64,000 nucleotides of DNA, from assembly GCF_000179915.2 (NCBI RefSeq), contig NC_014963.1, forward strand, positions 2,852,001 through 2,916,000, in the 5' to 3' direction. The notes under the pieces were generated by a model. The model was not told where the DNA came from. It saw only the letters and a program-made list of their open reading frames with translations, and did no database searches. Origin of the DNA: Terriglobus saanensis SP1PR4 (GTDB lineage Bacteria; Acidobacteriota; Terriglobia; Terriglobales; Acidobacteriaceae). Positions 1-64,000 of the stretch are shown one piece after another (within the stretch, counting starts at the first letter, position 1; every line of letters starts with the position of its first letter). The position numbers and the translations under genes were made by a program.

Positions 1-441
1 TTCTTATTCCTGATCCTGACATTAGTATCCCTATCGTCTAACGTTGGTTGCAGTGGAAAGGCACCCGTTTCGGGGCCTGCGCTCATCAACACCACAACAA
101 CACTGTCCCTTTCATCAGCGGCCCCGACTCTTGGTAGTCCTGTGACACTTACAGCACAGGTCTCTCCAAGTGCTGGCCCCTCAGGAAGTGTTATGTTTTC
201 TTCTGCTAGCGCAGCGCTGGGAACCTCACCGGTAGCTTCAGGTGTGGCCAGTCTTACCACCAGTTCGCTAGCAATCGGTTCGCAGACTCTGTCAGCGACT
301 TACAGTGGAGATTCTGCTTATCTCGGTTCCGCCTCTGCGGCCAGTACCCTAGACGTTGCGTTCTCCAGCGGCATTCTTGTCACGGCAGCGGACAGTGCAG
401 GCGACACAAGCAGTGCAGGCTTGACCCTGGTGGTTCGCTAA
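1..441 (+). CDS. Ig-like repeat exported protein, 3' end only
   Basis: The frame is open at the left edge, so the start lies outside the window; 146 residues are visible. They begin with a hydrophobic stretch ending in a lipobox-like SSNVGC at visible residues 12-17, so this may be a short lipoprotein whose signal peptide is mostly visible. A Ser/Thr/Ala-rich segment follows, with the pattern of a bacterial Ig-like (Big_3/Big_5-type) repeat: TLTAQVSPSAGPSGSVMF, then an SQTLSATYSGDSAYLGSAS strand pair. Such repeats are common in secreted acidobacterial proteins and serve as spacers or adhesive modules. The stop is 66 bases before the start of an IS66-like end. Function beyond the exported Ig fold is unknown. 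Confidence 0.6.
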   Translation, partial: FLFLILTLVSLSSNVGCSGKAPVSGPALINTTTTLSLSSAAPTLGSPVTLTAQVSPSAGPSGSVMFSSASAALGTSPVASGVASLTTSSLAIGSQTLSATYSGDSAYLGSASAASTLDVAFSSGILVTAADSAGDTSSAGLTLVVR

Positions 442-506
442 GCGTTAGTGGTCTGCCCGACCTTTTGAACCAGATTGTTTGTTAGTGTAGAGGCATTCTG
501 AAGGGC

Positions 507-1241
507 GTAAGCGTTTGATCTTCCCCTGGCGGATGCAGGTTCAGAGTTGCAGGCTAAGTTTCCACTTATTTTAGGTGGACACTTATTTAGGTGTCAGTGG
601 TTATCTTGTTGCTGCGGACGGTCGGGATGTTCCAGGGCAGGAGCTCTGCGATGCGGTTGCCGGGTGGTCAGCGATATTGGTGAAGACGTATCTGAGATAG
701 TGCTCCGGGTTAATCCCGTGAGCTTTGCTGTGCCGAGCAGCGAGTAGATCGCGGCGGCGCGTTCTCCTCCTGAGTTGGATCCTGCGAAGAGATAGTTCTT
801 GCGTCCAAGTGCGACGACACGCAACGCGCGTTCGGCGGCTTTGTTGTCGATCTCGACGGTGCCGTCTTAGAGATAGCGTGTGAGTGCGGTCCAACGCGTG
901 AGCGCGTAGCGGATCGCTCCGGCCATATCGCTCTTGGAGGAGAGGGTCTGAAGTGTCTGATCGAGCCAGACTCGCAGAGCTTCCATCACGGGTATGGCAA
1001 GTGCTTGTCTGGCTGCGAGCCGGATCTCCGGCGGGCTGCCGCGCATCTGCTTTTCGATGGCATAGAGCAAGCCGATGCGCCGGATGGCCTCTGACGCAGT
1101 AGCCGACGCGGTAGCGGCGAAGATGTCGTGGAACTTGCGCCGCGTATGCGCCAACATGCGGCTTCGACGATCCTTCCTCCTTCATAGAGTGATGAAATCC
1201 CGCATAGGCATCGGCCTGGAGTGTCGTTTATCACAATAAAT
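507..1241 (-). mobile_element. IS66-family remnant
   Basis: The left end starts with GTAAGCG at 507-513, the terminal heptamer typical of IS66-family inverted repeats. It is followed by a degraded IS66 transposase on the minus strand. No matching right end is visible: the homology stops at about 1226 and an ISL3-type element starts at 1242, so the IS66 element was truncated before or during that insertion. Confidence 0.7.
594..1226 (-). pseudogene. IS66-family transposase, C-terminal remnant
   Basis: Scattered across three minus-strand frames are the conserved blocks of IS66 TnpC in order: LQADAYAGFHH near 1220, LYEGGRIVEAACW, AHTRRKFHDIF, the IRRIGLLYAIEKQMRG segment, then DGTVEIDNKAAERALR, GRKNYLFAGSNSGGERAA and NPEHYLRYVFTNIADHPA. 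Frameshifts separate the first three blocks, an in-frame TAA at 867-869 interrupts the sequence just before the IDN catalytic block, and further frameshifts occur near 640-680. The N-terminal half, with the zinc-binding and central domains, is missing. The gene is dead. Confidence 0.88.
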
Positions 1242-2938
1242 GGGTTCTGGCGCACATTTGGTGAAGCGGGTATGCGAGTTTGCGTTCGTGTTTTCTGCCT
1301 GCGATTTCAGACCGGGTTGAGAACGCGCAGCCTGAGTAGATCGAAGCCGGCGCGTCCATACATTTGTCGCTTGAGCAGCTTCAGCCAGTGGATGTGACCT
1401 TCGACCATGCCGTTGCTCCAGGGCATTCTGAGTGCGGCATCGACAGCATTCTGGTCTCGTGTCAGTCTTTTTGCGAAGGAAGCAAGCGGCGAGTCCTGTG
1501 CTTCCTGAAGCCACCGTGGCCAGACGGTTGCATCGCGTGCACGGATCATCTCGAAGAACTGTCTTGCTGTTTGTGCGATGGCTGCGATCTGCGGCGACGC
1601 GTTGTAGAGCGCCTGCAGATATCTGTGTTTGGAGAGATTGGCTCTAAGCATTAACCAGGCGACGTGTTGCGGGGAGATGGGAAATGCCCTGCTTGCGCCC
1701 CGCGAGACGCTTACTTCTCCGCTGGATCCGAAGCGCCTTCGAAGCCAGCGCCAGACGCTGCAACCCCTGCCTGAAAAGCCGAGTTGCTTGATCTCGCGCC
1801 AGAGCTGGGTGGCGTTCCTGCAGCCATCGCGGTAGCGCTTCTCGAGATGCTCGCCGAACTCATCGACCGTGTTCGGAAGCCTGCGTTCCTTGCGTTCCGG
1901 GAAGACGCCCGCAGGCCATCCATCGCTGCACGGTGCGTAACGGGATCCCTATATGCCGCGCAGCTTGAGAATGGTTCATCCCGCCATCGACCAGCCGTTT
2001 CATGGCTTCATAGCGTTCCAGGCGTCGTGCCCGGTTCTGTTCTTTTCGCTTGTGCGCTTCTGTGGCTGGTTGCTCAACCGCTAAGTGCGGAACTGTTTGC
2101 GGCTCCAGAAGATCGCGAACCTCTCTCATCAAAGGACGATGGCGCTCAAGGGATCGGGTTAGAGTCTCGAAGAGATTATTCAGCAGGTGCCAGCGGTCCG
2201 CCACCTGTGTCGCCGCAGGCGCTCCTCTCGCGATGGCTGCGCCGAAGCTTCCGGCACGGTCACGGCTCACAACTTCTACGCTCGGGTGTTGACGCAGCCA
2301 CGCTGCGACTGTCTCTGTGCTCCGGTTCGGCAGCAGATCAATCACTCGTCCCTGCTCCAGATCGCAGAGAATGGTTCCGTACCTATGCCCCTTCTTCCAT
2401 GCCCACTCGTCGATGCCGAGCACTCGCGGTGCAGAGGATGCAGAGGGATGCGCCTGTCTGCGGAGCTCTCGAAGCAGCGTCGATCCGCTTGCAAGCAAAC
2501 CCAGTTTACGGGCCAGCCGCGCGCCTGCTCGTCCACCGAGCGCGAGCGTAACCCAACGGAGTGCTTCACACGAGCGAAGACTTCGCCGAGCATAGCGTGC
2601 CACCGTTCCAGGCAACGGCTCTGTGAAGATGTGGCGTGGACATCGCTCGTCCCTACAGGAGAACTTCCGCGTCTGGAGCAGAATCTTTACGGGAAGTCCC
2701 TCCCAGGGTAGGTCTGCGACCGTCCGCCGATATCGGCTATGCACCCTGGCGGAACGGCGGTTGCAGCCCGGGCAAAGAGAGGAAGGCTGGCAGGCACGGA
2801 GTTCTATCTGGACCGTTCCCGCCTTCTGGCGAAGACAGATCAGCTTCACTTCAGAGTGGTTCGGAATCAAAGTCCCTCGGTTCATCCATACAGATCTACA
2901 CCTGCCGGGGCACCTTCACCAAAAGTGCGCCAGAACCC
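1242..2938 (-). mobile_element. ISL3-family insertion sequence
   Basis: The 1.7-kb unit is bounded by near-perfect inverted repeats of about 25 bp: GGGTTCTGGCGCACATTTGG from 1242 and its complement ending at 2938, with one internal mismatch. It contains a single transposase gene. ISL3 elements normally make 8-bp target duplications; the 8 bases on either side here (1234-1241 and 2939-2946) do not match, so the flanks have since rearranged or the element recombined. Confidence 0.87.
1307..2885 (-). pseudogene. ISL3-family transposase, one frameshift
   Basis: The N-terminal frame (2885 to about 1908) carries the zinc-finger block CPGCNRRSARVHSRYRR...CRDERCPRHIF, the DDE domain start VLGIDEWAWKKGHRYGT, a second acidic block in VADRWHLLNNL and an HTH near its end. 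The C-terminal part continues in another frame (about 1905 to 1307) with ERRLPNTVDEFGEHLEKRY and the catalytic-Glu block WSNGMVEGHIHWLKLLKRQ. A single extra G in the run at 1908-1910 explains the shift. Everything else is conserved, so this is either a recent inactivation or a sequencing error. ISL3 elements are not known to use programmed frameshifting. Confidence 0.85.
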
Positions 2939-3222
2939 ACTTAATTTGAAAAGCGACAATGCGGCCACCACCGGTAGTTGCCCCCTAGAGATCGCTCTAC
3001 CACCATAGAAACGTGACTCCGCGTTTCCCCTCACCTGATTACAGAATTTAAGGTCGGGCTCAATAGATACTTTGCTACCTGGGAGAACAACGTATCTGGA
3101 GGTCCTCATGGAATAAGGATGCGGCACTGGTGTTTAATCCGCCGAACCCAGTTCTGCAGATCGGAGTCAAAGGTGTCGAAAGCTGCACTGATTACCCTAC
3201 TACCGCTCAGGAAGATGCAACA

Positions 3223-3509
3223 ATGTCAGGCGCGATGGTTTCTCCCGTAGAGAAGAGTGAACGACTTTCAAGCATCGATATTTTGCGCGGCGTGGCCCTG
3301 CTCGGCATTTTGGTGGCCAATATCGACACTTTCGGGAATCCGGAGCCGGTGCACGACATTCCGATTGGAACGCCGATCGACAATTTTGCCGGTCCGCATG
3401 CACACTTGAATCTGGCGCTCTTGTTCGTGAAGTGGATGTTCTTTGAGGGGAAGATGCGAGGCCTCTTTTCGATGCTCTTCGGGGCGGGGCTGCCGGTGAT
3501 CGCAATGGC
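3223..3509 (+). pseudogene. DUF418 (YeiB-like) membrane protein, N-terminal fragment
   Basis: From the ATG at 3223, which follows an AGGAAG ribosome site, the frame reads ERLSSIDILRGVALLGILVA, then FFEGKMRGLFSMLFGAG. These are the first membrane segments and signature of DUF418/YeiB family inner-membrane proteins, normally about 400 residues. After about 95 residues homology stops at the junction with an integrase gene in another frame; the open frame runs on out of phase to 3600. The gene has lost about three quarters of its length. An upstream ATG at 3130 is in frame but has no ribosome site. Confidence 0.75.
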
Positions 3510-4448
3510 AGAAAAGCGTTCTCTACGCGAGCTGCTTATGAATACAACCTGCAGAACTGGATTCTTCCTCGTTGGGGAGATCACACGCTCGACCAGGTAA
3601 AGTCCATTGCCGTCGAAGAATGGCTGGATGGAATCAAGCGGGCCAACGGTACACGAGCCAAGATTCGGAACCTTATGAGCGCGATTTTTACTCACGCAAT
3701 GCGATACGAGTGGACGGATCGAAATCCGATCAAACTGGTTCGCCAAAGCGCGAAGCGTGAACGCGTTCCCGATGTGCTGGAATTCCACGAACTCCAACTT
3801 CTGCTGAGTAAGCTCGAACCAAGGGAGCGCACTCTAGATCTCCTGGACGCCGGTACGGGACTACGCGTGAGCGAACTTCTCGCGCTTCGGTGGCGGGATG
3901 TGGACTTTACCAATCTTGAACTCAGTGTGACTCGCTCCATCTGGCATGACTTTACCAATCTTGAACTCAGTGTGACTCGCTCCATCTGGCATCAGGTAGT
4001 CGGAGATTGCAAGACGGAGGCCTCTGCCAAGCCGGTTCCCCTCGACATCTACATGGCGGAGGATCTGCAACGCTGGCGTCGCCGGAGTGCTTATCCAATG
4101 GAGGACGATTTTGTCTTCGCCAGTGAAACTATGAGGGGAAAACAGCCGTACTGGCCGGACAACTTAATGAAGCGTCACATTCGTCCGGTCGCCAAGGCGA
4201 ACGGCATCCACAAAAACATCGGTTGGCATACTTTCCGGCACTCCTTCGGCACGCTGCTGAAGGCCAACGGAGAGGACGTCAAAACCGTTCTGGAGCTCTT
4301 GCGGCACGCCAACAGCAGAATCACGCTAGACGTTTATACGCAGGCAACGAGCTCGCACAAGCGGGCAGCGCAGAGCAAGGTTGTAAGGATGATGGTTCCC
4401 AATCTGGGTGAAAGGAAGGTTGAACCACACCCTCAAAAAGCAGGATAG
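3510..4448 (+). pseudogene. Tyrosine integrase, N-terminally truncated, with internal duplication
   Basis: Aligned with the intact integrase at 18403-19662, this copy starts at the equivalent of residue 85 (KAFSTRAAYEYNLQNWILPR), with no start codon of its own before the ATG at 3675. It keeps part of the core-binding domain and the catalytic domain: TGLRVSELLALRWRDV (first Arg), HTFRHSFGTLL (His-x-x-Arg), LLRHANSRITLDVY (His and Tyr). A 15-residue segment, DFTNLELSVTRSIWH, is duplicated in tandem just before the CKTEASAKPVPL beta-hairpin with the catalytic Lys, which should distort the active site. It ends 88 bases before a tRNA-Asp fragment, the same arrangement as the intact integrase. It probably belonged to an earlier element in the same tRNA gene. 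Confidence 0.82.
3903..3992 (+). repeat. Perfect 45-bp in-frame tandem duplication
   Basis: The 45 bases at 3903-3947 are repeated without change at 3948-3992, adding 15 residues inside the integrase catalytic domain. The identity suggests a recent slippage event. Confidence 0.97.
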
Positions 4449-4536
4449 GCTGCTTATCGCACCCATATCAAACCCACGACCTCTACCTTTTTGATGTCAC
4501 TTGGGTGCCATAGATTCCGTAAGTCTTTTGGAATGT

Positions 4537-4582
4537 ATGGCGGGGACGACGGGGCTCGAACCCGCGACCTCTGCCGTGACAG
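4537..4582 (-). repeat. att direct repeat: 3' half of tRNA-Asp
   Basis: These 46 bases match 19684-19729, the 3' half of the intact tRNA-Asp gene including the CCA end, with one mismatch. The two copies are in the same orientation, 15,147 bp apart. No 5' half follows, so it is not a functional tRNA. It is best read as the distal attachment site of the element carrying the integrase at 18403-19662. The bases just before both copies are also loosely alike (GTGCCATA then a T-rich stretch). Confidence 0.85.
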
Positions 4583-4925
4583 TGAGCCTAAAACCCGTAA
4601 CTTATAGAAACGCCGGGCAATGGGTGGCTCCAATAGGCCCTAAAAGGTACACCGAGGAACCGTTATTGTGTCCATGTTGTGCCCTCAAATTTCCCCTAAA
4701 AACGCTCCTAAACCCTTCAAAATCGACCTGAGACCTCTGCCGTCCTGCGGCATTATTCGCGTTTTCCGCCCCTCTCCTCTGCCTGATATCGGCAGAGGCT
4801 CCGCAAAATGGAAAGCGAATAAAAGGCGAACACTCCCTCCTAAAAAGCGAGGAGAGTACGAAATGGGCACAATTGCGCCCTCGTTTTGGCATGTTTTGGC
4901 AAAGCGTGGGCACAAGGGCGCAAAC
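4583..4925. other. Intergenic stretch, no gene seen
   Basis: This stretch lies between the att repeat and the HipBA promoter. It has stop codons in all frames apart from short open stretches with no recognisable content. It holds a GC-rich inverted repeat, CTCTGCC...GGCAGAG, at 4777-4797 without a T-run. Confidence 0.5.
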
Positions 4926-4944
4926 ATATCTTTAGAGATATAAT
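4926..4944 (+). promoter_or_regulatory. Predicted hipBA promoter -10 and operator
   Basis: ATATCT-TTAG-AGATAT (4926-4941) is a perfect inverted repeat with a 4-bp spacer. It overlaps a consensus -10 box, TATAAT (4939-4944), 19 bases before the antitoxin start. This is the expected place for autorepression by a HipB-type antitoxin. The -35 region is weak. Confidence 0.6.
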
Positions 4945-4962
4945 TCTCCATGGGTATACCTC

Positions 4963-5277
4963 ATGGCATATATTCAGGGACAAGTTCGAATAGCACGGGA
5001 ATCGAAGCGCCTCACCCAGGCCGATCTCGGTTCGCGCATCGGTCAGCCCCAAAGCGCCGTTTCCCGTATTGAGCGCGGCGGCGACCTCCGGGTCTCCACT
5101 CTGCTGGAGATGGCCCGCGTTCTGGAAATGGAACCCATGCTGATCCCGAAGCATCTGGTTCCAGCCGTGCAGGCTCTTGTCGGACACGCCACAGGGGGCC
5201 GGAGCCAGGTTCTAGCCTCAGAGGCAAATATTCCCTTGGTAGGCGGAGTGCCGGAAGATGCCGAAGACAGCGAATAA
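4963..5277 (+). CDS. hipB: HipB-like XRE antitoxin
   Basis: This 104-residue protein has an XRE/Cro-type helix-turn-helix at residues 8-60: ARESKRLTQADLGSRIGQPQ, then AVSRIERGGDLRVSTLLEMA. By family it would bind and neutralise the HipA kinase and repress its own promoter. The C-terminal 35 residues are Ala/Gly/Glu-rich and of unknown role. The stop overlaps the start of the HipA gene by 20 bases, which indicates translational coupling. A palindrome over the -10 box just upstream fits autoregulation. The assignment rests on the HTH plus the adjacent HipA. Confidence 0.85.
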   Translation: MAYIQGQVRIARESKRLTQADLGSRIGQPQSAVSRIERGGDLRVSTLLEMARVLEMEPMLIPKHLVPAVQALVGHATGGRSQVLASEANIPLVGGVPEDAEDSE

Positions 5278-6505
5278 TACGAATCGGCCTTCGGTACTGG
5301 AAGTGCGCCTTGGAGAAACCCTGGTGGGCACACTCACAAACCTGCCGAACGACCAGAACCTCTTCGTCTTCGATTCGGCGTATGTCTCCGATGAGAACCG
5401 TCCTGTCCTGAGTCTGAGCTTTTACGATGCCTACCGCAATCCGATCACGAATGTTCGCCCCGTGACGCGCAGGTTGCCGCCGTTCTTCTCCAATCTTCTC
5501 CCCGAAGGGGCGTTACGGCAGTTCATTGCCGAGCACGGCGAAGTCAACGCACAGCGAGAATTCTTCCTGCTCTGGCTGTTGGGAAACGATCTTCCTGGCG
5601 CTGTGACGGTGCGCGATGCGGAGGGCCGCACCCTGCCCCCGTCAGAAAAGAATCCCGGAGTGACCCGCGCGCGCGCAGGCCGGGATGTACTGCGATTCTC
5701 CTTGGCGGGCGTGCAGTTGAAACTCTCCGCCATCGGAAACCCCGACCGCCAGCTTTCCATCCCCGCCTCCAGCATGGGCGGCCATTGGATTGTCAAACTG
5801 CCGTCGCCCGCGTATCCGGGGCTACCGGAGAACGAGTTTTCCATGATGGAGTTTGCGCGTGCAATAGGGATTCAGGTGCCCGAAATCGGGTTGATTCCAC
5901 TGGACGAGATTCCCGGCATTCCGGAGCCCTGGCAGCAGTTCAAAGGAAACGCGTATTACATCCGGCGATTTGATCGTGGTTCTCATGGCAAACGCATCCA
6001 TATCGAGGACTTCAATCAGCTCTATGGCCAGTTCTCGGAAGCCAAATACAAGAACTACAGCTATACGAATATGGCTAACGATCTATGGCGGTTGACCGAT
6101 GAGACACAGTTCGCCGAGTTTATCCGTCGGCTGATCTTTAACGTGGCCATCGGCAACAACGATATGCACCTGAAGAACTGGTCCCTTATCTATCCGGACG
6201 GACATATGCCACTGCTAGCACCCGCCTATGATTTCGTATCGACCGTGCGCTACATCGCGGATGATCGGCTGGCGCTCTCGATTGCCAAGGAAAAATCTCC
6301 AACTGAATTAAACCTGGAGTTGTTGGAGCGCTTTGCTCGAAAAGCCCAGGTGCCGAGCAAATTGGTGCTCGATATCGCCAGAGAAACTGCGGACACGGTG
6401 ATGAGTCTCTGGCCTGCGATCCAGAAGGAACTACCGCTCGACCGGGCTACGCGCCATCAGATCACAGAGCATATGAAGTCCATTCCAATTCTCCGAGCCA
6501 GATAG
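5258..6505 (+). CDS. hipA: HipA-family serine/threonine kinase toxin
   Basis: The protein has 415 residues, a normal length for HipA. The N-terminal 1-110 region has the couple-HipA fold (LLPEGALRQFIAEHGEV). The kinase domain shows the ATP-loop block FSLAGVQLKLS (147-157), the Lys in IVKLPS (about 180), the catalytic IGNNDMHLKNWSL (298-310) and the metal-binding PAYDFVST (322-329). E. coli HipA phosphorylates glutamyl-tRNA synthetase and causes growth arrest; the target here is unknown. All catalytic motifs are present, so the toxin looks active. It is the first cargo after the att site, where it could stabilise the island by addiction. Confidence 0.92.
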   Translation: MPKTANNTNRPSVLEVRLGETLVGTLTNLPNDQNLFVFDSAYVSDENRPVLSLSFYDAYRNPITNVRPVTRRLPPFFSNLLPEGALRQFIAEHGEVNAQREFFLLWLLGNDLPGAVTVRDAEGRTLPPSEKNPGVTRARAGRDVLRFSLAGVQLKLSAIGNPDRQLSIPASSMGGHWIVKLPSPAYPGLPENEFSMMEFARAIGIQVPEIGLIPLDEIPGIPEPWQQFKGNAYYIRRFDRGSHGKRIHIEDFNQLYGQFSEAKYKNYSYTNMANDLWRLTDETQFAEFIRRLIFNVAIGNNDMHLKNWSLIYPDGHMPLLAPAYDFVSTVRYIADDRLALSIAKEKSPTELNLELLERFARKAQVPSKLVLDIARETADTVMSLWPAIQKELPLDRATRHQITEHMKSIPILRAR

Positions 6506-6652
6506 ACGCCCCCGAGTGCCCTCGTTAAGGAGCATTCCAAGCATCGTCTATTACGTTTTGGAATAGCCAAACACCCTTTTGTTATTGGACACCGCGAACT
6601 GAGCACCCTTACGTTTGCGCCATGCTGACACAGAGTCAGCGGAGGTGCAAAG

Positions 6653-7040
6653 ATGCTCAGAATCCGCCACGCAATCCGGTTGGGAAAGCCTCTCAATCGG
6701 TCGTCCAATCGCTCCGCCAAACGGTGGGCAATACCCCTCTCAAAGCAATCCCTCCGCCACGCTCTTCATGTGATGGGACCGACGCTTACTGCACTCGTGT
6801 TTGCGGGTGTCGGAAGCGGCGTCGCTCACGCTCAGGGAACGATGGACTTCTCTGGCGCTCAAACGCTGATGACAACCTTCAAAACTTTCGCAATGTACGC
6901 TGGGGCCGTTATCTGCCTTGGAGGGCTCATTTTTGCGGGAATTCGCATGATGAGTGGACGGTTCCAGGACGCGATTCCAGGGCTTTTCGGCGCGCTTTTC
7001 GGCGCTGGAGTGCTCGGTTGGGGAGCCGGATGGATAGGAC
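6653..7040 (+). pseudogene. VirB2/TrbC-type pilin, joined to parB at its 3' end
   Basis: A strong GGAGG sits just before the ATG. The reading frame has a long basic N-terminus, a signal sequence ending in GVAHAQG, and two hydrophobic helices (FAMYAGAVICLGGLIFAGI and GLFGALFGAGVLGWGAGW), the layout of a VirB2 major pilin. After about residue 128 the pilin sequence ends at about 7038 and sequence homologous to the ParB gene at 37706-39295 begins in a different frame; the pilin frame runs on to 7381 as nonsense. Only the last few pilin residues are lost. The conjugative operon that normally separates these two genes is absent. Confidence 0.75.
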
Positions 7041-8349
7041 CTCCAGCGCCGCGACGTTCACCCGATAGAAGAGGCCAACGGCTTCCGTGCTCTTCTCAAC
7101 TTGGAAGACCCGAAGTACAGCATCGAACAGATTGCCGCAAAGACGGGCAAGAGTCCGGTGTATGTGGCCTCTCGTCTCAAACTGACCGAGCTAACGCAGA
7201 ACGTCGTAGATGCGTTTTACCGCGAGGAGATCGGCGTCGGTCATGCGCTCTTGCTGGCGAAGCTCCAGCCCGGCCAGCAGGAACAGGCGCTTGCCGCTTG
7301 CTTCAAGGAAGATTGGAGCGCGGGTGGACAGAAGGCCAAACGCATCTTGCTCCCCGTTCGCAGTCTGCATTTCTGGATTGAGTCGAACATTCTTCTCATC
7401 CTGAAACTCGCGCCGTTCGACAAGCGGGACGGGCAGCTTGTACCAGCAGCCGGGAGTTGCGTTGACTGCCCCATGCGGACAGGGCATAACAAACTCCTGT
7501 TTTCCGACCTCGGCAAGTTGGATGCTTGCACTTCGCCCAACTGCTATCAGGCCAAGGTAGATGGACACGTCGCCAAGACCATCGCGGCCAAGCCCAAGCT
7601 CGTGCAAATCAGCACGGCCTATGGACAGCAGAAGGAGGGTAGCGCGACTTTGCCGCGTAACAAGTACGTTGAAGTCCGTCCCGACAAGCCCACCAGCAAA
7701 GAAGAGGCGACCCGGCCGGAGTTCAAGACGTGCAAGTTCACCACCGAAGCCATCATCTCAGAGGGCATCGACAAGGGCGAACTGCGTAAGGTATGCACGG
7801 AGCAAACCTGCCCAGTGCATCACCCCAAGCCGCGTTCGCAGAAAGTCGCGGATGACCCGAAAGCGAAGGCACAGGAGGAGCGGCAGCGTAGGGAGGCTGC
7901 GATTGCCAACACTACCGGCATCCGAACCCTCGCCGCCATCGCCGAAGCCGTTCCGGTGGTTGATGAAACGCGACTTACTCTTCGTCGCCGAACGGCTGGC
8001 ATCCTTGCTGGACGAAAACCGTCTGTCCATCGTTGCCCGCAGGTACGGCATCAAGAAGGCCAAAGACACCGACTCTCTCGGTAAGCTCTTTGCGGCCTAT
8101 CTCCGTCGTGCCGAAGAAAGCGTCTTGGGCAGTGTCTTGGTTGAAGCCACCATCCTCTACATGAGCACCCGGCATAACCCGGCTCAGGTGCTTCACGAGG
8201 CCGCTACCGTGTACAAGGTGAACACCGATGCCATCGCTCTCAAGGTCAAGCAGGAGTTCACGGCGAAGGAGAAGGCCAGGGCAGAAAAGAAGCCGCCCGT
8301 CGAAGCCACACTTGCCAAGAAAGGAGGCTCCGCGAAGAAGGCCGCATAA
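7041..8349 (+). pseudogene. ParB-like protein, truncated and frameshifted copy
   Basis: This copy begins mid-protein at LQRRDVHPIEEANGFRALL and follows the intact ParB of 37706-39295 closely (KYSIEQIAAKTGKSPVYVAS onward). It lacks about the first 110 residues, which hold the start and the ParB nuclease-fold domain. Near 7958 two bases are missing relative to the other copy (GTGGTTG against GTGCGGTTG), so the C-terminal 125 residues continue in another frame (LMKRDLLFVAERLASLLDEN to KKGGSAKKAA). A strong terminator follows. It is non-functional. Confidence 0.9.
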
Positions 8350-8362
8350 CCCTGTCTGCATG

Positions 8363-8396
8363 AAAAGTCCCGGATTCGTCCGGGGCTTTTCTTTTT
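8363..8396 (+). terminator. Intrinsic terminator after the parB remnant
   Basis: A 12-bp stem, AAAAGTCCCGGA/TCCGGGGCTTTT, with a TTCG loop is followed by CTTTTTC. Confidence 0.85.
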
Positions 8397-8499
8397 CGGG
8401 CGCCGGGAGGACCCGCTTCGGTTTCTCCCGGACTCTCATCCCGTTTGCTTCCGGCCCCCGCTCGCCGGCTGCGAGGCAGGAAGACGTTCCCCCTTCCGT

Positions 8500-9144
8500 C
8501 AGGTAAGGAAGTGGCATTGCTGCCACTCCCTCCCCTTAGAACCGGACGTGATAGTTTCCCATCATCCGGCTCAAGCCGTTGGTAAGCCCCGCGCAAGCGG
8601 GGCCGGGGTAACAACGCACAGGGATCAGCGACGTGCGCGGGCCTTCTTGAGTCTCTCGCGAGACTCGAAGTATCCTTTACCCGCTGCCTCGACAGCTTGC
8701 CTTGCGGCACAGCTTGCCCCCGAGAGGGCGAAGCATCGGGCTTACCTTGTTCCGTTTGAACGACACGAATGACTTAGTCCCTGCCTGTACACCGGCGGCC
8801 TTTCTGTCCGTGTGCTCCAAGTGCAGATGGAAGCAACCGGCCGCATGCCTTTTGGCTGGAGCCTGACAGCGCCTTTGGCTCTGTGGGGATGACGGTGCCT
8901 ACGGCAGTTCACATGTGTTGGACATATCATTCAGCCTGCCCCTCTCACCGCTTCGACGCTTGCAGTGCGGAAAAACGCCTCACGGAGTTCTTCCTATCCA
9001 AAGGAAAGAGAGTGGTTGTCTCGACAGCTATTCGACCCAGCCGTTACCAGCCACGCCGATGTCGATAGGCTACTGCGGACGGAACCGCAGGTTCAGTTCA
9101 CTCCTTTCGTGTTGAACAATCATTCAAACGACTTCAAGTCGCAC
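8500..9144 (-). ncRNA. ORF-less group II intron (ribozyme remnant)
   Basis: On the minus strand, 8572-8539 is a textbook 34-nt domain V. It has an 8-bp lower stem GAGCCGGA/TCCGGTTC with the AGC triad and G-U pair, a 2-nt CG bulge, a 6-bp upper stem and a GAAA tetraloop. Domain VI follows as a 10-bp stem (GGGAGTGGCA/TGCCACTTCC, 8530-8507). At 9144 the strand begins GTGCGACTTGAAG, matching the conserved 5' start of group II introns (GUGYG). The span of about 645 nt has no reverse-transcriptase frame, so splicing, if any, would need a maturase in trans. The exact 3' end, around 8500, is uncertain by several bases. Confidence 0.75.
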
Positions 9145-9253
9145 TGCACCTTCCCCCTTTACGGCCTGCGGCGCTTTGAATACTGCAGACGCCTATCTCG
9201 CTAGCTCTAGATGCCAGCGCGCTCACCAGTTTTCATCTCTGTTCAAATGCGCT

Positions 9254-9841
9254 TTAGAGTCCGAGTCCGGTGAGAAAGACATCGATCTGCCGCTCGAAGC
9301 GAGTTCTCTCATAAGACACCAGGGCCATCCGCCAGAGGCCCTGCATGTAAGTGCTGACGACGGGCACAACAAGCTCAGGCTCGAAGCCCTCTGCGAGAAG
9401 TCCATCCCGCTTATCGGCGCTCATCCGAGCGATCATCGCGTTCTGGAGCGTGGAGATTCGCCCTTCGATGTACTGTCGCAGTTCAGCCTCATCAAGTACT
9501 TCGTGCGTCAGGCTTCCAGCCATCATGCAAATGACCGAAGGTGTATCGGGATTGTCGAGAGATTCCAAGATGTCCTTGAACAGCGCGCGTACGCCCAGCG
9601 CAGCCGTGGGTGCCTCTAGAAATTCCTTGGAACGCTTCCGATCAACAGTCTCGTTGTAATGCTTCAGGCACTCCAGGTAGGCTCGCTTCTTGCTTTTCAG
9701 AGTGTTGTAGAAAGAGCTTTCTCCAATACCCATTTCTTTCAGCAGATCGCGCAGCGAAGTGCCTGCATAGCCGCTCTTCCAAAAGAGGCGGGTCGCCCGT
9801 TCCAGGGTGGTGTCGTAATCGAACTCCAAAGTCCGTGCCAT
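9254..9841 (-). CDS. TetR/AcrR-family repressor
   Basis: This 195-residue protein has an N-terminal TetR helix-turn-helix (residues 9-50: TTLERATRLFWKSGYAGTSL, then LKEMGIGESSFYNTL) and a C-terminal ligand-binding domain with no recognisable specificity. It is transcribed away from the peroxiredoxin-like and MFS genes. Two near-identical palindromes in the 118-bp divergent promoter region are the obvious operators. By analogy it represses itself and the two right-hand genes until an inducer, perhaps an electrophile or drug, binds. Confidence 0.9.
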   Translation of the reverse strand: MARTLEFDYDTTLERATRLFWKSGYAGTSLRDLLKEMGIGESSFYNTLKSKKRAYLECLKHYNETVDRKRSKEFLEAPTAALGVRALFKDILESLDNPDTPSVICMMAGSLTHEVLDEAELRQYIEGRISTLQNAMIARMSADKRDGLLAEGFEPELVVPVVSTYMQGLWRMALVSYERTRFERQIDVFLTGLGL

Positions 9842-9859
9842 AAGCGACCTTTCTCATTC

Positions 9860-9927
9860 TGTAGCGAGTGCTGCAAATAATGCTTGACACGCGAGAGTCG
9901 TCCTCTCATTATGTATCGAGTGCTACA
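9860..9927 (+). promoter_or_regulatory. Divergent promoter with twin TetR operators
   Basis: Two 16-bp palindromes, TGTAGCGAGTGCTGCA (9860-9875) and TGTATCGAGTGCTACA (9912-9927), are 52 bp apart. Between them lie TTGACA (9884-9889) and CATTAT (9907-9912) with a 17-bp spacer, a good sigma-70 promoter for the rightward peroxiredoxin-like gene. The downstream operator overlaps the last base of the -10 box. Confidence 0.75.
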
Positions 9928-9959
9928 GATAGTCAACTCGTGGCACTCAGGAGATCAAT

Positions 9960-10625
9960 ATGGCTTACAAACAGGCGGCAGAGTCAATACAGGCAAAGGT
10001 CAAGGCTTCACTTGGAGACAAGTTCAGCATTATTTCCGGTGACATGGAGCGGGTCCGCTCGTCCGACGTGCTGGATCACGCTTTGAAAGTTGGCGATGCC
10101 GCGCCTGAGTTTACCCTACCGGATGCATTCGGCCATGAAGTCTCGCTCGAAAGTCTGCTGGCTGAAGGGCCGCTCGTCATCAGTTTCTACCGAGGCGAAT
10201 GGTGCCCGTACTGCAATCTCGAACTGCGTGAACTGCAGGCGGCTCTGCCAAGGATTCAGGCACTGGGCGCGAAACTGGTCGCGATCTCGCCTGAGAAACC
10301 GGATGGCGGAATTATCGCCACCGAAAAGAACCAACTGACCTTCCCCATCCTCAGCGACTTCAAGAACAAGGTGGCGCGGCAGTTTGGCATCGTCTTTCAA
10401 GTGGGAGATGGGGTGAAGGAACTCGGCAAAAGTCGGTTCAACAACGATCTAGAACTCCGCAATGGAGAAGGGTCTTACCAGCTCCCTGTGCCCGCCACGT
10501 ATGTGATCGACGCCTCTGGGATCATTCGGTTTTCCCACGTCGATGCGGATTACATGACCGGACGTGTGGAGGCGGAAACCGTGGTGGCGGCACTGGAGGC
10601 AATCGCTCAGCCCGTCGTGCAGTAA
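9960..10625 (+). CDS. Peroxiredoxin-like (AhpC/TSA family) protein
   Basis: This 221-residue protein has a thioredoxin fold of the AhpC/TSA (redoxin) type. GDAAPEFTLPDAFG (45-58) is the entry motif, and FYRGEWCPYCNLELREL (76-92) holds the active site with two cysteines in a CPYC arrangement (Cys82, Cys85). That CxxC is more thioredoxin-like than a 2-Cys peroxiredoxin. VPATYVIDASGIIRFSHVDAD near the C-terminus is the usual cis-Pro and beta-strand block. It probably reduces peroxides or acts as a disulfide reductase in the cytosol; no signal peptide is seen. It is the first gene after the twin TetR operators. Confidence 0.85.
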   Translation: MAYKQAAESIQAKVKASLGDKFSIISGDMERVRSSDVLDHALKVGDAAPEFTLPDAFGHEVSLESLLAEGPLVISFYRGEWCPYCNLELRELQAALPRIQALGAKLVAISPEKPDGGIIATEKNQLTFPILSDFKNKVARQFGIVFQVGDGVKELGKSRFNNDLELRNGEGSYQLPVPATYVIDASGIIRFSHVDADYMTGRVEAETVVAALEAIAQPVVQ

Positions 10626-10646
10626 GCCCCGGGATCTCCATGCGGT

Positions 10647-10680
10647 AATCCGCGTCTGGATGTTACGGGCGCGGATTTTC
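10647..10680 (+). terminator. Intrinsic terminator after the peroxiredoxin-like gene
   Basis: The stem AATCCGCG/CGCGGATT with a 15-nt loop runs into TTTTC. A second small hairpin, AACCCTT-GGG-AAGGGTT, lies at 10709-10725 before the next gene. Confidence 0.55.
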
Positions 10681-10774
10681 TCCGCAGGAGGAGTGATGCT
10701 ACAAACCCAACCCTTGGGAAGGGTTTCACAACCCCGGTACACCCGGACGAAACACCTGCTTAGGACGGAAAACT

Positions 10775-12007
10775 ATGACAAGCGCGATTCAAACTCCAAA
10801 CACCCCGTTCGCTCCTCCTATCGGCAAAGTTCTTGTGCCGGTTTTTCTCATCGTCTTCACAGACATCATGGGCTATGGCCTGATGATTCCTCTATTGCCT
10901 TTCTACGCAGAGCATTTTGGAGCTTCCGCCTTCACCGTTGGTATGCTCCTGTCGGTTTTCGCTCTCTGTCAGTTGCTCGCTGGACCTCCGCTGGGTCAGC
11001 TCTCAGATCGGATTGGCAGGAAACCCGTGCTGGTGATTAGCCAGATCGGCACACTTGCGGGATACATACTGCTCGCCTTATCGAACACCCTATGGCTGAT
11101 CTTCCTGGCAAGGATCATCGACGGCTTGACCGCGGGGAACATCTCGGTCGCGCACGCATACGTCTCGGACAATACAGCACCCCAACAGAGAACAAAGGCA
11201 TTCGGTATTGTCGGAGCTGCTTTTGGCCTGGGCATGCTCGTTGGGCCAAGTCTCGGGGGGCTTCTGGCCAGGCACAGCCTGACGACGCCGATTTGGGGAG
11301 CTTGCGTTCTTTCAGCCCTCAGCATCGTGGCGACGGCCATTCTATTGCCGAAGGGAATAAAGGCTGAGCACAAAGGGCCGTCCGAGACTTTGCTTCCCGT
11401 CAAACCAATCTTGGACTGCTTTCGCGATCCAGCGACAAGCGGGATCTTTTTTCTCTTGTCTCTCTTCTATTTTGTCTTCAACACATTCATATCCGGGTTT
11501 GCTTTGTTTTTGGCCGGGCGCGTCACCTGGGGGGGAGAGCCGATCGGACCGCAGACCGCAGGGTTTATGTTCGCTTACGCCGGTCTCCTGAATTTCTTCT
11601 TCCAGGCGATAGCTCTGGGACACCTTGTACGGTGGTTCCGGGAGCGCACCTTGGTCTTCACTGGTTTCCTGCTGATGGCCATCGGATTTGGTCTGCTCTC
11701 GCTGAGCCATACCGTTCTCGTAACACTGGTATTCCTTACCCTGAGCCATAGTGGTGCGGCGGTACTCAGGCCGACGATCACGGCGCGGCTCTCAAAACGT
11801 GTTTCACCACAGCGTCAGGGTCTGGTGATGGGTGTCAATCAATCCGTTATGTCGATTGCCTCTGTTCTCGCACCTCTCGTGGTAGGCCTTTTGATCAATC
11901 ACGGCTTATACGTTGGCTGGGCTCTCTGGATGTCAGTAATCGCTGCTGCAGGAGCGTTTGGTGTGTCACGCATTTCGTCCATGAGAGATGAACCAGCGGT
12001 CAGTTAG
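10775..12007 (+). CDS. MFS efflux transporter (TetA/Bcr-like)
   Basis: The 410 residues have about 12 predicted membrane helices. The N-terminal signature DIMGYGLMIPLLPFYAEHFG matches drug:H+ antiporter MFS proteins, and the loop 2-3 motif A, GPPLGQLSDRIGRKPVLV, is complete, as is motif C-like GLGMLVGPSLGGLLA in helix 5. It probably exports a drug or toxic metabolite across the inner membrane. It lies downstream of the peroxiredoxin-like gene on the same strand, with a hairpin between them, and is followed by a strong terminator. It is likely under the same TetR control. The substrate cannot be told from sequence. Confidence 0.9.
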   Translation: MTSAIQTPNTPFAPPIGKVLVPVFLIVFTDIMGYGLMIPLLPFYAEHFGASAFTVGMLLSVFALCQLLAGPPLGQLSDRIGRKPVLVISQIGTLAGYILLALSNTLWLIFLARIIDGLTAGNISVAHAYVSDNTAPQQRTKAFGIVGAAFGLGMLVGPSLGGLLARHSLTTPIWGACVLSALSIVATAILLPKGIKAEHKGPSETLLPVKPILDCFRDPATSGIFFLLSLFYFVFNTFISGFALFLAGRVTWGGEPIGPQTAGFMFAYAGLLNFFFQAIALGHLVRWFRERTLVFTGFLLMAIGFGLLSLSHTVLVTLVFLTLSHSGAAVLRPTITARLSKRVSPQRQGLVMGVNQSVMSIASVLAPLVVGLLINHGLYVGWALWMSVIAAAGAFGVSRISSMRDEPAVS

Positions 12008-12023
12008 CTAACGGCAACACAGA

Positions 12024-12054
12024 CGAGGGCGGCGAAACTCGCCGCCCTCGTTTC
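12024..12054 (+). terminator. Intrinsic terminator after the MFS gene
   Basis: A perfect 11-bp stem, CGAGGGCGGCG/CGCCGCCCTCG, with loop AAACT is followed by TTTCC. Confidence 0.8.
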
Positions 12055-12114
12055 CAATGTGTGCCTCGCAAATCGGCGATGGGACACAACCAGCCACAAC
12101 AGATTAGGAAGATC

Positions 12115-13083
12115 ATGTCGAACACCGTCATCACCGAAACCACCACGCGCGACACCGTCATTCTCGGCTCCGGCTGCGGCGGCCTCACCGCCGCCATCTA
12201 CACCGGACGCGCCAATCTCAAGCCGCTCGTCATCGAAGGCCACGAGCCCGGCGGCCAACTCTCCATCACCACGCTGGTCGAAAACTTCCCCGGCTGGCCT
12301 GAAGGCGTGCAGGGTCCCGAACTCGTCGAAAACATGCGCAAGCAGGCCAAGAAGTTCGGTGCTGAAGTCGGGATGGGTCACCTCGTCAGCGCAGACCTCT
12401 CCAAGTCGCCGATCGTCCTCAACTTCGGCAACAAGATCGTCCACACCCGCACGCTCATCGTCGCGTCCGGCGCCAGCGCGCGCTGGCTCGGCCTGCCCAG
12501 CGAACAGGCCCTCATCGGCCACGGCGTCTCTTCCTGCGCCACCTGCGACGGCTTCTTCTTCTCCGGCAAAGAGATCTGCGTCATCGGCGGCGGAGACTCC
12601 GCCATGGAAGAAGCAATGTTCCTCACGCGCTTCGCGACCAAGGTTTACCTGATCCACCGCTCGGCACAATTCCGCGCCAGCAAGATCATGCTGGCCCGCG
12701 CCATGGCGCACCCGCAGATTGAGTTCCTCACGAGCACTGTCGTCGAAGAAGTCCTCGGCGTCGAAGAGAAAGAAGTCAAGGGCATCCGCGTCCGCCACAC
12801 CGTGACCGGCGACGTGAAGGACATCCCGCTCTCCGGCTTCTTCCTCGGCATCGGCCACATTCCCAACGCGAAGTTCTTCTCCGGCCAGATGGATCTCGAC
12901 GAGGACGGCTACATCAGGAGCAAGGACAACGTCTTCACCACGCACAACGGCCACGTCATCCCCGGCGTCTTCTGCGCGGGTGACGTTCAGGACCGCCGCT
13001 ACCGGCAGGCCATCACCGCCGCCGGTTCAGGCTGCATGGCTGCTCTGGAAGTAGAAAAGTACCTCGAGGAGCACGGCCGCTAA
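12115..13083 (+). CDS. trxB: Thioredoxin reductase
   Basis: The FAD/NADPH disulfide oxidoreductase has 322 residues from the ATG at 12115, which follows AGGAAG; an in-frame ATG at 12061 has no such site. Motifs: the FAD loop GSGCGGLTAA (18-27), the redox-active CATC (141-144) and the NADPH loop GGGDSAMEE (158-166). GVFCAGDVQDRRYRQAITAA near the C-terminus is the second FAD contact. It transfers electrons from NADPH to thioredoxin. The gene is more GC-rich, with strongly C/G-ending codons, than the neighbouring island genes, suggesting a different or more host-adapted origin. It could supply electrons to the nearby peroxiredoxin-like protein. Confidence 0.95.
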   Translation: MSNTVITETTTRDTVILGSGCGGLTAAIYTGRANLKPLVIEGHEPGGQLSITTLVENFPGWPEGVQGPELVENMRKQAKKFGAEVGMGHLVSADLSKSPIVLNFGNKIVHTRTLIVASGASARWLGLPSEQALIGHGVSSCATCDGFFFSGKEICVIGGGDSAMEEAMFLTRFATKVYLIHRSAQFRASKIMLARAMAHPQIEFLTSTVVEEVLGVEEKEVKGIRVRHTVTGDVKDIPLSGFFLGIGHIPNAKFFSGQMDLDEDGYIRSKDNVFTTHNGHVIPGVFCAGDVQDRRYRQAITAAGSGCMAALEVEKYLEEHGR

Positions 13084-13680
13084 TCACGGTCCGAACTCCT
13101 CGACTCCGTGTGCCCCGTTCATCAAGCCGGTGCAATCGCAGCGATGGTACGTCACATCCTGGCGCAACAACTCGCCGAGTCCGTAGCGCAAGGTTGTCCC
13201 TGCAAGGTATTGCCCGTACCTGGATGCATATCGCTTCGCGTAGCCGTCTGCACCTTCGCCCCACTCAGGTATGGCACCGTGCTCAGGATGGTTTCCCGGT
13301 CCAACAAATCCGTCAGGAGGATATGGAACCTTCAACGTGCGGCTTTGGTCGACACCTGCCTGAAGCGCGGGTACGAGGAATGCTGCCGGTCCAATCAAGT
13401 CGTAAAGGAAGAGCTTCTCGCGCACCTTCATGGGGCGGTAATTCGGATTGGGCGCAGGAGACGGGACTGATGATGACTGAGATGTAGCACCAGGACGCTC
13501 GTTCTGAGATGTCGATACCGGAATGGGCGAATCGGGAAGCTCTGGATTGGCGATCTCTGCCACGGCAGATGAGGACACAGCCTGGGCCACAAGTTGCATC
13601 CTCGATCCGCCAAGGAGACAGAGGAGCACCAGAGCTGCAAGATGGAACTTGGAGCGAATCAATGCGGGGATATTCTTCAT
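13084..13680 (-). CDS. Exported protein of unknown function, probably C-terminally truncated
   Basis: The 198-residue product has a signal peptide (LAALVLLCLLGGSRMQLVAQA), then a Pro/Ser-rich linker (residues 45-80). A compact domain follows, beginning RPMKVREKLFLYDLIGPAAF and containing DGYAKRYASRYGQYLAG and LLRQDVTYHRCDCTG. It stops abruptly after this block, with its stop touching the trxB stop. I do not recognise a named family. The abrupt end after what looks like the middle of a domain, at a junction with a gene of different base composition, suggests that a recombination event removed the C-terminus. It faces trxB tail to tail. Confidence 0.5.
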   Translation of the reverse strand: MKNIPALIRSKFHLAALVLLCLLGGSRMQLVAQAVSSSAVAEIANPELPDSPIPVSTSQNERPGATSQSSSVPSPAPNPNYRPMKVREKLFLYDLIGPAAFLVPALQAGVDQSRTLKVPYPPDGFVGPGNHPEHGAIPEWGEGADGYAKRYASRYGQYLAGTTLRYGLGELLRQDVTYHRCDCTGLMNGAHGVEEFGP

Positions 13681-13737
13681 TTGAGGGAAACTTCCTTCTG
13701 AACAATCAGTTGTTTGGGCTTAGGACCAGCAGACCGC

Positions 13738-14151
13738 CTACAGCGCGGAGTGTTCTTCGGCGACCGGGGCAGACAGTCCCGGCTGATCGTTCAGCCAGTA
13801 GTAGGTGAAGTAAGAGATGGAAACGACCGTGATTGGAATCACGAGCCTCACCCCTTGGCCGAAACCCTGAACGGCGAAATGGCACCATGCCGCTCCGACG
13901 AAGTCGAAGACGAAACCTGCATAAGCCCATTCTTTGAGGCTTGGATATTTCGGTACCAAGAGGGTGATAGCGCCGGCTATTTTCAGAATTCCGATCAGGC
14001 TCATGATGTAAAGGGGAAAGCCTATTTCACGGAATTTCGTATCCATAATCTGCGTGTGCAGCAGATACGAGGTCCCGGTGAAAAGGAACACGCAGCAAAA
14101 CAAGCCTGTGCTTGCCCAATACGTGATCTTCAAAGTCTTCAGAGTTTTCAC
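13738..14151 (-). CDS. DoxX-like small membrane protein
   Basis: From a GTG start at 14151 with AGGAG 7 bases upstream, the product has 137 residues and four hydrophobic segments: WASTGLFCCVFLFTGTSYLL, FPLYIMSLIGILKIAGAITL with the conserved LKIAGAITLLVPKYPSLKEW loop, AYAGFVFDFVGAAWCHFAVQG and LVIPITVVSISYFTYYW. This is the DoxX/DoxD-like quinone-associated membrane family. The reaction is unknown for most members. An in-frame upstream ATG at 14274 would add 41 residues overlapping the next gene and is less likely. It lies downstream of the metallo-hydrolase gene on the same strand. Confidence 0.8.
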   Translation of the reverse strand: MKTLKTLKITYWASTGLFCCVFLFTGTSYLLHTQIMDTKFREIGFPLYIMSLIGILKIAGAITLLVPKYPSLKEWAYAGFVFDFVGAAWCHFAVQGFGQGVRLVIPITVVSISYFTYYWLNDQPGLSAPVAEEHSAL

Positions 14152-14221
14152 TGGTTGCTCCTGAGCACTGTTTCTATGTGGGGGAGGATCATATGGGTCC
14201 GGTATTCCGATCGGCGGGGAG

Positions 14222-15209
14222 CTAACGTGTTGCCTTCGCTTCCGCGTACAGAGCCGACACAAACCGATCGGCACTATTGCCTAAGCCAGCGGGCAAGGGA
14301 TCTGTCCCACCCGGAACCTTGGCGTCATATGGAGCGGTGAGCTTCGCAGCAATCACCTGTTGAAGCGAACTTCCGCTCGCCACCATCGTCTGAACCTTGG
14401 CTCGAATGTCGAGGATCATGTCGCGATAGGCTTTGACATCTGTGAGTGTGGGCAACGACCCATGCCCAGGCACGAGCTTCGTATTTGCATCAGCGGTACT
14501 CAGCAACAGATCGATGGCTTCGAGCGTTCCCTTGAATGAGGCACCGCGAGTCGCGTCGACAAACGGATAGCCGTAGTTGCGGTAAAAGTCGCCGATCATG
14601 ATGACATTGGCCGTCTCGAAGCGGATCATCGTGTCGCCGTTGGTGTGGCCTGATGGAAGGGGGATGAGGTCTACCGTTTCACCATCGAGGTGAATCTTCA
14701 ACGGCGAATTGCTTCCGTAGGTCACGATGGGAAGGCGCTCGGGATCTTTCCAAGAAGCAGCATCCCCAATCGCTGCCAGAACTGCCGGAGGAGGTGGCGT
14801 GATGAGAGCCTGTCTCACTTCTTCACGGGCGAAGATGAGAGCACCCATCTTTGCAAAATTGGGATTCCCGCCAGTATGGTCAGGATGATAGTGGGTGTCG
14901 ATCAGAAACCGGATCGGACCGGGATTGATCTCTTTGATTGCGGCAGCAAGCTTGCCGGAAAGAGGCGCGTAGGTCGCATCGACCATCAACACTCCCTCAG
15001 GTCCCGCCAGGATACCGACGACCACCCGCTGCCTCGGGATGGCCAGCGTCTGCACCGGGCGAGCCGGTAAGGATGTAGACATTCGGCGCGAGCTGCTGGG
15101 GAATGAACTGGACTTCGGCGTAGCTAATTCCAGCTCCCTGCGCGACGGCCAGCGCAGTAATCATTACTGCAGCAAAGGCAAAGAACACGTTCCTCAAAAT
15201 AGTTTTCAT
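14222..15209 (-). pseudogene. Exported metallo-beta-lactamase-fold hydrolase, one frameshift
   Basis: The N-terminal frame starts at 15209 (MKTILRNVFFAFAAVMITAL, a signal peptide ending in AVAQG) and reads to LAPNVYILTGSPGADAGHPE. The rest is in another frame: GILAGPEGVLMVDATYAPLS, the metal motif THYHPDHTGG, SGHTNGDTMIRF, GDFYRNYGYP and VPGHGS, all MBL ligands intact. The shift is near 15018, where GGTCGTCGGTATC would need one base fewer or two more to give the family's AAGGR-x-GILAG. With only one lesion it is either a young pseudogene or a sequencing artefact. The family contains periplasmic hydrolases of varied substrate. Confidence 0.8.
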
Positions 15210-15332
15210 GCTGTATTGGCTCCTTCGATCGAGCGCTGGAGCGCAATCGATCTGGACTTGATTACAGCTCCCTTTGAAGACCTGCTTCGTAAGCTTGTGT
15301 GAAGTTAGGTAAAGCAAGAGAGCTCTCAAGGT

Positions 15333-16073
15333 TTACTGCTGTTGCACTTTGAAGTTCGTCACAAATACGTCCGTATTATGTGCAAAACGAAGGCCATAAG
15401 AACCGTCGAATGACTTGAGCCTCTTGGGTCCAGTCAGTGTGGCTTTGTCGTATGTGCCGACCGCAGTTCCATTGATCGAACAAGTGATTTTGTCGTCCTT
15501 GACCGAGAGTGCGATGTCTTGCGTTACAGGCTGGCCTTTGTCGGAAGCTTTATGGATGGCTTGATTTTTCTCTCCAAAGAGACCGTTTAGTCGGAACGGT
15601 GCTGGCCCAAACCCACGCGCTATGAATCTCCCATCTCCATACGCGCCACAGTAGAACGCGGTCTGGGATGAAGTCCCCATATCGTTCCCGCCGATGAAGA
15701 CCCCGTAAGGATGGGGATGAGAATTGAGATTCATGAACCTGGGTTCATTGAAGGTCGCTGTCACCGTGTAATTTCCTGTGACGATCGAACCAGTCTTCCA
15801 GTAACTAACAGCTGGCCCAGTCGTGATGTGAAATGCACCGGTTTCCTCTGCAAGCCTTGCATCGGAAATTGACATGCCAGCTTTCTGCTCAGCGGCATCG
15901 ACCTTCCCGCTCCAGCCGGAGATCTTGATTCCACCATCCGTAACCGCGCGTGAACCCTCCGCGGGTGGGCTTCCCGGCAAACCTACGAGACGCTTGCGTA
16001 TGGATGTGCAGCCCGTAAAAAGAGCGATGACCATCATCGAGACAACGACCGGTTGGAACCTAATCTTGCGCAT
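15333..16073 (-). CDS. Lipoprotein with a LamG/DUF1080-like sandwich domain
   Basis: From the ATG at 16073, preceded by GAGG, the protein has 246 residues. The lipobox ALFTGC at about residue 20 implies lipid anchoring after signal peptidase II cleavage. The mature part resembles concanavalin-like jelly-roll domains: YWKTGSIVTGNYTVTATFNE, then HPYGVFIGGNDM, then DITLSVKDDKITCSINGTAV-type strands (actual start IALSVKDDKITCSINGTAVG) and FAHNTDVFVTNFKVQQ at the end. Such domains bind sugars or other ligands; nothing shows a catalytic site. It is monocistronic, followed by the MBL gene on the same strand after a 120-bp gap. Confidence 0.7.
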   Translation of the reverse strand: MRKIRFQPVVVSMMVIALFTGCTSIRKRLVGLPGSPPAEGSRAVTDGGIKISGWSGKVDAAEQKAGMSISDARLAEETGAFHITTGPAVSYWKTGSIVTGNYTVTATFNEPRFMNLNSHPHPYGVFIGGNDMGTSSQTAFYCGAYGDGRFIARGFGPAPFRLNGLFGEKNQAIHKASDKGQPVTQDIALSVKDDKITCSINGTAVGTYDKATLTGPKRLKSFDGSYGLRFAHNTDVFVTNFKVQQQ

Positions 16074-16084
16074 TGCTACCTCTC

Positions 16085-16249
16085 TCAACGTCGGTAGATA
16101 CGGTACGCAAGTCGAAACAGCCGCGACCGATAGCTGGCGAAAAGTGAGTCGACGCCAACGCCCGGCACTCCACGTTCCCGAAATAATTTCGCTGCGCTTG
16201 TCAGAATCAACTCTCGGTTCTCGGCGGCTTTCTTCTTGGAAATCTTCAT
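16085..16249 (-). pseudogene. TetR regulator stub (N-terminal HTH only)
   Basis: A 54-codon frame from an ATG at 16249 starts MKISKKKAAENRELILTSAA, then KLFRERGVPGVGVDSLF. This is the first two helices of a TetR-family DNA-binding domain. It then runs into unrelated sequence and a stop. The recognition helix and ligand domain are absent. It lies just upstream of the lipoprotein gene on the same strand. Confidence 0.7.
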
Positions 16250-16626
16250 TACGGACCTCATCCTTTTTGGTATCGGTCGCTACTATTATGCAATGATAGC
16301 TTGCGCCATGATTAGTTTGCTACCGCAGTCTTTACAAAACTTTACAAACGCTTACAAGTCGCCGATTGCCAAGCTCTTACAACAAATGAACCGCGCAGTA
16401 GCTGCTACGCGGGCCAGGACCGTCGATTCCGAACTCGGATCGATCCTGCGTTTCAAACGCGACTCGAAGCGTACCGAGTCCGAGATCGTGTGGACTACGT
16501 GTAAGCCTGAATCCTTCCACAGCTCAGAGGCTGAACGTGTGCCAGCGTGTCGTGAGGGCAGAACGGAGGGATGAATCTGCGAGCTGTCTTAACCCAGATC
16601 GGATTACCGATGAAGAGGAATTGAGA
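16250..16626. other. Intergenic stretch, no convincing gene
   Basis: The stretch contains an open frame (16236-16574, plus) with no recognisable features and a composition typical of non-coding DNA. The first 60 bases, AT-rich and with CTATTATGCAATGATAG, could be the old promoter and operator of the TetR stub. Confidence 0.4.
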
Positions 16627-16720
16627 GTGACCGAGTCCGTTCCAATCGAGCTAAAAGAGCAGCCATCATCCTCGCGGAAGAGTTGGACTATGCGAGAGCA
16701 GCGGAACGACTAAATGGACT
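16627..16720 (+). pseudogene. LysR-like HTH remnant
   Basis: From GTG at 16627 the frame reads VTESVPIELK. After a one-base shift it reads RAAIILAEELDYARAAERLN. This matches the start of the small LysR-like protein at 21006-21266 (VKLKWAAIMLADELSYAGAA). Only the first two helices remain. Confidence 0.6.
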
Positions 16721-16745
16721 AGAACGAGGATTGACAGGAGTGACT

Positions 16746-16934
16746 ATGGGCGATTCAAAGGTTAGTACTGGCGAACTCATTCATGTCCACGTCTGCATTC
16801 ATTGCGGGTCAATATTCAGACGGGAGGCCTTCGAAGGGAGAGCTCTTACGTCCGGTTTGTTTACTTGTCCAAAGTGCGGCGACGAAGGGCCGCTTAACGT
16901 CGAGATTAGAAATACTGACGAACTCTCGGCCTAG
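16746..16934 (+). CDS. Small zinc-ribbon protein
   Basis: A 62-residue product starts at 16746, seven bases after AGGAG. It has two Cys pairs, CIHCG (about residues 18-22) and CPKCG (about 41-45), the ligand set of a small zinc ribbon. The N-terminus is polar and the tail acidic. Such proteins often accompany regulators or act as small nucleic-acid-binding adaptors, but I do not recognise this one. Its stop is 6 bases from the stop of the convergent LysR gene. Confidence 0.6.
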   Translation: MGDSKVSTGELIHVHVCIHCGSIFRREAFEGRALTSGLFTCPKCGDEGPLNVEIRNTDELSA

Positions 16935-16940
16935 CAGATT

Positions 16941-17879
16941 TCACGATGCAGTAAGCGGTAGCCGAGGTTGCGACTTGAGCCCAAGACTGTCTATCTTTCG
17001 TGACGTGGCTCTCACAAACTCTTTCACTAGACGTGATTTTGTATCAGAGCGAACTGCGAGATTGGTCACCAGTCGCAGCTGCGGTTCCGACAACGGTCTC
17101 ATTGTGATGCCGTCTCGAGAGATACGCCAAGCCGCACTTCGCGGCAGAAACGCTAACGCTTGGTGTTCCAAAATTAGCTCAGATACTTCTTCAGGACTCA
17201 TTACGTGGAAGATGTCCTTCGGCCGCACGTTCTTGCCTGAACCAACGAGTAGGATCATGTCGTACAGGTAGGCGTTCGCATAGCGACTGAGCAAAATCCA
17301 GTTCCGCCCTTGCATCTGTTCCAGCACAATCTCTCGATACTGTCTAAGCGGGTCGTCCATTGCCATCGCGATGTAAAACGGATTGTCCGCGATACGGAGC
17401 AGGCTCAGCTTTGGCGTCTCGGGAATCCCGGTTGTCATAGCGGCATCAAGATCGCCTGATATCACCTGGCGCGCGAGTTCGTTTGAATAGTTGCTCCATT
17501 GTTTGACCCTCATACCTGGAAATAGAGGCAGGCGGATTGACAACAGTGCGGAAACAAGAAAAGGTTCGGTATACGCTGACTTTCCAAGATTGAAGATCTC
17601 ATCAGCACCATTGAAGACGGCGGTCGCTGCTGTCACAGCTCGTTCCGTATGCATGACCGCCTCGCGTGCCTCTTCGACAAAGGCGCGCCCTGCATCGGTC
17701 AATGTGACGGTCTGGTGATTTCGGTCGAAGAGTCGGAATCCTAACTGGCTCTCTAACTCGTAAATCTGCTTGCTCAGGGTGGACTGACCAATATGCAGCC
17801 GGTCGGCGGCACGTGAAAAGTTGAGGTCTTTCGCAACTGCGATGGCAGCTTGCAATAAGCGAATTTCCGGAAGGGCCAT
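16941..17879 (-). CDS. LysR-family transcriptional regulator
   Basis: The 312-residue protein has a standard LTTR layout. The N-terminal winged HTH (AAIAVAKDLNFSRAADRLHI, then GQSTLSKQIYELESQLGFRL, residues 11-60) is joined by a linker helix to a periplasmic-binding-protein-like effector domain. The start at 17879 is chosen because GGAGG lies 6 bases before it; the ATG at 17885 overlaps that site. A perfect palindrome with an LTTR T-N11-A core lies about 120 bp upstream, between this gene and the divergent excisionase-integrase pair. No metabolic target gene is adjacent. Confidence 0.92.
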   Translation of the reverse strand: MALPEIRLLQAAIAVAKDLNFSRAADRLHIGQSTLSKQIYELESQLGFRLFDRNHQTVTLTDAGRAFVEEAREAVMHTERAVTAATAVFNGADEIFNLGKSAYTEPFLVSALLSIRLPLFPGMRVKQWSNYSNELARQVISGDLDAAMTTGIPETPKLSLLRIADNPFYIAMAMDDPLRQYREIVLEQMQGRNWILLSRYANAYLYDMILLVGSGKNVRPKDIFHVMSPEEVSELILEHQALAFLPRSAAWRISRDGITMRPLSEPQLRLVTNLAVRSDTKSRLVKEFVRATSRKIDSLGLKSQPRLPLTAS

Positions 17880-17995
17880 GACCATCCTCCAAACTCAGCA
17901 ATGGGAGACGGCGTGCAGACTGACAGCAGTCAATCGTCAATTTCAACCTAAATTTTAGTCCTTTCCTCTTTGCTTCGCTATCGCCCTTCCGCGCT

Positions 17996-18018
17996 CGTTA
18001 TTCCTGCATGGAATAACG
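17996..18018. promoter_or_regulatory. LysR-type operator palindrome
   Basis: CGTTATTCC-TGCAT-GGAATAACG is a perfect 9-bp inverted repeat with a 5-bp spacer and contains a T-N11-A LTTR box. It lies between the LysR gene (leftward) and the xis-int genes (rightward). Confidence 0.65.
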
Positions 18019-18149
18019 CTATCCCTGAATTTCATTGGACGTAAAGCTACATTTGTCACGATCATTGGCTCAATTCAGAGGTCAACCGGGAAGCCCACGG
18101 GCTCGTTAGGTATCGGAGTGGACTTCGACGCACGGTTTGGAGTATCCCC

Positions 18150-18406
18150 ATGGCACAGACGCACTACCTTCTTGATGCACACGAAGCTGCACAAATCCTT
18201 CGGATGGACAGGCGAACGCTGGTTCGCTGGGCACGTCTCGGTCAAGTCCCGGCCCATCCAATGGGAGAGGGCAAGCGAAAGCTCTGGCGTTTTGTAAACA
18301 TGAGTTGTTGCAGTGGGTGGAAGCTCGCGCAATCAGCTCGGAACGGCGACCACCAACGAGTACCATAGAGACAGCCATCAACGCTCATGCTAGGAGAACA
18401 GCATGA
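18150..18406 (+). pseudogene. Excisionase-like MerR-fold HTH protein, frameshifted
   Basis: The N-terminal frame (MAQTHYLLDAHEAAQILRMD, then RRTLVRWARLGQVPAHPMGE) is a MerR/excisionase-type winged HTH (HTH_17). After LWRF the sense continues in another frame: HELLQWVEARAISSERRPP to NAHARRTA, ending in TGA at 18404-18406, which overlaps the integrase ATG (18403) as ATGA. A single T missing from the run at 18290-18293 would restore one 85-codon gene. The overlap with int and the fold suggest a directionality factor. As sequenced, only a 72-residue protein with a wrong tail would be made. Confidence 0.7.
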
Positions 18407-19662
18407 GCCGCTTTCAACAAGGAAGTCTCTTGAAACAAAAGCGCAAAAGCGGACCGGACGTATGGGTGTTTCGCTGGTATGACGAGACCAGTGGGAAGCG
18501 CACGTACAAGAAACGCAACCTCGGCACAGTGAAGGATCTTCCTTCACGCCGGGATGCGGAGCAGGCCGTGGCCGACTTTCGCGCAAACATCAACGTCGAG
18601 GTCAGGGTTCCGATTACGGTCTCTGAACTCATAGCCCACTACCGCAAACACGAGTTGACTGAGGACAAGAAAGCATTCGCCACGATTGCATCGACCTCGA
18701 TCTATCTGACCAATCACATCGCTCCGAAGTGGGGTGAGAAGTGGTTATCGGATGTCCGAACCGTGGAAGTTGAAGAGTGGCTGCACTCTCTGCCATACGC
18801 TCCAGCGACAAAAAGCAAAATCCGGAACATCATGTCCGCAGTGTTCAACCATGCCATCCGGTATGAGTGGACGCATCGCAACCCCATCACCAAGGTCCGG
18901 GCCTCGTCAAAGCGCCTGCGCGAACCGGATGTTCTGACACCTGGCGAATTTTCGGCCCTGGTGGAAGAACTGCCGCTGCGTGTAAAAGCGATGGTGATCC
19001 TGGCTGGTAGTACGGGGTTGCGGAGGTCGGAACTGGTTGCCCTGACATGGCGAGATGTCGATCCGCTGCTGATGCAGATCAACGTCCTTCGTTCATGTGT
19101 GCGGGGTCGCTTCGGAGATACGAAAACCGAGGCTAGCCGCAAACCCGTTCCACTGCACACGTCGGTCATTGAGTGCCTCGATGTCTGGAGGAAGGAATCC
19201 CGCTACAACGGCGAGGACGATTTTCTCTTTCCATCGGTTCGAAATGAGGGAAGAACTCCGGTCACTCCTGACATGATTCTGAAGAAGATCATTCGCCCCG
19301 CACTCGTCCGGGCGAAGATCACTGGGAAACGAATCGGATGGCATAGCTTCCGTCACTCTCTGGCGACGAACCTAAGAGCGGCTGGAGCGGACCTGAAGAC
19401 AGCCCAGGAGCTCCTGCGTCACGCGAACTCGCGGATCACCCTCGATATCTACACGCGGGCGATCTCTGCGAACAAACGTGAGGCTAACAACAAAGTCATG
19501 GAGATGGTGATTGAGGCCAGCAAGACCAGGCTTTCAGCACCCTCGCCAGCACCCTCGCGACGGGAGCCTCACCTATTAGAAGGCAGAAAAAAAGGTGCCG
19601 GAGACTCTCAGCACCCTTCAGCACCCTCGCGGGCTACTACTGATCTTGTCACTGTGCCATAA
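18403..19662 (+). CDS. int: Tyrosine integrase of the tRNA-Asp island
   Basis: The 419-residue site-specific recombinase has, in order, a basic N-terminal arm-binding region (SLLKQKRKSGPDVWVFRWYD), a core-binding SAM-like domain (about 75-160) and a catalytic domain with TGLRRSELVALTWRD (Arg), DTKTEASRKPVPL (Lys hairpin), WHSFRHSLATNL (His-x-x-Arg) and LLRHANSRITLDIYTR (His, Tyr). All catalytic residues are present. The C-terminal 40 residues are Pro/Ser/Arg-rich with repeated SAPS motifs encoded by repeated AGCACCCTCGC units. It ends 22 bases from the 3' end of tRNA-Asp, its presumed attachment site. Confidence 0.95.
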   Translation: MSRFQQGSLLKQKRKSGPDVWVFRWYDETSGKRTYKKRNLGTVKDLPSRRDAEQAVADFRANINVEVRVPITVSELIAHYRKHELTEDKKAFATIASTSIYLTNHIAPKWGEKWLSDVRTVEVEEWLHSLPYAPATKSKIRNIMSAVFNHAIRYEWTHRNPITKVRASSKRLREPDVLTPGEFSALVEELPLRVKAMVILAGSTGLRRSELVALTWRDVDPLLMQINVLRSCVRGRFGDTKTEASRKPVPLHTSVIECLDVWRKESRYNGEDDFLFPSVRNEGRTPVTPDMILKKIIRPALVRAKITGKRIGWHSFRHSLATNLRAAGADLKTAQELLRHANSRITLDIYTRAISANKREANNKVMEMVIEASKTRLSAPSPAPSRREPHLLEGRKKGAGDSQHPSAPSRATTDLVTVP

Positions 19663-19684
19663 ACCTTTTATTTTCTTTGGTTTA

Positions 19685-20086
<402 letters not shown>

Positions 20087-20365
20087 TCAGCCCTTCCCTG
20101 CGGGCAACTCAAAGCCGGAGAGTTGTTCCACCTGGCGCAGAAATACGGAAGGCTTCATTTGAAGTGAACCGCAGATGTCGAAGATGCTCCGCAGAGAGGG
20201 GTTGGTCTTCCCCAACTCGATGAGACTGATGAAGGCCCTCTCATAGCCGGATTTAGCGGCAAGAGCCTCCTGGCTCATCTTCTGCCGTAACCGATGCTTC
20301 CGCAGCAATTGACCGAATGCTACGGACGGATCAAGTTTCGTTTTGTGAACTACAGAAGACGCCAC
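20087..20365 (-). CDS. XRE-family transcriptional regulator
   Basis: This 92-residue protein is almost entirely one XRE/Cro HTH: LLRKHRLRQKMSQEALAAKS (22-41), GYERAFISLIELGKTNPSLR, then IFDICGSLQMKPSVFLRQVE. It lacks a ligand or multimerisation domain beyond the HTH. It stands alone on the minus strand, with an inverted repeat just upstream that is probably its autoregulatory operator. Similar solo XRE proteins regulate restriction-modification or mobile-element genes, but no such partner is adjacent. Confidence 0.85.
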   Translation of the reverse strand: MASSVVHKTKLDPSVAFGQLLRKHRLRQKMSQEALAAKSGYERAFISLIELGKTNPSLRSIFDICGSLQMKPSVFLRQVEQLSGFELPAGKG

Positions 20366-20380
20366 AACTCACTGTGGCAC

Positions 20381-20416
20381 CGCAAGTATATTACGCGCTG
20401 CTTATAATACTTGCGG
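20381..20416 (-). promoter_or_regulatory. Inverted-repeat operator/promoter of the XRE gene
   Basis: CGCAAGTATATTA and TATAATACTTGCG form a 13-bp, nearly perfect inverted repeat with a 9-10-bp spacer, containing TATAAT-like boxes on both strands. It begins 15 bp upstream of the regulator start. Confidence 0.65.
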
Positions 20417-20651
20417 AGTGGGCCGGGGCTCTCCCCAGATGGTCCCTCACGCTCGTGCGCACGGTATCGAGGTCGTGCCTATTGGTGGATCAAACGCGAA
20501 GGATGAGGCAAGGAATGAGTAGCTATTCTGAGACGGTGATACTAATCTGCATGTGGTTTCCCCGGAACATTTCGAGCCAATCTCGGCAAATAGAATGTCG
20601 GGAGGGAAAACGTGGAATTGGGGCAGCACCCTTGAAGGGAGGGTCCGCTGA

Positions 20652-20933
20652 ATGCAGGTGAGGATGATTATCTTTCCCGGCGAAGACGGTCTCGATGTCG
20701 TGATTTGGGGAAAATGGCGCCAGGGATCAATGCGTGCCCGTCATTTTGACAACCGGACTTCCATGCTGGCTACCCTGGAAAACCTCCGGTTGCTCAGCCC
20801 CCAAGAATCTCGCGATCTGGAGAGTTTCGTCTTCACAGACTACTGCCCGATCTACTCTGCTGAAATTGATGAAGAGGTTCTTGCGGCCCACGGGTTTCGT
20901 TCGGCTGAGAATCTGGGGGGAACTCCTGACTGA
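20652..20933 (+). CDS. Small protein of unknown function
   Basis: The product has 93 residues from an ATG preceded by GGGAGGG. It starts with a beta-rich MIIFPGEDGLDVVIWGKWRQ, then a region TSMLATLENLRLLSPQESRD, and ends acidic. No signal peptide, membrane helix or known motif is visible. Ribosome site and codon use make it plausible, but I do not recognise the family. It stands alone between two small regulator genes. Confidence 0.4.
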   Translation: MQVRMIIFPGEDGLDVVIWGKWRQGSMRARHFDNRTSMLATLENLRLLSPQESRDLESFVFTDYCPIYSAEIDEEVLAAHGFRSAENLGGTPD

Positions 20934-21005
20934 TCCCTCATACGTTCAAGAGCGTAAATCACCTAACGACGCATTTTGAATTGGTCCGCTAGTGATCCGG
21001 AACGA

Positions 21006-21266
21006 TCACGATCTGAACGGGCCGTGTAGCACACTAACCTTACGACAGGCACTCAAAAAAAAACGCCCTTCGTCCGTCACCTCGATGTGATCTTGGTTAG
21101 GACGAAATATGTGGAAGCACAACTGTGTCTCCAACTCCGCGATCTGTATTTTCAATTCGGAGGGCGTAACATTTAGCCGTTGCGCTGCGCCGGCATAGCT
21201 TAATTCGTCGGCGAGCATGATCGCAGCCCACTTCAATTTGACGTCGATAAATTCAGACACACTCAA
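21006..21266 (-). CDS. Mini-LysR: HTH domain without an effector domain
   Basis: The 86 residues correspond to just the LTTR DNA-binding domain: KWAAIMLADELSYAGAAQRL, NVTPSELKIQIAELETQLCF, then the wing DHIEVTDEGRFFLSAC. The normal 200-residue effector domain is missing and the frame closes cleanly. A homologous stub is found at 16627-16720, so a short form may be a real family rather than a simple truncation. It could act as a competitor or partner of full-length LysR proteins. It is monocistronic. Confidence 0.6.
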   Translation of the reverse strand: MSVSEFIDVKLKWAAIMLADELSYAGAAQRLNVTPSELKIQIAELETQLCFHIFRPNQDHIEVTDEGRFFLSACRKVSVLHGPFRS

Positions 21267-21411
21267 CCTCCTCGTCCGAAAACTCTGGACCGGATAAATC
21301 CGAACCTGTGCCTTCGCACCCCATCAGTCCTCAGCATTGGCTGTTGCGAATCAACTCCGTAGTCGAGCGTGAAGCATGTGCTGGCAATTGGTCGCTAAAC
21401 TGCTCGATCGC

Positions 21412-22197
21412 TTACTTCACGCTAAGGCCAACAGTTTGCCCACCATCAACTACCATTGCGTGTCCGGTGGCGAACCCACCCTCAGCCGAGCAAAGCCATA
21501 GAACGGCAGAAGCGATTTCCTCGGGCTTGCCCAGACGTCCAATCGGCTCTTGAGCGATCATGCTGGCGTAGCCGTCTGGAGCGCCTGATGCCACGCGCTG
21601 AATCATTGGTGTGTCGATAATTCCTGGGCAGATAGCATTGACCCGAATGTTGGACTTGGCGTAGTCCAGAGCTGCGCACTTCGTCAGTCCGATGACACCA
21701 AACTTCGTAGCGGCGTAGGCTGCCTGACCATTGATGCCAATCACGCCAGCGCTGGAGGACGTGTTGACAATGGCTCCACCGCCACGCTTGAGCATGACGG
21801 GCACGACGTACTTCAAGCATAGGAAGACGCCACGTAGATTGATCGCAACGATGCGGTCCCAGTCTTCCTCCGAGACATCCGCGATGGCTCCGTAGGGTTG
21901 CTCGATGCCTGCGTTGTTGAACGCAAGATCCACTCCGCCGAAGGTCGCAACGGCCTTTGCGACGGCAGCCTGCACATCGTCGGACTTGCTGACATCACAC
22001 GTCACGGCCAGTGACGCGCCGCCAGCTTCTTCGATGAGGCGCGCTGTTTTCTGCACTCCCTCTTCAGCGATGTCCACGACCACTACGCTTGCGCCTTCCC
22101 GAGCAAAGGCGAGGGCGGTCGCCTGTCCGATGCCACTGGTAGCACCGGTCACGAAAGCTACTTTACCTGCAAAACGTTGCGCACTATTGGAATTCAT
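21412..22197 (-). CDS. SDR-family oxidoreductase
   Basis: From ATG 22197 the protein has 261 residues, a classical short-chain dehydrogenase. It has the cofactor loop [11 protein letters not shown] (about 16-26), an acidic residue after the second strand ([10 protein letters not shown], favouring NAD), NNAG, the catalytic Ser in [10 protein letters not shown] and YAATK (Tyr and Lys). The C-terminal VVDGGQTVG matches the classical SDR end. It probably reduces or oxidises a small carbonyl or alcohol. It lies 57 bp downstream of the quinone oxidoreductase on the same strand, so the two are likely co-transcribed. A second SDR of the same type is at 35284-36051. Confidence 0.92.
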
Positions 22198-22254
22198 TCC
22201 GTTGTCCTTTGTTTTGATTTGTTGATGGTTAAACATGTTTGAACAGCCGCCCAA

Positions 22255-23247
22255 CTATGTCAGAAGGACGGTCGCTCCATTGGTCTCTCGCGCTTCCAAC
22301 CTGCGATGCGCCTCCGCGGCCTCGGCTAGCGGCAACTGGGTCGGAGGCGGAATCTTCACCGCGCCACTTGCGATCACATCGAAAAGCTCCTGGCTCATCG
22401 AGAGAACATCCTTCCGATCAGCCAAATACATCGTCAGTCCCGGCCATGTCGCGAAGAGCGAGCCCTTCTCAAGCAAGAGCATGATGTCGAACGGCGGGAT
22501 GGTCCCAGATGAGAATCCATAGCTGACGAAGTAACCGAAGGGCCGAAGGCAATCGAGGGAATGGGGAAATGTTGCTTTGCCTACGCCGTCGTAGACGACA
22601 TGGCACCCCTTTCCATCGGTGATCTCCTTCACGCGGACTGCAAAGTCCTCCCGGTGATATTCGATAACGTGGTCACAGCCGTTCTTGCGGGCCATTGCTG
22701 CCTTTTCCGTTGACCCAACGGTTCCGATGACGGTTGCACCCAGATGTTTGGCCCATTGGGTCAGGATCGTGCCCACGCCACCGGCTGCTGCCTGAACAAG
22801 CACTATGTGTCCGGGTTCCACCCGAAAGGTGCGGCGCAAGAGATATTGGGCCGTCAGACCCTTCAACATTGATGCAGCCGCCGTCTCGTACTTAATTGCG
22901 TCAGGCAAATGCACGAGGAAGTGTGCAGGCGCCACGGTCTGCTCTGCATACGCACCCAGCGTTTCGACGAAAGCCACCCGATCCCCGGGCGCAAAATCAT
23001 GCACCCCCGGCCCGACAGCGAGCACCTCCCCCGCAGCCTCCTTGCCAGGGATAAAGGGCATGGCCGGCGGCGCGAATGCACCGCTACGGAGGTATGTGTC
23101 TACGAAATTGACACCGATCGCGTGATTACGCACGAGAACCTCGCCGGAACCGGGCCGGGGCACAGGAACCTCTTCAAGCTTGAGAACTTCTGGACCGCCG
23201 TGACTATGGATGCGGACCGCTTTTATCGATGATGATTTTTCTCTCAC
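22255..23247 (-). CDS. Quinone oxidoreductase (zeta-crystallin type MDR)
   Basis: This medium-chain dehydrogenase/reductase without zinc ligands has about 330 residues. It has an N-terminal GroES-like domain (AVRIHSHGGPEVLKLEEVPV, VNFVDTYLRSG) and a Rossmann domain with AAAGGVGTILTQWAKHLGAT. It fits NADPH:quinone reductases, which remove quinones or electrophiles. The start is uncertain: the frame is open to 23418, but homology begins at about 23235, so a GTG at 23247 is proposed. Its upstream region holds one of three copies of a conserved operator-like motif, shared with the divergent RibD-like gene. Confidence 0.88.
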   Translation of the reverse strand: MREKSSSIKAVRIHSHGGPEVLKLEEVPVPRPGSGEVLVRNHAIGVNFVDTYLRSGAFAPPAMPFIPGKEAAGEVLAVGPGVHDFAPGDRVAFVETLGAYAEQTVAPAHFLVHLPDAIKYETAAASMLKGLTAQYLLRRTFRVEPGHIVLVQAAAGGVGTILTQWAKHLGATVIGTVGSTEKAAMARKNGCDHVIEYHREDFAVRVKEITDGKGCHVVYDGVGKATFPHSLDCLRPFGYFVSYGFSSGTIPPFDIMLLLEKGSLFATWPGLTMYLADRKDVLSMSQELFDVIASGAVKIPPPTQLPLAEAAEAHRRLEARETNGATVLLT

Positions 23248-23295
23248 ACCCACATGGATGTGCCGGATGCGGCGGCGGAAGCGATTTCCCTCAAG

Positions 23296-23334
23296 ATCGG
23301 CAGGATTGTGCAAAGAGTCGGCAGGATCGGGTAA
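23296..23334 (+). promoter_or_regulatory. Conserved AraC-type operator candidate, copy A
   Basis: It contains TTGTGCAAAGAGTCGGCAGG followed by ATCGGGTAAAC. It matches copies at 32471-32503 and 36141-36177 (consensus GCAAA-3-TCGGCAGGAT-C-R-GGTAA), plus an extra upstream ATCGGCAGGAT. It is oriented toward the RibD-like gene and also precedes the divergent quinone oxidoreductase. Confidence 0.75.
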
Positions 23335-23408
23335 ACTCCGCCCGGTTGGGCTAAGTAGTCTTGTAGAAGGCGGCAACGCCTGCAATTTTTGGGTCCAGAC
23401 TGGAAAAC

Positions 23409-24089
23409 ATGAGACCACGCATCATCTGCCACATGATCGCAACGATTGACGGGAAGATCGACGGAGCCTCATTAAAGGCGATTACAAAGGGTACCGAATA
23501 CGAAGAGACCGGGTCCCGGCTCGGCGGAGACGCGTGGGTTTGCGGCAGAGTTACCATGCAACAACACTTCGCCGAAGAAGGGACTTTCGCGTCGAAGGAT
23601 GGCTTTCCGGCAGGGCCGCAGCCCGTCCATGTAGCTCGTCGGGCGGACAGCTACGCGATAGCGATTGACACACAAGGGTCTTTGCTTTGGGATAGCGGGG
23701 ATCTTGATGGCGAGCACCTGATCTCCGTCGTCTCGGAGCAAGCTCAAACGGAATATCTCGCTTATCTGCGTGATCGGCAGATCTCGTACATCGTGGCCGG
23801 ACAGTCTGCTGTCGATTTGGAGAAAGCTGTCGATGCTCTTGCGGACAACTTCGAGATCAAGACACTTCTGCTGGAGGGCGGCGGTCACATCAATGGGGCT
23901 TTCCTCGAAGCGAAACTCTTGGACGAAGTAAGCCTTCTGCTCGCACCGGGGATCGACGGGCGGCACGACGTGCCGTCCGTATTCGACGGTCTGAAGGGAT
24001 CGGAAGGTCACCTCGCAACCTCCTTGAAGCTCAATTCCGTAGAAAAGCTTGGCGACGGAGTGCTTTGGCTCAGATACGACGTGTCCTAA
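23409..24089 (+). CDS. RibD C-terminal / dihydrofolate-reductase-fold reductase
   Basis: The 226-residue protein starts with PRIICHMIATIDGKIDGASL and has LGGDAWVCGRVTMQQHF and TLLLEGGGHINGAFLEAKLL near the C-terminus. These are the RibD_C (DHFR-like) signatures for NADPH binding. It lacks the deaminase half of RibD, so a role in riboflavin synthesis is unlikely; such stand-alone proteins are NADPH reductases of uncertain substrate. It diverges from the quinone oxidoreductase and sits directly downstream of the conserved operator, so it is a likely member of the AraC regulon. Confidence 0.85.
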   Translation: MRPRIICHMIATIDGKIDGASLKAITKGTEYEETGSRLGGDAWVCGRVTMQQHFAEEGTFASKDGFPAGPQPVHVARRADSYAIAIDTQGSLLWDSGDLDGEHLISVVSEQAQTEYLAYLRDRQISYIVAGQSAVDLEKAVDALADNFEIKTLLLEGGGHINGAFLEAKLLDEVSLLLAPGIDGRHDVPSVFDGLKGSEGHLATSLKLNSVEKLGDGVLWLRYDVS

Positions 24090-24232
24090 GACAATCGATA
24101 CCTATTCGTATCAGGATCAATTGTCGCCATGGGAACCATCCTCTTCATTTGCCCCAAAAGAGGCAGAGACAGAGAATCTTGAACACATAGGAAGCGAGGC
24201 GTTAGGCTGAACGCGAAAACGAGGACACGACC

Positions 24233-25156
24233 ATGAGAGATGACGTAGATGCTTTACGAAGTGAATTGGCAGATCGAATAGCGTCTCACGCTCGGGTGAA
24301 GGGAGACCACGAAACGCCGGTTCCCGGGCTGCTCCTTACGCGACTCACTGACGAGACAGCGTGCTATCGTGCCACATGCCAGCCAAGTCTTACCCTTTTT
24401 AGCCAAGGCCAAAAGAGAATCGAACTCGGCGGCGTTGAATATTTGTGCGACCGGTCCTCGTTCTTCTTGTCCTCCATCTATGTGCCGATTCAGAGTCAAG
24501 TAACGGAGGCATCGGATGCTAAACCCCTCCTGACAATGAAGATATTTCTCGACATGGAGAGCGTTCGCGAGATGCTCAACAGTGGAGACTTCCTCCCGTT
24601 GAAGCCCGCAAAACACAATCGTGGATTGGCTGTCGGAGAATCCACTGCCGGTTTGCTGTCTGCCTGCATCCGACTCATTGATTTGCTTGATTCTCCGCAA
24701 GACATCCCTTATCTCCATCCGCTGATCCAGCGCGAGATTGTGTATCGCATTCTGCGAACGCCACAGGCCCAGAGCCTCCGAGCCGTGGTCACCAACGGAG
24801 ATCTAAGCAACAGAACAGCCCACGTGATGGCCTGGCTGCGAGCCAACTACGCGAAACCACTCAGGATGGAAGAGTTGGCGGAAATCGCTCGAATGGGAGT
24901 GTCTACGCTTCATCATCAGTTTCGCGCGCTCACCTCCATGAGCCCCCTGCAATACCAGAAGCAACTCAGGCTGCAGACGGCTAGGGAAAGAATGATGATG
25001 GATGGCATGGATGCAAACACAGCGGCTTACGAAGTTGGTTATGAGAGTGTCAGCCAATTCAGCCGTGAGTACAGTCGCCATTTCGGCCTTCCCCCGATCC
25101 GCGATGTAAAGACGATGCGAAGCCGCAATCCTGCAGACCTCGCTACTCAGGGCTGA
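24233..25156 (+). CDS. AraC-family regulator with AraC_N domain (copy 1)
   Basis: The 307-residue protein has an N-terminal cupin-like AraC_N domain (PSLTLFSQGQKRIELGGVEY, residues about 45-200) and two C-terminal AraC HTHs (RMEELAEIARMGVSTLHHQF and AYEVGYESVSQFSREYSRHF). It is closely related to the regulator at 36235-37188. The AraC_N type often controls adjacent aldo/keto reductases and other oxidoreductases. The two paralogues bracket the oxidoreductase and efflux region, and the three matching operators in it are the natural targets. Confidence 0.92.
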   Translation: MRDDVDALRSELADRIASHARVKGDHETPVPGLLLTRLTDETACYRATCQPSLTLFSQGQKRIELGGVEYLCDRSSFFLSSIYVPIQSQVTEASDAKPLLTMKIFLDMESVREMLNSGDFLPLKPAKHNRGLAVGESTAGLLSACIRLIDLLDSPQDIPYLHPLIQREIVYRILRTPQAQSLRAVVTNGDLSNRTAHVMAWLRANYAKPLRMEELAEIARMGVSTLHHQFRALTSMSPLQYQKQLRLQTARERMMMDGMDANTAAYEVGYESVSQFSREYSRHFGLPPIRDVKTMRSRNPADLATQG

Positions 25157-25222
25157 CCCCGGGCGTTGTGAATACACGTCGCCCTGACACACGAAGTAGT
25201 TGCCGCATTCGGCCTCACTTTC

Positions 25223-26677
25223 CTATTGCCAGCCCCCGCCAAGTGCAGCGTAAAGTTGAACGAGTGAGTTTGCTTCCTGCTGCTGGGACTGTGCAAGAAG
25301 CAGTTGCGCGGAATACAAGTCGGTGTCTGTCGTGAGAACTTCGAGATAGCTGGTATTCCCACCGGCATACCGAAGCCGAGCAAGCCGCACGGCATCTGCA
25401 GCGGATTTTACCTGTTCAAACTGTTCCTGCCGACGCTCGCGGGTCTCCCGATAAGACACAAGAGAATTCGAAACATCCTGTAAAGCATTCAGGATCGACT
25501 TGCGGTATGTGAAGAGCATTTCCTGTTGCTGGGCCTGGGATAGATGATAGTTATTCCGAATACGTCCGGCATCAAAGATGGGTTCGCTGATGGAACCTGC
25601 CGCATACCAGTAGGCGTTTGACCCATTGAGGATGGCATTCAGTTGGTTGCTGCCGAATCCGCCCATGCCGGTCAGCGAGACCTGCGGGAAGTACTGCGCG
25701 CGGGCCACACCGATGCGGGCGTTGGCAGCTGCTAGTCGCGCCTCTGCCTGTTGAATATCAGGTCGCCTCACTAGAAGCTGCGAAGGGACACCCACCGGAA
25801 TCTCCAGCGGATGCGGTTGTTGGTCAATCGGCAACCCACGGCCGATCGGGCCGGGATTGTGCCCGAGGAGAGTACTGAGGGCGTTCTCCTCGACGGCGAT
25901 CTGACGCCGCAGTTCAGGGAGATTGGCCTGTGCCGCATGCAGGAGTTCCTCGGCCTGGCGAACATCTGCAAGTGACCCGGCCCCATGCTGGTTGAGCGCT
26001 TGAGTCAGCTTGAGAGAGTCTGTCCGCGCCTTGATGGTGTTCTGCGTGATTTCTAATTCGGCATCGAGGCTGCGCAGTTGAAAGTACGCATCGGCAACAC
26101 TCTGCACCAGAGTCGTTCTGGTGGCACGCTGGCCCCATTCACTTGCAAGAAGGTCGGCCCGCGCGGCTTCGCTCTGCCGACGATACATACCCCAGAAGTC
26201 GAGGTTCCACGCCGTCGATGCGCTGGGGCCGCCACCTCGGTAGAGAGAAGTGGCAGGTGTCCCGTCGCTGTTATTGCCAGCGAGTGACTGGGGAATCTGC
26301 AACGCGCTGTAGCCTACACTACCGCTGACCGACGGAAACTGCTGCGGGCGAGTCATGCCCAGTTGAGCCTGCGCTTCGAGGACGCGCTGCGCGGCGATGT
26401 GCAGATCGAGATTGTCGGTGAGCGCCTGCTGGATGAGCTTCTGCAGAATGGGGTCCTGAAAGATCGTCGCCCATTGGTGGTCTCCCAGGGAGGCAGGGTC
26501 ATTGGACGCAGCAGCAATATCGGGGGCCTGTGCTTGGCGGTAATTCGCCGGCATATCGACGACCGGCCTCTTGTAGTTCGGACCGACTTTGCAACCGGCG
26601 ATCCCAATTGCCGTAACTAGAAACAGCGCGGTGCCTGGTTTGCGGGCGGTCCACTTTATTCTTCGTGTTCGAGACAT
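25223..26677 (-). CDS. RND efflux outer-membrane lipoprotein (NodT/OprM family)
   Basis: The product has 484 residues from the ATG at 26677. A lipobox in AIGIAGCKVGPNYKRP marks it as a lipoprotein. Two OEP repeats follow with long coiled-coil helices (DNLDLHIAAQRVLEAQAQLG; VRRPDIQQAEARLAAANARI), the pattern of TolC-like trimeric channels. It forms the outer-membrane exit of the tripartite pump encoded with the two upstream genes. It is the last gene of the operon, 16 bp after the adaptor gene. Confidence 0.95.
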   Translation of the reverse strand: MSRTRRIKWTARKPGTALFLVTAIGIAGCKVGPNYKRPVVDMPANYRQAQAPDIAAASNDPASLGDHQWATIFQDPILQKLIQQALTDNLDLHIAAQRVLEAQAQLGMTRPQQFPSVSGSVGYSALQIPQSLAGNNSDGTPATSLYRGGGPSASTAWNLDFWGMYRRQSEAARADLLASEWGQRATRTTLVQSVADAYFQLRSLDAELEITQNTIKARTDSLKLTQALNQHGAGSLADVRQAEELLHAAQANLPELRRQIAVEENALSTLLGHNPGPIGRGLPIDQQPHPLEIPVGVPSQLLVRRPDIQQAEARLAAANARIGVARAQYFPQVSLTGMGGFGSNQLNAILNGSNAYWYAAGSISEPIFDAGRIRNNYHLSQAQQQEMLFTYRKSILNALQDVSNSLVSYRETRERRQEQFEQVKSAADAVRLARLRYAGGNTSYLEVLTTDTDLYSAQLLLAQSQQQEANSLVQLYAALGGGWQ

Positions 26678-26693
26678 TCCGAGCCTTTCTTCC

Positions 26694-27953
26694 TTATTGC
26701 GCCTGGACTTGTACGTTCTGGCCGTCACTCAGAAGGTCGCTGGGATTGGACACAAGGACATCCGAGGCACTGATACCGCTCAGAACTTCAACCTTCGTGC
26801 CCATATCGCGGCCAATCACCACAGGCTGCATGTGAACCTTCCGATCGCTCTCAACCGTCACGACGTGCATTCCTGCCTGATCGATCACGAGAGAGCTCGT
26901 GGGGATGATCAAAGAACGACGTTGCCCGGAGAGCGCGAACTTCACCTGCGCGTACATCCCCGGCAGAAGTGACCCGTCCTTGTTGTCTACCTGAACCTCG
27001 GTGAGCATCGTACGGGCCGCGCTATTGAGAGCGCTGGCATTGCGGGCAACCGTGCCGAGGTACTCGCGGCCGAGCCGTTCCTGTATGGTCACAACCGTCT
27101 TGTCCCCGTCCTTAATGTTGACTACCTCCGACTGGGGCACATCCACCTGAATCCGAAGCGTGTTGCCCTGTGCGATGGAAAAGAGTGGCCTTCCTGCGCC
27201 GGAATTGCCGGTCGTGACGAGGTCCCCGCGTTCGACATTGCGGGCGGTGATGACTCCATCGAAGGGCGCAACCACTCGCTCAAAGCTCTGCATCTGTTGA
27301 AGCCGCCCAACATTGGCCCGGTTCGCGGTCACGTTCGCCTGCGCTGCAGTGATGTTCGCCTCCGCCGCTGCCGTGTCAGCCATGCGCGCATCGTAAGCCT
27401 GAACAGCTTCATCGACGATTTGCTGGGAGATAGCGTGCTCCTGGCCCAACGGGATGTCGCGATCTCTCGTAAGGCGAGCAAGTTCCGCGTTCGCTTTCGC
27501 CTGTTGCAAGGCCGCATTGGCTTGCTTCAGAGATGCTTCCGACTGAGCCAGCATAGCCCGTGCCTGGAGCAGCTGTTGGTCCACTTCGGGTGACGCGATG
27601 ATGGCGAGCACCTCGCCAGCCTTTACCTTGGTGCCGATGTCGACGTTGCGACGGTCGATATAGCCTTCCGTGCGGGCATAGATCGAAGCGGAGTAGAGCG
27701 CCTCTACGTTCCCCGGCAACGTGAGCTCGGAAGTGGGACTCCCCGCCACAGGACGGATAACCGAGACGATCGGGTGCGTTGCCGGAGCTTCCAACGTTGC
27801 CGCGAGGGCTTCTCGATAGCTCGCAATCTTGGGAAGTATTCCTATCGCTAGGAGAACAAGAACGACAACACACCCGACGATGGCAAAACGACCACGTTTC
27901 TGCGTTCGATTGCGTGTTTCTTCTAAACCATGCTGTTGCTGCGTGTCGATCAT
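26694..27953 (-). CDS. RND efflux periplasmic adaptor (HlyD/AcrA family)
   Basis: The 419-residue membrane fusion protein has an N-terminal anchor (FAIVGCVVVLVLLAIGILPK), a biotinyl-lipoyl half (YIDRRNVDIGTKVKAGEVLA), a long alpha-helical hairpin rich in Ala/Gln (about 125-225), then the second lipoyl half (FERVVAPFDGVITARNVERG) and beta-barrel domain. It joins the inner-membrane transporter and the outer channel. Its start overlaps the stop of the RND gene (ATGA at 27950-27953), so translation is coupled. Confidence 0.95.
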   Translation of the reverse strand: MIDTQQQHGLEETRNRTQKRGRFAIVGCVVVLVLLAIGILPKIASYREALAATLEAPATHPIVSVIRPVAGSPTSELTLPGNVEALYSASIYARTEGYIDRRNVDIGTKVKAGEVLAIIASPEVDQQLLQARAMLAQSEASLKQANAALQQAKANAELARLTRDRDIPLGQEHAISQQIVDEAVQAYDARMADTAAAEANITAAQANVTANRANVGRLQQMQSFERVVAPFDGVITARNVERGDLVTTGNSGAGRPLFSIAQGNTLRIQVDVPQSEVVNIKDGDKTVVTIQERLGREYLGTVARNASALNSAARTMLTEVQVDNKDGSLLPGMYAQVKFALSGQRRSLIIPTSSLVIDQAGMHVVTVESDRKVHMQPVVIGRDMGTKVEVLSGISASDVLVSNPSDLLSDGQNVQVQAQ

Positions 27954-30900
27954 GCGACCTCCTGCTTCGAAGTATTTCCGTGGATAAGGGTGAACATCAG
28001 AGGAACGAAGAAAAGCGTTGCAAAAGTTGCCATGCCAAGACCGCCGATGACGGCACGGGCAAGTGGTGCGTTCTGCTCGCCACCTTCCCCGATGCCGAGC
28101 GCCATCGGAAGCATGCCAATGATCATCGCGAATGCCGTCATAATGATGGGCCGCAGTCGCGTGTAACCAGCTGTTACGGCTGCGCGAAACGGTGTTTCTC
28201 CCTGGTCACGCAGCTGATTGGCGAAGGTCACGAGCAGGATCGAGTTCGCGGTTGCGACCCCAATCGACATGATCGCGCCCATCAACGATGGAACACTGAA
28301 TGTTGTCTGGGTGAGGAACAACGCCCAGACGATGCCGCAGAATGCCCCTGGAAGTGCGCAGATGATGATGAAGGGATCGATCCAGCTCTGGTAATTCACC
28401 ACCATCAGGAGATAAACGAGCAGAGCGGCAAATGCTAACCCCAGCCCAAGCCTGCCAAATGCTTCGTTCATACTCTCCACCTGCCCGCGAACAGCGATGA
28501 CTGTTCCAGCGGGAAGATGCGCACTCTCCTCTTTCACGATGCGGTTGATATTGGCTGCCACCGAACCCAGATCGCGATCCTCAACATTGGCGAAGACATC
28601 GAACACCGGAGCGGTGTTGTGATGGTTAATGTTGACCGGCATAACCGCAGGAGTGAGAGTGGACATGTTACTGAGAAGCTCGGTGCGATCTGCCACCGTG
28701 TGAATCGGAATCGGGGTGTTCTCAAGAGCATTGATCGAATTGATTTGATACTGCGGTGTCTGCGCTGCCACCGTATAGGTGATGCCCATCTTGGGATCGA
28801 GCCAGAAGTTCGGCTGCACGGCAGAGCTGGAACTGAGCGAGATGTAGATGCTGTTGGCTACATCCTGGGCTGTTAGTCCAAACTGTCCGGCACGGACGCG
28901 GTCGATAGCGAGGTGGAGATCCGGTCCGTTTACCACCTGATGAATATGGACGTCGACCGCGCCCGGCACACCGGATAGCTTCTCCCGTAGTCGGCGGGCG
29001 ACTTGGTAGTTTGCCGGATCGTAGCCCTGAACCTGAATATCGACCGGCGCAGGTAGTCCAAAGTCAAGGATTTGAGTGACCATGTCCGCGGGCTGAAAGA
29101 AGAAGGTAGCGTCCGGAAACTTCTTTGGCAGCTGGGAACGGAGACGCTTGATATAACTCTCCGTGGGGTGGTGTTTCTCGTTGAGCGCGATCAGAATTTC
29201 ACCATCGGCGCTGCCGATACTCGATCCATCTCCAAAGGCGTAGTTGAAAGAATCCGGCGCGATTCCGATGTTATCCATCACCAACTCGACTTCATTGCCG
29301 GGGATGGTCTTGCGAATCTCCTCCTCGACCCTACTGATATAGACCTTGCTTGATTCGATCCGGGTCCCCGGTCGCACGCGGACGTGCAATTTGATTTGGC
29401 CGGCATCGACCTTGGGAAAGAAATCGCGTCCCACAAATGGGAGAAGGACAAATGCGGAAAGCATCACGCCAACCGAGGCAAGGAGCGCTTGCCTACGATG
29501 CTGGAGAAAAGCCTCCAGCGCCGCAGTATAACGGTCCTGGAACAGGCCATATAGATGGTTGAATTTCTCGTTGATCCTCCGAAAAAGGCTGGGCGCTTTC
29601 TGGTTCGGTTCCTCATGGACGTTGTGCCCCTCAAACTCGTGTTCGGCGCCCAGCAGATAATGGACGAGTACAGGAACCAATGTGCGGGAAAGGAGATACG
29701 ATGCCATCATCGCGAACACCACAGCGAGCGCCATCGGCGTAAACAGGTATTTAGCGGGGCCTGTAAGAAAAACGACCGAGACGAACACGATGCAGATCGT
29801 GAGTGTCGAGACGAAGGTCGGCGTTGCGATTTCCGATGCACCGATCAGCACCGCTTCGCGCAGGGGTTGCCCCTCCATGTGGCGGTGGATGTTTTCTATG
29901 GTGACCGTGGCATCGTCAACGAGAATGCCGATGGCAAGTGCGAGACCGCCAAGGGTCATGGTGTTCATCGTCTCGCCAAGCGCGCTGAGCACAATGATCG
30001 AACTGAGAATGGATAGAGGGATCGAAATGGCAATAATCACGGTGCTTCGCCAACTCCCAAGGAACAGGAGAATCATGAGCGCCGTGAGAGAGGCCGCGAT
30101 CGCGCCCTCGCGCAGAACGCCAAAGATGGAGGCTTTGACAAAAATAGACTGATCAAACAGCGCCCTGATTTGAAGGCCCTTGGGGGCGATCGCCCTCGAT
30201 GCAGGAAGGACATCGTCCTTGATCTTCTTCACGATATCAAGGGTGGAAACCGCACCTACTTTCATAATGGTGAGCAGAACAGCGGGCTTTCCGTTCGCTC
30301 GCGCGACGTTCTGTTGAACGGACCACCCATCGCGAACGTTGGCGACATCTCGCATGTAGACCATCGAACCGTTGACCTGGCGCACTGGCACATCATTGAG
30401 CGTCAAAGCGTCCAACGGACTCGAATTCGTGCTGACCGTGTACTCCGTCTCACCAACCTTGGCCGTGCCCGATGGTATCGTCAGATTCTGGGCATTGATC
30501 GCGTTGGTCACATCGACTGGCGTCAATCCCTTGGCCTGTAGAGCATTCTGGTCCAGATCAACCATGATCTGTCGGGCCACACCGCCGTACGGCGCAGGCA
30601 ACAGGGTTCCGGGAACCTTTGAAATCTGCTGGCGGACACGGAACAAGCCGAAGTCGTACAGTTCGGATTCGGACAAGGAATCACTGGACAGCGATAGCTG
30701 AATGATGGGCACGCTGTCCGCGCTGAACCGGAGAATCCACGGCGGGTTCACGCTCGGGGGCATGCGGAACCGAATGGAGTTGACAGCTGCTCCAATCTGA
30801 GAGATCGCCGCATCGATACGAACCTGTGGCTGAAACGACACCTTGATGACAGAAGCGCCAATGGTGGTCTGTGAATCCACGGCCTTAATATCATTCACGT

Positions 30901-31117
30901 TTGCGAGAACAAACTCACTGAAGGTAGTGATCCGCTGCTCCATCTCCTTGGGCGGTAGACCGGAATAGGTCCAGATGATAGTCACCTGGGGAATATCTAT
31001 ATTGGGGAAGATGTCTGTCGGAGTGTGCACAAGCGCGGAGATGCCAAGGACGACAATCAGGATGGATGTGACGATGAATGTGTATGGGCGATCGAGAGCT
31101 AGGCGTACAATCCACAT
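27950..31117 (-). CDS. RND efflux inner-membrane transporter (AcrB/MdtB type)
   Basis: The start at 31117 is chosen because GGAG lies 7 bases upstream and MWIVRLALDRPYTFIVTSIL is the normal N-terminus; an upstream in-frame start at 31252 lacks a site. The 1055 residues give the usual 12 helices and two large periplasmic loops. Landmarks: PNIDIPQVTIIWTYSGLPPK, ALAIGILVDDATVTIENIHR with the proton-relay Asp pair in helix 4, and VATANSILLVTFANQLRDQG. It takes substrates from the periplasm or membrane. First gene of the pump operon, which is flanked by redox genes and AraC regulators, suggesting export of a toxic aromatic or solvent. Confidence 0.95.
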   Translation of the reverse strand: MWIVRLALDRPYTFIVTSILIVVLGISALVHTPTDIFPNIDIPQVTIIWTYSGLPPKEMEQRITTFSEFVLANVNDIKAVDSQTTIGASVIKVSFQPQVRIDAAISQIGAAVNSIRFRMPPSVNPPWILRFSADSVPIIQLSLSSDSLSESELYDFGLFRVRQQISKVPGTLLPAPYGGVARQIMVDLDQNALQAKGLTPVDVTNAINAQNLTIPSGTAKVGETEYTVSTNSSPLDALTLNDVPVRQVNGSMVYMRDVANVRDGWSVQQNVARANGKPAVLLTIMKVGAVSTLDIVKKIKDDVLPASRAIAPKGLQIRALFDQSIFVKASIFGVLREGAIAASLTALMILLFLGSWRSTVIIAISIPLSILSSIIVLSALGETMNTMTLGGLALAIGILVDDATVTIENIHRHMEGQPLREAVLIGASEIATPTFVSTLTICIVFVSVVFLTGPAKYLFTPMALAVVFAMMASYLLSRTLVPVLVHYLLGAEHEFEGHNVHEEPNQKAPSLFRRINEKFNHLYGLFQDRYTAALEAFLQHRRQALLASVGVMLSAFVLLPFVGRDFFPKVDAGQIKLHVRVRPGTRIESSKVYISRVEEEIRKTIPGNEVELVMDNIGIAPDSFNYAFGDGSSIGSADGEILIALNEKHHPTESYIKRLRSQLPKKFPDATFFFQPADMVTQILDFGLPAPVDIQVQGYDPANYQVARRLREKLSGVPGAVDVHIHQVVNGPDLHLAIDRVRAGQFGLTAQDVANSIYISLSSSSAVQPNFWLDPKMGITYTVAAQTPQYQINSINALENTPIPIHTVADRTELLSNMSTLTPAVMPVNINHHNTAPVFDVFANVEDRDLGSVAANINRIVKEESAHLPAGTVIAVRGQVESMNEAFGRLGLGLAFAALLVYLLMVVNYQSWIDPFIIICALPGAFCGIVWALFLTQTTFSVPSLMGAIMSIGVATANSILLVTFANQLRDQGETPFRAAVTAGYTRLRPIIMTAFAMIIGMLPMALGIGEGGEQNAPLARAVIGGLGMATFATLFFVPLMFTLIHGNTSKQEVA

Positions 31118-31415
31118 GCGGTATCTCCAGCGATGAAATCTGAGGCGGCTATTTCGATTTCTGCCGAAATAGTGTGATTGAAATTCTGTTGCGATACATC
31201 TTTCAAACATGAAAAAACAGCAATGCGGAAGTTGCCGAGATTGGCAAGGCATTAGGAGACCAGAACCGTCTATCGGTCTACATACAAATCTCCGGGCACA
31301 AAGAGCTGTTTTGCGGAGAGATTCTTGCGAAGCACGAGATCAGTTCTAGATCCATCTCTCAATCCTTCTTCTATGGTGTAGGGGCAGGCGCGTGCCATAA
31401 GTACGCGTCGTGCCG
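31118..31415. other. Intergenic region upstream of the pump operon
   Basis: It holds the leader of the RND operon. An inverted repeat, ATTTCG...CGAAAT, lies at 31151-31170. No small gene is convincing, and no copy of the AraC-type motif is present. Confidence 0.4.
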
Positions 31416-32441
<1,026 letters not shown>

Positions 32442-32470
32442 TTAAGCCTAACGAGACGGAGTGTCAGCAC

Positions 32471-32503
32471 GCTTACCTGATCCTGCCGATTATTTGCCTG
32501 ATG
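32471..32503 (-). promoter_or_regulatory. Conserved AraC-type operator candidate, copy B
   Basis: On the minus strand it reads TCAGGCAAATAATCGGCAGG followed by ATCAGGTAAGC. It lies immediately upstream of CTGACA-17-TAACTC, a likely promoter of the aldo/keto reductase, in the position of a class-II activator site. Confidence 0.75.
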
Positions 32504-32620
32504 CAGTCTGGTCTCTCACTTTGCGGCAAGCAAGCCTTAAGCTGTGTGGGAGGGCTCTGAATCCTGTCTTTTGTCCACTTGCCCATGCTCGAATCCTTTC
32601 CATCTTGCCGAGGAGCACGG

Positions 32621-33121
32621 CTACTTGCCACCGTTGTATTGCTGATCGGTCACCGGCTCAAGCCAGTCGACAGCGTCTCCGTCCAAGTTGTCTTGGATGG
32701 CAATGTGAGACATCGAGGAATCCGGCGCTGCCCCGTGCCAGTGCTTCACGTGGGCCGGAATGATTACAACGTCTCCCACGTGGACTACTTGTATCGGCCC
32801 ACCTTCCATCTGCACCCGGCCAGTGCCAGCCGTGATGATAAGCACCTGCCCAAGCGGATGAGTGTGCCACGCGCTTCGGGCACCCGGCGCGAAGGTGACA
32901 ATTCCACCGGAAACTCGGGATGGTGCGCTGACGGGAAAAAGTTGTTCGACCTTTGCATTGCCAGTAAAGAACTTGGGCGAACCCGCGACGACAGGCCGAA
33001 CACCGGCATGGCTGATTGAAAGTCCTGGCGCGACATTTGGAGCGGCAGTGGCGGTGGTGGTTTGCGCCTGTGCTCCTGAAAGCAGGAGAAGCGAAAGTAA
33101 CGCAAGAGGGAGAGTCCGCAT
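32621..33121 (-). CDS. Exported cupin-domain protein
   Basis: From ATG 33121 the product has 166 residues. A Sec signal peptide (LPLALLSLLLLSGAQAQ) precedes one cupin domain: FAPGARSAWHTHPLGQVLII supplies the first His pair and Glu/Gln, and GDVVIIPAHVKHWHGAAP the second motif. It resembles carboxymuconolactone-decarboxylase-associated and quercetinase-like cupins. It probably binds a metal in the periplasm; the reaction is unknown. It lies 35 bp downstream of the alcohol dehydrogenase on the same strand, and this pair with the CMD gene upstream forms a compact operon. Confidence 0.85.
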   Translation of the reverse strand: MRTLPLALLSLLLLSGAQAQTTTATAAPNVAPGLSISHAGVRPVVAGSPKFFTGNAKVEQLFPVSAPSRVSGGIVTFAPGARSAWHTHPLGQVLIITAGTGRVQMEGGPIQVVHVGDVVIIPAHVKHWHGAAPDSSMSHIAIQDNLDGDAVDWLEPVTDQQYNGGK

Positions 33122-33156
33122 AGAGTCCTTAACCTTGAGGAGTAAAGCGAAGGCCA

Positions 33157-34314
33157 CTAAGCCTTCGCTCCCATATCGATCACAAAGCGATACCGAACAT
33201 CCTTGTTCACCACCCTGTCGAACGCCTTATTGATTTCCGAGGGCTCGATCATCTCGATATCTGCTGTGATGTTGCGTGCGGTGCAAAAGTCGATCACTTC
33301 CTGAGTTTCCGCAATGCCGCCAATGATCGACCCGGCGATGGATCTCCTCCCCAAAGCAAGCTTTAGGCCATTGATGTTCTCTAGCGGAGCCATGGCGCCT
33401 ACATTCACCAACGTGCCGTCTAGCTTGAGCAGCTCCGTGAATGGTTCCATGTGGTAAGCTTCCGGAACCGTCGAAATGAGGAGATCGAATTGGCTGGCGA
33501 GTTGCTTCATCGCATTCGCGTCAGTCGAGAGGACCGCTTCGGACGCCCCAAGGCGTTTCGCATCGGCGAGCTTACCGGGCGAGGTAGTGAACACCGTAAC
33601 GTGCGCGTTGTGTGCCGCCGCAAGCTTGACCGCTACGTGACCGAGGCCACCTAACCCGATGATGCCGACTCTCTGTCCCCGACCCAGTTTCCAATACTGC
33701 ATGGGCGAGAACGTCGTAACTCCAGCGCACAGCAACGGAGCCGTCGCCGCTAAATTGACACCTGGCGGAATGCGAATCACGAAATGCTCCGTGACCACGA
33801 TCTTGTCCGAATATCCACCTTGGGTGAAGCCTGCCTTGGAGGTTGGGTCGGGCGTGTCGTAAGTGAAGGTCGCCCCCTTCTGGCAATACTGCTCCAGATC
33901 CTCCTCGCAGTGTTCACAGGTACGGCAGGAGTTGACCATGCAGCCCACGCCACCAATATCGCCAACCTTGAACTTCGTCACCTGCGACCCAATCGCCCGC
34001 ACGCGACCGATGATTTCGTGACCCGGTACGCATGGGTAATTGGCAGGACCCCACTCACCTCGAACCGTATGGATATCCGAATGGCAGACACCACAGTACT
34101 GGATGTCTAGGAGCACATCGTTTGAGCCAAGGGGTCGACGTTCGATCTGAACCGCCTTGAGTGGTTCGGTCGAACTGCTAGCGCCGTATGCCTTTGCCTC
34201 ATAAGGACCGGCGCCCGCGCGAGCTTCTGCCACGGCTGCGGTGTTCGATGTCAGAAAAGAGGCAGCTACTACCCCAGCTCCTGCTTTCAATACGCTTCTG
34301 CGATCCTGTCCCAT
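33157..34314 (-). CDS. Zinc alcohol dehydrogenase (YahK/CAD type) with a Tat signal
   Basis: The start at 34314 follows GGAGG. The 385-residue protein opens MGQDRRSVLKAGAGVVAASF, a twin-arginine signal, unusual because this MDR class is normally cytosolic. The catalytic zinc site shows CGVCHSDIHTVRGEWG and GHEIIGRV, the structural zinc site CRTCEHCEEDLEQYC, and the cofactor loop GLGGLGHVAVKLAAA. It should reduce aldehydes with NADPH, unless export brings a different electron source. It sits between the CMD-like and cupin genes, 71 bp after the former. Confidence 0.9.
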   Translation of the reverse strand: MGQDRRSVLKAGAGVVAASFLTSNTAAVAEARAGAGPYEAKAYGASSSTEPLKAVQIERRPLGSNDVLLDIQYCGVCHSDIHTVRGEWGPANYPCVPGHEIIGRVRAIGSQVTKFKVGDIGGVGCMVNSCRTCEHCEEDLEQYCQKGATFTYDTPDPTSKAGFTQGGYSDKIVVTEHFVIRIPPGVNLAATAPLLCAGVTTFSPMQYWKLGRGQRVGIIGLGGLGHVAVKLAAAHNAHVTVFTTSPGKLADAKRLGASEAVLSTDANAMKQLASQFDLLISTVPEAYHMEPFTELLKLDGTLVNVGAMAPLENINGLKLALGRRSIAGSIIGGIAETQEVIDFCTARNITADIEMIEPSEINKAFDRVVNKDVRYRFVIDMGAKA

Positions 34315-34385
34315 TTCGTCCTCCAAGCCTGCTTGCTTCTCATTCGTCTTAGGCATAAGTCTTCGTCCCTCTGAGTCGGCAGCAC

Positions 34386-35270
34386 CTACTTCTGCCGCTT
34401 CTCGAACACGTCCTTGACCACAGGCAACGCCGAGAAGGCGCAGGGCCAACCTGCGTAGAAAGCAATCTGGGTCAAAACCTCAGAAGCCTGTTCCTGAGTG
34501 AGGCCGTTATCCATTGCGCGGCCCAGGTGATACGTGATCTGTGCTGTTTGCCCATTCGCGATCAACGCGCTTACCGTCACGAGACTGCGGTCACGCGGTG
34601 CGAGAGCGGGACGTAGCCAAAGATCGCGGAACAGAAGATCAGTTGTTTTCTGCACCAATCCCGGCGAGACTGCGCCGAAGTTGTTGCTCACCTGCGCGGC
34701 TCTCTGCTTCTCGGCCTCTTCGTTTAACTGCAGCAGCTTGTCCTTCGCGGGCGGAAGTTGGTCCACCCCGATACCGCGCCGGTGGAAGATGTCCTTTGCG
34801 ATTGCGACAGCTGACATCGCATTCGCCCATCCCGCGTAGAAGGCCAGATGCGTGATGATTTCCGATAGCTCACCTGGCTTGACTCCGTTGTCGAGGGCAA
34901 GCGCAAAGTGGTACGGCATCTCGATCAATTGAATGCGAGCTATCAGTGCGGCGACGGTGACCACGCTTCGGTCGCGCGGCGTGAGTTCTGGCCGCTTCCA
35001 GACGCCATCTAATAGCGGACCCGCAGTGTATTGCGCCAGAGCCGGCGAAACTGCCCATACGTCGTCAGCGTTCAGCGTCCCCGCAACTGCCCCGTGTTTT
35101 TTGTTCTCAGACATTTTTACTTCCTTGGCCCCGAGGGGCTCGGTATGCCACAGTGCAATGATGCTCACCGCGATACCAGACTTGATCAGGGAGCGCCGAT
35201 CAATATTGATTGGCGCTCCGTTGACGGGTTCGGCCCGAGTTACCGCTTCGTGAAAAGTGAACTGCCCCAT
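34386..35270 (-). CDS. Tandem carboxymuconolactone-decarboxylase-fold protein with a Tat-like signal
   Basis: The 294-residue protein has two CMD/AhpD-like domains: RPELTPRDRSVVTVAALIAR to EIITHLAFYAGWANAMSAV, then RPALAPRDRSLVTVSALIAN to EVLTQIAFYAGWPCAFSAL. The CxxC of true AhpD is absent, so it is closer to decarboxylase-type CMD. The N-terminus has NIDRRSLIKSGIAVSIIALW, a plausible twin-arginine signal as in the neighbouring dehydrogenase. Start 35270 has GAGG upstream. The SDR gene on its left flank of transcription ends 13 bp before, so the SDR, CMD, dehydrogenase and cupin genes form one operon. Confidence 0.88.
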   Translation of the reverse strand: MGQFTFHEAVTRAEPVNGAPINIDRRSLIKSGIAVSIIALWHTEPLGAKEVKMSENKKHGAVAGTLNADDVWAVSPALAQYTAGPLLDGVWKRPELTPRDRSVVTVAALIARIQLIEMPYHFALALDNGVKPGELSEIITHLAFYAGWANAMSAVAIAKDIFHRRGIGVDQLPPAKDKLLQLNEEAEKQRAAQVSNNFGAVSPGLVQKTTDLLFRDLWLRPALAPRDRSLVTVSALIANGQTAQITYHLGRAMDNGLTQEQASEVLTQIAFYAGWPCAFSALPVVKDVFEKRQK

Positions 35271-35283
35271 CAACTTTTCCTCT

Positions 35284-36051
35284 TTAGCGCATCACATAGC
35301 CGCCATCGACGGAGATCGACTGGCCGGTAACATAGCTGGCAGCATCGCTGCAAAGCCACAGAACGGCATCCGCGATCTCTTCGGGGCGTCCCATGCGCTT
35401 CATGGGCACAAACGTCTCGAGCATCTTGTTCAGCTCCTCGCCTTGGCCTTCCGCGATCATCTTGTCCGACATGGGCGTCTGGATCATGCCTGGGCAGACG
35501 TCATTCACGCGGATACCGCGCGTCGCATATTCAAGGGCAGCGCTCTTGGTGAATCCGATCACACCGTGCTTGGCGGCGTGGTACGTTCCGCGCTGATTGC
35601 CTCCGATCAGGCCTCCGAGCGAAGAGCAATTCACGATTGCACCGCTGCCTTGTGTACGCATTTGTTGCAGCTCGAACTTCATGCAGCTCCATACGCCGCG
35701 GAGGTTAATGCCCATCACACGGTCGTAGTCGTCTCGGGGCGAATCGGCGGTCTCGGCGAGGACATTCTGTATACCTGCGTTGTTGTAAGCAACGTCCAAA
35801 CGACCAAACGTCGCGACGGTATGCTTCACCATGGCTTCAACTTCTTCATCGTTGGAGACGTCGCAACGAACGGCCAATGTCTTAAATCCCTGGTCAGCCA
35901 GTTCCTTCGTGGCAACCTGCACTTCTTTCTCGTTCCAATCCGCCAAGGTGACTGCAGCTCCGGCTCGCGCGAATGCTTTCGCTGTTGCAAGTCCTAGCCC
36001 TGACGCCGCGCCCGTGACGAGTGCTACCTTACCTTCAAATGAAATGTTCAT
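35284..36051 (-). CDS. SDR-family oxidoreductase
   Basis: The classical 255-residue SDR has TGAASGLGLATAKAFARAGA, the acidic TLADWNEKEV (NAD preference), NNAGIQ, the catalytic Ser in NCSSLGGLIGG and YHAAKHGVIG (Tyr, Lys), and the end SVDGGYVMR. It is similar in length and style to the SDR at 21412-22197. First gene of the SDR-CMD-dehydrogenase-cupin operon; a copy of the conserved AraC-type motif lies about 90 bp upstream, in the region shared with the divergent AraC gene. Confidence 0.93.
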   Translation of the reverse strand: MNISFEGKVALVTGAASGLGLATAKAFARAGAAVTLADWNEKEVQVATKELADQGFKTLAVRCDVSNDEEVEAMVKHTVATFGRLDVAYNNAGIQNVLAETADSPRDDYDRVMGINLRGVWSCMKFELQQMRTQGSGAIVNCSSLGGLIGGNQRGTYHAAKHGVIGFTKSAALEYATRGIRVNDVCPGMIQTPMSDKMIAEGQGEELNKMLETFVPMKRMGRPEEIADAVLWLCSDAASYVTGQSISVDGGYVMR

Positions 36052-36140
36052 AATGATCCCTCTCGATTGTGATCGTGCAAAGTTCCGACAACGTGCGCCG
36101 CACTCTCGGTCACTTTCAACATTAGAGAGAAGTCAGAATA

Positions 36141-36177
36141 CTTGCTTACCCGATCCTGCCGATTGTTTGCCTGATTC
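36141..36177 (-). promoter_or_regulatory. Conserved AraC-type operator candidate, copy C
   Basis: On the minus strand it reads TCAGGCAAACAATCGGCAGG followed by ATCGGGTAAGC, differing from copy B at two positions. It lies between the SDR operon and the AraC gene, so it could serve both activation and autoregulation. Confidence 0.78.
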
Positions 36178-36234
36178 TCTATGGACTCGAACTTTGTGAC
36201 AAAACAAATTAGGCTGAATGTGGAAGGGATTTCG

Positions 36235-37188
36235 ATGCAAGCAGGGGTGAAAAACGTTGTACCTATCGACTCCGCAGTGCTCACTGCGAGGCGGGCCCTC
36301 GCGCGTCGTATCGCCGGGGTTACGGGCCACGCCGGGGAGCACACGACGGCCATCCCCGGAGTAGTGCTCTATCACCGGGACGAGCCGACCCCCTGCTATC
36401 GAGCCTCATACGAGCCGAGCCTGAGCATCTTCGTGCAGGGGCAAAAGCACATCATCCTTGGTGAGACCGAATACGTGTGCGATTCGTCCTCGTTCCTTTT
36501 GTCATCGATCGACGTGCCCGCTCAGAGTCAGATCGTAGAGGCCACTGAGAAATCGCCTTTGCTGGTCATGTTCATGCGTTTCGACATGCCTATGGTTCGA
36601 GAAGTTCTCAGCCGTGATCTTCCGGAACTCAAGAGCGATACGCATCGGCAGGGTCTGGCCGTCGGTGAAACGACCCTGGGATTACTCAGTGCGTGCGATA
36701 GGCTCCTCGACCTTCTGGAGACACCGGAAGACATACCTTTCCTCGGACCACTGCTACAACGCGAAATCATCTACAGGCTCTTGAAGACGCCGCAAGCAGG
36801 TCGCCTGCGAGCTATCGCGACAAGCGGCGATCTGACACAACGAACCGCCCGAGCAATCTCTTGGTTGCGTGCTAATTTCACCAAGCCGCTTCATGTAGAA
36901 GAACTGGCTGACACAGCACGCATGGGCGTCTCGACGCTTCATCATCAGTTCCGCGCGCTAACCTCAATGAGCCCTCTGCAATATCAAAAGATGCTTCGGC
37001 TTCAGACTGCGAGAGAACGCATGTTGATGGACGGTCTGGATGCGACGACAGCTGCGTACGAGGTCGGGTATGAAAGCATTAGCCAATTCAGCCGAGAGTA
37101 CCGCCGTTGCTTCGGACTGCCTCCGATCCGCGATATACGCGCCTTGAAATCGAGTGGGAGGGTAACGGATGCGGGGAGCGCGTTATGA
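36235..37188 (+). CDS. AraC-family regulator with AraC_N domain (copy 2)
   Basis: The start at 36235 is preferred because GGAAGG precedes it; an in-frame ATG at 36181 would add 18 residues but has no site. The 317 residues have an AraC_N cupin-like domain (PSLSIFVQGQKHIILGETEY) and the double HTH (HVEELADTARMGVSTLHHQF; AYEVGYESISQFSREYRRCF). It is a close paralogue of the protein at 24233-25156; the HTH recognition helices are almost the same, which suggests overlapping targets. It is divergent from the SDR operon with one operator copy between them. Confidence 0.92.
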   Translation: MQAGVKNVVPIDSAVLTARRALARRIAGVTGHAGEHTTAIPGVVLYHRDEPTPCYRASYEPSLSIFVQGQKHIILGETEYVCDSSSFLLSSIDVPAQSQIVEATEKSPLLVMFMRFDMPMVREVLSRDLPELKSDTHRQGLAVGETTLGLLSACDRLLDLLETPEDIPFLGPLLQREIIYRLLKTPQAGRLRAIATSGDLTQRTARAISWLRANFTKPLHVEELADTARMGVSTLHHQFRALTSMSPLQYQKMLRLQTARERMLMDGLDATTAAYEVGYESISQFSREYRRCFGLPPIRDIRALKSSGRVTDAGSAL

Positions 37189-37666
37189 CCTTCGTCGCGA
37201 GATGCTATTGCCGCGCGTCTCTGACGCAGGCGCAGCAGAGGGAAGATGCAGAGAGAGTGTGAGGCTGCTACCCAGTTCGATCATGCGCTGGTGGTATCGG
37301 AAGATCCTCGTGTTGCCACTGAAGAGCTTCGCTTTTGCTTTCTTAACAGGAAGCTGGTTGTTTTTCTGGAAAGCAATTTGCTCAGTTGACCTTCAAATCC
37401 CAAGAAGCGCTCATCTCGTCAAGAATGATCCTGGATTGATGCGAAATAGCAAATGCGCTCACCGACGTGAAGATTGCTTCCGAGAAGCCGACATTCGGGT
37501 AGACGAGCGCCGCAGGCAATAGAGGGAAAGAATGCAAGGAGGAGGAACTTGACTCCTTGCCGCGCAGCCGGCGGGCGAAAGGCCGGAAGGAAGCTGGAAA
37601 TGGGTGCAGGGAGAAACCAGCCAGGTGTCTCCCTGCCGCCGTTTTGCGGCGTACACAACGCAAGCG
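37189..37666. other. Junction between the metabolic region and the conjugative element; no gene seen
   Basis: About 480 bases without a convincing gene. Short open frames on both strands lack ribosome sites and known motifs. An additional GC-rich inverted repeat, GCCGCCGTTTTGCGGC, lies at about 37636-37651. The left end of the conjugative element may be here, but no integrase or att-like repeat was found. Confidence 0.4.
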
Positions 37667-37692
37667 AAGGGCGGCGGTTCGCCGCCGCCCTT
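37667..37692 (-). terminator. Hairpin after parB
   Basis: A very stable stem, AAGGGCGGCGG/CCGCCGCCCTT with a 4-nt loop, starts 13 bases after the parB stop. The T-run on the parB strand is poor, so efficiency is uncertain. Confidence 0.5.
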
Positions 37693-37705
37693 GTGACTGC
37701 CGCAG

Positions 37706-39295
37706 CTAAGCAGCTTTCTTCGCGACCTTGGCGGCTGGTTGCGCTGCCTTCTTCGCTTTCTCTTTCGCCGCGAACTCCTGCTTAACCTTGAGAGCGATGG
37801 CGTTGGTATCCACCTTGTACACGGTTGCGGCTTCGTGAAGCACCTGAGCGGGGTTATGCCGAGTGCTCATGTTGAGGATGGTGGTTTCGACCAAGATACT
37901 GCCCAACACGCTCTCCTCAGCGCGACGGAGATAGGCGGCAAATAGCTTCCCGAGAGAGTCGGTGTGTTTGGCCTTCTTGATGCCGTACCTTCGGGCGACG
38001 ATGGACAGGCGGTTTTCGTCCAGCAAAGAAGCAAGCCGCTCGGCAACGAAGAGCAAGTCACGTTTCATCAACCGCACCGGAACGGCTTCCGCGATGGCGG
38101 CAAGGGTACGGATGCCAGTGGTGTTGGCAATCGCAACCTCCCTACGCTGCCGCTCCTCCTGCGCCTTCGCCTTGGGGTCATCCGCGACCTTTTGCGAACG
38201 TGCCTTGGGGTGATGCACCGGGCAGGTTGGCTCCGTGCATACCTTGCGAATCTCGCCCTTGTCGATGCCTTCGGACACGATAGCTTCGGTGGTGTACGTG
38301 CACGTCTTGAACTCCGGTCGGGTCGCCTCTTCTTTGCTGGTGGGCTTATCGGGACGGACTTCGACGTACTTGTTGCGCGGCAAGGTTGCGCTGCCTTCCT
38401 TCTGCTGTCCATAGGCTGTGCTGATTTGCACGAGCTCGGGCTTAGCCGCAAGGGACTTGGCAACATGAGCATCGACCTTCCCCTGATAGCAAGTGGGGTC
38501 GGTGCAAGCGTCCTGCTTGCCCATATCCAGAAACAGGAGCTTGTTGTGTCCTGTTCGCTTGGGGCAGTCGAGGCAACTGCCCGCCGCTGGCACAAGTTGC
38601 GCATCGCGTTTGTCGAACGGCGCAAGTTTGAGGATAAGCAGAATATTCGTCTCAATCCAGAAATGCAGACTGCGAACGGGGAGCAAGATGCGTTTGGCCT
38701 TCCGTCCACCCGCGCTCCAATCCTCTTTGAAGCAAGCGGCGAGTGCCTGTTCCTGCTGCGCGGGTTGGAGCTTCGCCAGCAAGAGCGCATGGCCGACGCC
38801 GATCTCGTCGCGGTAGAACGCATCCACGACGTTCTGCGTTAGCTCGGTCAACTTGAGCCGAGTCGCCACATACACCGGACTCTTGCCCGTCTTAGCGGCA
38901 AGCTGCTCGATGCTGTACTTTGGCTCTTCCAAGTTGAGGAGCGCACGGAAGCCCTGCGCCTCTTCCAGCGGGTGAACATCGCGACGCTGAAGGTTTTCCA
39001 CCAACTGCGCCTCCAATGCTTCGGCGTCGGTGAGATGCTTGATGCGGACGGGGATGGTGGCAACTTCGGCCATCCGCGCGGCGCGGTAACGCCGTGCACC
39101 GAAGACGATCTCAAAGCCCTGTTCGGTGAGAGGCCGCACGAGCAAGGGCGAGAGAACGCCCTGGATGCGGATGCTCTCGGCAAGCTCTTTCAGGGCATCG
39201 TCCTCGAAGGTGCGGCGCGGGTTGGTGGTGGATTCGGTAAGCATGGCGAGGGGAAGGTCGCGGTACTCGGAGGCGTTGACGATAGCGGTGTTCAT
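37706..39295 (-). CDS. parB: ParB-like partition/regulatory protein with a Cys-rich middle
   Basis: From ATG 39295 the product has 529 residues. The N-terminal ParB/Spo0J nuclease-fold domain shows LAMLTESTTNPRRTFEDDAL, GVLSPLLVRP and FGARRYRAARMA with LVENLQRRDVHPLEEAQGF. An HTH follows (KYSIEQLAAKTGKSPVYVAT). The middle region has paired cysteines (CLDCPKRTGHN, CTDPTCYQ, CTEPTCPVHH), possibly zinc-binding, and the C-terminus is Lys/Ala-rich. ParB proteins of this length on conjugative elements act in partition or global control. It is the last gene of the ardC-DUF6908-parB unit. A truncated, frameshifted copy is at 7041-8349. Confidence 0.88.
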   Translation of the reverse strand: MNTAIVNASEYRDLPLAMLTESTTNPRRTFEDDALKELAESIRIQGVLSPLLVRPLTEQGFEIVFGARRYRAARMAEVATIPVRIKHLTDAEALEAQLVENLQRRDVHPLEEAQGFRALLNLEEPKYSIEQLAAKTGKSPVYVATRLKLTELTQNVVDAFYRDEIGVGHALLLAKLQPAQQEQALAACFKEDWSAGGRKAKRILLPVRSLHFWIETNILLILKLAPFDKRDAQLVPAAGSCLDCPKRTGHNKLLFLDMGKQDACTDPTCYQGKVDAHVAKSLAAKPELVQISTAYGQQKEGSATLPRNKYVEVRPDKPTSKEEATRPEFKTCTYTTEAIVSEGIDKGEIRKVCTEPTCPVHHPKARSQKVADDPKAKAQEERQRREVAIANTTGIRTLAAIAEAVPVRLMKRDLLFVAERLASLLDENRLSIVARRYGIKKAKHTDSLGKLFAAYLRRAEESVLGSILVETTILNMSTRHNPAQVLHEAATVYKVDTNAIALKVKQEFAAKEKAKKAAQPAAKVAKKAA

Positions 39296-39383
39296 GGTGA
39301 TGGCTCCTTTTGAGCGGTTGCGCTGCATGGGGGTTGTGGAGCGGTCGCGCTGCCTTGTGTCCGCTCCGTGGAGGGAGAACGGT

Positions 39384-39800
39384 TTAGGCGCGTGGGGTCT
39401 GTTGCTTTGCAAAGGCTTCCGCGAAGCCCTGCAAGCGCAGGTTGTTGTCCCACTGCTTGGCGAATCGCTCGTGCTGATCGTGCAAGCTGGTGAGGTACAC
39501 GTAGTGGTCGCGGACGATGGTGCGGCTCCACTGCTCCACCCCGAGGTAGTCATTGCGGTAATAGAAAGGGTTCAGGTGCGCCCCTCCCGCAAGGCCAAGC
39601 TCGAAACACATCTCCGGGTCGCGCATGAGGTCGCCGTTCCGTTCGCCGTAGTGACAGACAGAGAGGACGGGAAGCCCACACGGGCCGGATTCGTCAGTCG
39701 CCTCGATCACCAACGCCATATAGGGCGGGTTCTCGATCTTGAGGGATAAGCCGTGGTGCCACCCTCCGGCCTGTTTGAGGATTGCGAGGATGGTTTTCAT
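39384..39800 (-). CDS. DUF6908-like conjugative-element protein
   Basis: The 138-residue protein starts MKTILAILKQAGGWHHGLSL and has LSVCHYGERNGDLMRDPEMC, then NPFYYRNDYLGVEQW. The HY..NGDLM.DPEM and YYRNDYLG blocks match small proteins found on mobilisable elements, which I believe are grouped as DUF6908; their function is unknown. Its start codon shares a base with the stop of ardC (TAATG), so the two are translationally coupled. parB follows after 88 bases. Confidence 0.7.
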   Translation of the reverse strand: MKTILAILKQAGGWHHGLSLKIENPPYMALVIEATDESGPCGLPVLSVCHYGERNGDLMRDPEMCFELGLAGGAHLNPFYYRNDYLGVEQWSRTIVRDHYVYLTSLHDQHERFAKQWDNNLRLQGFAEAFAKQQTPRA

Positions 39801-40693
39801 TACGCCACCCGTGCCAGTTCTGCATCGGGCATCGTCTCTTCGACTACGGACGATTCCAACGCGGCAAGGATGACAGCGGAGGTCTGCTGGATGACTTCAA
39901 GCGATTCGGCCAGTAACGATGCGTTGCCGTGGTACAGGTGGATATAGTCAGCGGATGCGCTGCCCGTCTCCAGCCCTACGGCTTTGCCGATGACAAACGC
40001 GATAGCTTCCGCCTCCGTCTCACGTACCGTCTTGGTGGTTGCCGTGCGCCGTTCGGCCTTGTGCAACATCTCATGTGCGAGCTCGTGAACAAGCGTCGAA
40101 AACTCCTCGGCCTTCGACTGTCCGGGGAGGATGGCGATGCGTCCGCCGTAGCTCATGCCAAGCGCGGGCGCGATGCGCTCGGTAAAGACAAGCTCGATGC
40201 CCTGACGCTTGATGAAGGAAACAAGGCGGTCGCGGTTCTCCCCTACATCGCCGCTAATCTCGCGCATGGCCGGAAGCTTTGCACCTTCGGTCTGCGTGAC
40301 ATCGAAGACATACGCCGAACGAAAGCCAACCAATACAGGCACATTCTGTTTGGTGATGTCCTTCTCGGCCTCTTCCTTCTTCTTGCGCTGGATGCCGACG
40401 ATGGGGGCAAGGATGCGGATGCCTTTCTCGCCCTTCTTCACGGAGCGGCCTAGCTCCTTCCACTTCCAGAACCCGGCTACTCTGGTCGCGTCGGGCTTCT
40501 GCCGTGCAATCTCCAGAATGTTTCCAAGGCTGTAGTTATGAAATCGGCTCATCGCGTTCAGATAAGCCGTGAGTGCATCGCTGTGTCCCGCCTCTAGCTG
40601 CTCGATGAGGCTTTGGACGTTGGCGGCGATTACTTCTTTCGCCGTCTTGGGCTGCTGCTGGTCGGTGTTGTTGGTGGTGGCTGTGCTGCTCAT
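39800..40693 (-). CDS. ardC: ArdC-like antirestriction protein
   Basis: Start 40693 has AAGGAG upstream; an in-frame ATG at 40729 lies in the operator. The 297 residues combine an N-terminal ssDNA-binding ArdC domain (YLNAMSRFHNYSLGNILEIA, FWKWKELGRSVKKGEKGIRI) with a C-terminal metallopeptidase-like domain (FSTLVHELAHEMLHKAERRT: HExxH). ArdC proteins of IncW plasmids protect incoming single-stranded DNA from restriction in the recipient. This fits its place in a leading-region-like block of a conjugative element. Confidence 0.88.
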   Translation of the reverse strand: MSSTATTNNTDQQQPKTAKEVIAANVQSLIEQLEAGHSDALTAYLNAMSRFHNYSLGNILEIARQKPDATRVAGFWKWKELGRSVKKGEKGIRILAPIVGIQRKKKEEAEKDITKQNVPVLVGFRSAYVFDVTQTEGAKLPAMREISGDVGENRDRLVSFIKRQGIELVFTERIAPALGMSYGGRIAILPGQSKAEEFSTLVHELAHEMLHKAERRTATTKTVRETEAEAIAFVIGKAVGLETGSASADYIHLYHGNASLLAESLEVIQQTSAVILAALESSVVEETMPDAELARVA

Positions 40694-40727
40694 GGTGTTG
40701 TCTCCTTTGCGGTTGCTTTTGCTTTTC

Positions 40728-40745
40728 ATGCCATGCGTGGCATGT
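40728..40745 (-). promoter_or_regulatory. Palindrome upstream of ardC
   Basis: CATGCCA-TGCG-TGGCATG is a perfect 7-bp inverted repeat with a 4-bp centre, 35 bp before the ardC start. It is probably an operator for the ardC-DUF6908-parB unit, possibly bound by the element's own ParB. Confidence 0.5.
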
Positions 40746-41200
40746 ACCTACATGCCGAACGCCTCCTGGCGAAGGCGGGGCGGCAAGGCGCAAGGGGAGG
40801 GGTATCTCCCATCCGGAGCAAAGCGGAGGACGAGCGAAGCGAAGGTCTGCACAAGCGCAGCGCGGAAGACTGTTGGGAAACCCCTTGCGCCGCGCCAGGG
40901 CAGCGCCCTCAGCGAAGGTTTGGTTGCCTTATCCGTGCGCATTAGCGCACATGAATTTCAGGGTCGCGTTGCGGCAGGAACAGGCCGCTGTGGTGGGTGG
41001 CGGAAGACGCGTGCGGCTGGAGACAGGCGAGGAGCGTAGCTCCTCCCTCAAGCTGCGTTTATGAACAAACAAGACTGGAGAGAGTCGTTGAATCTTGTTG
41101 TTCGGGAATCCGAATGAGGGAGACTACACTGTTTCACTACGCATTAATTCTTCTGGAAAGACCTTCGGATCGGCTTACGCGAAGGGAGCGATTGCAAACG
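40746..41200. other. Divergent intergenic region between ardC and the TrlF-like gene
   Basis: GC-rich, with several short inverted repeats, including CTTGCGCCGCGCCAGGGC-type stems at about 40885-40912. The TrlF-like reading frame stays open back to 40997, but without a ribosome site or conserved sequence. No separate gene is seen. Confidence 0.4.
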
Positions 41201-44170
41201 ATGATTGATCGCGGTTCAGAGTGGAGACGTTGGGAGCCTCATATCCATGCTCCCGGCACTGTGTTGAACAATCAGTTTGGCGGCTCCGATCCATGGGAGA
41301 CCTACCTTCAAACGCTCGAAGCTCTCACGCCCAAGATCGAAGCGATTGGCGTAACTGACTACTACATCACGGAAACTTACGAAGAGGTTGTTCGACACCA
41401 TCGACTGGGACGCCTTCCAAATGTTCAGCTCATTTTTCCAAACGTGGAGATGCGTCTCGACGTAGCAGCCCGGACTGGATTCGTAAATGTGCATTTAGTG
41501 GTGAGCCCCGAAGATCCGAATCACCTGACGGAACTGCGACGCATCCTAAGCCGGCTACAGTTCAACGCGCATGGAGACCGCTACGACTGTACGCGGGAGG
41601 AACTGATTCGACTGGGACGACGGGCCGATCCGTCGATTGCGGATGACAGCGCCGCGCTTCGTCATGGCGCCACGCAGTTCAAGGTCAATTTCGCGCGGCT
41701 GAAAGATATTCTAGGAGAGAGCGACTGGGCGAAGCACAACATCGTCGTTGCGGTCGCAGGCGGAGCCGATGACGGCACGTCTGGCGTCCGGCAAGCTGCG
41801 GACGCAACGATCCGTCAGGAGATCGAACGGTTCGCCCATGTGATCTTTTCGAGCAGTGCCGCACAGCGGGAGTTCTGGCTTGGCCTACGGATAAAAACTG
41901 TAGAAGAGTTACGTAAGGACTACAACGGATGTAAGCCGTGTCTACATGGCAGTGATGCACATGATGCGACCTTGGTCGGGCAACCTATGCTGGATCGGTT
42001 CTCGTGGATCAAGGGAGCGCTCACCTTCGATGCACTGAGACAGGCTTGCATTGACCCAGATGGTAGAGCCTATGTCGGAAGCGCTCCCCCGCTCCATGCA
42101 CTCCCGTCGCAAGTGGTTTCTGAAGTAACACTCACGGATGCTCCATGGGCAACTACGCCGACGATACCGTTGAATCCCGGTCTGGTCGCGATCATCGGTG
42201 CTCGTGGGTCTGGAAAAACAGCTCTTGCAGACATGATTGCGGCTGGCTGCGATGCAATCACTGGATGGAGCGGAGACGCGAATGTAAGTCCATCTTTTCT
42301 AGTACGCGCTCGTCCGCTCTTGGATCAAGCAAAAGTGAGGCTGACGTGGGGTGGAGGCGACACAGTTTCGCGCTGTCTGGATGGTAGCGATGCGAACGGG
42401 CCGTTCTCGTATCCACGAGCGCGTTATCTTTCGCAACAGTTTGTTGAGGAGCTGTGTTCTTCGCAAGGTGCTTCGGAAGGGCTGATTCAGGAAGTCGAAC
42501 GAGTTATCTTCGAGGCACACCGCGAGGACCAGCGTGACGGGGCAACGGATTTCCAAGAGCTACTTCAAAGTCGGACGATGCGCTTTCAGCAGGCGCAGCG
42601 TCGCGAAGTGGAAGCGATAGCCGCCATCTCCGACCGAATTGCCGTTGAACTGGAAAAGGAAAGTGTAGTCGCTGGGCTGGTGCTACAAACGGGACAGAAA
42701 CGCGAGTTGATTAAAAACTATACCGCTGACCTTGCGAAACTGATCGTCAAAGGATCGGAAGCACAGGCCAACCGGCATGCACAATTGAACCAGGTTGCGC
42801 AGGGGCTAACGACGAAAATCCAGAACTTTCAGAACCAACGTCGCATCTTCCTTACGCTCCAGGATGAAGTAACCAACATGCGGTCGGCGAAGTCCCCCGA
42901 GATGTTGCGGCAAGTCCAGGCCCGGTATCCCACCAGTGGCCTGAGTGCGCCGCAGTGGGACGACTTTCTTCTTATCTATAAGGGAGATGTCGATAAGGCA
43001 CTGGCCGGATACATTACTTGGGCAGAGCAAGAGGTAGCCAAATTACAGGGCGTCCTGCCACCGCCCGGTGACCCGAATGCGCCCTTGATTGCTGATACCG
43101 ACGACTTATCGACGGTGCAGTTAGCGCGGCTTAAAGCCGAAATGACTCGGCTGGAGGCGATCATCGGGGCTGATGTGGCAGTGCGACAGCAATACACCGC
43201 CTTGTCGGGTCGTATCTCTCAGGAAACCACCTTGCTGAAGACCTTGGAAGAGAAGTTGACGGATGCTCAAGCTGCGGCGGGACGCCGGAAGACGCTACAA
43301 ACGGAGCGTGAAGCCTCGTATGGCCAAGTCATCGGAGCGATCATCAGTGAACAGGCAGAGTTGACGACCTTGTATGCGCCGCTGCTGACCCGTTTGCGGA
43401 GTTCGTCAGGAACACTGCGCAAGCTCGGCTTCGCGGTCACCCGTCTCGTGGATGCGGGCGCCTGGGGTGAATTTGCCGAAGAAAAGCTCATTGACCGTCG
43501 GAAGAGCGGACCGTTCAGCGGGCGTGGGTCGCTCATCAAGCTCGCCGATGCAGAGTTGAAGCCAGCTTGGGAAAGAGGGGATGCCTCCCAGATTCAAGCG
43601 GCAATGAACACCTTTGTTACGAAGTATTGGAAGGACTTTCTCGCGCATGCCCCCTATGCGCCAGCGCAAAAGATTGAGTATCGCGCGTGGCTCAAGCAGT
43701 TTGCGCATTGGCTGTATAGCACAGACCACATCAGTGTTCGCTACGAGATCGAGTACGACAGAGTAGATATCCGCAAACTATCTCCAGGAACGCGGGGCAT
43801 TGTCTTGTTGTTGCTATATCTGGCCCTGGATGAGGGGGACGACAGACCCCTTATCATCGACCAACCAGAGGAAAATCTCGATCCCAAGTCCGTCTTCGAT
43901 GAGTTGGTCGGCTTGTTTGTTGAGGCCAAGAGGAAGCGCCAAGTCATCATCGTCACACACAATGCGAACCTTGTGGTCAACACCGATGCGGATCAAATCA
44001 TCATTGCCGATGCAGGTCCACATCCGGCGGGTGGATTACCTCCGATCACCTATATCGCTGGGGGCTTGGAAGATGGAGCAATTCGTAAGTCGGTCTGTGA
44101 CATCCTCGAAGGCGGCGAGATGGCATTCCGGGAGCGGGCCCGGCGTCTTCGGGTGCGCCTTGAACGCTAG
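41201..44170 (+). CDS. TrlF-like PHP-domain plus SMC-like AAA ATPase
   Basis: The 989-residue protein from ATG 41201 starts in a PHP domain: WEPHIHAPGT (His14, His16), EAIGVTDYY and CLHGSDAHD (249-255) are metal-binding motifs of a PHP phosphoesterase. An ABC/SMC-like ATPase follows: Walker A IIGARGSGKTALA (332-344), a long helical middle (about 450-760) and Walker B LIIDQPEENLD (884-894) with VTHNANLV. This matches the family annotated as TrlF AAA-like ATPases, often found in defence islands. An ATP-gated nuclease or phosphoesterase is inferred. Codon use is ordinary for the element. It faces the ACP-MazG operon tail to tail. Confidence 0.85.
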   Translation: MIDRGSEWRRWEPHIHAPGTVLNNQFGGSDPWETYLQTLEALTPKIEAIGVTDYYITETYEEVVRHHRLGRLPNVQLIFPNVEMRLDVAARTGFVNVHLVVSPEDPNHLTELRRILSRLQFNAHGDRYDCTREELIRLGRRADPSIADDSAALRHGATQFKVNFARLKDILGESDWAKHNIVVAVAGGADDGTSGVRQAADATIRQEIERFAHVIFSSSAAQREFWLGLRIKTVEELRKDYNGCKPCLHGSDAHDATLVGQPMLDRFSWIKGALTFDALRQACIDPDGRAYVGSAPPLHALPSQVVSEVTLTDAPWATTPTIPLNPGLVAIIGARGSGKTALADMIAAGCDAITGWSGDANVSPSFLVRARPLLDQAKVRLTWGGGDTVSRCLDGSDANGPFSYPRARYLSQQFVEELCSSQGASEGLIQEVERVIFEAHREDQRDGATDFQELLQSRTMRFQQAQRREVEAIAAISDRIAVELEKESVVAGLVLQTGQKRELIKNYTADLAKLIVKGSEAQANRHAQLNQVAQGLTTKIQNFQNQRRIFLTLQDEVTNMRSAKSPEMLRQVQARYPTSGLSAPQWDDFLLIYKGDVDKALAGYITWAEQEVAKLQGVLPPPGDPNAPLIADTDDLSTVQLARLKAEMTRLEAIIGADVAVRQQYTALSGRISQETTLLKTLEEKLTDAQAAAGRRKTLQTEREASYGQVIGAIISEQAELTTLYAPLLTRLRSSSGTLRKLGFAVTRLVDAGAWGEFAEEKLIDRRKSGPFSGRGSLIKLADAELKPAWERGDASQIQAAMNTFVTKYWKDFLAHAPYAPAQKIEYRAWLKQFAHWLYSTDHISVRYEIEYDRVDIRKLSPGTRGIVLLLLYLALDEGDDRPLIIDQPEENLDPKSVFDELVGLFVEAKRKRQVIIVTHNANLVVNTDADQIIIADAGPHPAGGLPPITYIAGGLEDGAIRKSVCDILEGGEMAFRERARRLRVRLER

Positions 44171-44224
44171 TTAATTGGGTTCGGCTTGGTATCTCGCAAC
44201 GGACGAAGATCCGCTAAGGTGCGT

Positions 44225-45115
44225 CTATCGGTCCGGTGTAATCTGCAGTTCGGTTACAGAGAACTCCACACTACGGGTATCTCTGTCGAAGCGAACCCAG
44301 CCGCCACCGTGTGTTTGTACTTTGCGCCAGATTTCGAACGTCTTCAGTATCGTCTGTTCCCACTCGTAAAGGGAACGCTTTCCTACTTCAAACGATGACG
44401 TGAGTTCGTGACATAGATCGAGTAACTGCCAATCGAGTACCTTGATCTCATCCAGATAGGTGTGACGAGTTGCATACGCGAACACAAGTGCCACTAAGGC
44501 TTCGTCGATGACGATGGCACGTCCGCCGTCCTCGACCTCGTCAGTCTCTTTGTCGCTCTTCCGCTTACGTTTCAGCAGCGCTCGCACAACGGGTGACCAA
44601 CCTAAGAGGGCGACGCAGGTCATATGGAAGATGTCGTGGAAGCGATACCCGTCGGGGACATAGGAATTGTCGTTAAGCTTCGCACCGAGTCTCTCACCGT
44701 TGATCAACACTTCAACCTTCGAGATATCATCCTCCACCGAGGCTACGAACTGGGCAGTGAACTTGCGCGGAAGCTGTTCGTTCGGAGGAAAATGCTCATC
44801 GAAATCGACCCAGTCATCCTCGCCTGTTGGCAGCCAGCGTGATGTGGTCTTCTCAATATTTTGCACAGCTATTTCATGAAGCGAGAGCCCTTCGAGACTC
44901 GCAATAGCGGTGAGATACCACAAGATGTCTCCGAGCTCTTCCTTTACCCTGTCCTGGAATCCGGTGAAGCGATCACCATCGCGAAGCCGCTTCTTGTATA
45001 GGGTATGGATGGAGCCTGTTTCGCCAGCCAACCCGTAGAGCGCGACTGTGAGTGGGTTGTGTGATCCGAGCCTGTTTGTATCCATAGCTCGCTTCTGGTA
45101 GTCCTCAAAGCGCAT
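44225..45115 (-). CDS. MazG-like NTP pyrophosphohydrolase with C-terminal domain
   Basis: The 296-residue protein has an N-terminal all-alpha MazG domain: LYGLAGETGSIHTLYKKRLR, then VKEELGDILWYLTAIASLEG, giving the metal site ExxD. The first pair is E-T-G-S instead of ExxE, so one metal ligand is replaced by Ser. The rest matches the MazG C-terminal extension (YVPDGYRFHDIFHMTCVALL; AIVIDEALVALVFAYA). It should hydrolyse nucleoside triphosphates to monophosphates and pyrophosphate. Its start overlaps the stop of the thymidylate-synthase-like gene by 11 bp. Last gene of the operon. Confidence 0.85.
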   Translation of the reverse strand: MRFEDYQKRAMDTNRLGSHNPLTVALYGLAGETGSIHTLYKKRLRDGDRFTGFQDRVKEELGDILWYLTAIASLEGLSLHEIAVQNIEKTTSRWLPTGEDDWVDFDEHFPPNEQLPRKFTAQFVASVEDDISKVEVLINGERLGAKLNDNSYVPDGYRFHDIFHMTCVALLGWSPVVRALLKRKRKSDKETDEVEDGGRAIVIDEALVALVFAYATRHTYLDEIKVLDWQLLDLCHELTSSFEVGKRSLYEWEQTILKTFEIWRKVQTHGGGWVRFDRDTRSVEFSVTELQITPDR

Positions 45116-45839
45116 CGATGTCTCCCTTGAACGGCAGGATCAAGTTCGGTTTGTCCAGCTTTGCAACAAGTGCAACACAAGTGAGCGCGGTCAGCTCAAG
45201 CCCCATTTCTCTGGCCATAAATTGGCCAAGATTGAGCAGACCCAGGTAATTACCGTAGGCCCGCGCCCAAAGATAGTGCATGGGATAGAGCGCCGAGATG
45301 CGCAGACCATTGTCACCTTCAGGCAGGAAGGCGACCTGCTGCATACACGGAAAACCTTGAAACGGCGTTGCATTCAGATCGACTGACGGTGCCAGGATGG
45401 CACACTGGAGCGCGGACCTCCTTTTGGTGCCTCCGCGATATGCAGAGATTACGAAATCCAGTTGATTGAAAGCTCCGTTCCCTGGATGAGGGTATGCAAT
45501 GAGGCGCTGAAAATAAGTTCCCCGCCGGTTCTGTTGGATCGCATTAATCCGCGGCCAGACTCGCAAGTATCGCTCGAAGAACTTGTGACGAGGCTCATCG
45601 GGTTTTATGAGCGACGAGGGGAAGATGGTATTCGCCACGGTCGCCACCGAAAAATTCCCGTTGCTCTCCAACGCTTCGTCGAGCTTGCTCCGGATTGGCC
45701 CGTCCTCAACAGGTACTCCGCCCGCGAGGTTCTCCAGATTGACGACAAGGGTCGAGACTTCCTTGCGTGGACTCGCATTCGCGAGCGCGATGGCACGAAG
45801 CCACGCTCGCGACAGGGATTGTTCAGTAATCTCAGGCAT
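45105..45839 (-). CDS. Thymidylate-synthase-like enzyme
   Basis: From ATG 45839, overlapping the peptidase stop by 8 bp, the protein has 244 residues. The core follows the ThyA fold in order: RRGTYFQRL (105-113), NQLDFVI (125-131), KRRSA (139-143, the phosphate-binding Arg pair), GFPCMQQVAF (162-171, Cys165 at the catalytic position) and the ALYPMHYLWARAYGNYLGL block (183-201) where ThyA has its RSxD and Asn motifs. The altered last block suggests a different substrate from dUMP. It may methylate, hydroxymethylate or otherwise modify a pyrimidine nucleotide. Assignment is by pattern, not by search. Confidence 0.65.
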   Translation of the reverse strand: MPEITEQSLSRAWLRAIALANASPRKEVSTLVVNLENLAGGVPVEDGPIRSKLDEALESNGNFSVATVANTIFPSSLIKPDEPRHKFFERYLRVWPRINAIQQNRRGTYFQRLIAYPHPGNGAFNQLDFVISAYRGGTKRRSALQCAILAPSVDLNATPFQGFPCMQQVAFLPEGDNGLRISALYPMHYLWARAYGNYLGLLNLGQFMAREMGLELTALTCVALVAKLDKPNLILPFKGDIDAL

Positions 45840-46671
45840 CAATCGGTTCCTCAAGATATCGATATTGATACATCCCAACATAGTCGGTCTTTGCGATGTT
45901 GAGATTGACGGTGGCGCTCCCGAAGACGGTTGCGGATATCTGGCCGACGCTGGTCGCAATGGCGCACCCGTCACCTATGTCGAAATGATCCAAGGATGGA
46001 GACACGAGACCTGTCACCACATCCCCAACTTGAAGATGCACATTCGCCCCGTTCCACCAGCCGGCTAGAGGCCATAGTTCTTTGCGACCGGTCCACGATA
46101 CGGACGGAACCTGTCTCCGCTTGATCTGCTGGGGACTCTTCAAGGTGAGTTGATGAAGCTGAGCGCTGTCGATGAGTCCAAGTGTCCAACGCGTATGCTG
46201 GATCAGGGTCGTATAGCCGACACCTAGCCATGAGGCCACGGCATAGTATTGTTCCGGATTGGCATCAGCCGGTGTCATGCCCAAACTCCGAAACCCGCTC
46301 AGGACGGCCCGCTTCGGCATGAGCAGGTGGCGCGCGAACGTGTCGGCCATCGTCTCTTCCGTCGAATTACTCTCCATGTCCTCGATCTTCTCGTCGAGAT
46401 GCGCTCCGTGGCCGAGCAGAAAGTGTCCGAGTTCGTGAGCTGCCGTGAAGTGCTGGTGACCAGAAGGCCGAAGGGCCGAGATATTAATCGAGCCGAGAAG
46501 GCCGTCGTTCAAGTACAGACCGTCGAGAGTGGAGATATTGGTGAAGCGAAGCGCCAAGCCGTACTTGGAGATCAGCTCATACACATCGCACGGTGAATCC
46601 AGAGAAAATCCGAAGCGCTGTCGTGCTGACAACGCACGACGGGCCACCTCGGTCTTGAGCTTCGTGAGCAT
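45832..46671 (-). CDS. ImmA/IrrE-type metallopeptidase
   Basis: The 279-residue protein has an M78 peptidase domain in its first half: HFTAAHELGHFLLGHGAHLD with HELGH at 79-83, and EETMADTFARHLLMPK with the third ligand (Glu/Asp). The C-terminal half (about 130-279) is unassigned and beta-rich. Such peptidases cleave or inactivate a partner XRE repressor in response to DNA damage or phage. The XRE gene is 6 bp upstream, so they form the classic pair. The stop overlaps the start of the thymidylate-synthase-like gene. Confidence 0.9.
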   Translation of the reverse strand: MLTKLKTEVARRALSARQRFGFSLDSPCDVYELISKYGLALRFTNISTLDGLYLNDGLLGSINISALRPSGHQHFTAAHELGHFLLGHGAHLDEKIEDMESNSTEETMADTFARHLLMPKRAVLSGFRSLGMTPADANPEQYYAVASWLGVGYTTLIQHTRWTLGLIDSAQLHQLTLKSPQQIKRRQVPSVSWTGRKELWPLAGWWNGANVHLQVGDVVTGLVSPSLDHFDIGDGCAIATSVGQISATVFGSATVNLNIAKTDYVGMYQYRYLEEPIDA

Positions 46672-46677
46672 ATTGGT

Positions 46678-47001
46678 TTACTCGCGTCGGAAAGAATCTA
46701 TGACTCGCATTACGGTTTCAAGGTCTTTAGCTTTGAGCGATTCCAGGTTTCTTGCTGCCATTTTCAATTGTTCGTTCGACTGCACGGGCTCTCCTAGAAG
46801 CCATGCGGTGGACACGTGGTACAGAGAAGCGAAGTTCTTGAGCTCACCGGCAGAGACTTTGCGACCCTCGGTTTCGATCTCGGAAATTGCCGGGCGATGA
46901 AGCCCTAGCAGCTTGGCAGCCTGCGCTTGTGAAAGCCCTGCATCCTCCCGCGCTTGCCGGAGCCTCTGGCCGAGCCCTGGAAGATCGGTATTTTCAGGCA
47001 T
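46678..47001 (-). CDS. XRE-family regulator paired with the ImmA/IrrE peptidase
   Basis: The 107-residue protein has an XRE HTH at residues 9-65: LGQRLRQAREDAGLSQAQAA, KLLGLHRPAISEIETEGRKV, then LKNFASLYHVSTAWLLGE. A short helical tail ends in RVIDSFRRE. It probably represses this operon and is the peptidase's substrate. It overlaps the acyl carrier protein gene by 8 bp. Confidence 0.9.
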   Translation of the reverse strand: MPENTDLPGLGQRLRQAREDAGLSQAQAAKLLGLHRPAISEIETEGRKVSAGELKNFASLYHVSTAWLLGEPVQSNEQLKMAARNLESLKAKDLETVMRVIDSFRRE

Positions 47002-47296
47002 GTTGTTTTCCTCCCTTCTGGAGTGTTGCCCATATCGCTGATGCGGTTTCCTGAATCGAGCGGAACTTCTTGGGTTTTACGTCGACGTAGAAGATGTCAT
47101 CCTCAACATGAATTCCGGTCTCCTCTTCCAGTTCTGTGAGGATTTCGAGTGCCGACAGACTATCGAAGCCCTTAATGTCTTTGAACGGGACAGTCTTCGA
47201 TTCCACAACTTCTGCTGGCGTTTCAGGATTACCTTCCTTGATGAGTTTGATCAGAAGAGCTTCGATATCCGCCGTCGAATTGATCGCGATTTGCAT
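46994..47296 (-). CDS. Acyl-carrier-protein-like protein
   Basis: From ATG 47296 the product has 100 residues with a PP-binding fold. The KGFDSLSALEILTELEEETG block (42-61) holds the Ser46 expected to carry 4'-phosphopantetheine (DSL motif), and ETGIHVEDDIFYVDVKPKKF is the following helix III region. Housekeeping ACP is shorter (about 78 residues) and lies with fab genes; this one is in a regulator-peptidase-nucleotide enzyme operon, so it is a dedicated carrier. Its cargo and partner enzyme are not evident; no ketosynthase or ligase is nearby. Confidence 0.8.
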   Translation of the reverse strand: MQIAINSTADIEALLIKLIKEGNPETPAEVVESKTVPFKDIKGFDSLSALEILTELEEETGIHVEDDIFYVDVKPKKFRSIQETASAIWATLQKGGKQHA

Positions 47297-47391
47297 TGTC
47301 CGAAAATCCTTCCGTGATGTAGGAAAATCGTACCATCGAGGATGCAAAGAGTCAAACGGTATTTCGCCGTTCCGTGCAGTAGGTTCGTTTT

Positions 47392-47952
47392 CTAAATCAC
47401 GAAGGGCTCTGCTTCGCCGTTGATGTACAAAGGATGCCTTGGGGAGCCATCAGCATTGAGCTTCAGGGCATGAAGTTTATGCCCATTGCCTCGCAACAGT
47501 GCGCATACGTCGAGGCCCCTCTGCCGCAGGGCTCGGTGGGGCTGGCCATAGGCAATAATGATTCTGCTCACGCGATAAGCCGTGGCCAAGATATGCCTAT
47601 CGTTTTCAGGCCCGACAGGATCAGGCGCGGCTAGAAGGTCGCGCGGATCGGTTGCTCGATAAGCGAAGGTGTTCGTCACATAAAGGCTGCCACCACCCCA
47701 TTTTCGAGCGAAGGCTTGGCATCGTGCCACCGTAGGGTCATCGACAGAGGTGTCTGCCGTAGAGGGATTCATCATCAGGAACATGAACGCGGGAAGATGA
47801 ATATTCCAAGTGCGTCGCAAGACGTAGCGGTATTGCTTTTGGTCGCCGCCGAATAAGGCCGCTCCTCTGACACCGAGGGCGAGCGAACGACGGACTTTGC
47901 CGCCTGGATCGTGCTGCACTGTGCGTTCCTCGAAGAATGTACGTTGTGGCAT
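47392..47952 (-). CDS. DUF1643-family protein
   Basis: The 186-residue protein has the DUF1643 pattern: WNIHLPAFMFLMMNPSTADT, then DDPTVARCQAFARKWGGGSL, YVTNTFAYRATDP, IIIAYGQPHR and HALKLNADGSPRHPLYI. The fold and activity are uncharacterised, although the conserved MNPS.A and G..GH blocks suggest a nucleotide- or nucleic-acid-processing enzyme. DUF1643 genes are common on plasmids and phages. It lies 95 bp upstream of the ACP gene on the same strand and may be the first gene of that operon or independent cargo. Confidence 0.85.
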   Translation of the reverse strand: MPQRTFFEERTVQHDPGGKVRRSLALGVRGAALFGGDQKQYRYVLRRTWNIHLPAFMFLMMNPSTADTSVDDPTVARCQAFARKWGGGSLYVTNTFAYRATDPRDLLAAPDPVGPENDRHILATAYRVSRIIIAYGQPHRALRQRGLDVCALLRGNGHKLHALKLNADGSPRHPLYINGEAEPFVI

Positions 47953-48064
47953 CGTTTCTCGATTTGATCCTTTAGTTTACGGGAAATTCTAGCCATCCGG
48001 GATCTCGGTCGACTCGGCAGAAGTGTCGCTCTTGATACCCTGAATAGCCCAGAACAGACTTAGG

Positions 48065-50851
48065 TCAGATTGCCAAACCAAGCCCAGGACCGGAATTGTT
48101 CGTGATGATCTTTCCTTGCTCTTTAAGAGCGCTCGGAACAGGAGGTTGTGCGCGTAGGACGTCCAGTGCCGAGGTCTTCGACGCATCGTGGCTCAAAGTC
48201 CGCGCGAGATTAACAGCATCGTTGGTGTAGATATGCGCATTGTGCGAGGCGCGAGAGACAGATACATATGCAAACCTGCTGTTTATCAATTCGGGATGAA
48301 CGCCAGTATCCATGTTCACCAGCACGCGTTCTGAAGTGAGGCCCTGTGAGCTATGCGAAGTCACGGCGTAGCCATGATCGAAGTGCCGCATCTCGTTCGC
48401 ATCGAAGCGCACAACTCTGTCTTTCGTGCCATCCATCCGGACGTTGAACTTTCGGTCGTCTCCGATGCTCTGGATGGTGCCGAGATCTCGATTGGCAACC
48501 TGCAAGTCCCTTTGAGGAGCCGTGAATTGGATTTTGTCTCCAATAGAAAATTCACGCTCGATCTGGCGGTAAGCGGCGATGCCACGCAACCGTGCCGGGT
48601 CGTAGCTCACTTGTTGGCCGTCTTCTTTCCGCACGGTAACAAGGTTTTCAGCCGGATTCGTCGTGACGACCTGGGCATAGCTTTTGGCCTCGATGCCATG
48701 CTCTTTGCTGCCGCGAACGTAATGGAGAACGTCCCCGGGCTGATAGCGTGCAGCCCACTCGCGGTCGGCTCCGGTCATATCGTTGCGCGGTATAAGCACG
48801 CGCATGGAATGGTCTTTGCCGTCCACGACGCCAAGGGTCTGCAACTTCTGCCGCACCGCCTGGTTGATGGCGCGGCGCGAGGCGTTGTCGGGTGAGACGA
48901 TAAGTGTGTTTTCAGGATGCGAGGCATACTCTTTCGCGATGGCCGCGACACGTTGCTCCGGGTCAACGATTTCGGTAATGCGTCCCTGCTGCGAAAGCAT
49001 CTCGACACCGAGAGCGGTTTCATTGTTGGACAGATGCTCGACGGCTTTCAGCAGTCCAGCGTCCTTCTGGCGCATGATCTGGTCAAGCTGCGCGGTTCTC
49101 ATGCCCGCCTCTTGCAACTGCTCGAAGGGCTTGCCCGCATCGACACCCTGATGCTGGCGCGTGTCGCCAATCAGCAGAACCTTATCCTGCGGAGCAATCT
49201 TATTCAGGAAGTCGCGCATCTGTTGCGTCGATGCCAGAGAGGATTCATCAACCATATAAAGGTGCTTATTTGCGGGATCGCTGGCGGCCTGCAGACCGCC
49301 GCCCGCGAGGAAACGCTGCAAGGTGTCAGCCCTAAGACCAGCGTCACGGAGCTGCTTCGCAGCACGCGATGTCGGTGCAAAACCTTCGACGGCGTAGCCA
49401 TTCTGCTCGGCTCCTTCGCGTATGATCGCCAAAACTGAGGTCTTACCCGATCCGGCCCGCCCCTGTAGTCCTTGCACCCGGTCATACGATGTAAGAACTT
49501 CCTCGACAACTCTCTTTTGAGCGGGATTGAAATGAGGGCGCGAGTCCACGAGCGGGACTGCGCTCTCAATCGCCATGATCTGCGGCGCTCGGCTCCGTCC
49601 GTCCTGAACCTTCTGAACGATTTCATTTTCAGCCTTGATGGTCGCCGCGGTGGTGAACCTGCGCCCGGCATCATGCGCGTTTGCGAGAACTGCTTTGAAC
49701 TCGCCGGAGGCAACACGCGCCTCGAAGCTGGCGCGGACCTCCGGATAGGTCATCTCGCCCATGCCTCGACGCAACGCATCCACGTAGAGAGCACGTTCGT
49801 CTACGACGGCCTCACGCTCGAACCCTTTATCGCGGGCGAAGGTGACAGCCTCCCGTACTTGCTGGTGCCTTTCGTTTGGAAGGCGCTCTTGTGTCTGTTC
49901 CATCCGCCGCTGCCGCGCCTCGGCCACAACCCTGTCCGCCTGGTTGCCGAACTCGTCGGCAATCTGTTTATGCGCGGCCAGGACTTCATCGGGAGACAGG
50001 ATGACCTTCTTATCGCGGGTGTTGTGTGCCGCGATCTGCGCGGCCTCCGGGCCGGTGAAACCACTGCGGCTTAGCGCCTCTTCGATCTGCTGGCGGCGTG
50101 GGCTGGATGCCTCAAGGTAGTCCGCTGTGTAGCCCCTTATGTCTGGTGCGCCGCTCTTGCCCGCTTCGATTTCATAACCGAGATCGCGCAACTTGTACGT
50201 GAGGTGGGATTGATAGACGGCAGTAGCGAACTGCTGGCTTTCAAACAGAGAATGCGGCTGCAAGGCTCGCATATTGCCGCTGTCGCGTTCTGTCATATTG
50301 AACACGACGACATGGGTGTGGAGCTGAGGAGCAGCGTAGCCATCTACCGGGCGGGCGGTGTCATGCTCGAACTTTGCGGCCGCAAGCTTTCCGGTCGTCT
50401 CGGCAGGATTGTTGCCGCCGATGCGGGCCTGCGTATACCGCTCCAACTCATTCAAAGCCACGTTTACGGCTTCACGGTGTGCTTCGCGCACGCGGTCATC
50501 GCCCCCGACAAGCGCGGTAAGAGAGATGGACTTCGGGGCGGAAAAGGTAGCGTCCCATCCGGCACGGTGCTCGACGGGAGATACCACTTTCCCATCCGCG
50601 TTCTTGTATTCATGAACGACGTGATGCGAAACCAACTGCTTGCCGGTCTCCGGGTGCTGGCCTTCGGATAGACGGGTAAACTCCGCTGCGCCTACGGGTC
50701 CCGACAAACCAAATTCATCGGCCAGCTTTCCATGCCATTCACCCTGTATGGTGTCGCCTTGCTTCCAGTAGTTCTGCTCGGCGGCGGTGAACTCCTTGGC
50801 GTGGTAGGTCTGTGCCTGGCTGGCGGAGAGTGGCTTCGAGATATTCAGCAT
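48065..50851 (-). CDS. MobF relaxase (TrwC/TraI type)
   Basis: The 928-residue protein joins an N-terminal TrwC relaxase domain (about 1-300) to a superfamily I helicase. The relaxase has FEHDTARPVDGYAAPQLHTH (161-180) with the HxH metal site, AGWDATFSAPKSIS and candidate nucleophile tyrosines near the N-terminus (Tyr16, Tyr28). The helicase has QGRAGSGKTSVLAI (Walker A), VDESSLAS, GDTRQHQGVDAG and VTSHSSQGLT. It should nick oriT and unwind the transferred strand. The N-terminus begins MLNISKP as in other MobF proteins. The coupling protein gene is 9 bp upstream. Confidence 0.95.
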   Translation of the reverse strand: MLNISKPLSASQAQTYHAKEFTAAEQNYWKQGDTIQGEWHGKLADEFGLSGPVGAAEFTRLSEGQHPETGKQLVSHHVVHEYKNADGKVVSPVEHRAGWDATFSAPKSISLTALVGGDDRVREAHREAVNVALNELERYTQARIGGNNPAETTGKLAAAKFEHDTARPVDGYAAPQLHTHVVVFNMTERDSGNMRALQPHSLFESQQFATAVYQSHLTYKLRDLGYEIEAGKSGAPDIRGYTADYLEASSPRRQQIEEALSRSGFTGPEAAQIAAHNTRDKKVILSPDEVLAAHKQIADEFGNQADRVVAEARQRRMEQTQERLPNERHQQVREAVTFARDKGFEREAVVDERALYVDALRRGMGEMTYPEVRASFEARVASGEFKAVLANAHDAGRRFTTAATIKAENEIVQKVQDGRSRAPQIMAIESAVPLVDSRPHFNPAQKRVVEEVLTSYDRVQGLQGRAGSGKTSVLAIIREGAEQNGYAVEGFAPTSRAAKQLRDAGLRADTLQRFLAGGGLQAASDPANKHLYMVDESSLASTQQMRDFLNKIAPQDKVLLIGDTRQHQGVDAGKPFEQLQEAGMRTAQLDQIMRQKDAGLLKAVEHLSNNETALGVEMLSQQGRITEIVDPEQRVAAIAKEYASHPENTLIVSPDNASRRAINQAVRQKLQTLGVVDGKDHSMRVLIPRNDMTGADREWAARYQPGDVLHYVRGSKEHGIEAKSYAQVVTTNPAENLVTVRKEDGQQVSYDPARLRGIAAYRQIEREFSIGDKIQFTAPQRDLQVANRDLGTIQSIGDDRKFNVRMDGTKDRVVRFDANEMRHFDHGYAVTSHSSQGLTSERVLVNMDTGVHPELINSRFAYVSVSRASHNAHIYTNDAVNLARTLSHDASKTSALDVLRAQPPVPSALKEQGKIITNNSGPGLGLAI

Positions 50852-50860
50852 GGCGTCACC

Positions 50861-52855
50861 TCAACCGTGCGTAATCACATTCTGTTCTTCGTGCTCAGCC
50901 GGGACAGCGGAAATCTCCGGCTCGATCGCTTCCGAGGCAACAGGCTCGATGGGTGCCGGAGCGGATGCTTCTGGTTCCTGTTTCAATTCCGTGAGCGGCC
51001 TGTGACTTCGCACGGTTTTCGGGTCGTAAGGCAGCTTGTCGTCCTTGCGCTCGCGTAGCTCGAAAGGCTTGGCAATCTCGGGCATATCGAAGTACGGGAA
51101 TGAAAAGAAGGTCACGTAGTTCTGATATTTCATGAAGGCATGAAGATCCGGCAGGCCGGAAATTTCCGACTCCAACACAAGCGGCTCAACCTGCCGCTCG
51201 ATGGTGAAGTTATGACCGGCTCGTGTGCCGTCGAAGTGCGTCTCGCGTAGACGCTCGATCTCGACCTTGCCGATGAATTTCGACACCCATTCGCCTGCAT
51301 TCGGTTCTTTCGTCGTCAGCCAGACACTGGTCGCAGGCTGCGACAGCATCACCTCGGCCAGATGCCCATACAGGTACTCCAACTGAGCTTTGCCCTGGAA
51401 GCCAAGCACGACCGGGTTCTGGCCCTTTCTGCCTTCGGTGATCGCGGTATGAAGCTGGGGCAACTTCTGCAAGCTGGCCAGCTCGTCGATCACAAACCAG
51501 ACACGCTTCTGGTCTTTGGTCGGCTCATTCAACAGCCGTAAAACAAGCCAGTCAATCCACAGACTTTGCAATGGTCGGAGAGCTTCGCGCTCGGCTGGAA
51601 GCGAGGTAATAAAAACCCAACCCTGCCGCTTCTCGGCCCACTCGGTTGCCGTCCATGCGCCATTGCCTTCCTCTCTCTTTGGAAGCAAACGTAAGCTGTC
51701 CGCCACGAGACCGAGAGAGCCGAGAACACCCGCACGCTGTTGATGGGCTCGCGGGTCGATCAGGTGGGCATGTTCTGTACCCTGGAGCCTGCGGTCTATC
51801 TCATCGGGATTCGACATCCACTGCACCAGCTCGTCCGGCGTCGGCCCATAGGCCATCAGGAAGGCAAAGATTTTCTGCGGCGACTCTATAAAGAATTCGC
51901 CCTTCCGATCCTGCGGCGGCTGGAAGAGAGATGCGGCGAGGGCCTTTGCTTCAGAGCGGCTGCGCAGCTCCTCGGCTGGCCCCCAATAGGGGCAGCGTTT
52001 GTCCAGAGGATTCAGGATCACGTCACCCCGCGATGGATCGTAGAACCGCTTCACGAACTCGCGTGCCGGGTCATACACGATGGCCGAATCGTCCCGCCCA
52101 CGGACCTGACGGAGCACCTGAAATAGCATCGCGGACTTGCCCGCGCCGGTGTCCCCGATGATCTGCATGTGCTGTGCTTCGGCCTTTGCAGGAATCCGAA
52201 TCATCTCTTTCATGCCATCGCTTTTGAAGCCAATGCCCGTACCCTTGACGGTCCGATTGAACTCCTGCGGCGTGAGCCGTTCCGGACCTTTCAGTCGCCG
52301 CCCGTACTTCAATTCTTTTTGCCGCTTCACGTCCATCGTGACGGCGAACGGCAGGAGTACCAGAAAGAGGCCCGCGCCACAAAGTAGCGGAGCTTTCAAG
52401 AGGGTGGACAGGTCGTTACCTTTATAGATAGACACCTTGAGGTAGTCGCACAACCGGGCGTCCACGTAGCTTCGTACCGGGCCGCGAAAGAGCAAGTCGT
52501 CACCATGCTGGAGCGCAACCGAAGAAAGGGCCAGAGGGATGATTCGGCCTTCAAGCTCCACGGTCTTGCCACGCACTACATCATCATTAATGGCTGGGCT
52601 CGGCTTGATGCCACGTCCGGCCAGAAAGAGCATCCGGTATTGGCTGCGGTGCGTGCGGCTAAATGATCCGAAGATGGAAGTACGAACATAAACCGGCGTG
52701 TAGAACCGCTGCAAGGGCGTACCAATCAACCGCAGGCGGCCATACACAGACAGAAGCGTTAGAACGATGGCGGCGAAGATCGCGCCATAGGTATAGATGG
52801 GCCGGTTCTGTGGCCAGATGATTGTTTCTTTGCGTCCCCACGTAGTCTTTGCCAT
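50861..52855 (-). CDS. Type IV coupling protein (VirD4/TrwB)
   Basis: The 664-residue ATPase has two N-terminal membrane helices (about 18-40 and 120-140), Walker A IIGDTGAGKSAMLFQVLR, Walker B VWFVIDELASLQKLPQLH and a Pro/Glu-rich C-terminus. It passes the relaxase-DNA complex to the secretion channel. Gene order trwA-like, trwB-like, relaxase is that of R388. The stop of the upstream small gene is only 5 bases away, so they are co-transcribed. Confidence 0.95.
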   Translation of the reverse strand: MAKTTWGRKETIIWPQNRPIYTYGAIFAAIVLTLLSVYGRLRLIGTPLQRFYTPVYVRTSIFGSFSRTHRSQYRMLFLAGRGIKPSPAINDDVVRGKTVELEGRIIPLALSSVALQHGDDLLFRGPVRSYVDARLCDYLKVSIYKGNDLSTLLKAPLLCGAGLFLVLLPFAVTMDVKRQKELKYGRRLKGPERLTPQEFNRTVKGTGIGFKSDGMKEMIRIPAKAEAQHMQIIGDTGAGKSAMLFQVLRQVRGRDDSAIVYDPAREFVKRFYDPSRGDVILNPLDKRCPYWGPAEELRSRSEAKALAASLFQPPQDRKGEFFIESPQKIFAFLMAYGPTPDELVQWMSNPDEIDRRLQGTEHAHLIDPRAHQQRAGVLGSLGLVADSLRLLPKREEGNGAWTATEWAEKRQGWVFITSLPAEREALRPLQSLWIDWLVLRLLNEPTKDQKRVWFVIDELASLQKLPQLHTAITEGRKGQNPVVLGFQGKAQLEYLYGHLAEVMLSQPATSVWLTTKEPNAGEWVSKFIGKVEIERLRETHFDGTRAGHNFTIERQVEPLVLESEISGLPDLHAFMKYQNYVTFFSFPYFDMPEIAKPFELRERKDDKLPYDPKTVRSHRPLTELKQEPEASAPAPIEPVASEAIEPEISAVPAEHEEQNVITHG

Positions 52856-52859
52856 TGCC

Positions 52860-53237
52860 TTATCTCCTTCCTTCGGCCAGGAGTTTTCCGGCCATTTCGT
52901 GTTTCAAATTGCTGATCTGGTCGAGCAGTTTGTCGAAGGCTTCGACCGGCATGCTCTGTCCTGCGGCGAGCGGTCGCAGAACATTCACGAGCAGAAGACG
53001 GACACCCAAAACCTCAGTCAGCGTGTGATCGTTGACGCCGCTCTCGTTCTCTGTTCGGCCCAACTCAGCTAGAATGAGGTCGCGGATAAACTCGCCGGGC
53101 GTTTTCCCAATCTCCCGGCAATGCTTATCGAGCGCCGCAAGCTCCTCTGTGTTGAGCTTTGTTCCAGCAGTCTTGAGGCGATAGCCAGCGCGCTTGACGG
53201 CTTTCTCTGCGAGTTTCGTTTCATCTAGTAGGATCAT
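52860..53237 (-). CDS. TrwA-like relaxosome accessory protein
   Basis: The 125-residue protein has a basic N-terminus (KLAEKAVKRAGYRLKTAGTK), then LNTEELAALDKHCREIGKTP, typical of ribbon-helix-helix/TraJ-like oriT-binding proteins, and a helical C-terminal half for oligomerisation. The assignment relies on position: it lies just after the candidate oriT and before the coupling protein gene, where R388 has trwA. Sequence similarity to TrwA itself is not obvious. Confidence 0.6.
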   Translation of the reverse strand: MILLDETKLAEKAVKRAGYRLKTAGTKLNTEELAALDKHCREIGKTPGEFIRDLILAELGRTENESGVNDHTLTEVLGVRLLLVNVLRPLAAGQSMPVEAFDKLLDQISNLKHEMAGKLLAEGRR

Positions 53238-53436
53238 CGAAAGTTCCTCGGAAGGTCAGAGCGCCCGAAGCGCCCCAAGGCGCTTCGAAGCGCTCTGCGC
53301 GTCGTAAGTCTTTTGTTTGCCGTCGTAGTACCAGAGCGCCTTATAGCGCTCCAGCACGAACCTGTAAGGGGTGGAGTGTCAAGATACTCCCGGTGCGTAG
53401 CACCGCTTTGGTACTGCCAGGGATGTTGATGGAGGA
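53238..53436. other. Candidate origin of transfer (oriT)
   Basis: This 200-bp non-coding stretch is dense in inverted repeats: GAAGCGCC/GGCGCTTC at 53267-53286, GAGCGCC...AGCGCTC at about 53334-53351, GGAGT/ACTCC at 53373-53390 and CGGTGC-GTA-GCACCG at 53391-53405. It lies directly upstream of the trwA-like, coupling protein and relaxase genes, as in R388. The nic site cannot be named from sequence alone. Confidence 0.6.
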
Positions 53437-53763
53437 TCATGCCTTTGATCCCGCCACAACTGCCGGTGTTTGGGTTGTCGAAGATGCAGCAGAAACCGAC
53501 TTCTTTATGGATGGTTCAGCAGCATCATTGGCAGTGGCGCGACGAACACGAAGCGTCGGCGTAATCCGCTGTGCTTCCGGCGACTTCAGGAACTCCTGAA
53601 AGTCGCGGTCTTTAGAGAACACATAAGCGAGCGCCTGCTCCACGACATCATCGGCTGATGCACGGATGAAAGCGGCATACTGATCGACCTGAGTAGCGGT
53701 CGTATCAGTAAGCCGAATGGAGGCACTAAGACGACGGGTTTGGGTGACTTCTAGCAGTGGCAT
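53437..53763 (-). CDS. Small RHH-like mobilisation-region protein
   Basis: The 108-residue protein starts at an ATG with AGGAG upstream. The first 70 residues (TRRLSASIRLTDTTATQVDQ, YAAFIRASADDVVEQALAYV) have the strand-helix-helix look of a ribbon-helix-helix DNA-binding protein; the tail is Ala/Ser/Lys-rich. It flanks the candidate oriT on the side opposite the trwA-like gene and may take part in the relaxosome or regulate transfer. No specific family recognised. Confidence 0.6.
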   Translation of the reverse strand: MPLLEVTQTRRLSASIRLTDTTATQVDQYAAFIRASADDVVEQALAYVFSKDRDFQEFLKSPEAQRITPTLRVRRATANDAAEPSIKKSVSAASSTTQTPAVVAGSKA

Positions 53764-53786
53764 TGCATTCTCCTTCGGGTGTGAAA

Positions 53787-54737
53787 TCAGGCGGACTTGT
53801 TATGGGCAATCATGCGTTGTGCCGTGACTGCAATCTCCCGCGCACGAGCGAAGCAAAGCGCGGCGGGAAGCTCGGAGCGACGGCGGGATTCGAGCATCGT
53901 AATCACGTCCTCAATGCCGACGCCTTCGATGAGCCAAAGCCGAGCCGAAGCAACATCGACGGTGCGCTGGGCGTAGTACAGAGGGTTGGGTTTATCGGAG
54001 CGCCGCGAAGCCAACTCCCGTGTCAGCTTCACGGCATCTTTGCCGTTGGCAAGCTCATGGGAAACCCACGCCCAATCGCTCTCCGAATTGCTGTGCTTTC
54101 CGAGTGACCTGTGCGAAGGAATTTCCTGAGCGAAAAGCATGGCATCGACAGCGCCCGTATCAATCTCGAAGTCATTGGGAGTCCAGATGGAATCGTCGGG
54201 ATATTCGACCGTGACTCGGTACGCTGGATAGTACTTCCGATTCAGGAAACCGGGGATGCGGAGAACACGGTTGCAATCCGTGCAAGCCGGATCGCCGCCG
54301 AAGGCAATGGCGAGCAGCTTGAGAGTCTGTTCCTGCTGGGAGAAGTGGAAGTCTTCGACCCTCCAAAGCACCTGATATTTCCCGGGCGACGTGGAGAGAA
54401 CCGAGGTGGGCGGCGGCACCATATCCGATGTACGGAGCACAGCGAGTCGGGCATCCCCGTCCGTGTCAATGTCGAGGTACAGATGCCGGACGGAAGCGAT
54501 GCACTCTTTGGTCCGCTTCCGGCTACCGGGGCGCAAAGGATTGGCAGCAACATAGATATTGTTGCGACCATGCTGGTTCTCATAAGAGAGCCACGCCATA
54601 TACCGGGTCTCCAAAACCCGCTCCAACCGCACGACTCGTTGCATGGGAGCAGCGGCGTCCTGCCTGCGTAGCAGGATCGCGATGGTCTCTTCCGGGGCGA
54701 AACAACGTCTGAGGAAGCTGACGGCAATTTGACTCAT
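53787..54737 (-). CDS. RepB-type DNA primase
   Basis: The 316-residue protein resembles RepB-like primases (PF16793): RHLYLDIDTDGDARL carries an Asp pair like the catalytic site of archaeo-eukaryotic primases, and NRVLRIPGFLNRKYYPAYRV is the conserved His/Arg block. No helicase domain is attached. It may prime replication of the single-stranded element after transfer or support autonomous replication. The ssb gene is 88 bp upstream with a terminator between. Confidence 0.8.
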   Translation of the reverse strand: MSQIAVSFLRRCFAPEETIAILLRRQDAAAPMQRVVRLERVLETRYMAWLSYENQHGRNNIYVAANPLRPGSRKRTKECIASVRHLYLDIDTDGDARLAVLRTSDMVPPPTSVLSTSPGKYQVLWRVEDFHFSQQEQTLKLLAIAFGGDPACTDCNRVLRIPGFLNRKYYPAYRVTVEYPDDSIWTPNDFEIDTGAVDAMLFAQEIPSHRSLGKHSNSESDWAWVSHELANGKDAVKLTRELASRRSDKPNPLYYAQRTVDVASARLWLIEGVGIEDVITMLESRRRSELPAALCFARAREIAVTAQRMIAHNKSA

Positions 54738-54783
54738 CGTGGCACCCCCTTGCGAGCGTGATCGTGCGAGGCTTTAGCAGAAG

Positions 54784-54809
54784 AGAAGCCCGGCTTTCAC
54801 CGGGCTTCT
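54784..54809 (-). terminator. Intrinsic terminator after ssb
   Basis: A perfect 10-bp stem, AGAAGCCCGG/CCGGGCTTCT, with a 6-nt loop lies between ssb and the primase gene. On the ssb strand the tail is CTTCTGC, only moderately T-rich. Confidence 0.65.
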
Positions 54810-54825
54810 GCATGAAGAAAATGGC

Positions 54826-55197
54826 CTATGCGGCCACGTCCTCTTCAGTGATCTCATCGAACTCTTCCTCGGCGGCAACCCGCTCTGCGCGGTCGAGCTT
54901 GAGGATGGAAGTCACCCGGATCGTGTCGGTCTGCACGCCCTTGTATTCCGAGTGCTGAATCTTGCCCTCGATTTGGATGTGAGCGCCCTTCTTGAGCTTG
55001 CCTGCGAACTCGGCCAGCTTGCCGAAGACGATGAGGTTATGCCACTCGGTGCGCTCGTTGTACTTGCCGGTCTCTTTGTCCTTATAGGACTCCTTGGTTG
55101 CAAGGGAAAGCGTGGTGAACGGTTTGTTGTTTTTGCCGGTGCGAACGACTGCATCGCCGCCGAGGAAGCCCATGAGGATTGCTTTGTTCAGGTACAT
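54826..55197 (-). CDS. ssb: Single-stranded DNA-binding protein
   Basis: From ATG 55197 the protein has 123 residues with a complete OB fold: MYLNKAILMGFLGGDAVVRT, KPFTTLSLATKESYKD, ERTEWHNLIVFGKLAEFAGK and KKGAHIQIEGKIQHSEYKG. The C-terminus is acidic (EEEFDEITEEDVAA) but lacks the DDDIPF tip that host SSB uses to recruit partners. Element-borne SSBs coat incoming DNA and help avoid SOS induction. An in-frame upstream start at 55239 has no conservation. Confidence 0.95.
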   Translation of the reverse strand: MYLNKAILMGFLGGDAVVRTGKNNKPFTTLSLATKESYKDKETGKYNERTEWHNLIVFGKLAEFAGKLKKGAHIQIEGKIQHSEYKGVQTDTIRVTSILKLDRAERVAAEEEFDEITEEDVAA

Positions 55198-55651
55198 GAT
55201 TGTGTCTCCGTTTTGAAATTCCCGATCTGCTCGGGTCACACCTGGCGGAGCCTAGCGAGTGGGTCCGACTCCCAAGGCCGAAGTTCTGCATTTACGGAGG
55301 GTCCGTCGAAGACGGAAACCGTAACCGAAGGCGGCGCAAGCCGAAGCAGAAGAACGAGCCTGCCGCCGGGCGTCGGTAAGACCCCGAAGCCGTGACCGTG
55401 CAGAAAGCGGGATACCTATGGGAGACACCCGCCTGAACAATCCTCTTCACTCGCTTTCTGGTGATGCTATGCACTGGCAAGAGCGGTTCACTCATTCTCA
55501 CCAAGAGCTGCGCAAAGAGCCGCAAGTCCCCCCGAAAACCGAACGTCTTCAGGCTGCTCGTGCCATACGCGGGCGCATACCTTCCAATTGAACGATTCAG
55601 CTCCGGGTTGTGGGCGTGAAGTACCATAACGATTCCGGTTCCATCCGCGTC
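55198..55651. other. Gap between virB11 and ssb
   Basis: About 450 bases. On the minus strand a frame directly after virB11 reads SFNWKVCARVWHEQPEDVRF then GGLAALCAALGENE, about 40 residues with protein-like composition, but it has no start codon or ribosome site. Otherwise it contains short GC-rich inverted repeats and probably the ssb promoter. Confidence 0.4.
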
Positions 55652-56632
55652 TCATGCTGCCGCTGCCGCAGAGGAAGCGCGGTAGATGTCCTCTGTCTCG
55701 AAGGACTGGTCTACATGGCTGTACCCCTTCACGGCAATAAGCTCGCGTACCCTGCGTCGACCCGCATGATCGCGCTCGCAGTACAGTACAAAGTCGATGG
55801 CCTCGGCCGTCTCCGAACGAATGAAAGAGTGGTTGAGATTGGCCCGCGCACTCAGGGCCAAATCGGACAGCCGATTGAGGGCATCCCATGCGGACTTTGC
55901 ATGGATGGTCGAAAGCGTTCCGCCATGCCCTGTATTCATGGCTTGCAACAGGTCGTAGCCGCATTCGTCGCGTATCTCGCCCATGATGATGCGGTCGGGA
56001 CGATGGCGCAGAGCGGCGGCGACAAGCTGGCTCGGAGTCACCGCAACCTGGCCGGGGATGGCCTCGACTGCTTCCCACCGAACCGCGTTCGGATGCGTTA
56101 TCTTTAGCTCGGCTGGCTGCTCGATCACAATGAGCCGTTCCCGCAATGGCACATGGTCCAGCAGGGCTTTCATCAAAGTTGTCTTCCCACTGCCAGTTCC
56201 GCCGCTGATAATGCCGTTCTTCCGCTCTCCAATGAACCCCACGACCGCATCCCGAATCTCCTCTGGCAAACTTCCCGATGCAATCAACTCCTCCGACGTA
56301 AACCAGCGATTGAATTTGCGCACGGTTAACGTAGGGCCATTGATGGAAGATGGCGAGCCGACGACGGCGACGCGGGAGCCGTCCGGCAGGCGGGTATTCA
56401 GGATGGGATTCTGGCTGGTGAGGTCTTGCCCAAGCAGGCGGGCAACCCGCTCAATTGCAGCCTGTAAGCGGTCGTTCGTATACGGCGTGGAGAGCGCAAT
56501 ATGCTCGACCACACCGTCACGATCCGCGTAGACGCCGGTTGTCCCATTAATCATCAAATCCGAGATTGATGGGTCAAGCAGAAGCGCCCGCAACTCTTCG
56601 GGAAAGAACGGCAATATCAGCTCGAAGCTCAC
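55652..56632 (-). CDS. virB11: VirB11/TrbB-type secretion ATPase
   Basis: The protein of about 326 residues has the N-terminal domain of this family (LILPFFPEELRALLLDPSIS DLMING split by a short loop), then Walker A IISGGTGSGKTTLMKALLD, an Asp box LIVIEQPAELKITHPNAVRW, Walker B-like RHRPDRIIMGEIRDECGYDL and the His box TGHGGTLSTIHAKSAWDAL. It is a hexameric cytoplasmic ATPase that powers pilus assembly and transfer. A GTG start at 56632 is proposed. It is separated from virB8 by an antisense toxin-antitoxin pair. Confidence 0.95.
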   Translation of the reverse strand: MSFELILPFFPEELRALLLDPSISDLMINGTTGVYADRDGVVEHIALSTPYTNDRLQAAIERVARLLGQDLTSQNPILNTRLPDGSRVAVVGSPSSINGPTLTVRKFNRWFTSEELIASGSLPEEIRDAVVGFIGERKNGIISGGTGSGKTTLMKALLDHVPLRERLIVIEQPAELKITHPNAVRWEAVEAIPGQVAVTPSQLVAAALRHRPDRIIMGEIRDECGYDLLQAMNTGHGGTLSTIHAKSAWDALNRLSDLALSARANLNHSFIRSETAEAIDFVLYCERDHAGRRRVRELIAVKGYSHVDQSFETEDIYRASSAAAAA

Positions 56633-56680
56633 CGAACCACCACCCAATCCTTGCTTGCTGCCGCAACGGAGGATATGAGC

Positions 56681-56710
56681 TTGACGTTATATGAGCCACA
56701 CCTCATAATA
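56681..56710 (+). promoter_or_regulatory. Promoter and operator of the toxin-antitoxin pair
   Basis: TTGACG (56681-56686) and CATAAT (56704-56709) are 17 bp apart. The imperfect inverted repeat TTATATGAG/CTCATAATA covers the spacer and -10 box, and ATATGAGC occurs twice in direct orientation (56673-56680 and 56689-56696). This fits binding by the downstream XRE antitoxin. Confidence 0.65.
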
Positions 56711-56715
56711 TCTTC

Positions 56716-57066
56716 ATGGCTTACGAGGTTCGCGCAACGCCTGAGTTTCGGGAATGGATGCTGACCCTCACTCTGGAAGAACGAGAATCGTTCGATACAG
56801 CCGTAAATCTTCTTAGGGAAAAAGGCCCAGTTCTTGCACGGCCCTACGTCGATACCGTCAAGGGATCGGCCTTTCCTAATATGAAGGAGCTGCGCACCGC
56901 GCACGACAAGCATCTGGCGCTTCGCGCATTCTTTGCCTTCGATCCGAAACGTTCCGCCATCCTGCTCATCGGTGGCGACAAGCATGGGCGGCGCGGCTTT
57001 TACGAGAAGTTGATTCGCAAAGCTGATGAACTCTACCGCGAACACCTGCACACGCTGAAGAAGTAA
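56716..57066 (+). CDS. RelE/HigB-like toxin
   Basis: The 116-residue protein has the RelE/HigB fold pattern: VRATPEFREWMLTLTLEERE, LRTAHDKHLALRAFFAFDPK and AILLIGGDKHGRRGFYEKLI. The Arg/Lys/His-rich C-terminal core fits a ribosome-dependent mRNA interferase. The toxin comes before the antitoxin, the HigBA order. It lies on the opposite strand to the secretion genes, between virB8 and virB11. Confidence 0.88.
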   Translation: MAYEVRATPEFREWMLTLTLEERESFDTAVNLLREKGPVLARPYVDTVKGSAFPNMKELRTAHDKHLALRAFFAFDPKRSAILLIGGDKHGRRGFYEKLIRKADELYREHLHTLKK

Positions 57067-57108
57067 ACGGAAACCTGCCTCTGCATCCGGCACACGAGAA
57101 AGGACACT

Positions 57109-57423
57109 ATGGCAAACAAGACCCTCTCCTACGACAGCATCGCCAACGAGCTGATGACTCCGGCCAGCCGTGCCCGCGCAAAAAAGCGCGCCAACGCCAT
57201 CCTCAAACGCATGACGCTCGATGAACTGCGCAAGGACCGTAAGATGACTCAGGGAAAACTCGCGGTCGCTATGAAGATGGAGCAAAGCGAAGTTTCCCGC
57301 CTCGAAAAGCGGGCCGAAGTCAAACTCGGAACACTGCGTAACTATGTCAGCGCTCTTGGCGGATACATCGAAATTCGCGCCGTCTTCCCAGATAAAAACG
57401 TTGAAATCGCGCTCGCCGAATAG
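57109..57423 (+). CDS. HigA-like XRE antitoxin
   Basis: The 104-residue protein has an N-terminal helical region (about 1-35) and a C-terminal XRE HTH: LDELRKDRKMTQGKLAVAMK, MEQSEVSRLEKRAEVKLGTL, then RNYVSALGGYIEIRAVFPDK. It should neutralise the toxin encoded 42 bp upstream and repress their promoter. As an addiction module it would penalise loss of the conjugative element. Confidence 0.9.
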   Translation: MANKTLSYDSIANELMTPASRARAKKRANAILKRMTLDELRKDRKMTQGKLAVAMKMEQSEVSRLEKRAEVKLGTLRNYVSALGGYIEIRAVFPDKNVEIALAE

Positions 57424-57539
57424 CGCAGCCTTGAAAGGCTGCCTCAAGACACATCCACCCACGTAAGCGCAGGCCACCAGCCTCCGCTGGCAGGCCCGCG
57501 CGAGGGATGTTCGACGCACCTCGATTGACGCCTGAAGTC

Positions 57540-58325
57540 TCACCGCGCCGCTCCGTTTGCCGTGGCTGCGGCGGCTCCGGGAGCAGTTGGGTCAACGGAG
57601 ACACGGTTCTCGTGGAACTCTGTAATGGTCAATCCCAGTGGATTGATGAACTCATATTGTGGGTAGACTTTGGCCTGGTCACTCACCTGTTTGGGATTCA
57701 GGTAGTACGTCAGACTGAGCATCCAATGCTCCGTCCTCGGCTCCCGCGAGTGACTCGGGGAGTAGAGCTTGTCCAAACTCAGTAGGGCCGTACCGCGTGC
57801 CATGACAGCGCCCTGCACGGTCTCCTGCGACATGGATGTGATGGTGACGTTCTTCACCTCCACGTCGCTCTGCTCGATCTGCCCGCCAACGACCTGTGAG
57901 ACAAGGCGGTTCTGGTTGTCTTCGGTCATTAACTGGGAGGCAAGATTGCCGGACAGAAAGTAGTAGTTGAGCGGATATTTTTTGGCGATGGTGTCGCGGC
58001 TGACGCTATATCGGTAGTTCGCCCAATCCATCAGATATGTCCGAACTTCGCCCTCACGCGGGCTGTAATTCAGGTCGCTGTATTGGATGGCCTGCGCACG
58101 GTACATCTCGTCGATGCGAACGTACCGGTTCACTACGGGGCGATGGGCAAGTGACCAGCTCGACCACATCGCCCCACAAAGCAGAACGGTTTCGCAGGCG
58201 AGGATGAGACGGTAGGCTTTGCGTTCGGCATAGTGTGAGGCATAGACCTCGTTGCCGATCTGATCCGTAAGCAGGACTTGCCCCGGCGTCAAGGATGTAT
58301 CAATGGGGACTGTGGGTGTGGACAT
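57540..58325 (-). CDS. virB8: VirB8/TrbF-type inner-membrane T4SS protein
   Basis: The 261-residue protein has a short cytoplasmic N-terminus, one membrane helix (LILACETVLLCGAMWSSWSL, about 40-60) and a periplasmic NTF2-like domain with the family's DMYRAQ-like start (RIDEMYRAQAIQYSDLNYSP) and YFLSGNLASQLMTEDNQNRL. VirB8 nucleates the inner-membrane complex and contacts VirB10. Its start overlaps the stop of the small membrane protein gene upstream by 26 bp. Confidence 0.88.
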   Translation of the reverse strand: MSTPTVPIDTSLTPGQVLLTDQIGNEVYASHYAERKAYRLILACETVLLCGAMWSSWSLAHRPVVNRYVRIDEMYRAQAIQYSDLNYSPREGEVRTYLMDWANYRYSVSRDTIAKKYPLNYYFLSGNLASQLMTEDNQNRLVSQVVGGQIEQSDVEVKNVTITSMSQETVQGAVMARGTALLSLDKLYSPSHSREPRTEHWMLSLTYYLNPKQVSDQAKVYPQYEFINPLGLTITEFHENRVSVDPTAPGAAAATANGAAR

Positions 58326-58485
58326 GGGGAGAATGGCTCCTTTGCTCTACTGCCTGAAAGATCATGTAGGTGTAGATAGCTCCGGCGACAACAGAACCGA
58401 CGAGGATAAGGACAATCGCCAATCTGACGATTCGCAGGCGCAATATGCGACGGATGAACATGACTTGTAGTGCGAAGTCGAACAT
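58300..58485 (-). CDS. Small membrane protein in the T4SS operon
   Basis: The 61-residue product has one basic, hydrophobic helix (LRIVRLAIVLILVGSVVAGA) and a His/Ser-rich tail. It overlaps virB8 and lies 5 bp after virB6, so it belongs to the operon. It could be an unrecognised T4SS subunit or pilus accessory. Confidence 0.6.
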   Translation of the reverse strand: MFDFALQVMFIRRILRLRIVRLAIVLILVGSVVAGAIYTYMIFQAVEQRSHSPHVHTHSPH

Positions 58486-58490
58486 GGGCC

Positions 58491-59408
58491 TTATCCTCCT
58501 CCTGACATTCCTAGCGATGCAGCCGTGCCAGCAACTTTCGTGATGCTTTCAGCCATTCCCGCCGCACCACCGAAGATGGCTTGAGTCATGCTCGGAATGA
58601 AGAGCATGTTCACAATGAACGCGACAAACACCATGATGCACGGGATCAGGTTCGCAAGCCACATCTCCATCGAATAATTTCCATTGAAGGTCTGTTGGAT
58701 AAAGGCGTTCATAAAGCCGCCCCACACGAAGATGAACGCAGCGGCAACGGCGCGGATCATCGCAAAGCTAATGAGTACGTCGAGGAAGTGAAAGAACTTT
58801 GCTCGAAATGTCTTGGTCATCAGCAAAGGGATGAAGATAGGACCGAATAGCGCGGTAACGCCATAAAGGATGAAAGCGCTGCAATTAATCACGAACAGGA
58901 TCGCCGACGCGATGCCGAGAAGCCCTTGCACGACGAAGTAGCAAAGGATCTGAACTGGAGCCATAAGCGACGGCATCGCGGTATTGTCGCCAGCGGTTTT
59001 CAAAAGCTGGAGGAGATTGTCCAGGGAGTTTTGATCGAAGGCGGCAACCATAGCCTGAGCGATGTAGCTGAAGAAGTGATTGATGCCGAAGCTCGCGCCG
59101 GGGAACGGATTAACCCAATAGTTTTCCAGTAGGCAGCAGATGATGAGCCGAAGAAGGAAGTTGACCAAATCACCTGCATGGACAGGCTGGGCATGAAAAC
59201 GAAAGGTCATGCTGGTGGTATTCCAGTTGATGACCAGACTGATAAGCGTAAAGAGAGAGATGCAAGCCAGCTCCGTGAGTCCAAGCTGCGTCAACGCCCC
59301 ACCGTTCTGGGTGGTGAGGTTGGTCAGATTGTTGGTGAACTGGTACAGCCAATCGACGCCCGAACTTGCGCTTGGAAGCGCCAGCGCTAATAGAGCCACG
59401 GAAACCAT
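58491..59408 (-). CDS. virB6: VirB6/TrbL-type polytopic membrane protein
   Basis: The 305-residue protein has about six membrane segments, for example LGLTELACISLFTLISLVIN, ILCYFVVQGLLGIASAILFV and LIPCIMVFVAFIVNMLFIPS, a TrbL-like SMTFRFHAQPVHAGDLVNFL loop and a Gly/Ala-rich C-terminus (GGAAGMAESITKVAGTAASL). It forms part of the inner-membrane channel. An N-terminal hydrophobic stretch may be a signal anchor. It follows the small coiled-coil gene by 24 bp. Confidence 0.88.
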   Translation of the reverse strand: MVSVALLALALPSASSGVDWLYQFTNNLTNLTTQNGGALTQLGLTELACISLFTLISLVINWNTTSMTFRFHAQPVHAGDLVNFLLRLIICCLLENYWVNPFPGASFGINHFFSYIAQAMVAAFDQNSLDNLLQLLKTAGDNTAMPSLMAPVQILCYFVVQGLLGIASAILFVINCSAFILYGVTALFGPIFIPLLMTKTFRAKFFHFLDVLISFAMIRAVAAAFIFVWGGFMNAFIQQTFNGNYSMEMWLANLIPCIMVFVAFIVNMLFIPSMTQAIFGGAAGMAESITKVAGTAASLGMSGGG

Positions 59409-59432
59409 ATCGCTACTCTCCCTCGGTTACGG

Positions 59433-59702
59433 TTAGGGGATGTACTTCTGCCAGGTCTTACCTTCATGAGCGGCGGCGGAGTTATGTTTCTTCTTGTCTG
59501 CCTCTACGCGCTGCCGAAACGCTTCATCCTCCGCCTTACGTTGCTCGGCTTCCTTCTGTTGTTGCTGAAGAATGGCCTCAGCTTTGGTGGCGGCAGCGGC
59601 GGCTTTCGCCGCCTCATGCCGCTGGTATGTCAGTACGCCTCCGATAGTCGTCAGAGCTGCAAGAATGGCGAGGAGGATTTTGGTGTTGATCGCTTTCAAC
59701 AT
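59433..59702 (-). CDS. Small membrane-anchored coiled-coil protein
   Basis: The 89-residue product has a single N-terminal helix (ILLAILAALTTIGGVLTYQR) and an Ala/Lys/Glu/Gln-rich coiled coil (residues 28-72), ending GKTWQKYIP. That ending resembles the NTWKTYLP end of the TrbJ-like protein encoded just upstream, suggesting duplication of a short C-terminal signal. It may be an entry-exclusion or assembly protein. Confidence 0.55.
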   Translation of the reverse strand: MLKAINTKILLAILAALTTIGGVLTYQRHEAAKAAAAATKAEAILQQQQKEAEQRKAEDEAFRQRVEADKKKHNSAAAHEGKTWQKYIP

Positions 59703-59714
59703 CGTGTTCTCCAG

Positions 59715-60503
59715 TTATGGAAGGTAAGTCTTCCAGGTGTTCGATTCGTTGGCCGCACTGGTGTCATTGGCGGAACGCTGCTGCTGGACGAAGACGGCAG
59801 TATTCATGTCTTCGACGGCTGCGTTGCGACGTTCCATATTGGCGACTGTCATCTGCGAGGCGAGGCAGGCATGAAGCGTGCCTTGCGACTGCATCTCGCT
59901 CAACCTCTGCGCCTCGGATGCGTTGAGAAGATTGAGCTGCTGTACTTCGCTGTTGGTGCTGTCGCCGCCATCGAATTGCTGTGAGAGCAACGAGCTGTTC
60001 GCCGTGGCATTTTCGCTGCGGGCTGCACGATACTGACCCACAGCGGTAAGGCACTCCGGGGAAACAGAATCGGCGGTCTCGATCATGGCGAGCTGTGACA
60101 TTCGCGCATTGCCGAGAGATTGACCGGCAAGATACGAAGGCGCACTGCCGTTCATCGTCACCGTCGCCGTCTTCCAAGCAGTCGTTGAGGCAGACGGTGA
60201 ATTGGAATTGAGCGCAATGCTCATGCCCGCCGTTTCACCGAACATATTGGCGACGTTTACATTTTCAAGAGCGTGTAGCGTCGTCTGCCACTGTTGTTTG
60301 ACCGAGAAATGCGTGATGTTGTTCTTCAGCATGTTGTACTGCGTCTGAAGCGTGGTGAGCTGCGACACGAGGCTTGCGTAGCTGGTGGGATCAAAGACAA
60401 TATCTCCGATACCGAAGATAGCGAAGCTCGGCGTTGCGGTGAGAAGCAATGCGGCGCCAGCTCCAAGGAGCCATTTGCGGCGGTTAGTCAGTGTGACTTT
60501 CAT
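59715..60503 (-). CDS. VirB5/TrbJ-like exported protein
   Basis: The 262-residue protein has a signal peptide (WLLGAGAALLLTATPSFAIF) and a long alpha-helical mature part starting FGIGDIVFDPTSYASLVSQL, the classic TrbJ start, then many Gln/Asn/Ser-rich helices. VirB5/TrbJ proteins sit at the pilus tip or on the outer surface and help contact the recipient. The C-terminus is NTWKTYLP. Confidence 0.85.
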   Translation of the reverse strand: MKVTLTNRRKWLLGAGAALLLTATPSFAIFGIGDIVFDPTSYASLVSQLTTLQTQYNMLKNNITHFSVKQQWQTTLHALENVNVANMFGETAGMSIALNSNSPSASTTAWKTATVTMNGSAPSYLAGQSLGNARMSQLAMIETADSVSPECLTAVGQYRAARSENATANSSLLSQQFDGGDSTNSEVQQLNLLNASEAQRLSEMQSQGTLHACLASQMTVANMERRNAAVEDMNTAVFVQQQRSANDTSAANESNTWKTYLP

Positions 60504-60527
60504 AACGCCTCCTGCGATTGGGTTGAA

Positions 60528-60743
60528 TTACATGCACTGAGGGCAAGTCGGGTCGAACCTGTCCAAGGGAAATGTGTGGATGTGTATCGCGTTCGTAATC
60601 ACCTCGGTGGACTGGAGGTAGGCCCACGCGAGCGCGTTCCGGCCGGTCTCTGTCCCAAGAAGTACCAGGACAAGCGCAGCGGCGGCGGTGATTCCCAAGG
60701 TTCGGCAAATATGATGGAAAGTAACAATCTGCATGGCTTTCAT
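60528..60743 (-). CDS. Small T4SS-operon protein with one membrane helix
   Basis: Start 60743 has AGGAG just upstream. The 71-residue product has one hydrophobic helix (LGITAAAALVLVLLGTETGR) and ends in FDPTCPQCM, with a Cys pair. Its start overlaps the stop of the next small gene upstream (ATGA). It may be TrbK-like (entry exclusion), but the evidence is positional only. Confidence 0.55.
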   Translation of the reverse strand: MKAMQIVTFHHICRTLGITAAAALVLVLLGTETGRNALAWAYLQSTEVITNAIHIHTFPLDRFDPTCPQCM

Positions 60744-60973
60744 TCCTCCTCTCCTAGCTGGCGGGCAACCTGGGGAATCATGGTTACCCATTCCGCGCCG
60801 CTGCGTTCGATCGCCTCGGGAATGGTGTATCCGATCTCTGCGAGCCAATCGACACGATTCAGTACAAGAGCAACGGCTACTTTCTCGCCCGTGGACTGCA
60901 CGGCCCATGCGTCATGTCCGCCGCGCTTTGCTTCTTGCGATTTGCGGGACAGATGTTCATAACGGTCATTCAT
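60740..60973 (-). CDS. Small soluble protein in the T4SS operon
   Basis: The 77-residue product has a basic N-terminus (MNDRYEHLSRKSQEAKRGGH) and an acidic C-terminus (VARQLGEEE), with no membrane helix. It is coupled to the next gene by a 4-bp overlap and lies 14 bp after virB10. Function unknown. Confidence 0.5.
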   Translation of the reverse strand: MNDRYEHLSRKSQEAKRGGHDAWAVQSTGEKVAVALVLNRVDWLAEIGYTIPEAIERSGAEWVTMIPQVARQLGEEE

Positions 60974-60987
60974 CTCAATGGCACCTC

Positions 60988-62244
60988 TTACAGCGTGGGA
61001 TCGACCCGATGCTCTGCATAAGCGGGAATCGACAGGTCCGTGCCGATGTACACACGGGCGCGGGAACCTTCCTTGAGCGTGATGATCGGAAGCCGATTCA
61101 GGAAGTGATTTAAGACCTGCTCGCCTTCAGTAGCGGACTGCTCAGAGATGCCATTCCGAATTTGAGTGGACGGTTGCAGCACACTACCATTGTTCCCGAT
61201 CTGCGCGAGCCCGCCCAAGCCGCCGATGGCAGCAGCGGCGGCGAACGCCTGCAAGTAGCCGTGGTCTACTTTGGTCGCAAGGCCGGTTGTGCCGATTTGA
61301 TCGAGGCCGATGTACTTGGCGAACTCAAGTGAGAAGCCGTCTGGGCAAATGGCGCGATGGAAGGTCACGAACATCTTGCGTTGTTGGGCATTGCCTACGC
61401 TCTGCACTTCACCAAGTAAGCGCGTTCCTTGTGGCAAGAGAAGCTGTTGGTGATCGTGGGAGTAAAGGTCGGTGGTCAGTGAAACCATGATCGGCCCGCT
61501 GAAACCGCCGTCAATGTGATTGGTGACAACGCCCTCAAGCACCGTGCCCTCGAAGATGCGATAAAGACGCCCATCGTAGGTATCGAAGTCATACCTCGCC
61601 ATCGCATTGCCTTTACTGTCCGTCTTGGCTTCTACGCTGGCAGTCTTCACAGGGGCCGCGCCGCCGGCTGCGGTAGCAGCGGGCTCTGACGCGGCACTTG
61701 CGGGAGTTGCGGGGCTGTTACGCTCAAAGTCAATTGCCAGCGTGTCGCTGTTGATCGCGTCCTGCTGCTGCTTTTCCTTGGCAAGCTGCTTCTGCTTGGC
61801 CTCGGCCTGCGCCTGTGACACGTTGGAGGTGCGTTGTGGAGCGTTGGGGCTATCGCCATAGATCGCCGATCGTTGCGCGGTGGTCATCGGTGGCGCGCCT
61901 GCGGCCTCCGGACCGGGAGCACCCTCCGTCTGCTGGAGTTGCTGGAGGGCGGCATTCAGCTCCTGTTGATGCTGGCGATCTTGCGCGTCGCGCTGTGCTT
62001 GCAACTGCTGCTGCGACTGGAAATTGTTCACCTGTTGCGCATTCGGAGCTGCCGGGCGCATGGGCATCGCGCTGGTTGGAGCATTCTTTTTGTTGCCGCT
62101 CAACAAGCTGGAGAGATTGGCGATGCCAATAAGTCCGATGATGACAACCAGGGCAATGACCACCGGCATACTCTTCCGCAGCGGTGGCTTGGACTCCGGC
62201 TGCTCGGGAACGGTCGCAGGGACGTTCTGATTCGGCTCGGGCAC
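60988..62244 (-). CDS. virB10: VirB10/TrbI-type T4SS scaffold protein
   Basis: The 418-residue protein starts at a GTG with GAGGT upstream. One N-terminal membrane helix (MPVVIALVVIIGLIGIANLS, 26-45) is followed by a long Gln/Ala/Pro-rich periplasmic linker (50-200) and a C-terminal TrbI domain: VLEGVVTNHIDGGFSGPIMV, LLPQGTRLLGEVQSVGNAQQ, and antenna and VDHGYLQAF regions. It spans both membranes and transmits energy to the outer pore. It begins 2 bp after the virB9 stop. Confidence 0.94.
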   Translation of the reverse strand: MPEPNQNVPATVPEQPESKPPLRKSMPVVIALVVIIGLIGIANLSSLLSGNKKNAPTSAMPMRPAAPNAQQVNNFQSQQQLQAQRDAQDRQHQQELNAALQQLQQTEGAPGPEAAGAPPMTTAQRSAIYGDSPNAPQRTSNVSQAQAEAKQKQLAKEKQQQDAINSDTLAIDFERNSPATPASAASEPAATAAGGAAPVKTASVEAKTDSKGNAMARYDFDTYDGRLYRIFEGTVLEGVVTNHIDGGFSGPIMVSLTTDLYSHDHQQLLLPQGTRLLGEVQSVGNAQQRKMFVTFHRAICPDGFSLEFAKYIGLDQIGTTGLATKVDHGYLQAFAAAAAIGGLGGLAQIGNNGSVLQPSTQIRNGISEQSATEGEQVLNHFLNRLPIITLKEGSRARVYIGTDLSIPAYAEHRVDPTL

Positions 62245-62246
62245 GG

Positions 62247-63089
62247 CTACCTCGCTTCCTGGGTGCGATGGAACTCGACCTTCTGCTTGCCGATGGCGAG
62301 ATAACCGTTGTCCAGTTCCTTTGGGACGGTATAGAGGCCATTTGCGAAATCAAAGTTGATGAGGGAAGGTTTTTTGTCCTTTACCTCGTAGAGAGCGGGG
62401 GTCTCCTGAAACTGACCTCGCAGATACGTGAACTTGTCATCACGCCATATCGCCTGCAGTCCAAGCCCTTTGCCCTTGGACTTGTCCCATGTGTAGTCAA
62501 AGTGCAAGGAGCCGGGATACTGACTCCGGTAGGATTCCTCTTTTGTCTGCTCAGCCTTTAGGGTCGCGGCCTCAGCCGCTTTTGCCGCTGCTGCTTCCTG
62601 CTTCACTTTGTCCAACTCGGCGACTGGAACGAAAACGGGCATTTCAACAAGCCTGTCTTTTGCCGCTTTGTCGCCGGGCGTGATGAAGATTTTGGAATCG
62701 AAGTGAAGATCTTCATCGCCGGAAATTTCACGTAGTTGGAGCGTGTATTCATTTCCGTGGTCAGAGACGATATGCACATCCGTCGTGCTGTTCGCCAACT
62801 TCGGCTTGATGCTGATGAAGCGGCTGGCTACGTGCCCGCCGTCAAACACCCAATCCACCGTGTCACCGGCAAAGACATTGGCGACCTTCTCTTCTGCGGG
62901 CAGAAGGATCAACGTCGATTGCAGCAACCCGACGCGAACCACAGGCGGCGTGTCGGCCTCCGACACGGTGATGGTGCGCGGCGCATTTGGCTGAAGGTGC
63001 TTTGGCTCGGGTGTCGTGGGACTAGAGGCAGAGGCGACGGTGGTTAAGGCAAGCCCACAGGCGACGAAGATGAGGATGGGTGGTTTCAT
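62247..63089 (-). CDS. virB9: VirB9/TrbG-type outer-membrane complex protein
   Basis: The 280-residue protein has a signal peptide (ILIFVACGLALTTVASASSP), an N-terminal beta domain (LILLPAEEKVANVFAGDTVD; FISIKPKLANSTTDVHIVSD), a helical charged linker (residues 160-190) and the C-terminal CagX domain (FDYTWDKSKGKGLGLQAIWR; EVKDKKPSLINFDFANGLYT). It forms the outer-membrane core with VirB10. It lies 18 bp downstream of virB4. Confidence 0.92.
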   Translation of the reverse strand: MKPPILIFVACGLALTTVASASSPTTPEPKHLQPNAPRTITVSEADTPPVVRVGLLQSTLILLPAEEKVANVFAGDTVDWVFDGGHVASRFISIKPKLANSTTDVHIVSDHGNEYTLQLREISGDEDLHFDSKIFITPGDKAAKDRLVEMPVFVPVAELDKVKQEAAAAKAAEAATLKAEQTKEESYRSQYPGSLHFDYTWDKSKGKGLGLQAIWRDDKFTYLRGQFQETPALYEVKDKKPSLINFDFANGLYTVPKELDNGYLAIGKQKVEFHRTQEAR

Positions 63090-63107
63090 TGTCTCTGGTC
63101 CTTTCGG

Positions 63108-64000
63108 TTATGCAGACTCACCCTGGGCGAACCGCGTGATGCCCTCGGTGAGTCCGTACTTTGCAATTAGCTTCGACCGGCGCACCCGGTCTTTGGGTTT
63201 GGTAGAGAACGTGGCATAGCTACGCCCGTCGAGGTTCATGCGAACAACCTTGGTGAGTCCATCGCGGCGCATGTAGAGTGCTTCGCGATCCTGCAAGCTC
63301 TCAAAGAGAGCGAGCTGCTGTTCGGTCATCTTGAACAGTTCTGCATACCGCTTCCGGTTGAACGTTGCATCCTTCAGGAAGAGAAACGATGTACAGGAAT
63401 TCACGATGGAGTCGGCGTTTTCACCAAGGTCTTCGGCAGACTGGCCGATCATCGTGACGCCGCCAAGGTTCTTACGGACGGTCTTGATGGAAGCGAGAGC
63501 GCCTTCGAGCAACTGGCGATTCTTCATCGAAGAGAAAATCTCCTCGATCAAAATGTGCTTGGGCACGCCGAGGTTGGCGGGATCATAGAGCACGCCATTG
63601 ATGCGATTGAGCAGCCAGACCATCAACGGTTCAATCAGGTCGGCGTATTGCTTGTTATTGACGCCCTGGAAGTCGAAGCACTGGAGACGCGATAGCGAGA
63701 GGCTGTCGTCTATGTTGTCGAAGATGGCGCTGTAAACGCCTCTTCCAACCCATTTTGACAAGTAACGGTCCAGCTTCTTAGGCAGGAAGAGATTCGATAG
63801 ACGCCTGTTTTCCGGATCGAGCAGGTAGATGTCCTGCACGGCCTTGTGGATCACATCGTCGTCTTCCGGCTCCAGCTCCGCGCCACCGTTGGTTAGTAGG
63901 AGTTTGATGAAGCTGTACAGAAACTTGATGTTGCTTTCGGTCGGCTCAAGGGAGAACAAGGCGACGCGAGGACCATCTTTGCCGATGCGATCAACGCGCC
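63108..64000 (-). CDS. virB4: VirB4/TrbE-type ATPase, C-terminal part
   Basis: The frame is open at the right edge (it reads VDRIGKDGPRVALFSLEPTE), so the N-terminal domain and Walker A lie outside. The 296 visible residues hold the Walker B region HILIEEIFSSMKNRQLLEGA, the TVRKNLGGVTMIGQSAEDLG motif and the end region ALFESLQDREALYMRRDGLT. VirB4 is the largest secretion ATPase and drives substrate transfer and pilus biogenesis. Ahead of it virB2 and virB3 would be expected outside the window. Confidence 0.92.
   Translation of the reverse strand, partial: RVDRIGKDGPRVALFSLEPTESNIKFLYSFIKLLLTNGGAELEPEDDDVIHKAVQDIYLLDPENRRLSNLFLPKKLDRYLSKWVGRGVYSAIFDNIDDSLSLSRLQCFDFQGVNNKQYADLIEPLMVWLLNRINGVLYDPANLGVPKHILIEEIFSSMKNRQLLEGALASIKTVRKNLGGVTMIGQSAEDLGENADSIVNSCTSFLFLKDATFNRKRYAELFKMTEQQLALFESLQDREALYMRRDGLTKVVRMNLDGRSYATFSTKPKDRVRRSKLIAKYGLTEGITRFAQGESA

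Follow-up and report, generated by a model that had tools for sequence, protein, structure and literature searches.

The genes for an acyl carrier protein (ACP), an XRE-family repressor, an ImmA/IrrE metallopeptidase, a thymidylate-synthase-like (TS-like) enzyme and a MazG-type pyrophosphohydrolase, found next to each other in the window (the whole stretch of 64,000 nucleotides that was analysed), form one unit, and this unit is a widespread bacterial module. That the operon is a self-contained and mobile immune module, induced through a repressor/protease switch and acting by altering nucleotides, is given an even chance of being right. A preliminary description had proposed a nucleotide-modifying or depleting defence triggered by proteolysis of the repressor, placed in an island of seven genes with a TrlF-like ATPase. 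The unit, its nucleotide-enzyme partners and a likely role in defence have stood, while the seven-gene island and the part given to TrlF have not. No published description of the ACP-XRE-ImmA-TS-MazG set was recognised in the literature searched; Iyer 2013 (NAR) and Burroughs 2015 (NAR 43:10633) reportedly may describe part of it.

Gene content of the block

The five-gene unit spans positions 44225-47296 on the minus strand. The ACP gene is first (46994-47296; PF00550), followed by the genes for the CapH-like XRE repressor (46678-47001; PF13560/PF01381), the CapP-like ImmA/IrrE (M78) metallopeptidase (45832-46671; PF06114), the TS-like enzyme (45105-45839; identified from an AF2 model, Foldseek and a conserved Cys and Asn) and the MazG-type NTP pyrophosphohydrolase with a MazG_C domain (44225-45115; PF18722 261 bits, PF03819 25 bits). 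A DUF1643 protein is encoded upstream of the operon's own promoter (47392-47952, minus strand; PF07799, 159 bits) and a TrlF-family ATPase at 41201-44170 on the plus strand (NF045780, 679 bits). These seven genes sit between the TrwC/MobF relaxase of the host element (48065-50851, minus strand; PF08751, NF041492) and ArdC (39800-40729, minus strand). The tyrosine integrase (18403-19662, plus strand; PF00589) and the tRNA-Asp beside it (19685-19761, minus strand; ARAGORN) together, at 18403-19761, likely mark one end of an integrated element.

Profile matches and sequence agree with the preliminary description in the presence and order of all seven genes, and the overlaps it gave, 8 bp for ACP/XRE, 8 bp for ImmA/TS and 11 bp for TS/MazG, are borne out; the XRE/ImmA junction is a 6-bp gap with no overlap. 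For the TS-like gene the ATG at 45839 is the most probable start, rather than the GTG at 45974 of the open reading frame list, a position that falls within immA. For the ACP gene it is the ATG at 47296 and not the TTG at 47347, because the promoter and an operator-like sequence lie between the two. No RNA element matched at gathering score within 40500-48500.

Conservation of the gene set

Homologous loci were gathered by the TS-like protein alone and companion genes were then scored by profile, a gene being counted if it lay at most 8 kb away. The genome relatives are the best 80 of 176. The counts use 73 of the 92 loci from outside the window, those whose sequence reaches at least 2.4 kb upstream and at least 3.5 kb downstream; L001, L014, L015 and L016 were excluded, and L112, L138 and L140, which appear decayed, are described only. 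The acpS, ThyA, TrlF, DUF1643 and SIR2 profiles were each built from one sequence. Nine of the 73, all from plasmids, served as seeds of the profiles; none of the 62 genome loci did.

The 73 loci span 13 phylum-level groups. XRE and ImmA are present in 73/73, ACP in 72/73, a 5-hmdU-kinase-type protein (HMUDK_hel, below HMUDK) in 68/73 and MazG_C in 52/73. ACP, XRE, ImmA and TS-like are neighbours in 72 of the 73 loci, joined in 52 by MazG_C, and the linkage of the genes is far beyond chance. ACP, XRE, ImmA and HMUDK are each found in all 62 non-seed genome loci and MazG in 42 of them. When each TS cluster at 70% identity is represented by a single locus, the numbers are 51/52 for ACP and 52/52 for both XRE and ImmA. 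The ACP of virus contig L012 was missed by the profile and scored absent; an ACP-like ORF lies at 6345-6638 of that record. The carrier protein, at first called unexpected, is instead a core component.

The surroundings of the operon vary. Locus L109 has the five genes alone between uvrB-like and 3-methyladenine-glycosylase-like genes, and L012 has DUF1643 and the operon between terminase-like and portal-like genes. The TS-like protein is matched in 20 plasmid records. A phage origin of the TS-like gene was considered and rejected, since none of 50,697 phage records gave a match; the gene is nevertheless present on three virus contigs.

Promoter palindrome and the repressor/protease pair

The ACP promoter carries a palindrome, GTAAGA-N3-TCTTAC. 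The scan took in 86 loci for which 700 bp in front of XRE were available, the window and L109 included; the palindrome is exact in 53 and present with at most two mismatches in 74, against a background of 1/860 and 5/860, respectively. Within 1.37 Mb there are 61 exact palindromes, of which 60 lie at ACP/XRE and one stands before a MazG gene located apart. The palindrome is absent, at up to two mismatches, from 12 of the 86 loci, including both Streptomyces loci and three of the four C1/UDG plasmid loci. A -35-like sequence matching at least 5/6 of TTGACA lies 8-19 nt upstream at 48 of 74 homologous sites, compared with 80 of 1480 random places. The near identity of the palindrome from Cyanobacteria to Bacteroidota and Acidobacteriota, beside a likely repressor gene, is an unusually deep cis-regulatory conservation whatever its function, and GTAAGA-N3-TCTTAC followed by ACP, XRE and ImmA is a simple tag for locating the system.

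The window copy, GTACGATTTTCCTAC (47319-47333, minus strand), is a variant with two mismatches at the conserved motif position. It overlaps the -10 box TACGAT (47327-47332, minus strand), which is preceded by a likely -35 box TTGACT 17 nt upstream (47350-47355, minus strand). With up to two mismatches allowed, the window has no other match, and the 15-mer occurs exactly once in its own genome. Conservation of the site makes 47319-47333 a likely operator, to which XRE would be predicted to bind.

The metal site of ImmA is intact, with H79, H83 and E106 aligned in 90/90 homologues and E80 in 89/90 (HExxH). Adjacent XRE and M78 peptidase genes are also found in CapH/CapP, and the best PADLOC matches of the window pair are capH (59 bits) and capP (61 bits); the conserved palindrome at the operon promoter, if it acts as the operator, would be a further likeness. 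The idea that regulator and ImmA are a switch of known type is strengthened by both. Unlike CapH/CapP, the pair takes the second and third places, behind the ACP gene, and the other genes of the operon are nucleotide enzymes rather than CBASS or another named system. By analogy with CapH/CapP and PprI/DdrO, XRE would regulate the operon and ImmA would cut XRE.

According to PMC13373217 and PMC10904395, control of the CapP/PprI type responds to DNA damage. This response, and the location of several relatives on large chromosome contigs, would also suit a pathway of stress response or repair that has nothing to do with phages, in which a damage response supplies or edits thymidine nucleotides. 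Such a pathway is highly improbable given the patchy spread of the TS-like gene (10/399 genomes of the class), its presence on plasmids, in an integrated conjugative element and on a phage-like contig, and the Thoeris-type company of MazG_C described below.

Carrier protein and nucleotide enzymes

The phosphopantetheine serine of the ACP is conserved in 88/88 aligned homologues, and the window motif is FDSLSA (DSL-type). A gene for an ACP synthase (ACPS-type) lies within 8 kb in 36/73 loci as scored by a single-sequence profile. If the immune reading is true, a phosphopantetheine carrier heading an inducible immune operon would join acyl or aminoacyl carrier chemistry to phage defence.

The TS-like protein is weakly related to its superfamily by sequence and clearly by predicted fold. 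Sequence comparison gave TIGR03283 at 44 bits, no Pfam match at E 0.1 and, as a profile against solved TS-superfamily chains, a best E of 0.005. The AF2 model (pLDDT 96) matched in Foldseek the dCMP hydroxylase AfhB, TS and MilA with E of 7e-9 to 1e-7. Cys210 and Asn242 (289-aa numbering) are conserved in 93/93. The model thus clearly assigns the window enzyme to the thymidylate synthase superfamily fold, with a catalytic cysteine, as in MilA (CMP 5-hydroxymethylase) and AfhB (phage dCMP hydroxylase), though the identity in the Foldseek matches to these is only 12-17%. In ThyA proper an RSxD segment serves phosphate and folate. The window enzyme keeps the Asn where TS reads uracil and does not keep this segment, which is absent from the window (YPMHY), from the family consensus (FYATQQ) and from every aligned row; the Streptomyces and C1/UDG rows L005-L010 retain an Arg at its position (YRSH or YRNH).

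The MazG acidic residues are conserved in the MazG_C protein, as they should be if MazG starves the phage by breaking down dNTPs, with the other genes as accessories. Depletion of this kind is very unlikely, since MazG is missing in 21/73 loci that keep ACP, XRE, ImmA and TS, and it leaves the ACP and the TS-fold enzyme without an evident role. The enzyme set favours modification over depletion.

Action on nucleotides, which had been proposed from MazG and the TS-like gene, is further indicated by the companions of the homologous loci: the 5-hmdU-kinase-type protein, fused to thymidylate kinase in 4/4 long forms scanned, a dCTP-deaminase-like protein (DCD, 20/73), a second TS (16/73) and UDG, another regular companion. 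A search for HMUDK at E 10 gave nothing in the genome of the window, and G274 and the L012 record were likewise negative; the centre of the pathway may therefore differ in these. The family is similar to the thymidine hypermodification pathways of phages M6, ViI and phiW-14 in combining a TS-superfamily enzyme with, in most relatives, HMUDK_hel, and in having dUTP/dTTP-handling companions. It differs from the phage 5-hmdU pathways in being bacterial and in having the XRE/ImmA pair, ACP and ACP synthase, and the window differs further by the lack of HMUDK in its genome.

Another reading is that the module marks its own side, hypermodifying thymines in the DNA of the element or host against restriction, as some phages do. 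HMUDK_hel (PF18723) is named for phage 5-hmdU DNA kinases, whose pathway is treated in PMC6449724, and a side group could be delivered by a carrier protein. A protective mark should be constitutive, yet XRE and ImmA are present in 73/73 loci, and the window is without HMUDK; self-marking is accordingly judged quite unlikely.

Association with defence genes

The link to defence comes from other loci with MazG_C. Of 12 examined MazG_C loci without a TS-like gene, nine carry a TIR and Nmad2-type pair; five of the nine seeded those profiles, the TIR of L131 and L132 scores only 37-38 bits, and the Pfam names were checked in L106 and L136. L108 has ThsA (603 bits) and L106 a CBASS-type phospholipase. 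The pair of MazG_C and HMUDK/UDG is also found beside TIR, Nmad2, ThsA and patatin genes. In Thoeris terms (ThsA/ThsB), MazG_C with UDG or HMUDK adjoins a ThsB-type TIR and, in L108, ThsA; the window operon differs in its front module of ACP-XRE-ImmA-TS. The TIR/Nmad2 pair is present in only 3/102 TS-like loci, and the defence link therefore runs mainly via MazG_C and HMUDK/UDG. A scan of nine proteins of the window (39800-50851) turned up neither TIR nor ThsA, and the window's version of the operon has no classical effector. This company of Thoeris-type TIR, ThsA, Nmad2 and patatin makes a defence role likely, and it joins Thoeris-type TIR loci, MazG_C, Nmad2 and 5-hmdU-kinase proteins in one testable network.

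According to the main text of the DefensePredictor study (PMC13092281), anti-phage systems tested in E. coli have newly validated a 5-hmdU kinase domain and a TS domain, among others, and MazG and MazG-C are listed as predicted defence domains. The study has systems with TS, dNMP kinase and 5-hmdU kinase domains; its main text names neither ACP nor ImmA nor DUF1643.

The same neighbours would be expected if MazG_C and HMUDK/UDG, together with the TS-like/ACP pair, sense unusual thymidine nucleotides or hypermodified bases of phages and trigger an effector, with no product of their own. HMUDK is matched in 473 phage records (nine over at least 80% of the query), and the UDG-like glycosylase Brig1 protects against phage by cutting a modified base out of phage DNA, as reported in PMC11078745. 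In a sensor, the conserved serine of the carrier and the companion genes for an ACP synthase, for a dCTP-deaminase-like protein and for a second TS would have no obvious purpose, and the window's operon is without an effector gene. Surveillance is unlikely, though to be taken seriously.

Proposed mechanism

For an inducible module that alters nucleotides, the following sequence of events is suggested. At rest, XRE on the palindrome over the -10 box would silence the entire operon, its own gene included. Damage or infection would be sensed by ImmA, probably as single-stranded DNA as in CapP and PprI, and ImmA would then cut XRE, as expected from its family, and free the promoter. The induced enzymes would alter deoxyuridine or thymidine nucleotides: the cysteine of the TS-fold enzyme would attack C6 of a uracil nucleotide and a group would be placed on C5, carried or supplied by the phosphopantetheinylated ACP, while MazG_C may remove the normal dNTP or one that competes. 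Most relatives have the HMUDK protein, some of them as a fusion with thymidylate kinase, and there it would process the product further. The resulting nucleotide or base may be harmful to the replication of phages, or it may feed a signalling effector.

Perhaps the nucleotide that receives the ACP-borne group is dUMP. The complete version of this carrier-dependent chemistry, in which a TS-fold enzyme without the folate/phosphate segment couples a group from holo-ACP to C5 of dUMP, giving an antiviral nucleotide under a repressor/protease switch whose operator is shared by many phyla, is speculative and rather doubtful; the Arg retained in rows L005-L010 counts slightly against it. If true, it would be a possible source of a new class of antiviral nucleotides.

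Genes next to the operon

TrlF is an independent neighbour of the operon. The seven genes had been regarded as one island in which TrlF might co-vary with the operon; TrlF was found in 0/73 homologous loci and DUF1643 in 6/73. Plasmid records with a TrlF match (1068, of which 200 over at least 80% of TrlF) also far outnumber the 20 with a TS-like match, and TrlF was rejected as a component of the system. DUF1643 is an occasional associate. A motif look-alike had prompted the idea that DUF1643 is a UDG-like glycosylase replacing HMUDK, which structure and profile comparisons do not support: its model (pLDDT 70, 8 sequences) gave no Foldseek match at E<=0.001 and no UDG among the matches listed, and profile comparison gave a probability of 0.1% both for DUF1643 with four variant-B UDGs and for HMUDK with UDG.

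Clustering of 744 other ORFs within 7 kb of the homologous loci gave nine further families of conserved neighbours, each in 4 to 6 loci. Read by eye, these are an integrase, an AbiEii-like protein and its likely partner, a radical-SAM protein, two DNA-polymerase-III subunits, a dTMP kinase, a transposase and a dUTPase.

Gene organization and conservation

The seven cargo genes of the preliminary description are all present as stated there. The minus strand carries, in order, relaxase (48065-50851), DUF1643 (47392-47952), ACP (46994-47296, start corrected), XRE (46678-47001), ImmA (45832-46671), TS-like (45105-45839) and MazG (44225-45115), and these genes are faced by TrlF on the plus strand (41201-44170). 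The overlaps of 8, 8 and 11 bp reported earlier are those of ACP/XRE, ImmA/TS-like and TS-like/MazG; XRE and ImmA are separated by 6 bp. The genes sit within a type-IV-secretion conjugative element comprising relaxase, coupling protein, T2SSE-type ATPase, VirB8-, TrbL/VirB6-, TrbI- and CagX-type genes, ParB and ArdC. A tyrosine integrase (18403-19662) adjoins a tRNA-Asp gene, and this span (18403-19761) is probably one end of the integrated conjugative element. The window is part of a single contig of 5.1 Mb.

The operon ACP-XRE-ImmA-TS-like-MazG is real and widespread. A tblastn search of plasmids with the TS-like protein matched 20 records, and all nine plasmid loci examined among these have an HTH gene and an ImmA gene upstream of TS-like; in four of the nine, a C1 peptidase separates ImmA from TS-like. 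Genomes were scanned by TS-like patterns alone, keeping the best 80 of 176 relatives, and virus contigs added three further loci. Profiles built from the window and the nine plasmid loci were then applied to the 73 of 92 loci with sufficient flank, the nine seeds being counted among the 73. XRE and ImmA were found in 73 loci, ACP in 72, HMUDK (a 5-hmdU-kinase-type protein) in 68, MazG_C in 52, AcpS in 36, DCD in 20, a second TS in 16, DUF1643 in six, and UDG and C1 peptidase in four each. The co-occurrence proposed earlier is thus borne out for ACP, XRE and ImmA with TS-like and, in 52 loci, for MazG_C, but not for TrlF, which is found in none of the 73 homologous loci. In 72/73 the genes for ACP, XRE and ImmA precede TS-like on its own strand, no more than 2.6 kb away. 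Among the 62 genome loci, none of them a profile seed, ACP, XRE, ImmA and HMUDK are each present in 62, MazG in 42 and AcpS in 34; when each 70%-identity TS cluster is represented by a single locus, the counts are 51/52 for ACP and 52/52 for both XRE and ImmA.

The operon is mobile. The TS tree requires 24 phylum-label changes across 13 groups (minimum possible 12), which fits transfer without being proof of it. TrlF is a common cargo: 1068 plasmid records hold a match, which spans 80% or more of TrlF in 200 of them, and 782 of the 1068 are on conjugative plasmids.

In a variant form of the operon (loci L006, L008, L009, L010, L113, L114 and L116), the ImmA and TS-like genes have a papain-like C1 peptidase gene between them; the four plasmid loci of this variant have UDG and lack HMUDK, and L113 and L114 have HMUDK. 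The second TS (e.g. L019, L026, L047) is more canonical (PCN, RSND), and 15 of the 16 loci with it have no MazG_C gene nearby.

The version in the window

A genome search found no HMUDK in the window version or elsewhere in its genome. The nearest relative, L109 (support 100/100), is from another genus of the same family, with a TS 58-61% identical, and contains exactly ACP-XRE-ImmA-TS-MazG with neither TrlF nor DUF1643 beside it; its flanks, read by eye, are presumably uvrB-like and 3-methyladenine-glycosylase-like genes. The virus contig L012 has a set resembling a cargo cluster (DUF1643, an ACP-like ORF, XRE, ImmA, TS and MazG), placed between what we take by eye to be terminase- and portal-like genes. 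Nothing above the cut-off for HMUDK was found in genomes G274 and G214 or in the 15.6-kb L012 record. Because L012 lies away from the window's branch in the TS tree, either the HMUDK-less form has arisen more than once or HMUDK is encoded at another place. L112 is a decayed copy.

Promoter palindrome

A palindrome, GTAAGA-N3-TCTTAC, is found in front of the ACP gene. In the window the likely promoter is TTGACT-17-TACGAT, and the only such site, GTACGATTTTCCTAC (47319-47333), lies across the -10 box. In 86 loci, the window and L109 among them, the region from 150 to 700 bp upstream of XRE was scored for its best match: 53 were exact, 15 had one mismatch and six had two, against one exact and five with at most two mismatches in 860 background windows from the same loci. 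Per 70%-identity cluster, 30/60 were exact and 49/60 had at most two mismatches. The 12 loci of the 86 without a match at up to two mismatches include both Streptomyces and three of the four C1/UDG plasmid loci; the palindrome is also absent from the C1-type loci L113, L114 and L116. The 1.37 Mb of sequence contain 61 exact sites: 56 are closest to ACP, four are closest to XRE and one is before MazG. The centre is A/T in 60 of them. At least five of six positions of TTGACA are matched 8-19 nt upstream of 48/74 sites vs 80/1480 random places; a spacing of 17 is the most frequent (20/48). The sole exact copy away from ACP/XRE (L079:12881) is 40 bp upstream of a MazG ORF distant from the operon, which suggests a small regulon.

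The closest PADLOC matches of XRE and ImmA are capH (59 bits) and capP (61 bits), and the operon is probably switchable. In the CapH/CapP and PprI/DdrO pairs the protease is activated by ssDNA, according to two reports (PMC13373217; PMC10904395); by analogy the same activation may apply here.

Enzymes

The phosphopantetheine serine is conserved in 88/88 aligned ACPs, and 36/73 operons have an ACP-synthase-like gene nearby, which is often encoded on the other strand; the one scanned matched PF01648. Foldseek matched the TS-like model (pLDDT 96) to phage dCMP hydroxylase AfhB, thymidylate synthases and MilA (E 7e-9 to 1e-7, TM 0.5-0.7), and Cys210, Tyr154, Arg157 and Asn242 are conserved in 93/93. 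When the family profile is aligned to that of the second TS (probability 64%, E 7e-5), the Cys falls on the TS nucleophile and the Asn on the uracil-reading asparagine of TS (Asn177 in E. coli). The Arg-Ser-x-Asp stretch, which in TS holds phosphate and folate, is not conserved in the window protein or the family consensus; the Streptomyces and C1/UDG rows retain its Arg. All four scanned HMUDK proteins with a length of about 550-590 residues are thymidylate kinase fusions. Together the partner enzymes point to deoxyuridine/thymidine nucleotides. HMUDK_hel matched 473 phage records (e.g. NC_047851.1), nine of them covering 80% or more of the query, and the bacterial and phage hypermodification proteins are therefore placed in one family.

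MazG_C loci and defence

Nine MazG plasmid loci that were not TS-like matches (of 34 MazG records) were examined together with five MazG_C regions in genomes of the same taxonomic class as the window (of 12 matching genomes, the rest being TS loci or the window). Of these 14 loci, 12 yielded no TS-like gene. A TIR and Nmad2-type pair was found with dedicated profiles in 9/12 TS-less loci, five of the nine (L106, L108, L133, L134, L136) being the profile seeds; 4/7 non-seed loci were positive, with TIR at only 37-38 bits in L131 and L132. UDG occurs in 6/12, HMUDK in 4/12 and patatin in 3/12; L108 has ThsA (603 bits), L106 a CBASS-type phospholipase, and L107 and L140 neither. The TIR/Nmad2 pair is found in only 3/102 TS-like loci (L041, L051, L111), and a metallophosphoesterase of the same kind in 4/102. 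MazG_C and a thymidine-base protein thus seem to form a common core that can take either of two fronts, one being Thoeris-like.

The operon is probably immune in role. The DefensePredictor report (PMC13092281), which cites Burroughs 2015, has 5-hmdU kinase and TS among newly validated E. coli anti-phage domains and gives MazG and MazG-C as predicted ones. Within predicted nucleotide-centred defence, the operon is distinguished by its carrier protein, TS-fold enzyme and conserved promoter palindrome.

MazG_C with HMUDK or UDG stands beside ThsB-type TIR/Nmad2-type pairs in L106, L108, L131-L134, L136, L137 and L139, some also with ThsA, SIR2 or patatin genes; judged by gene content, these loci would form a separate nucleotide system of a Thoeris-like kind. 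The palindrome is exact in L138, a locus of the ACP type that has decayed.
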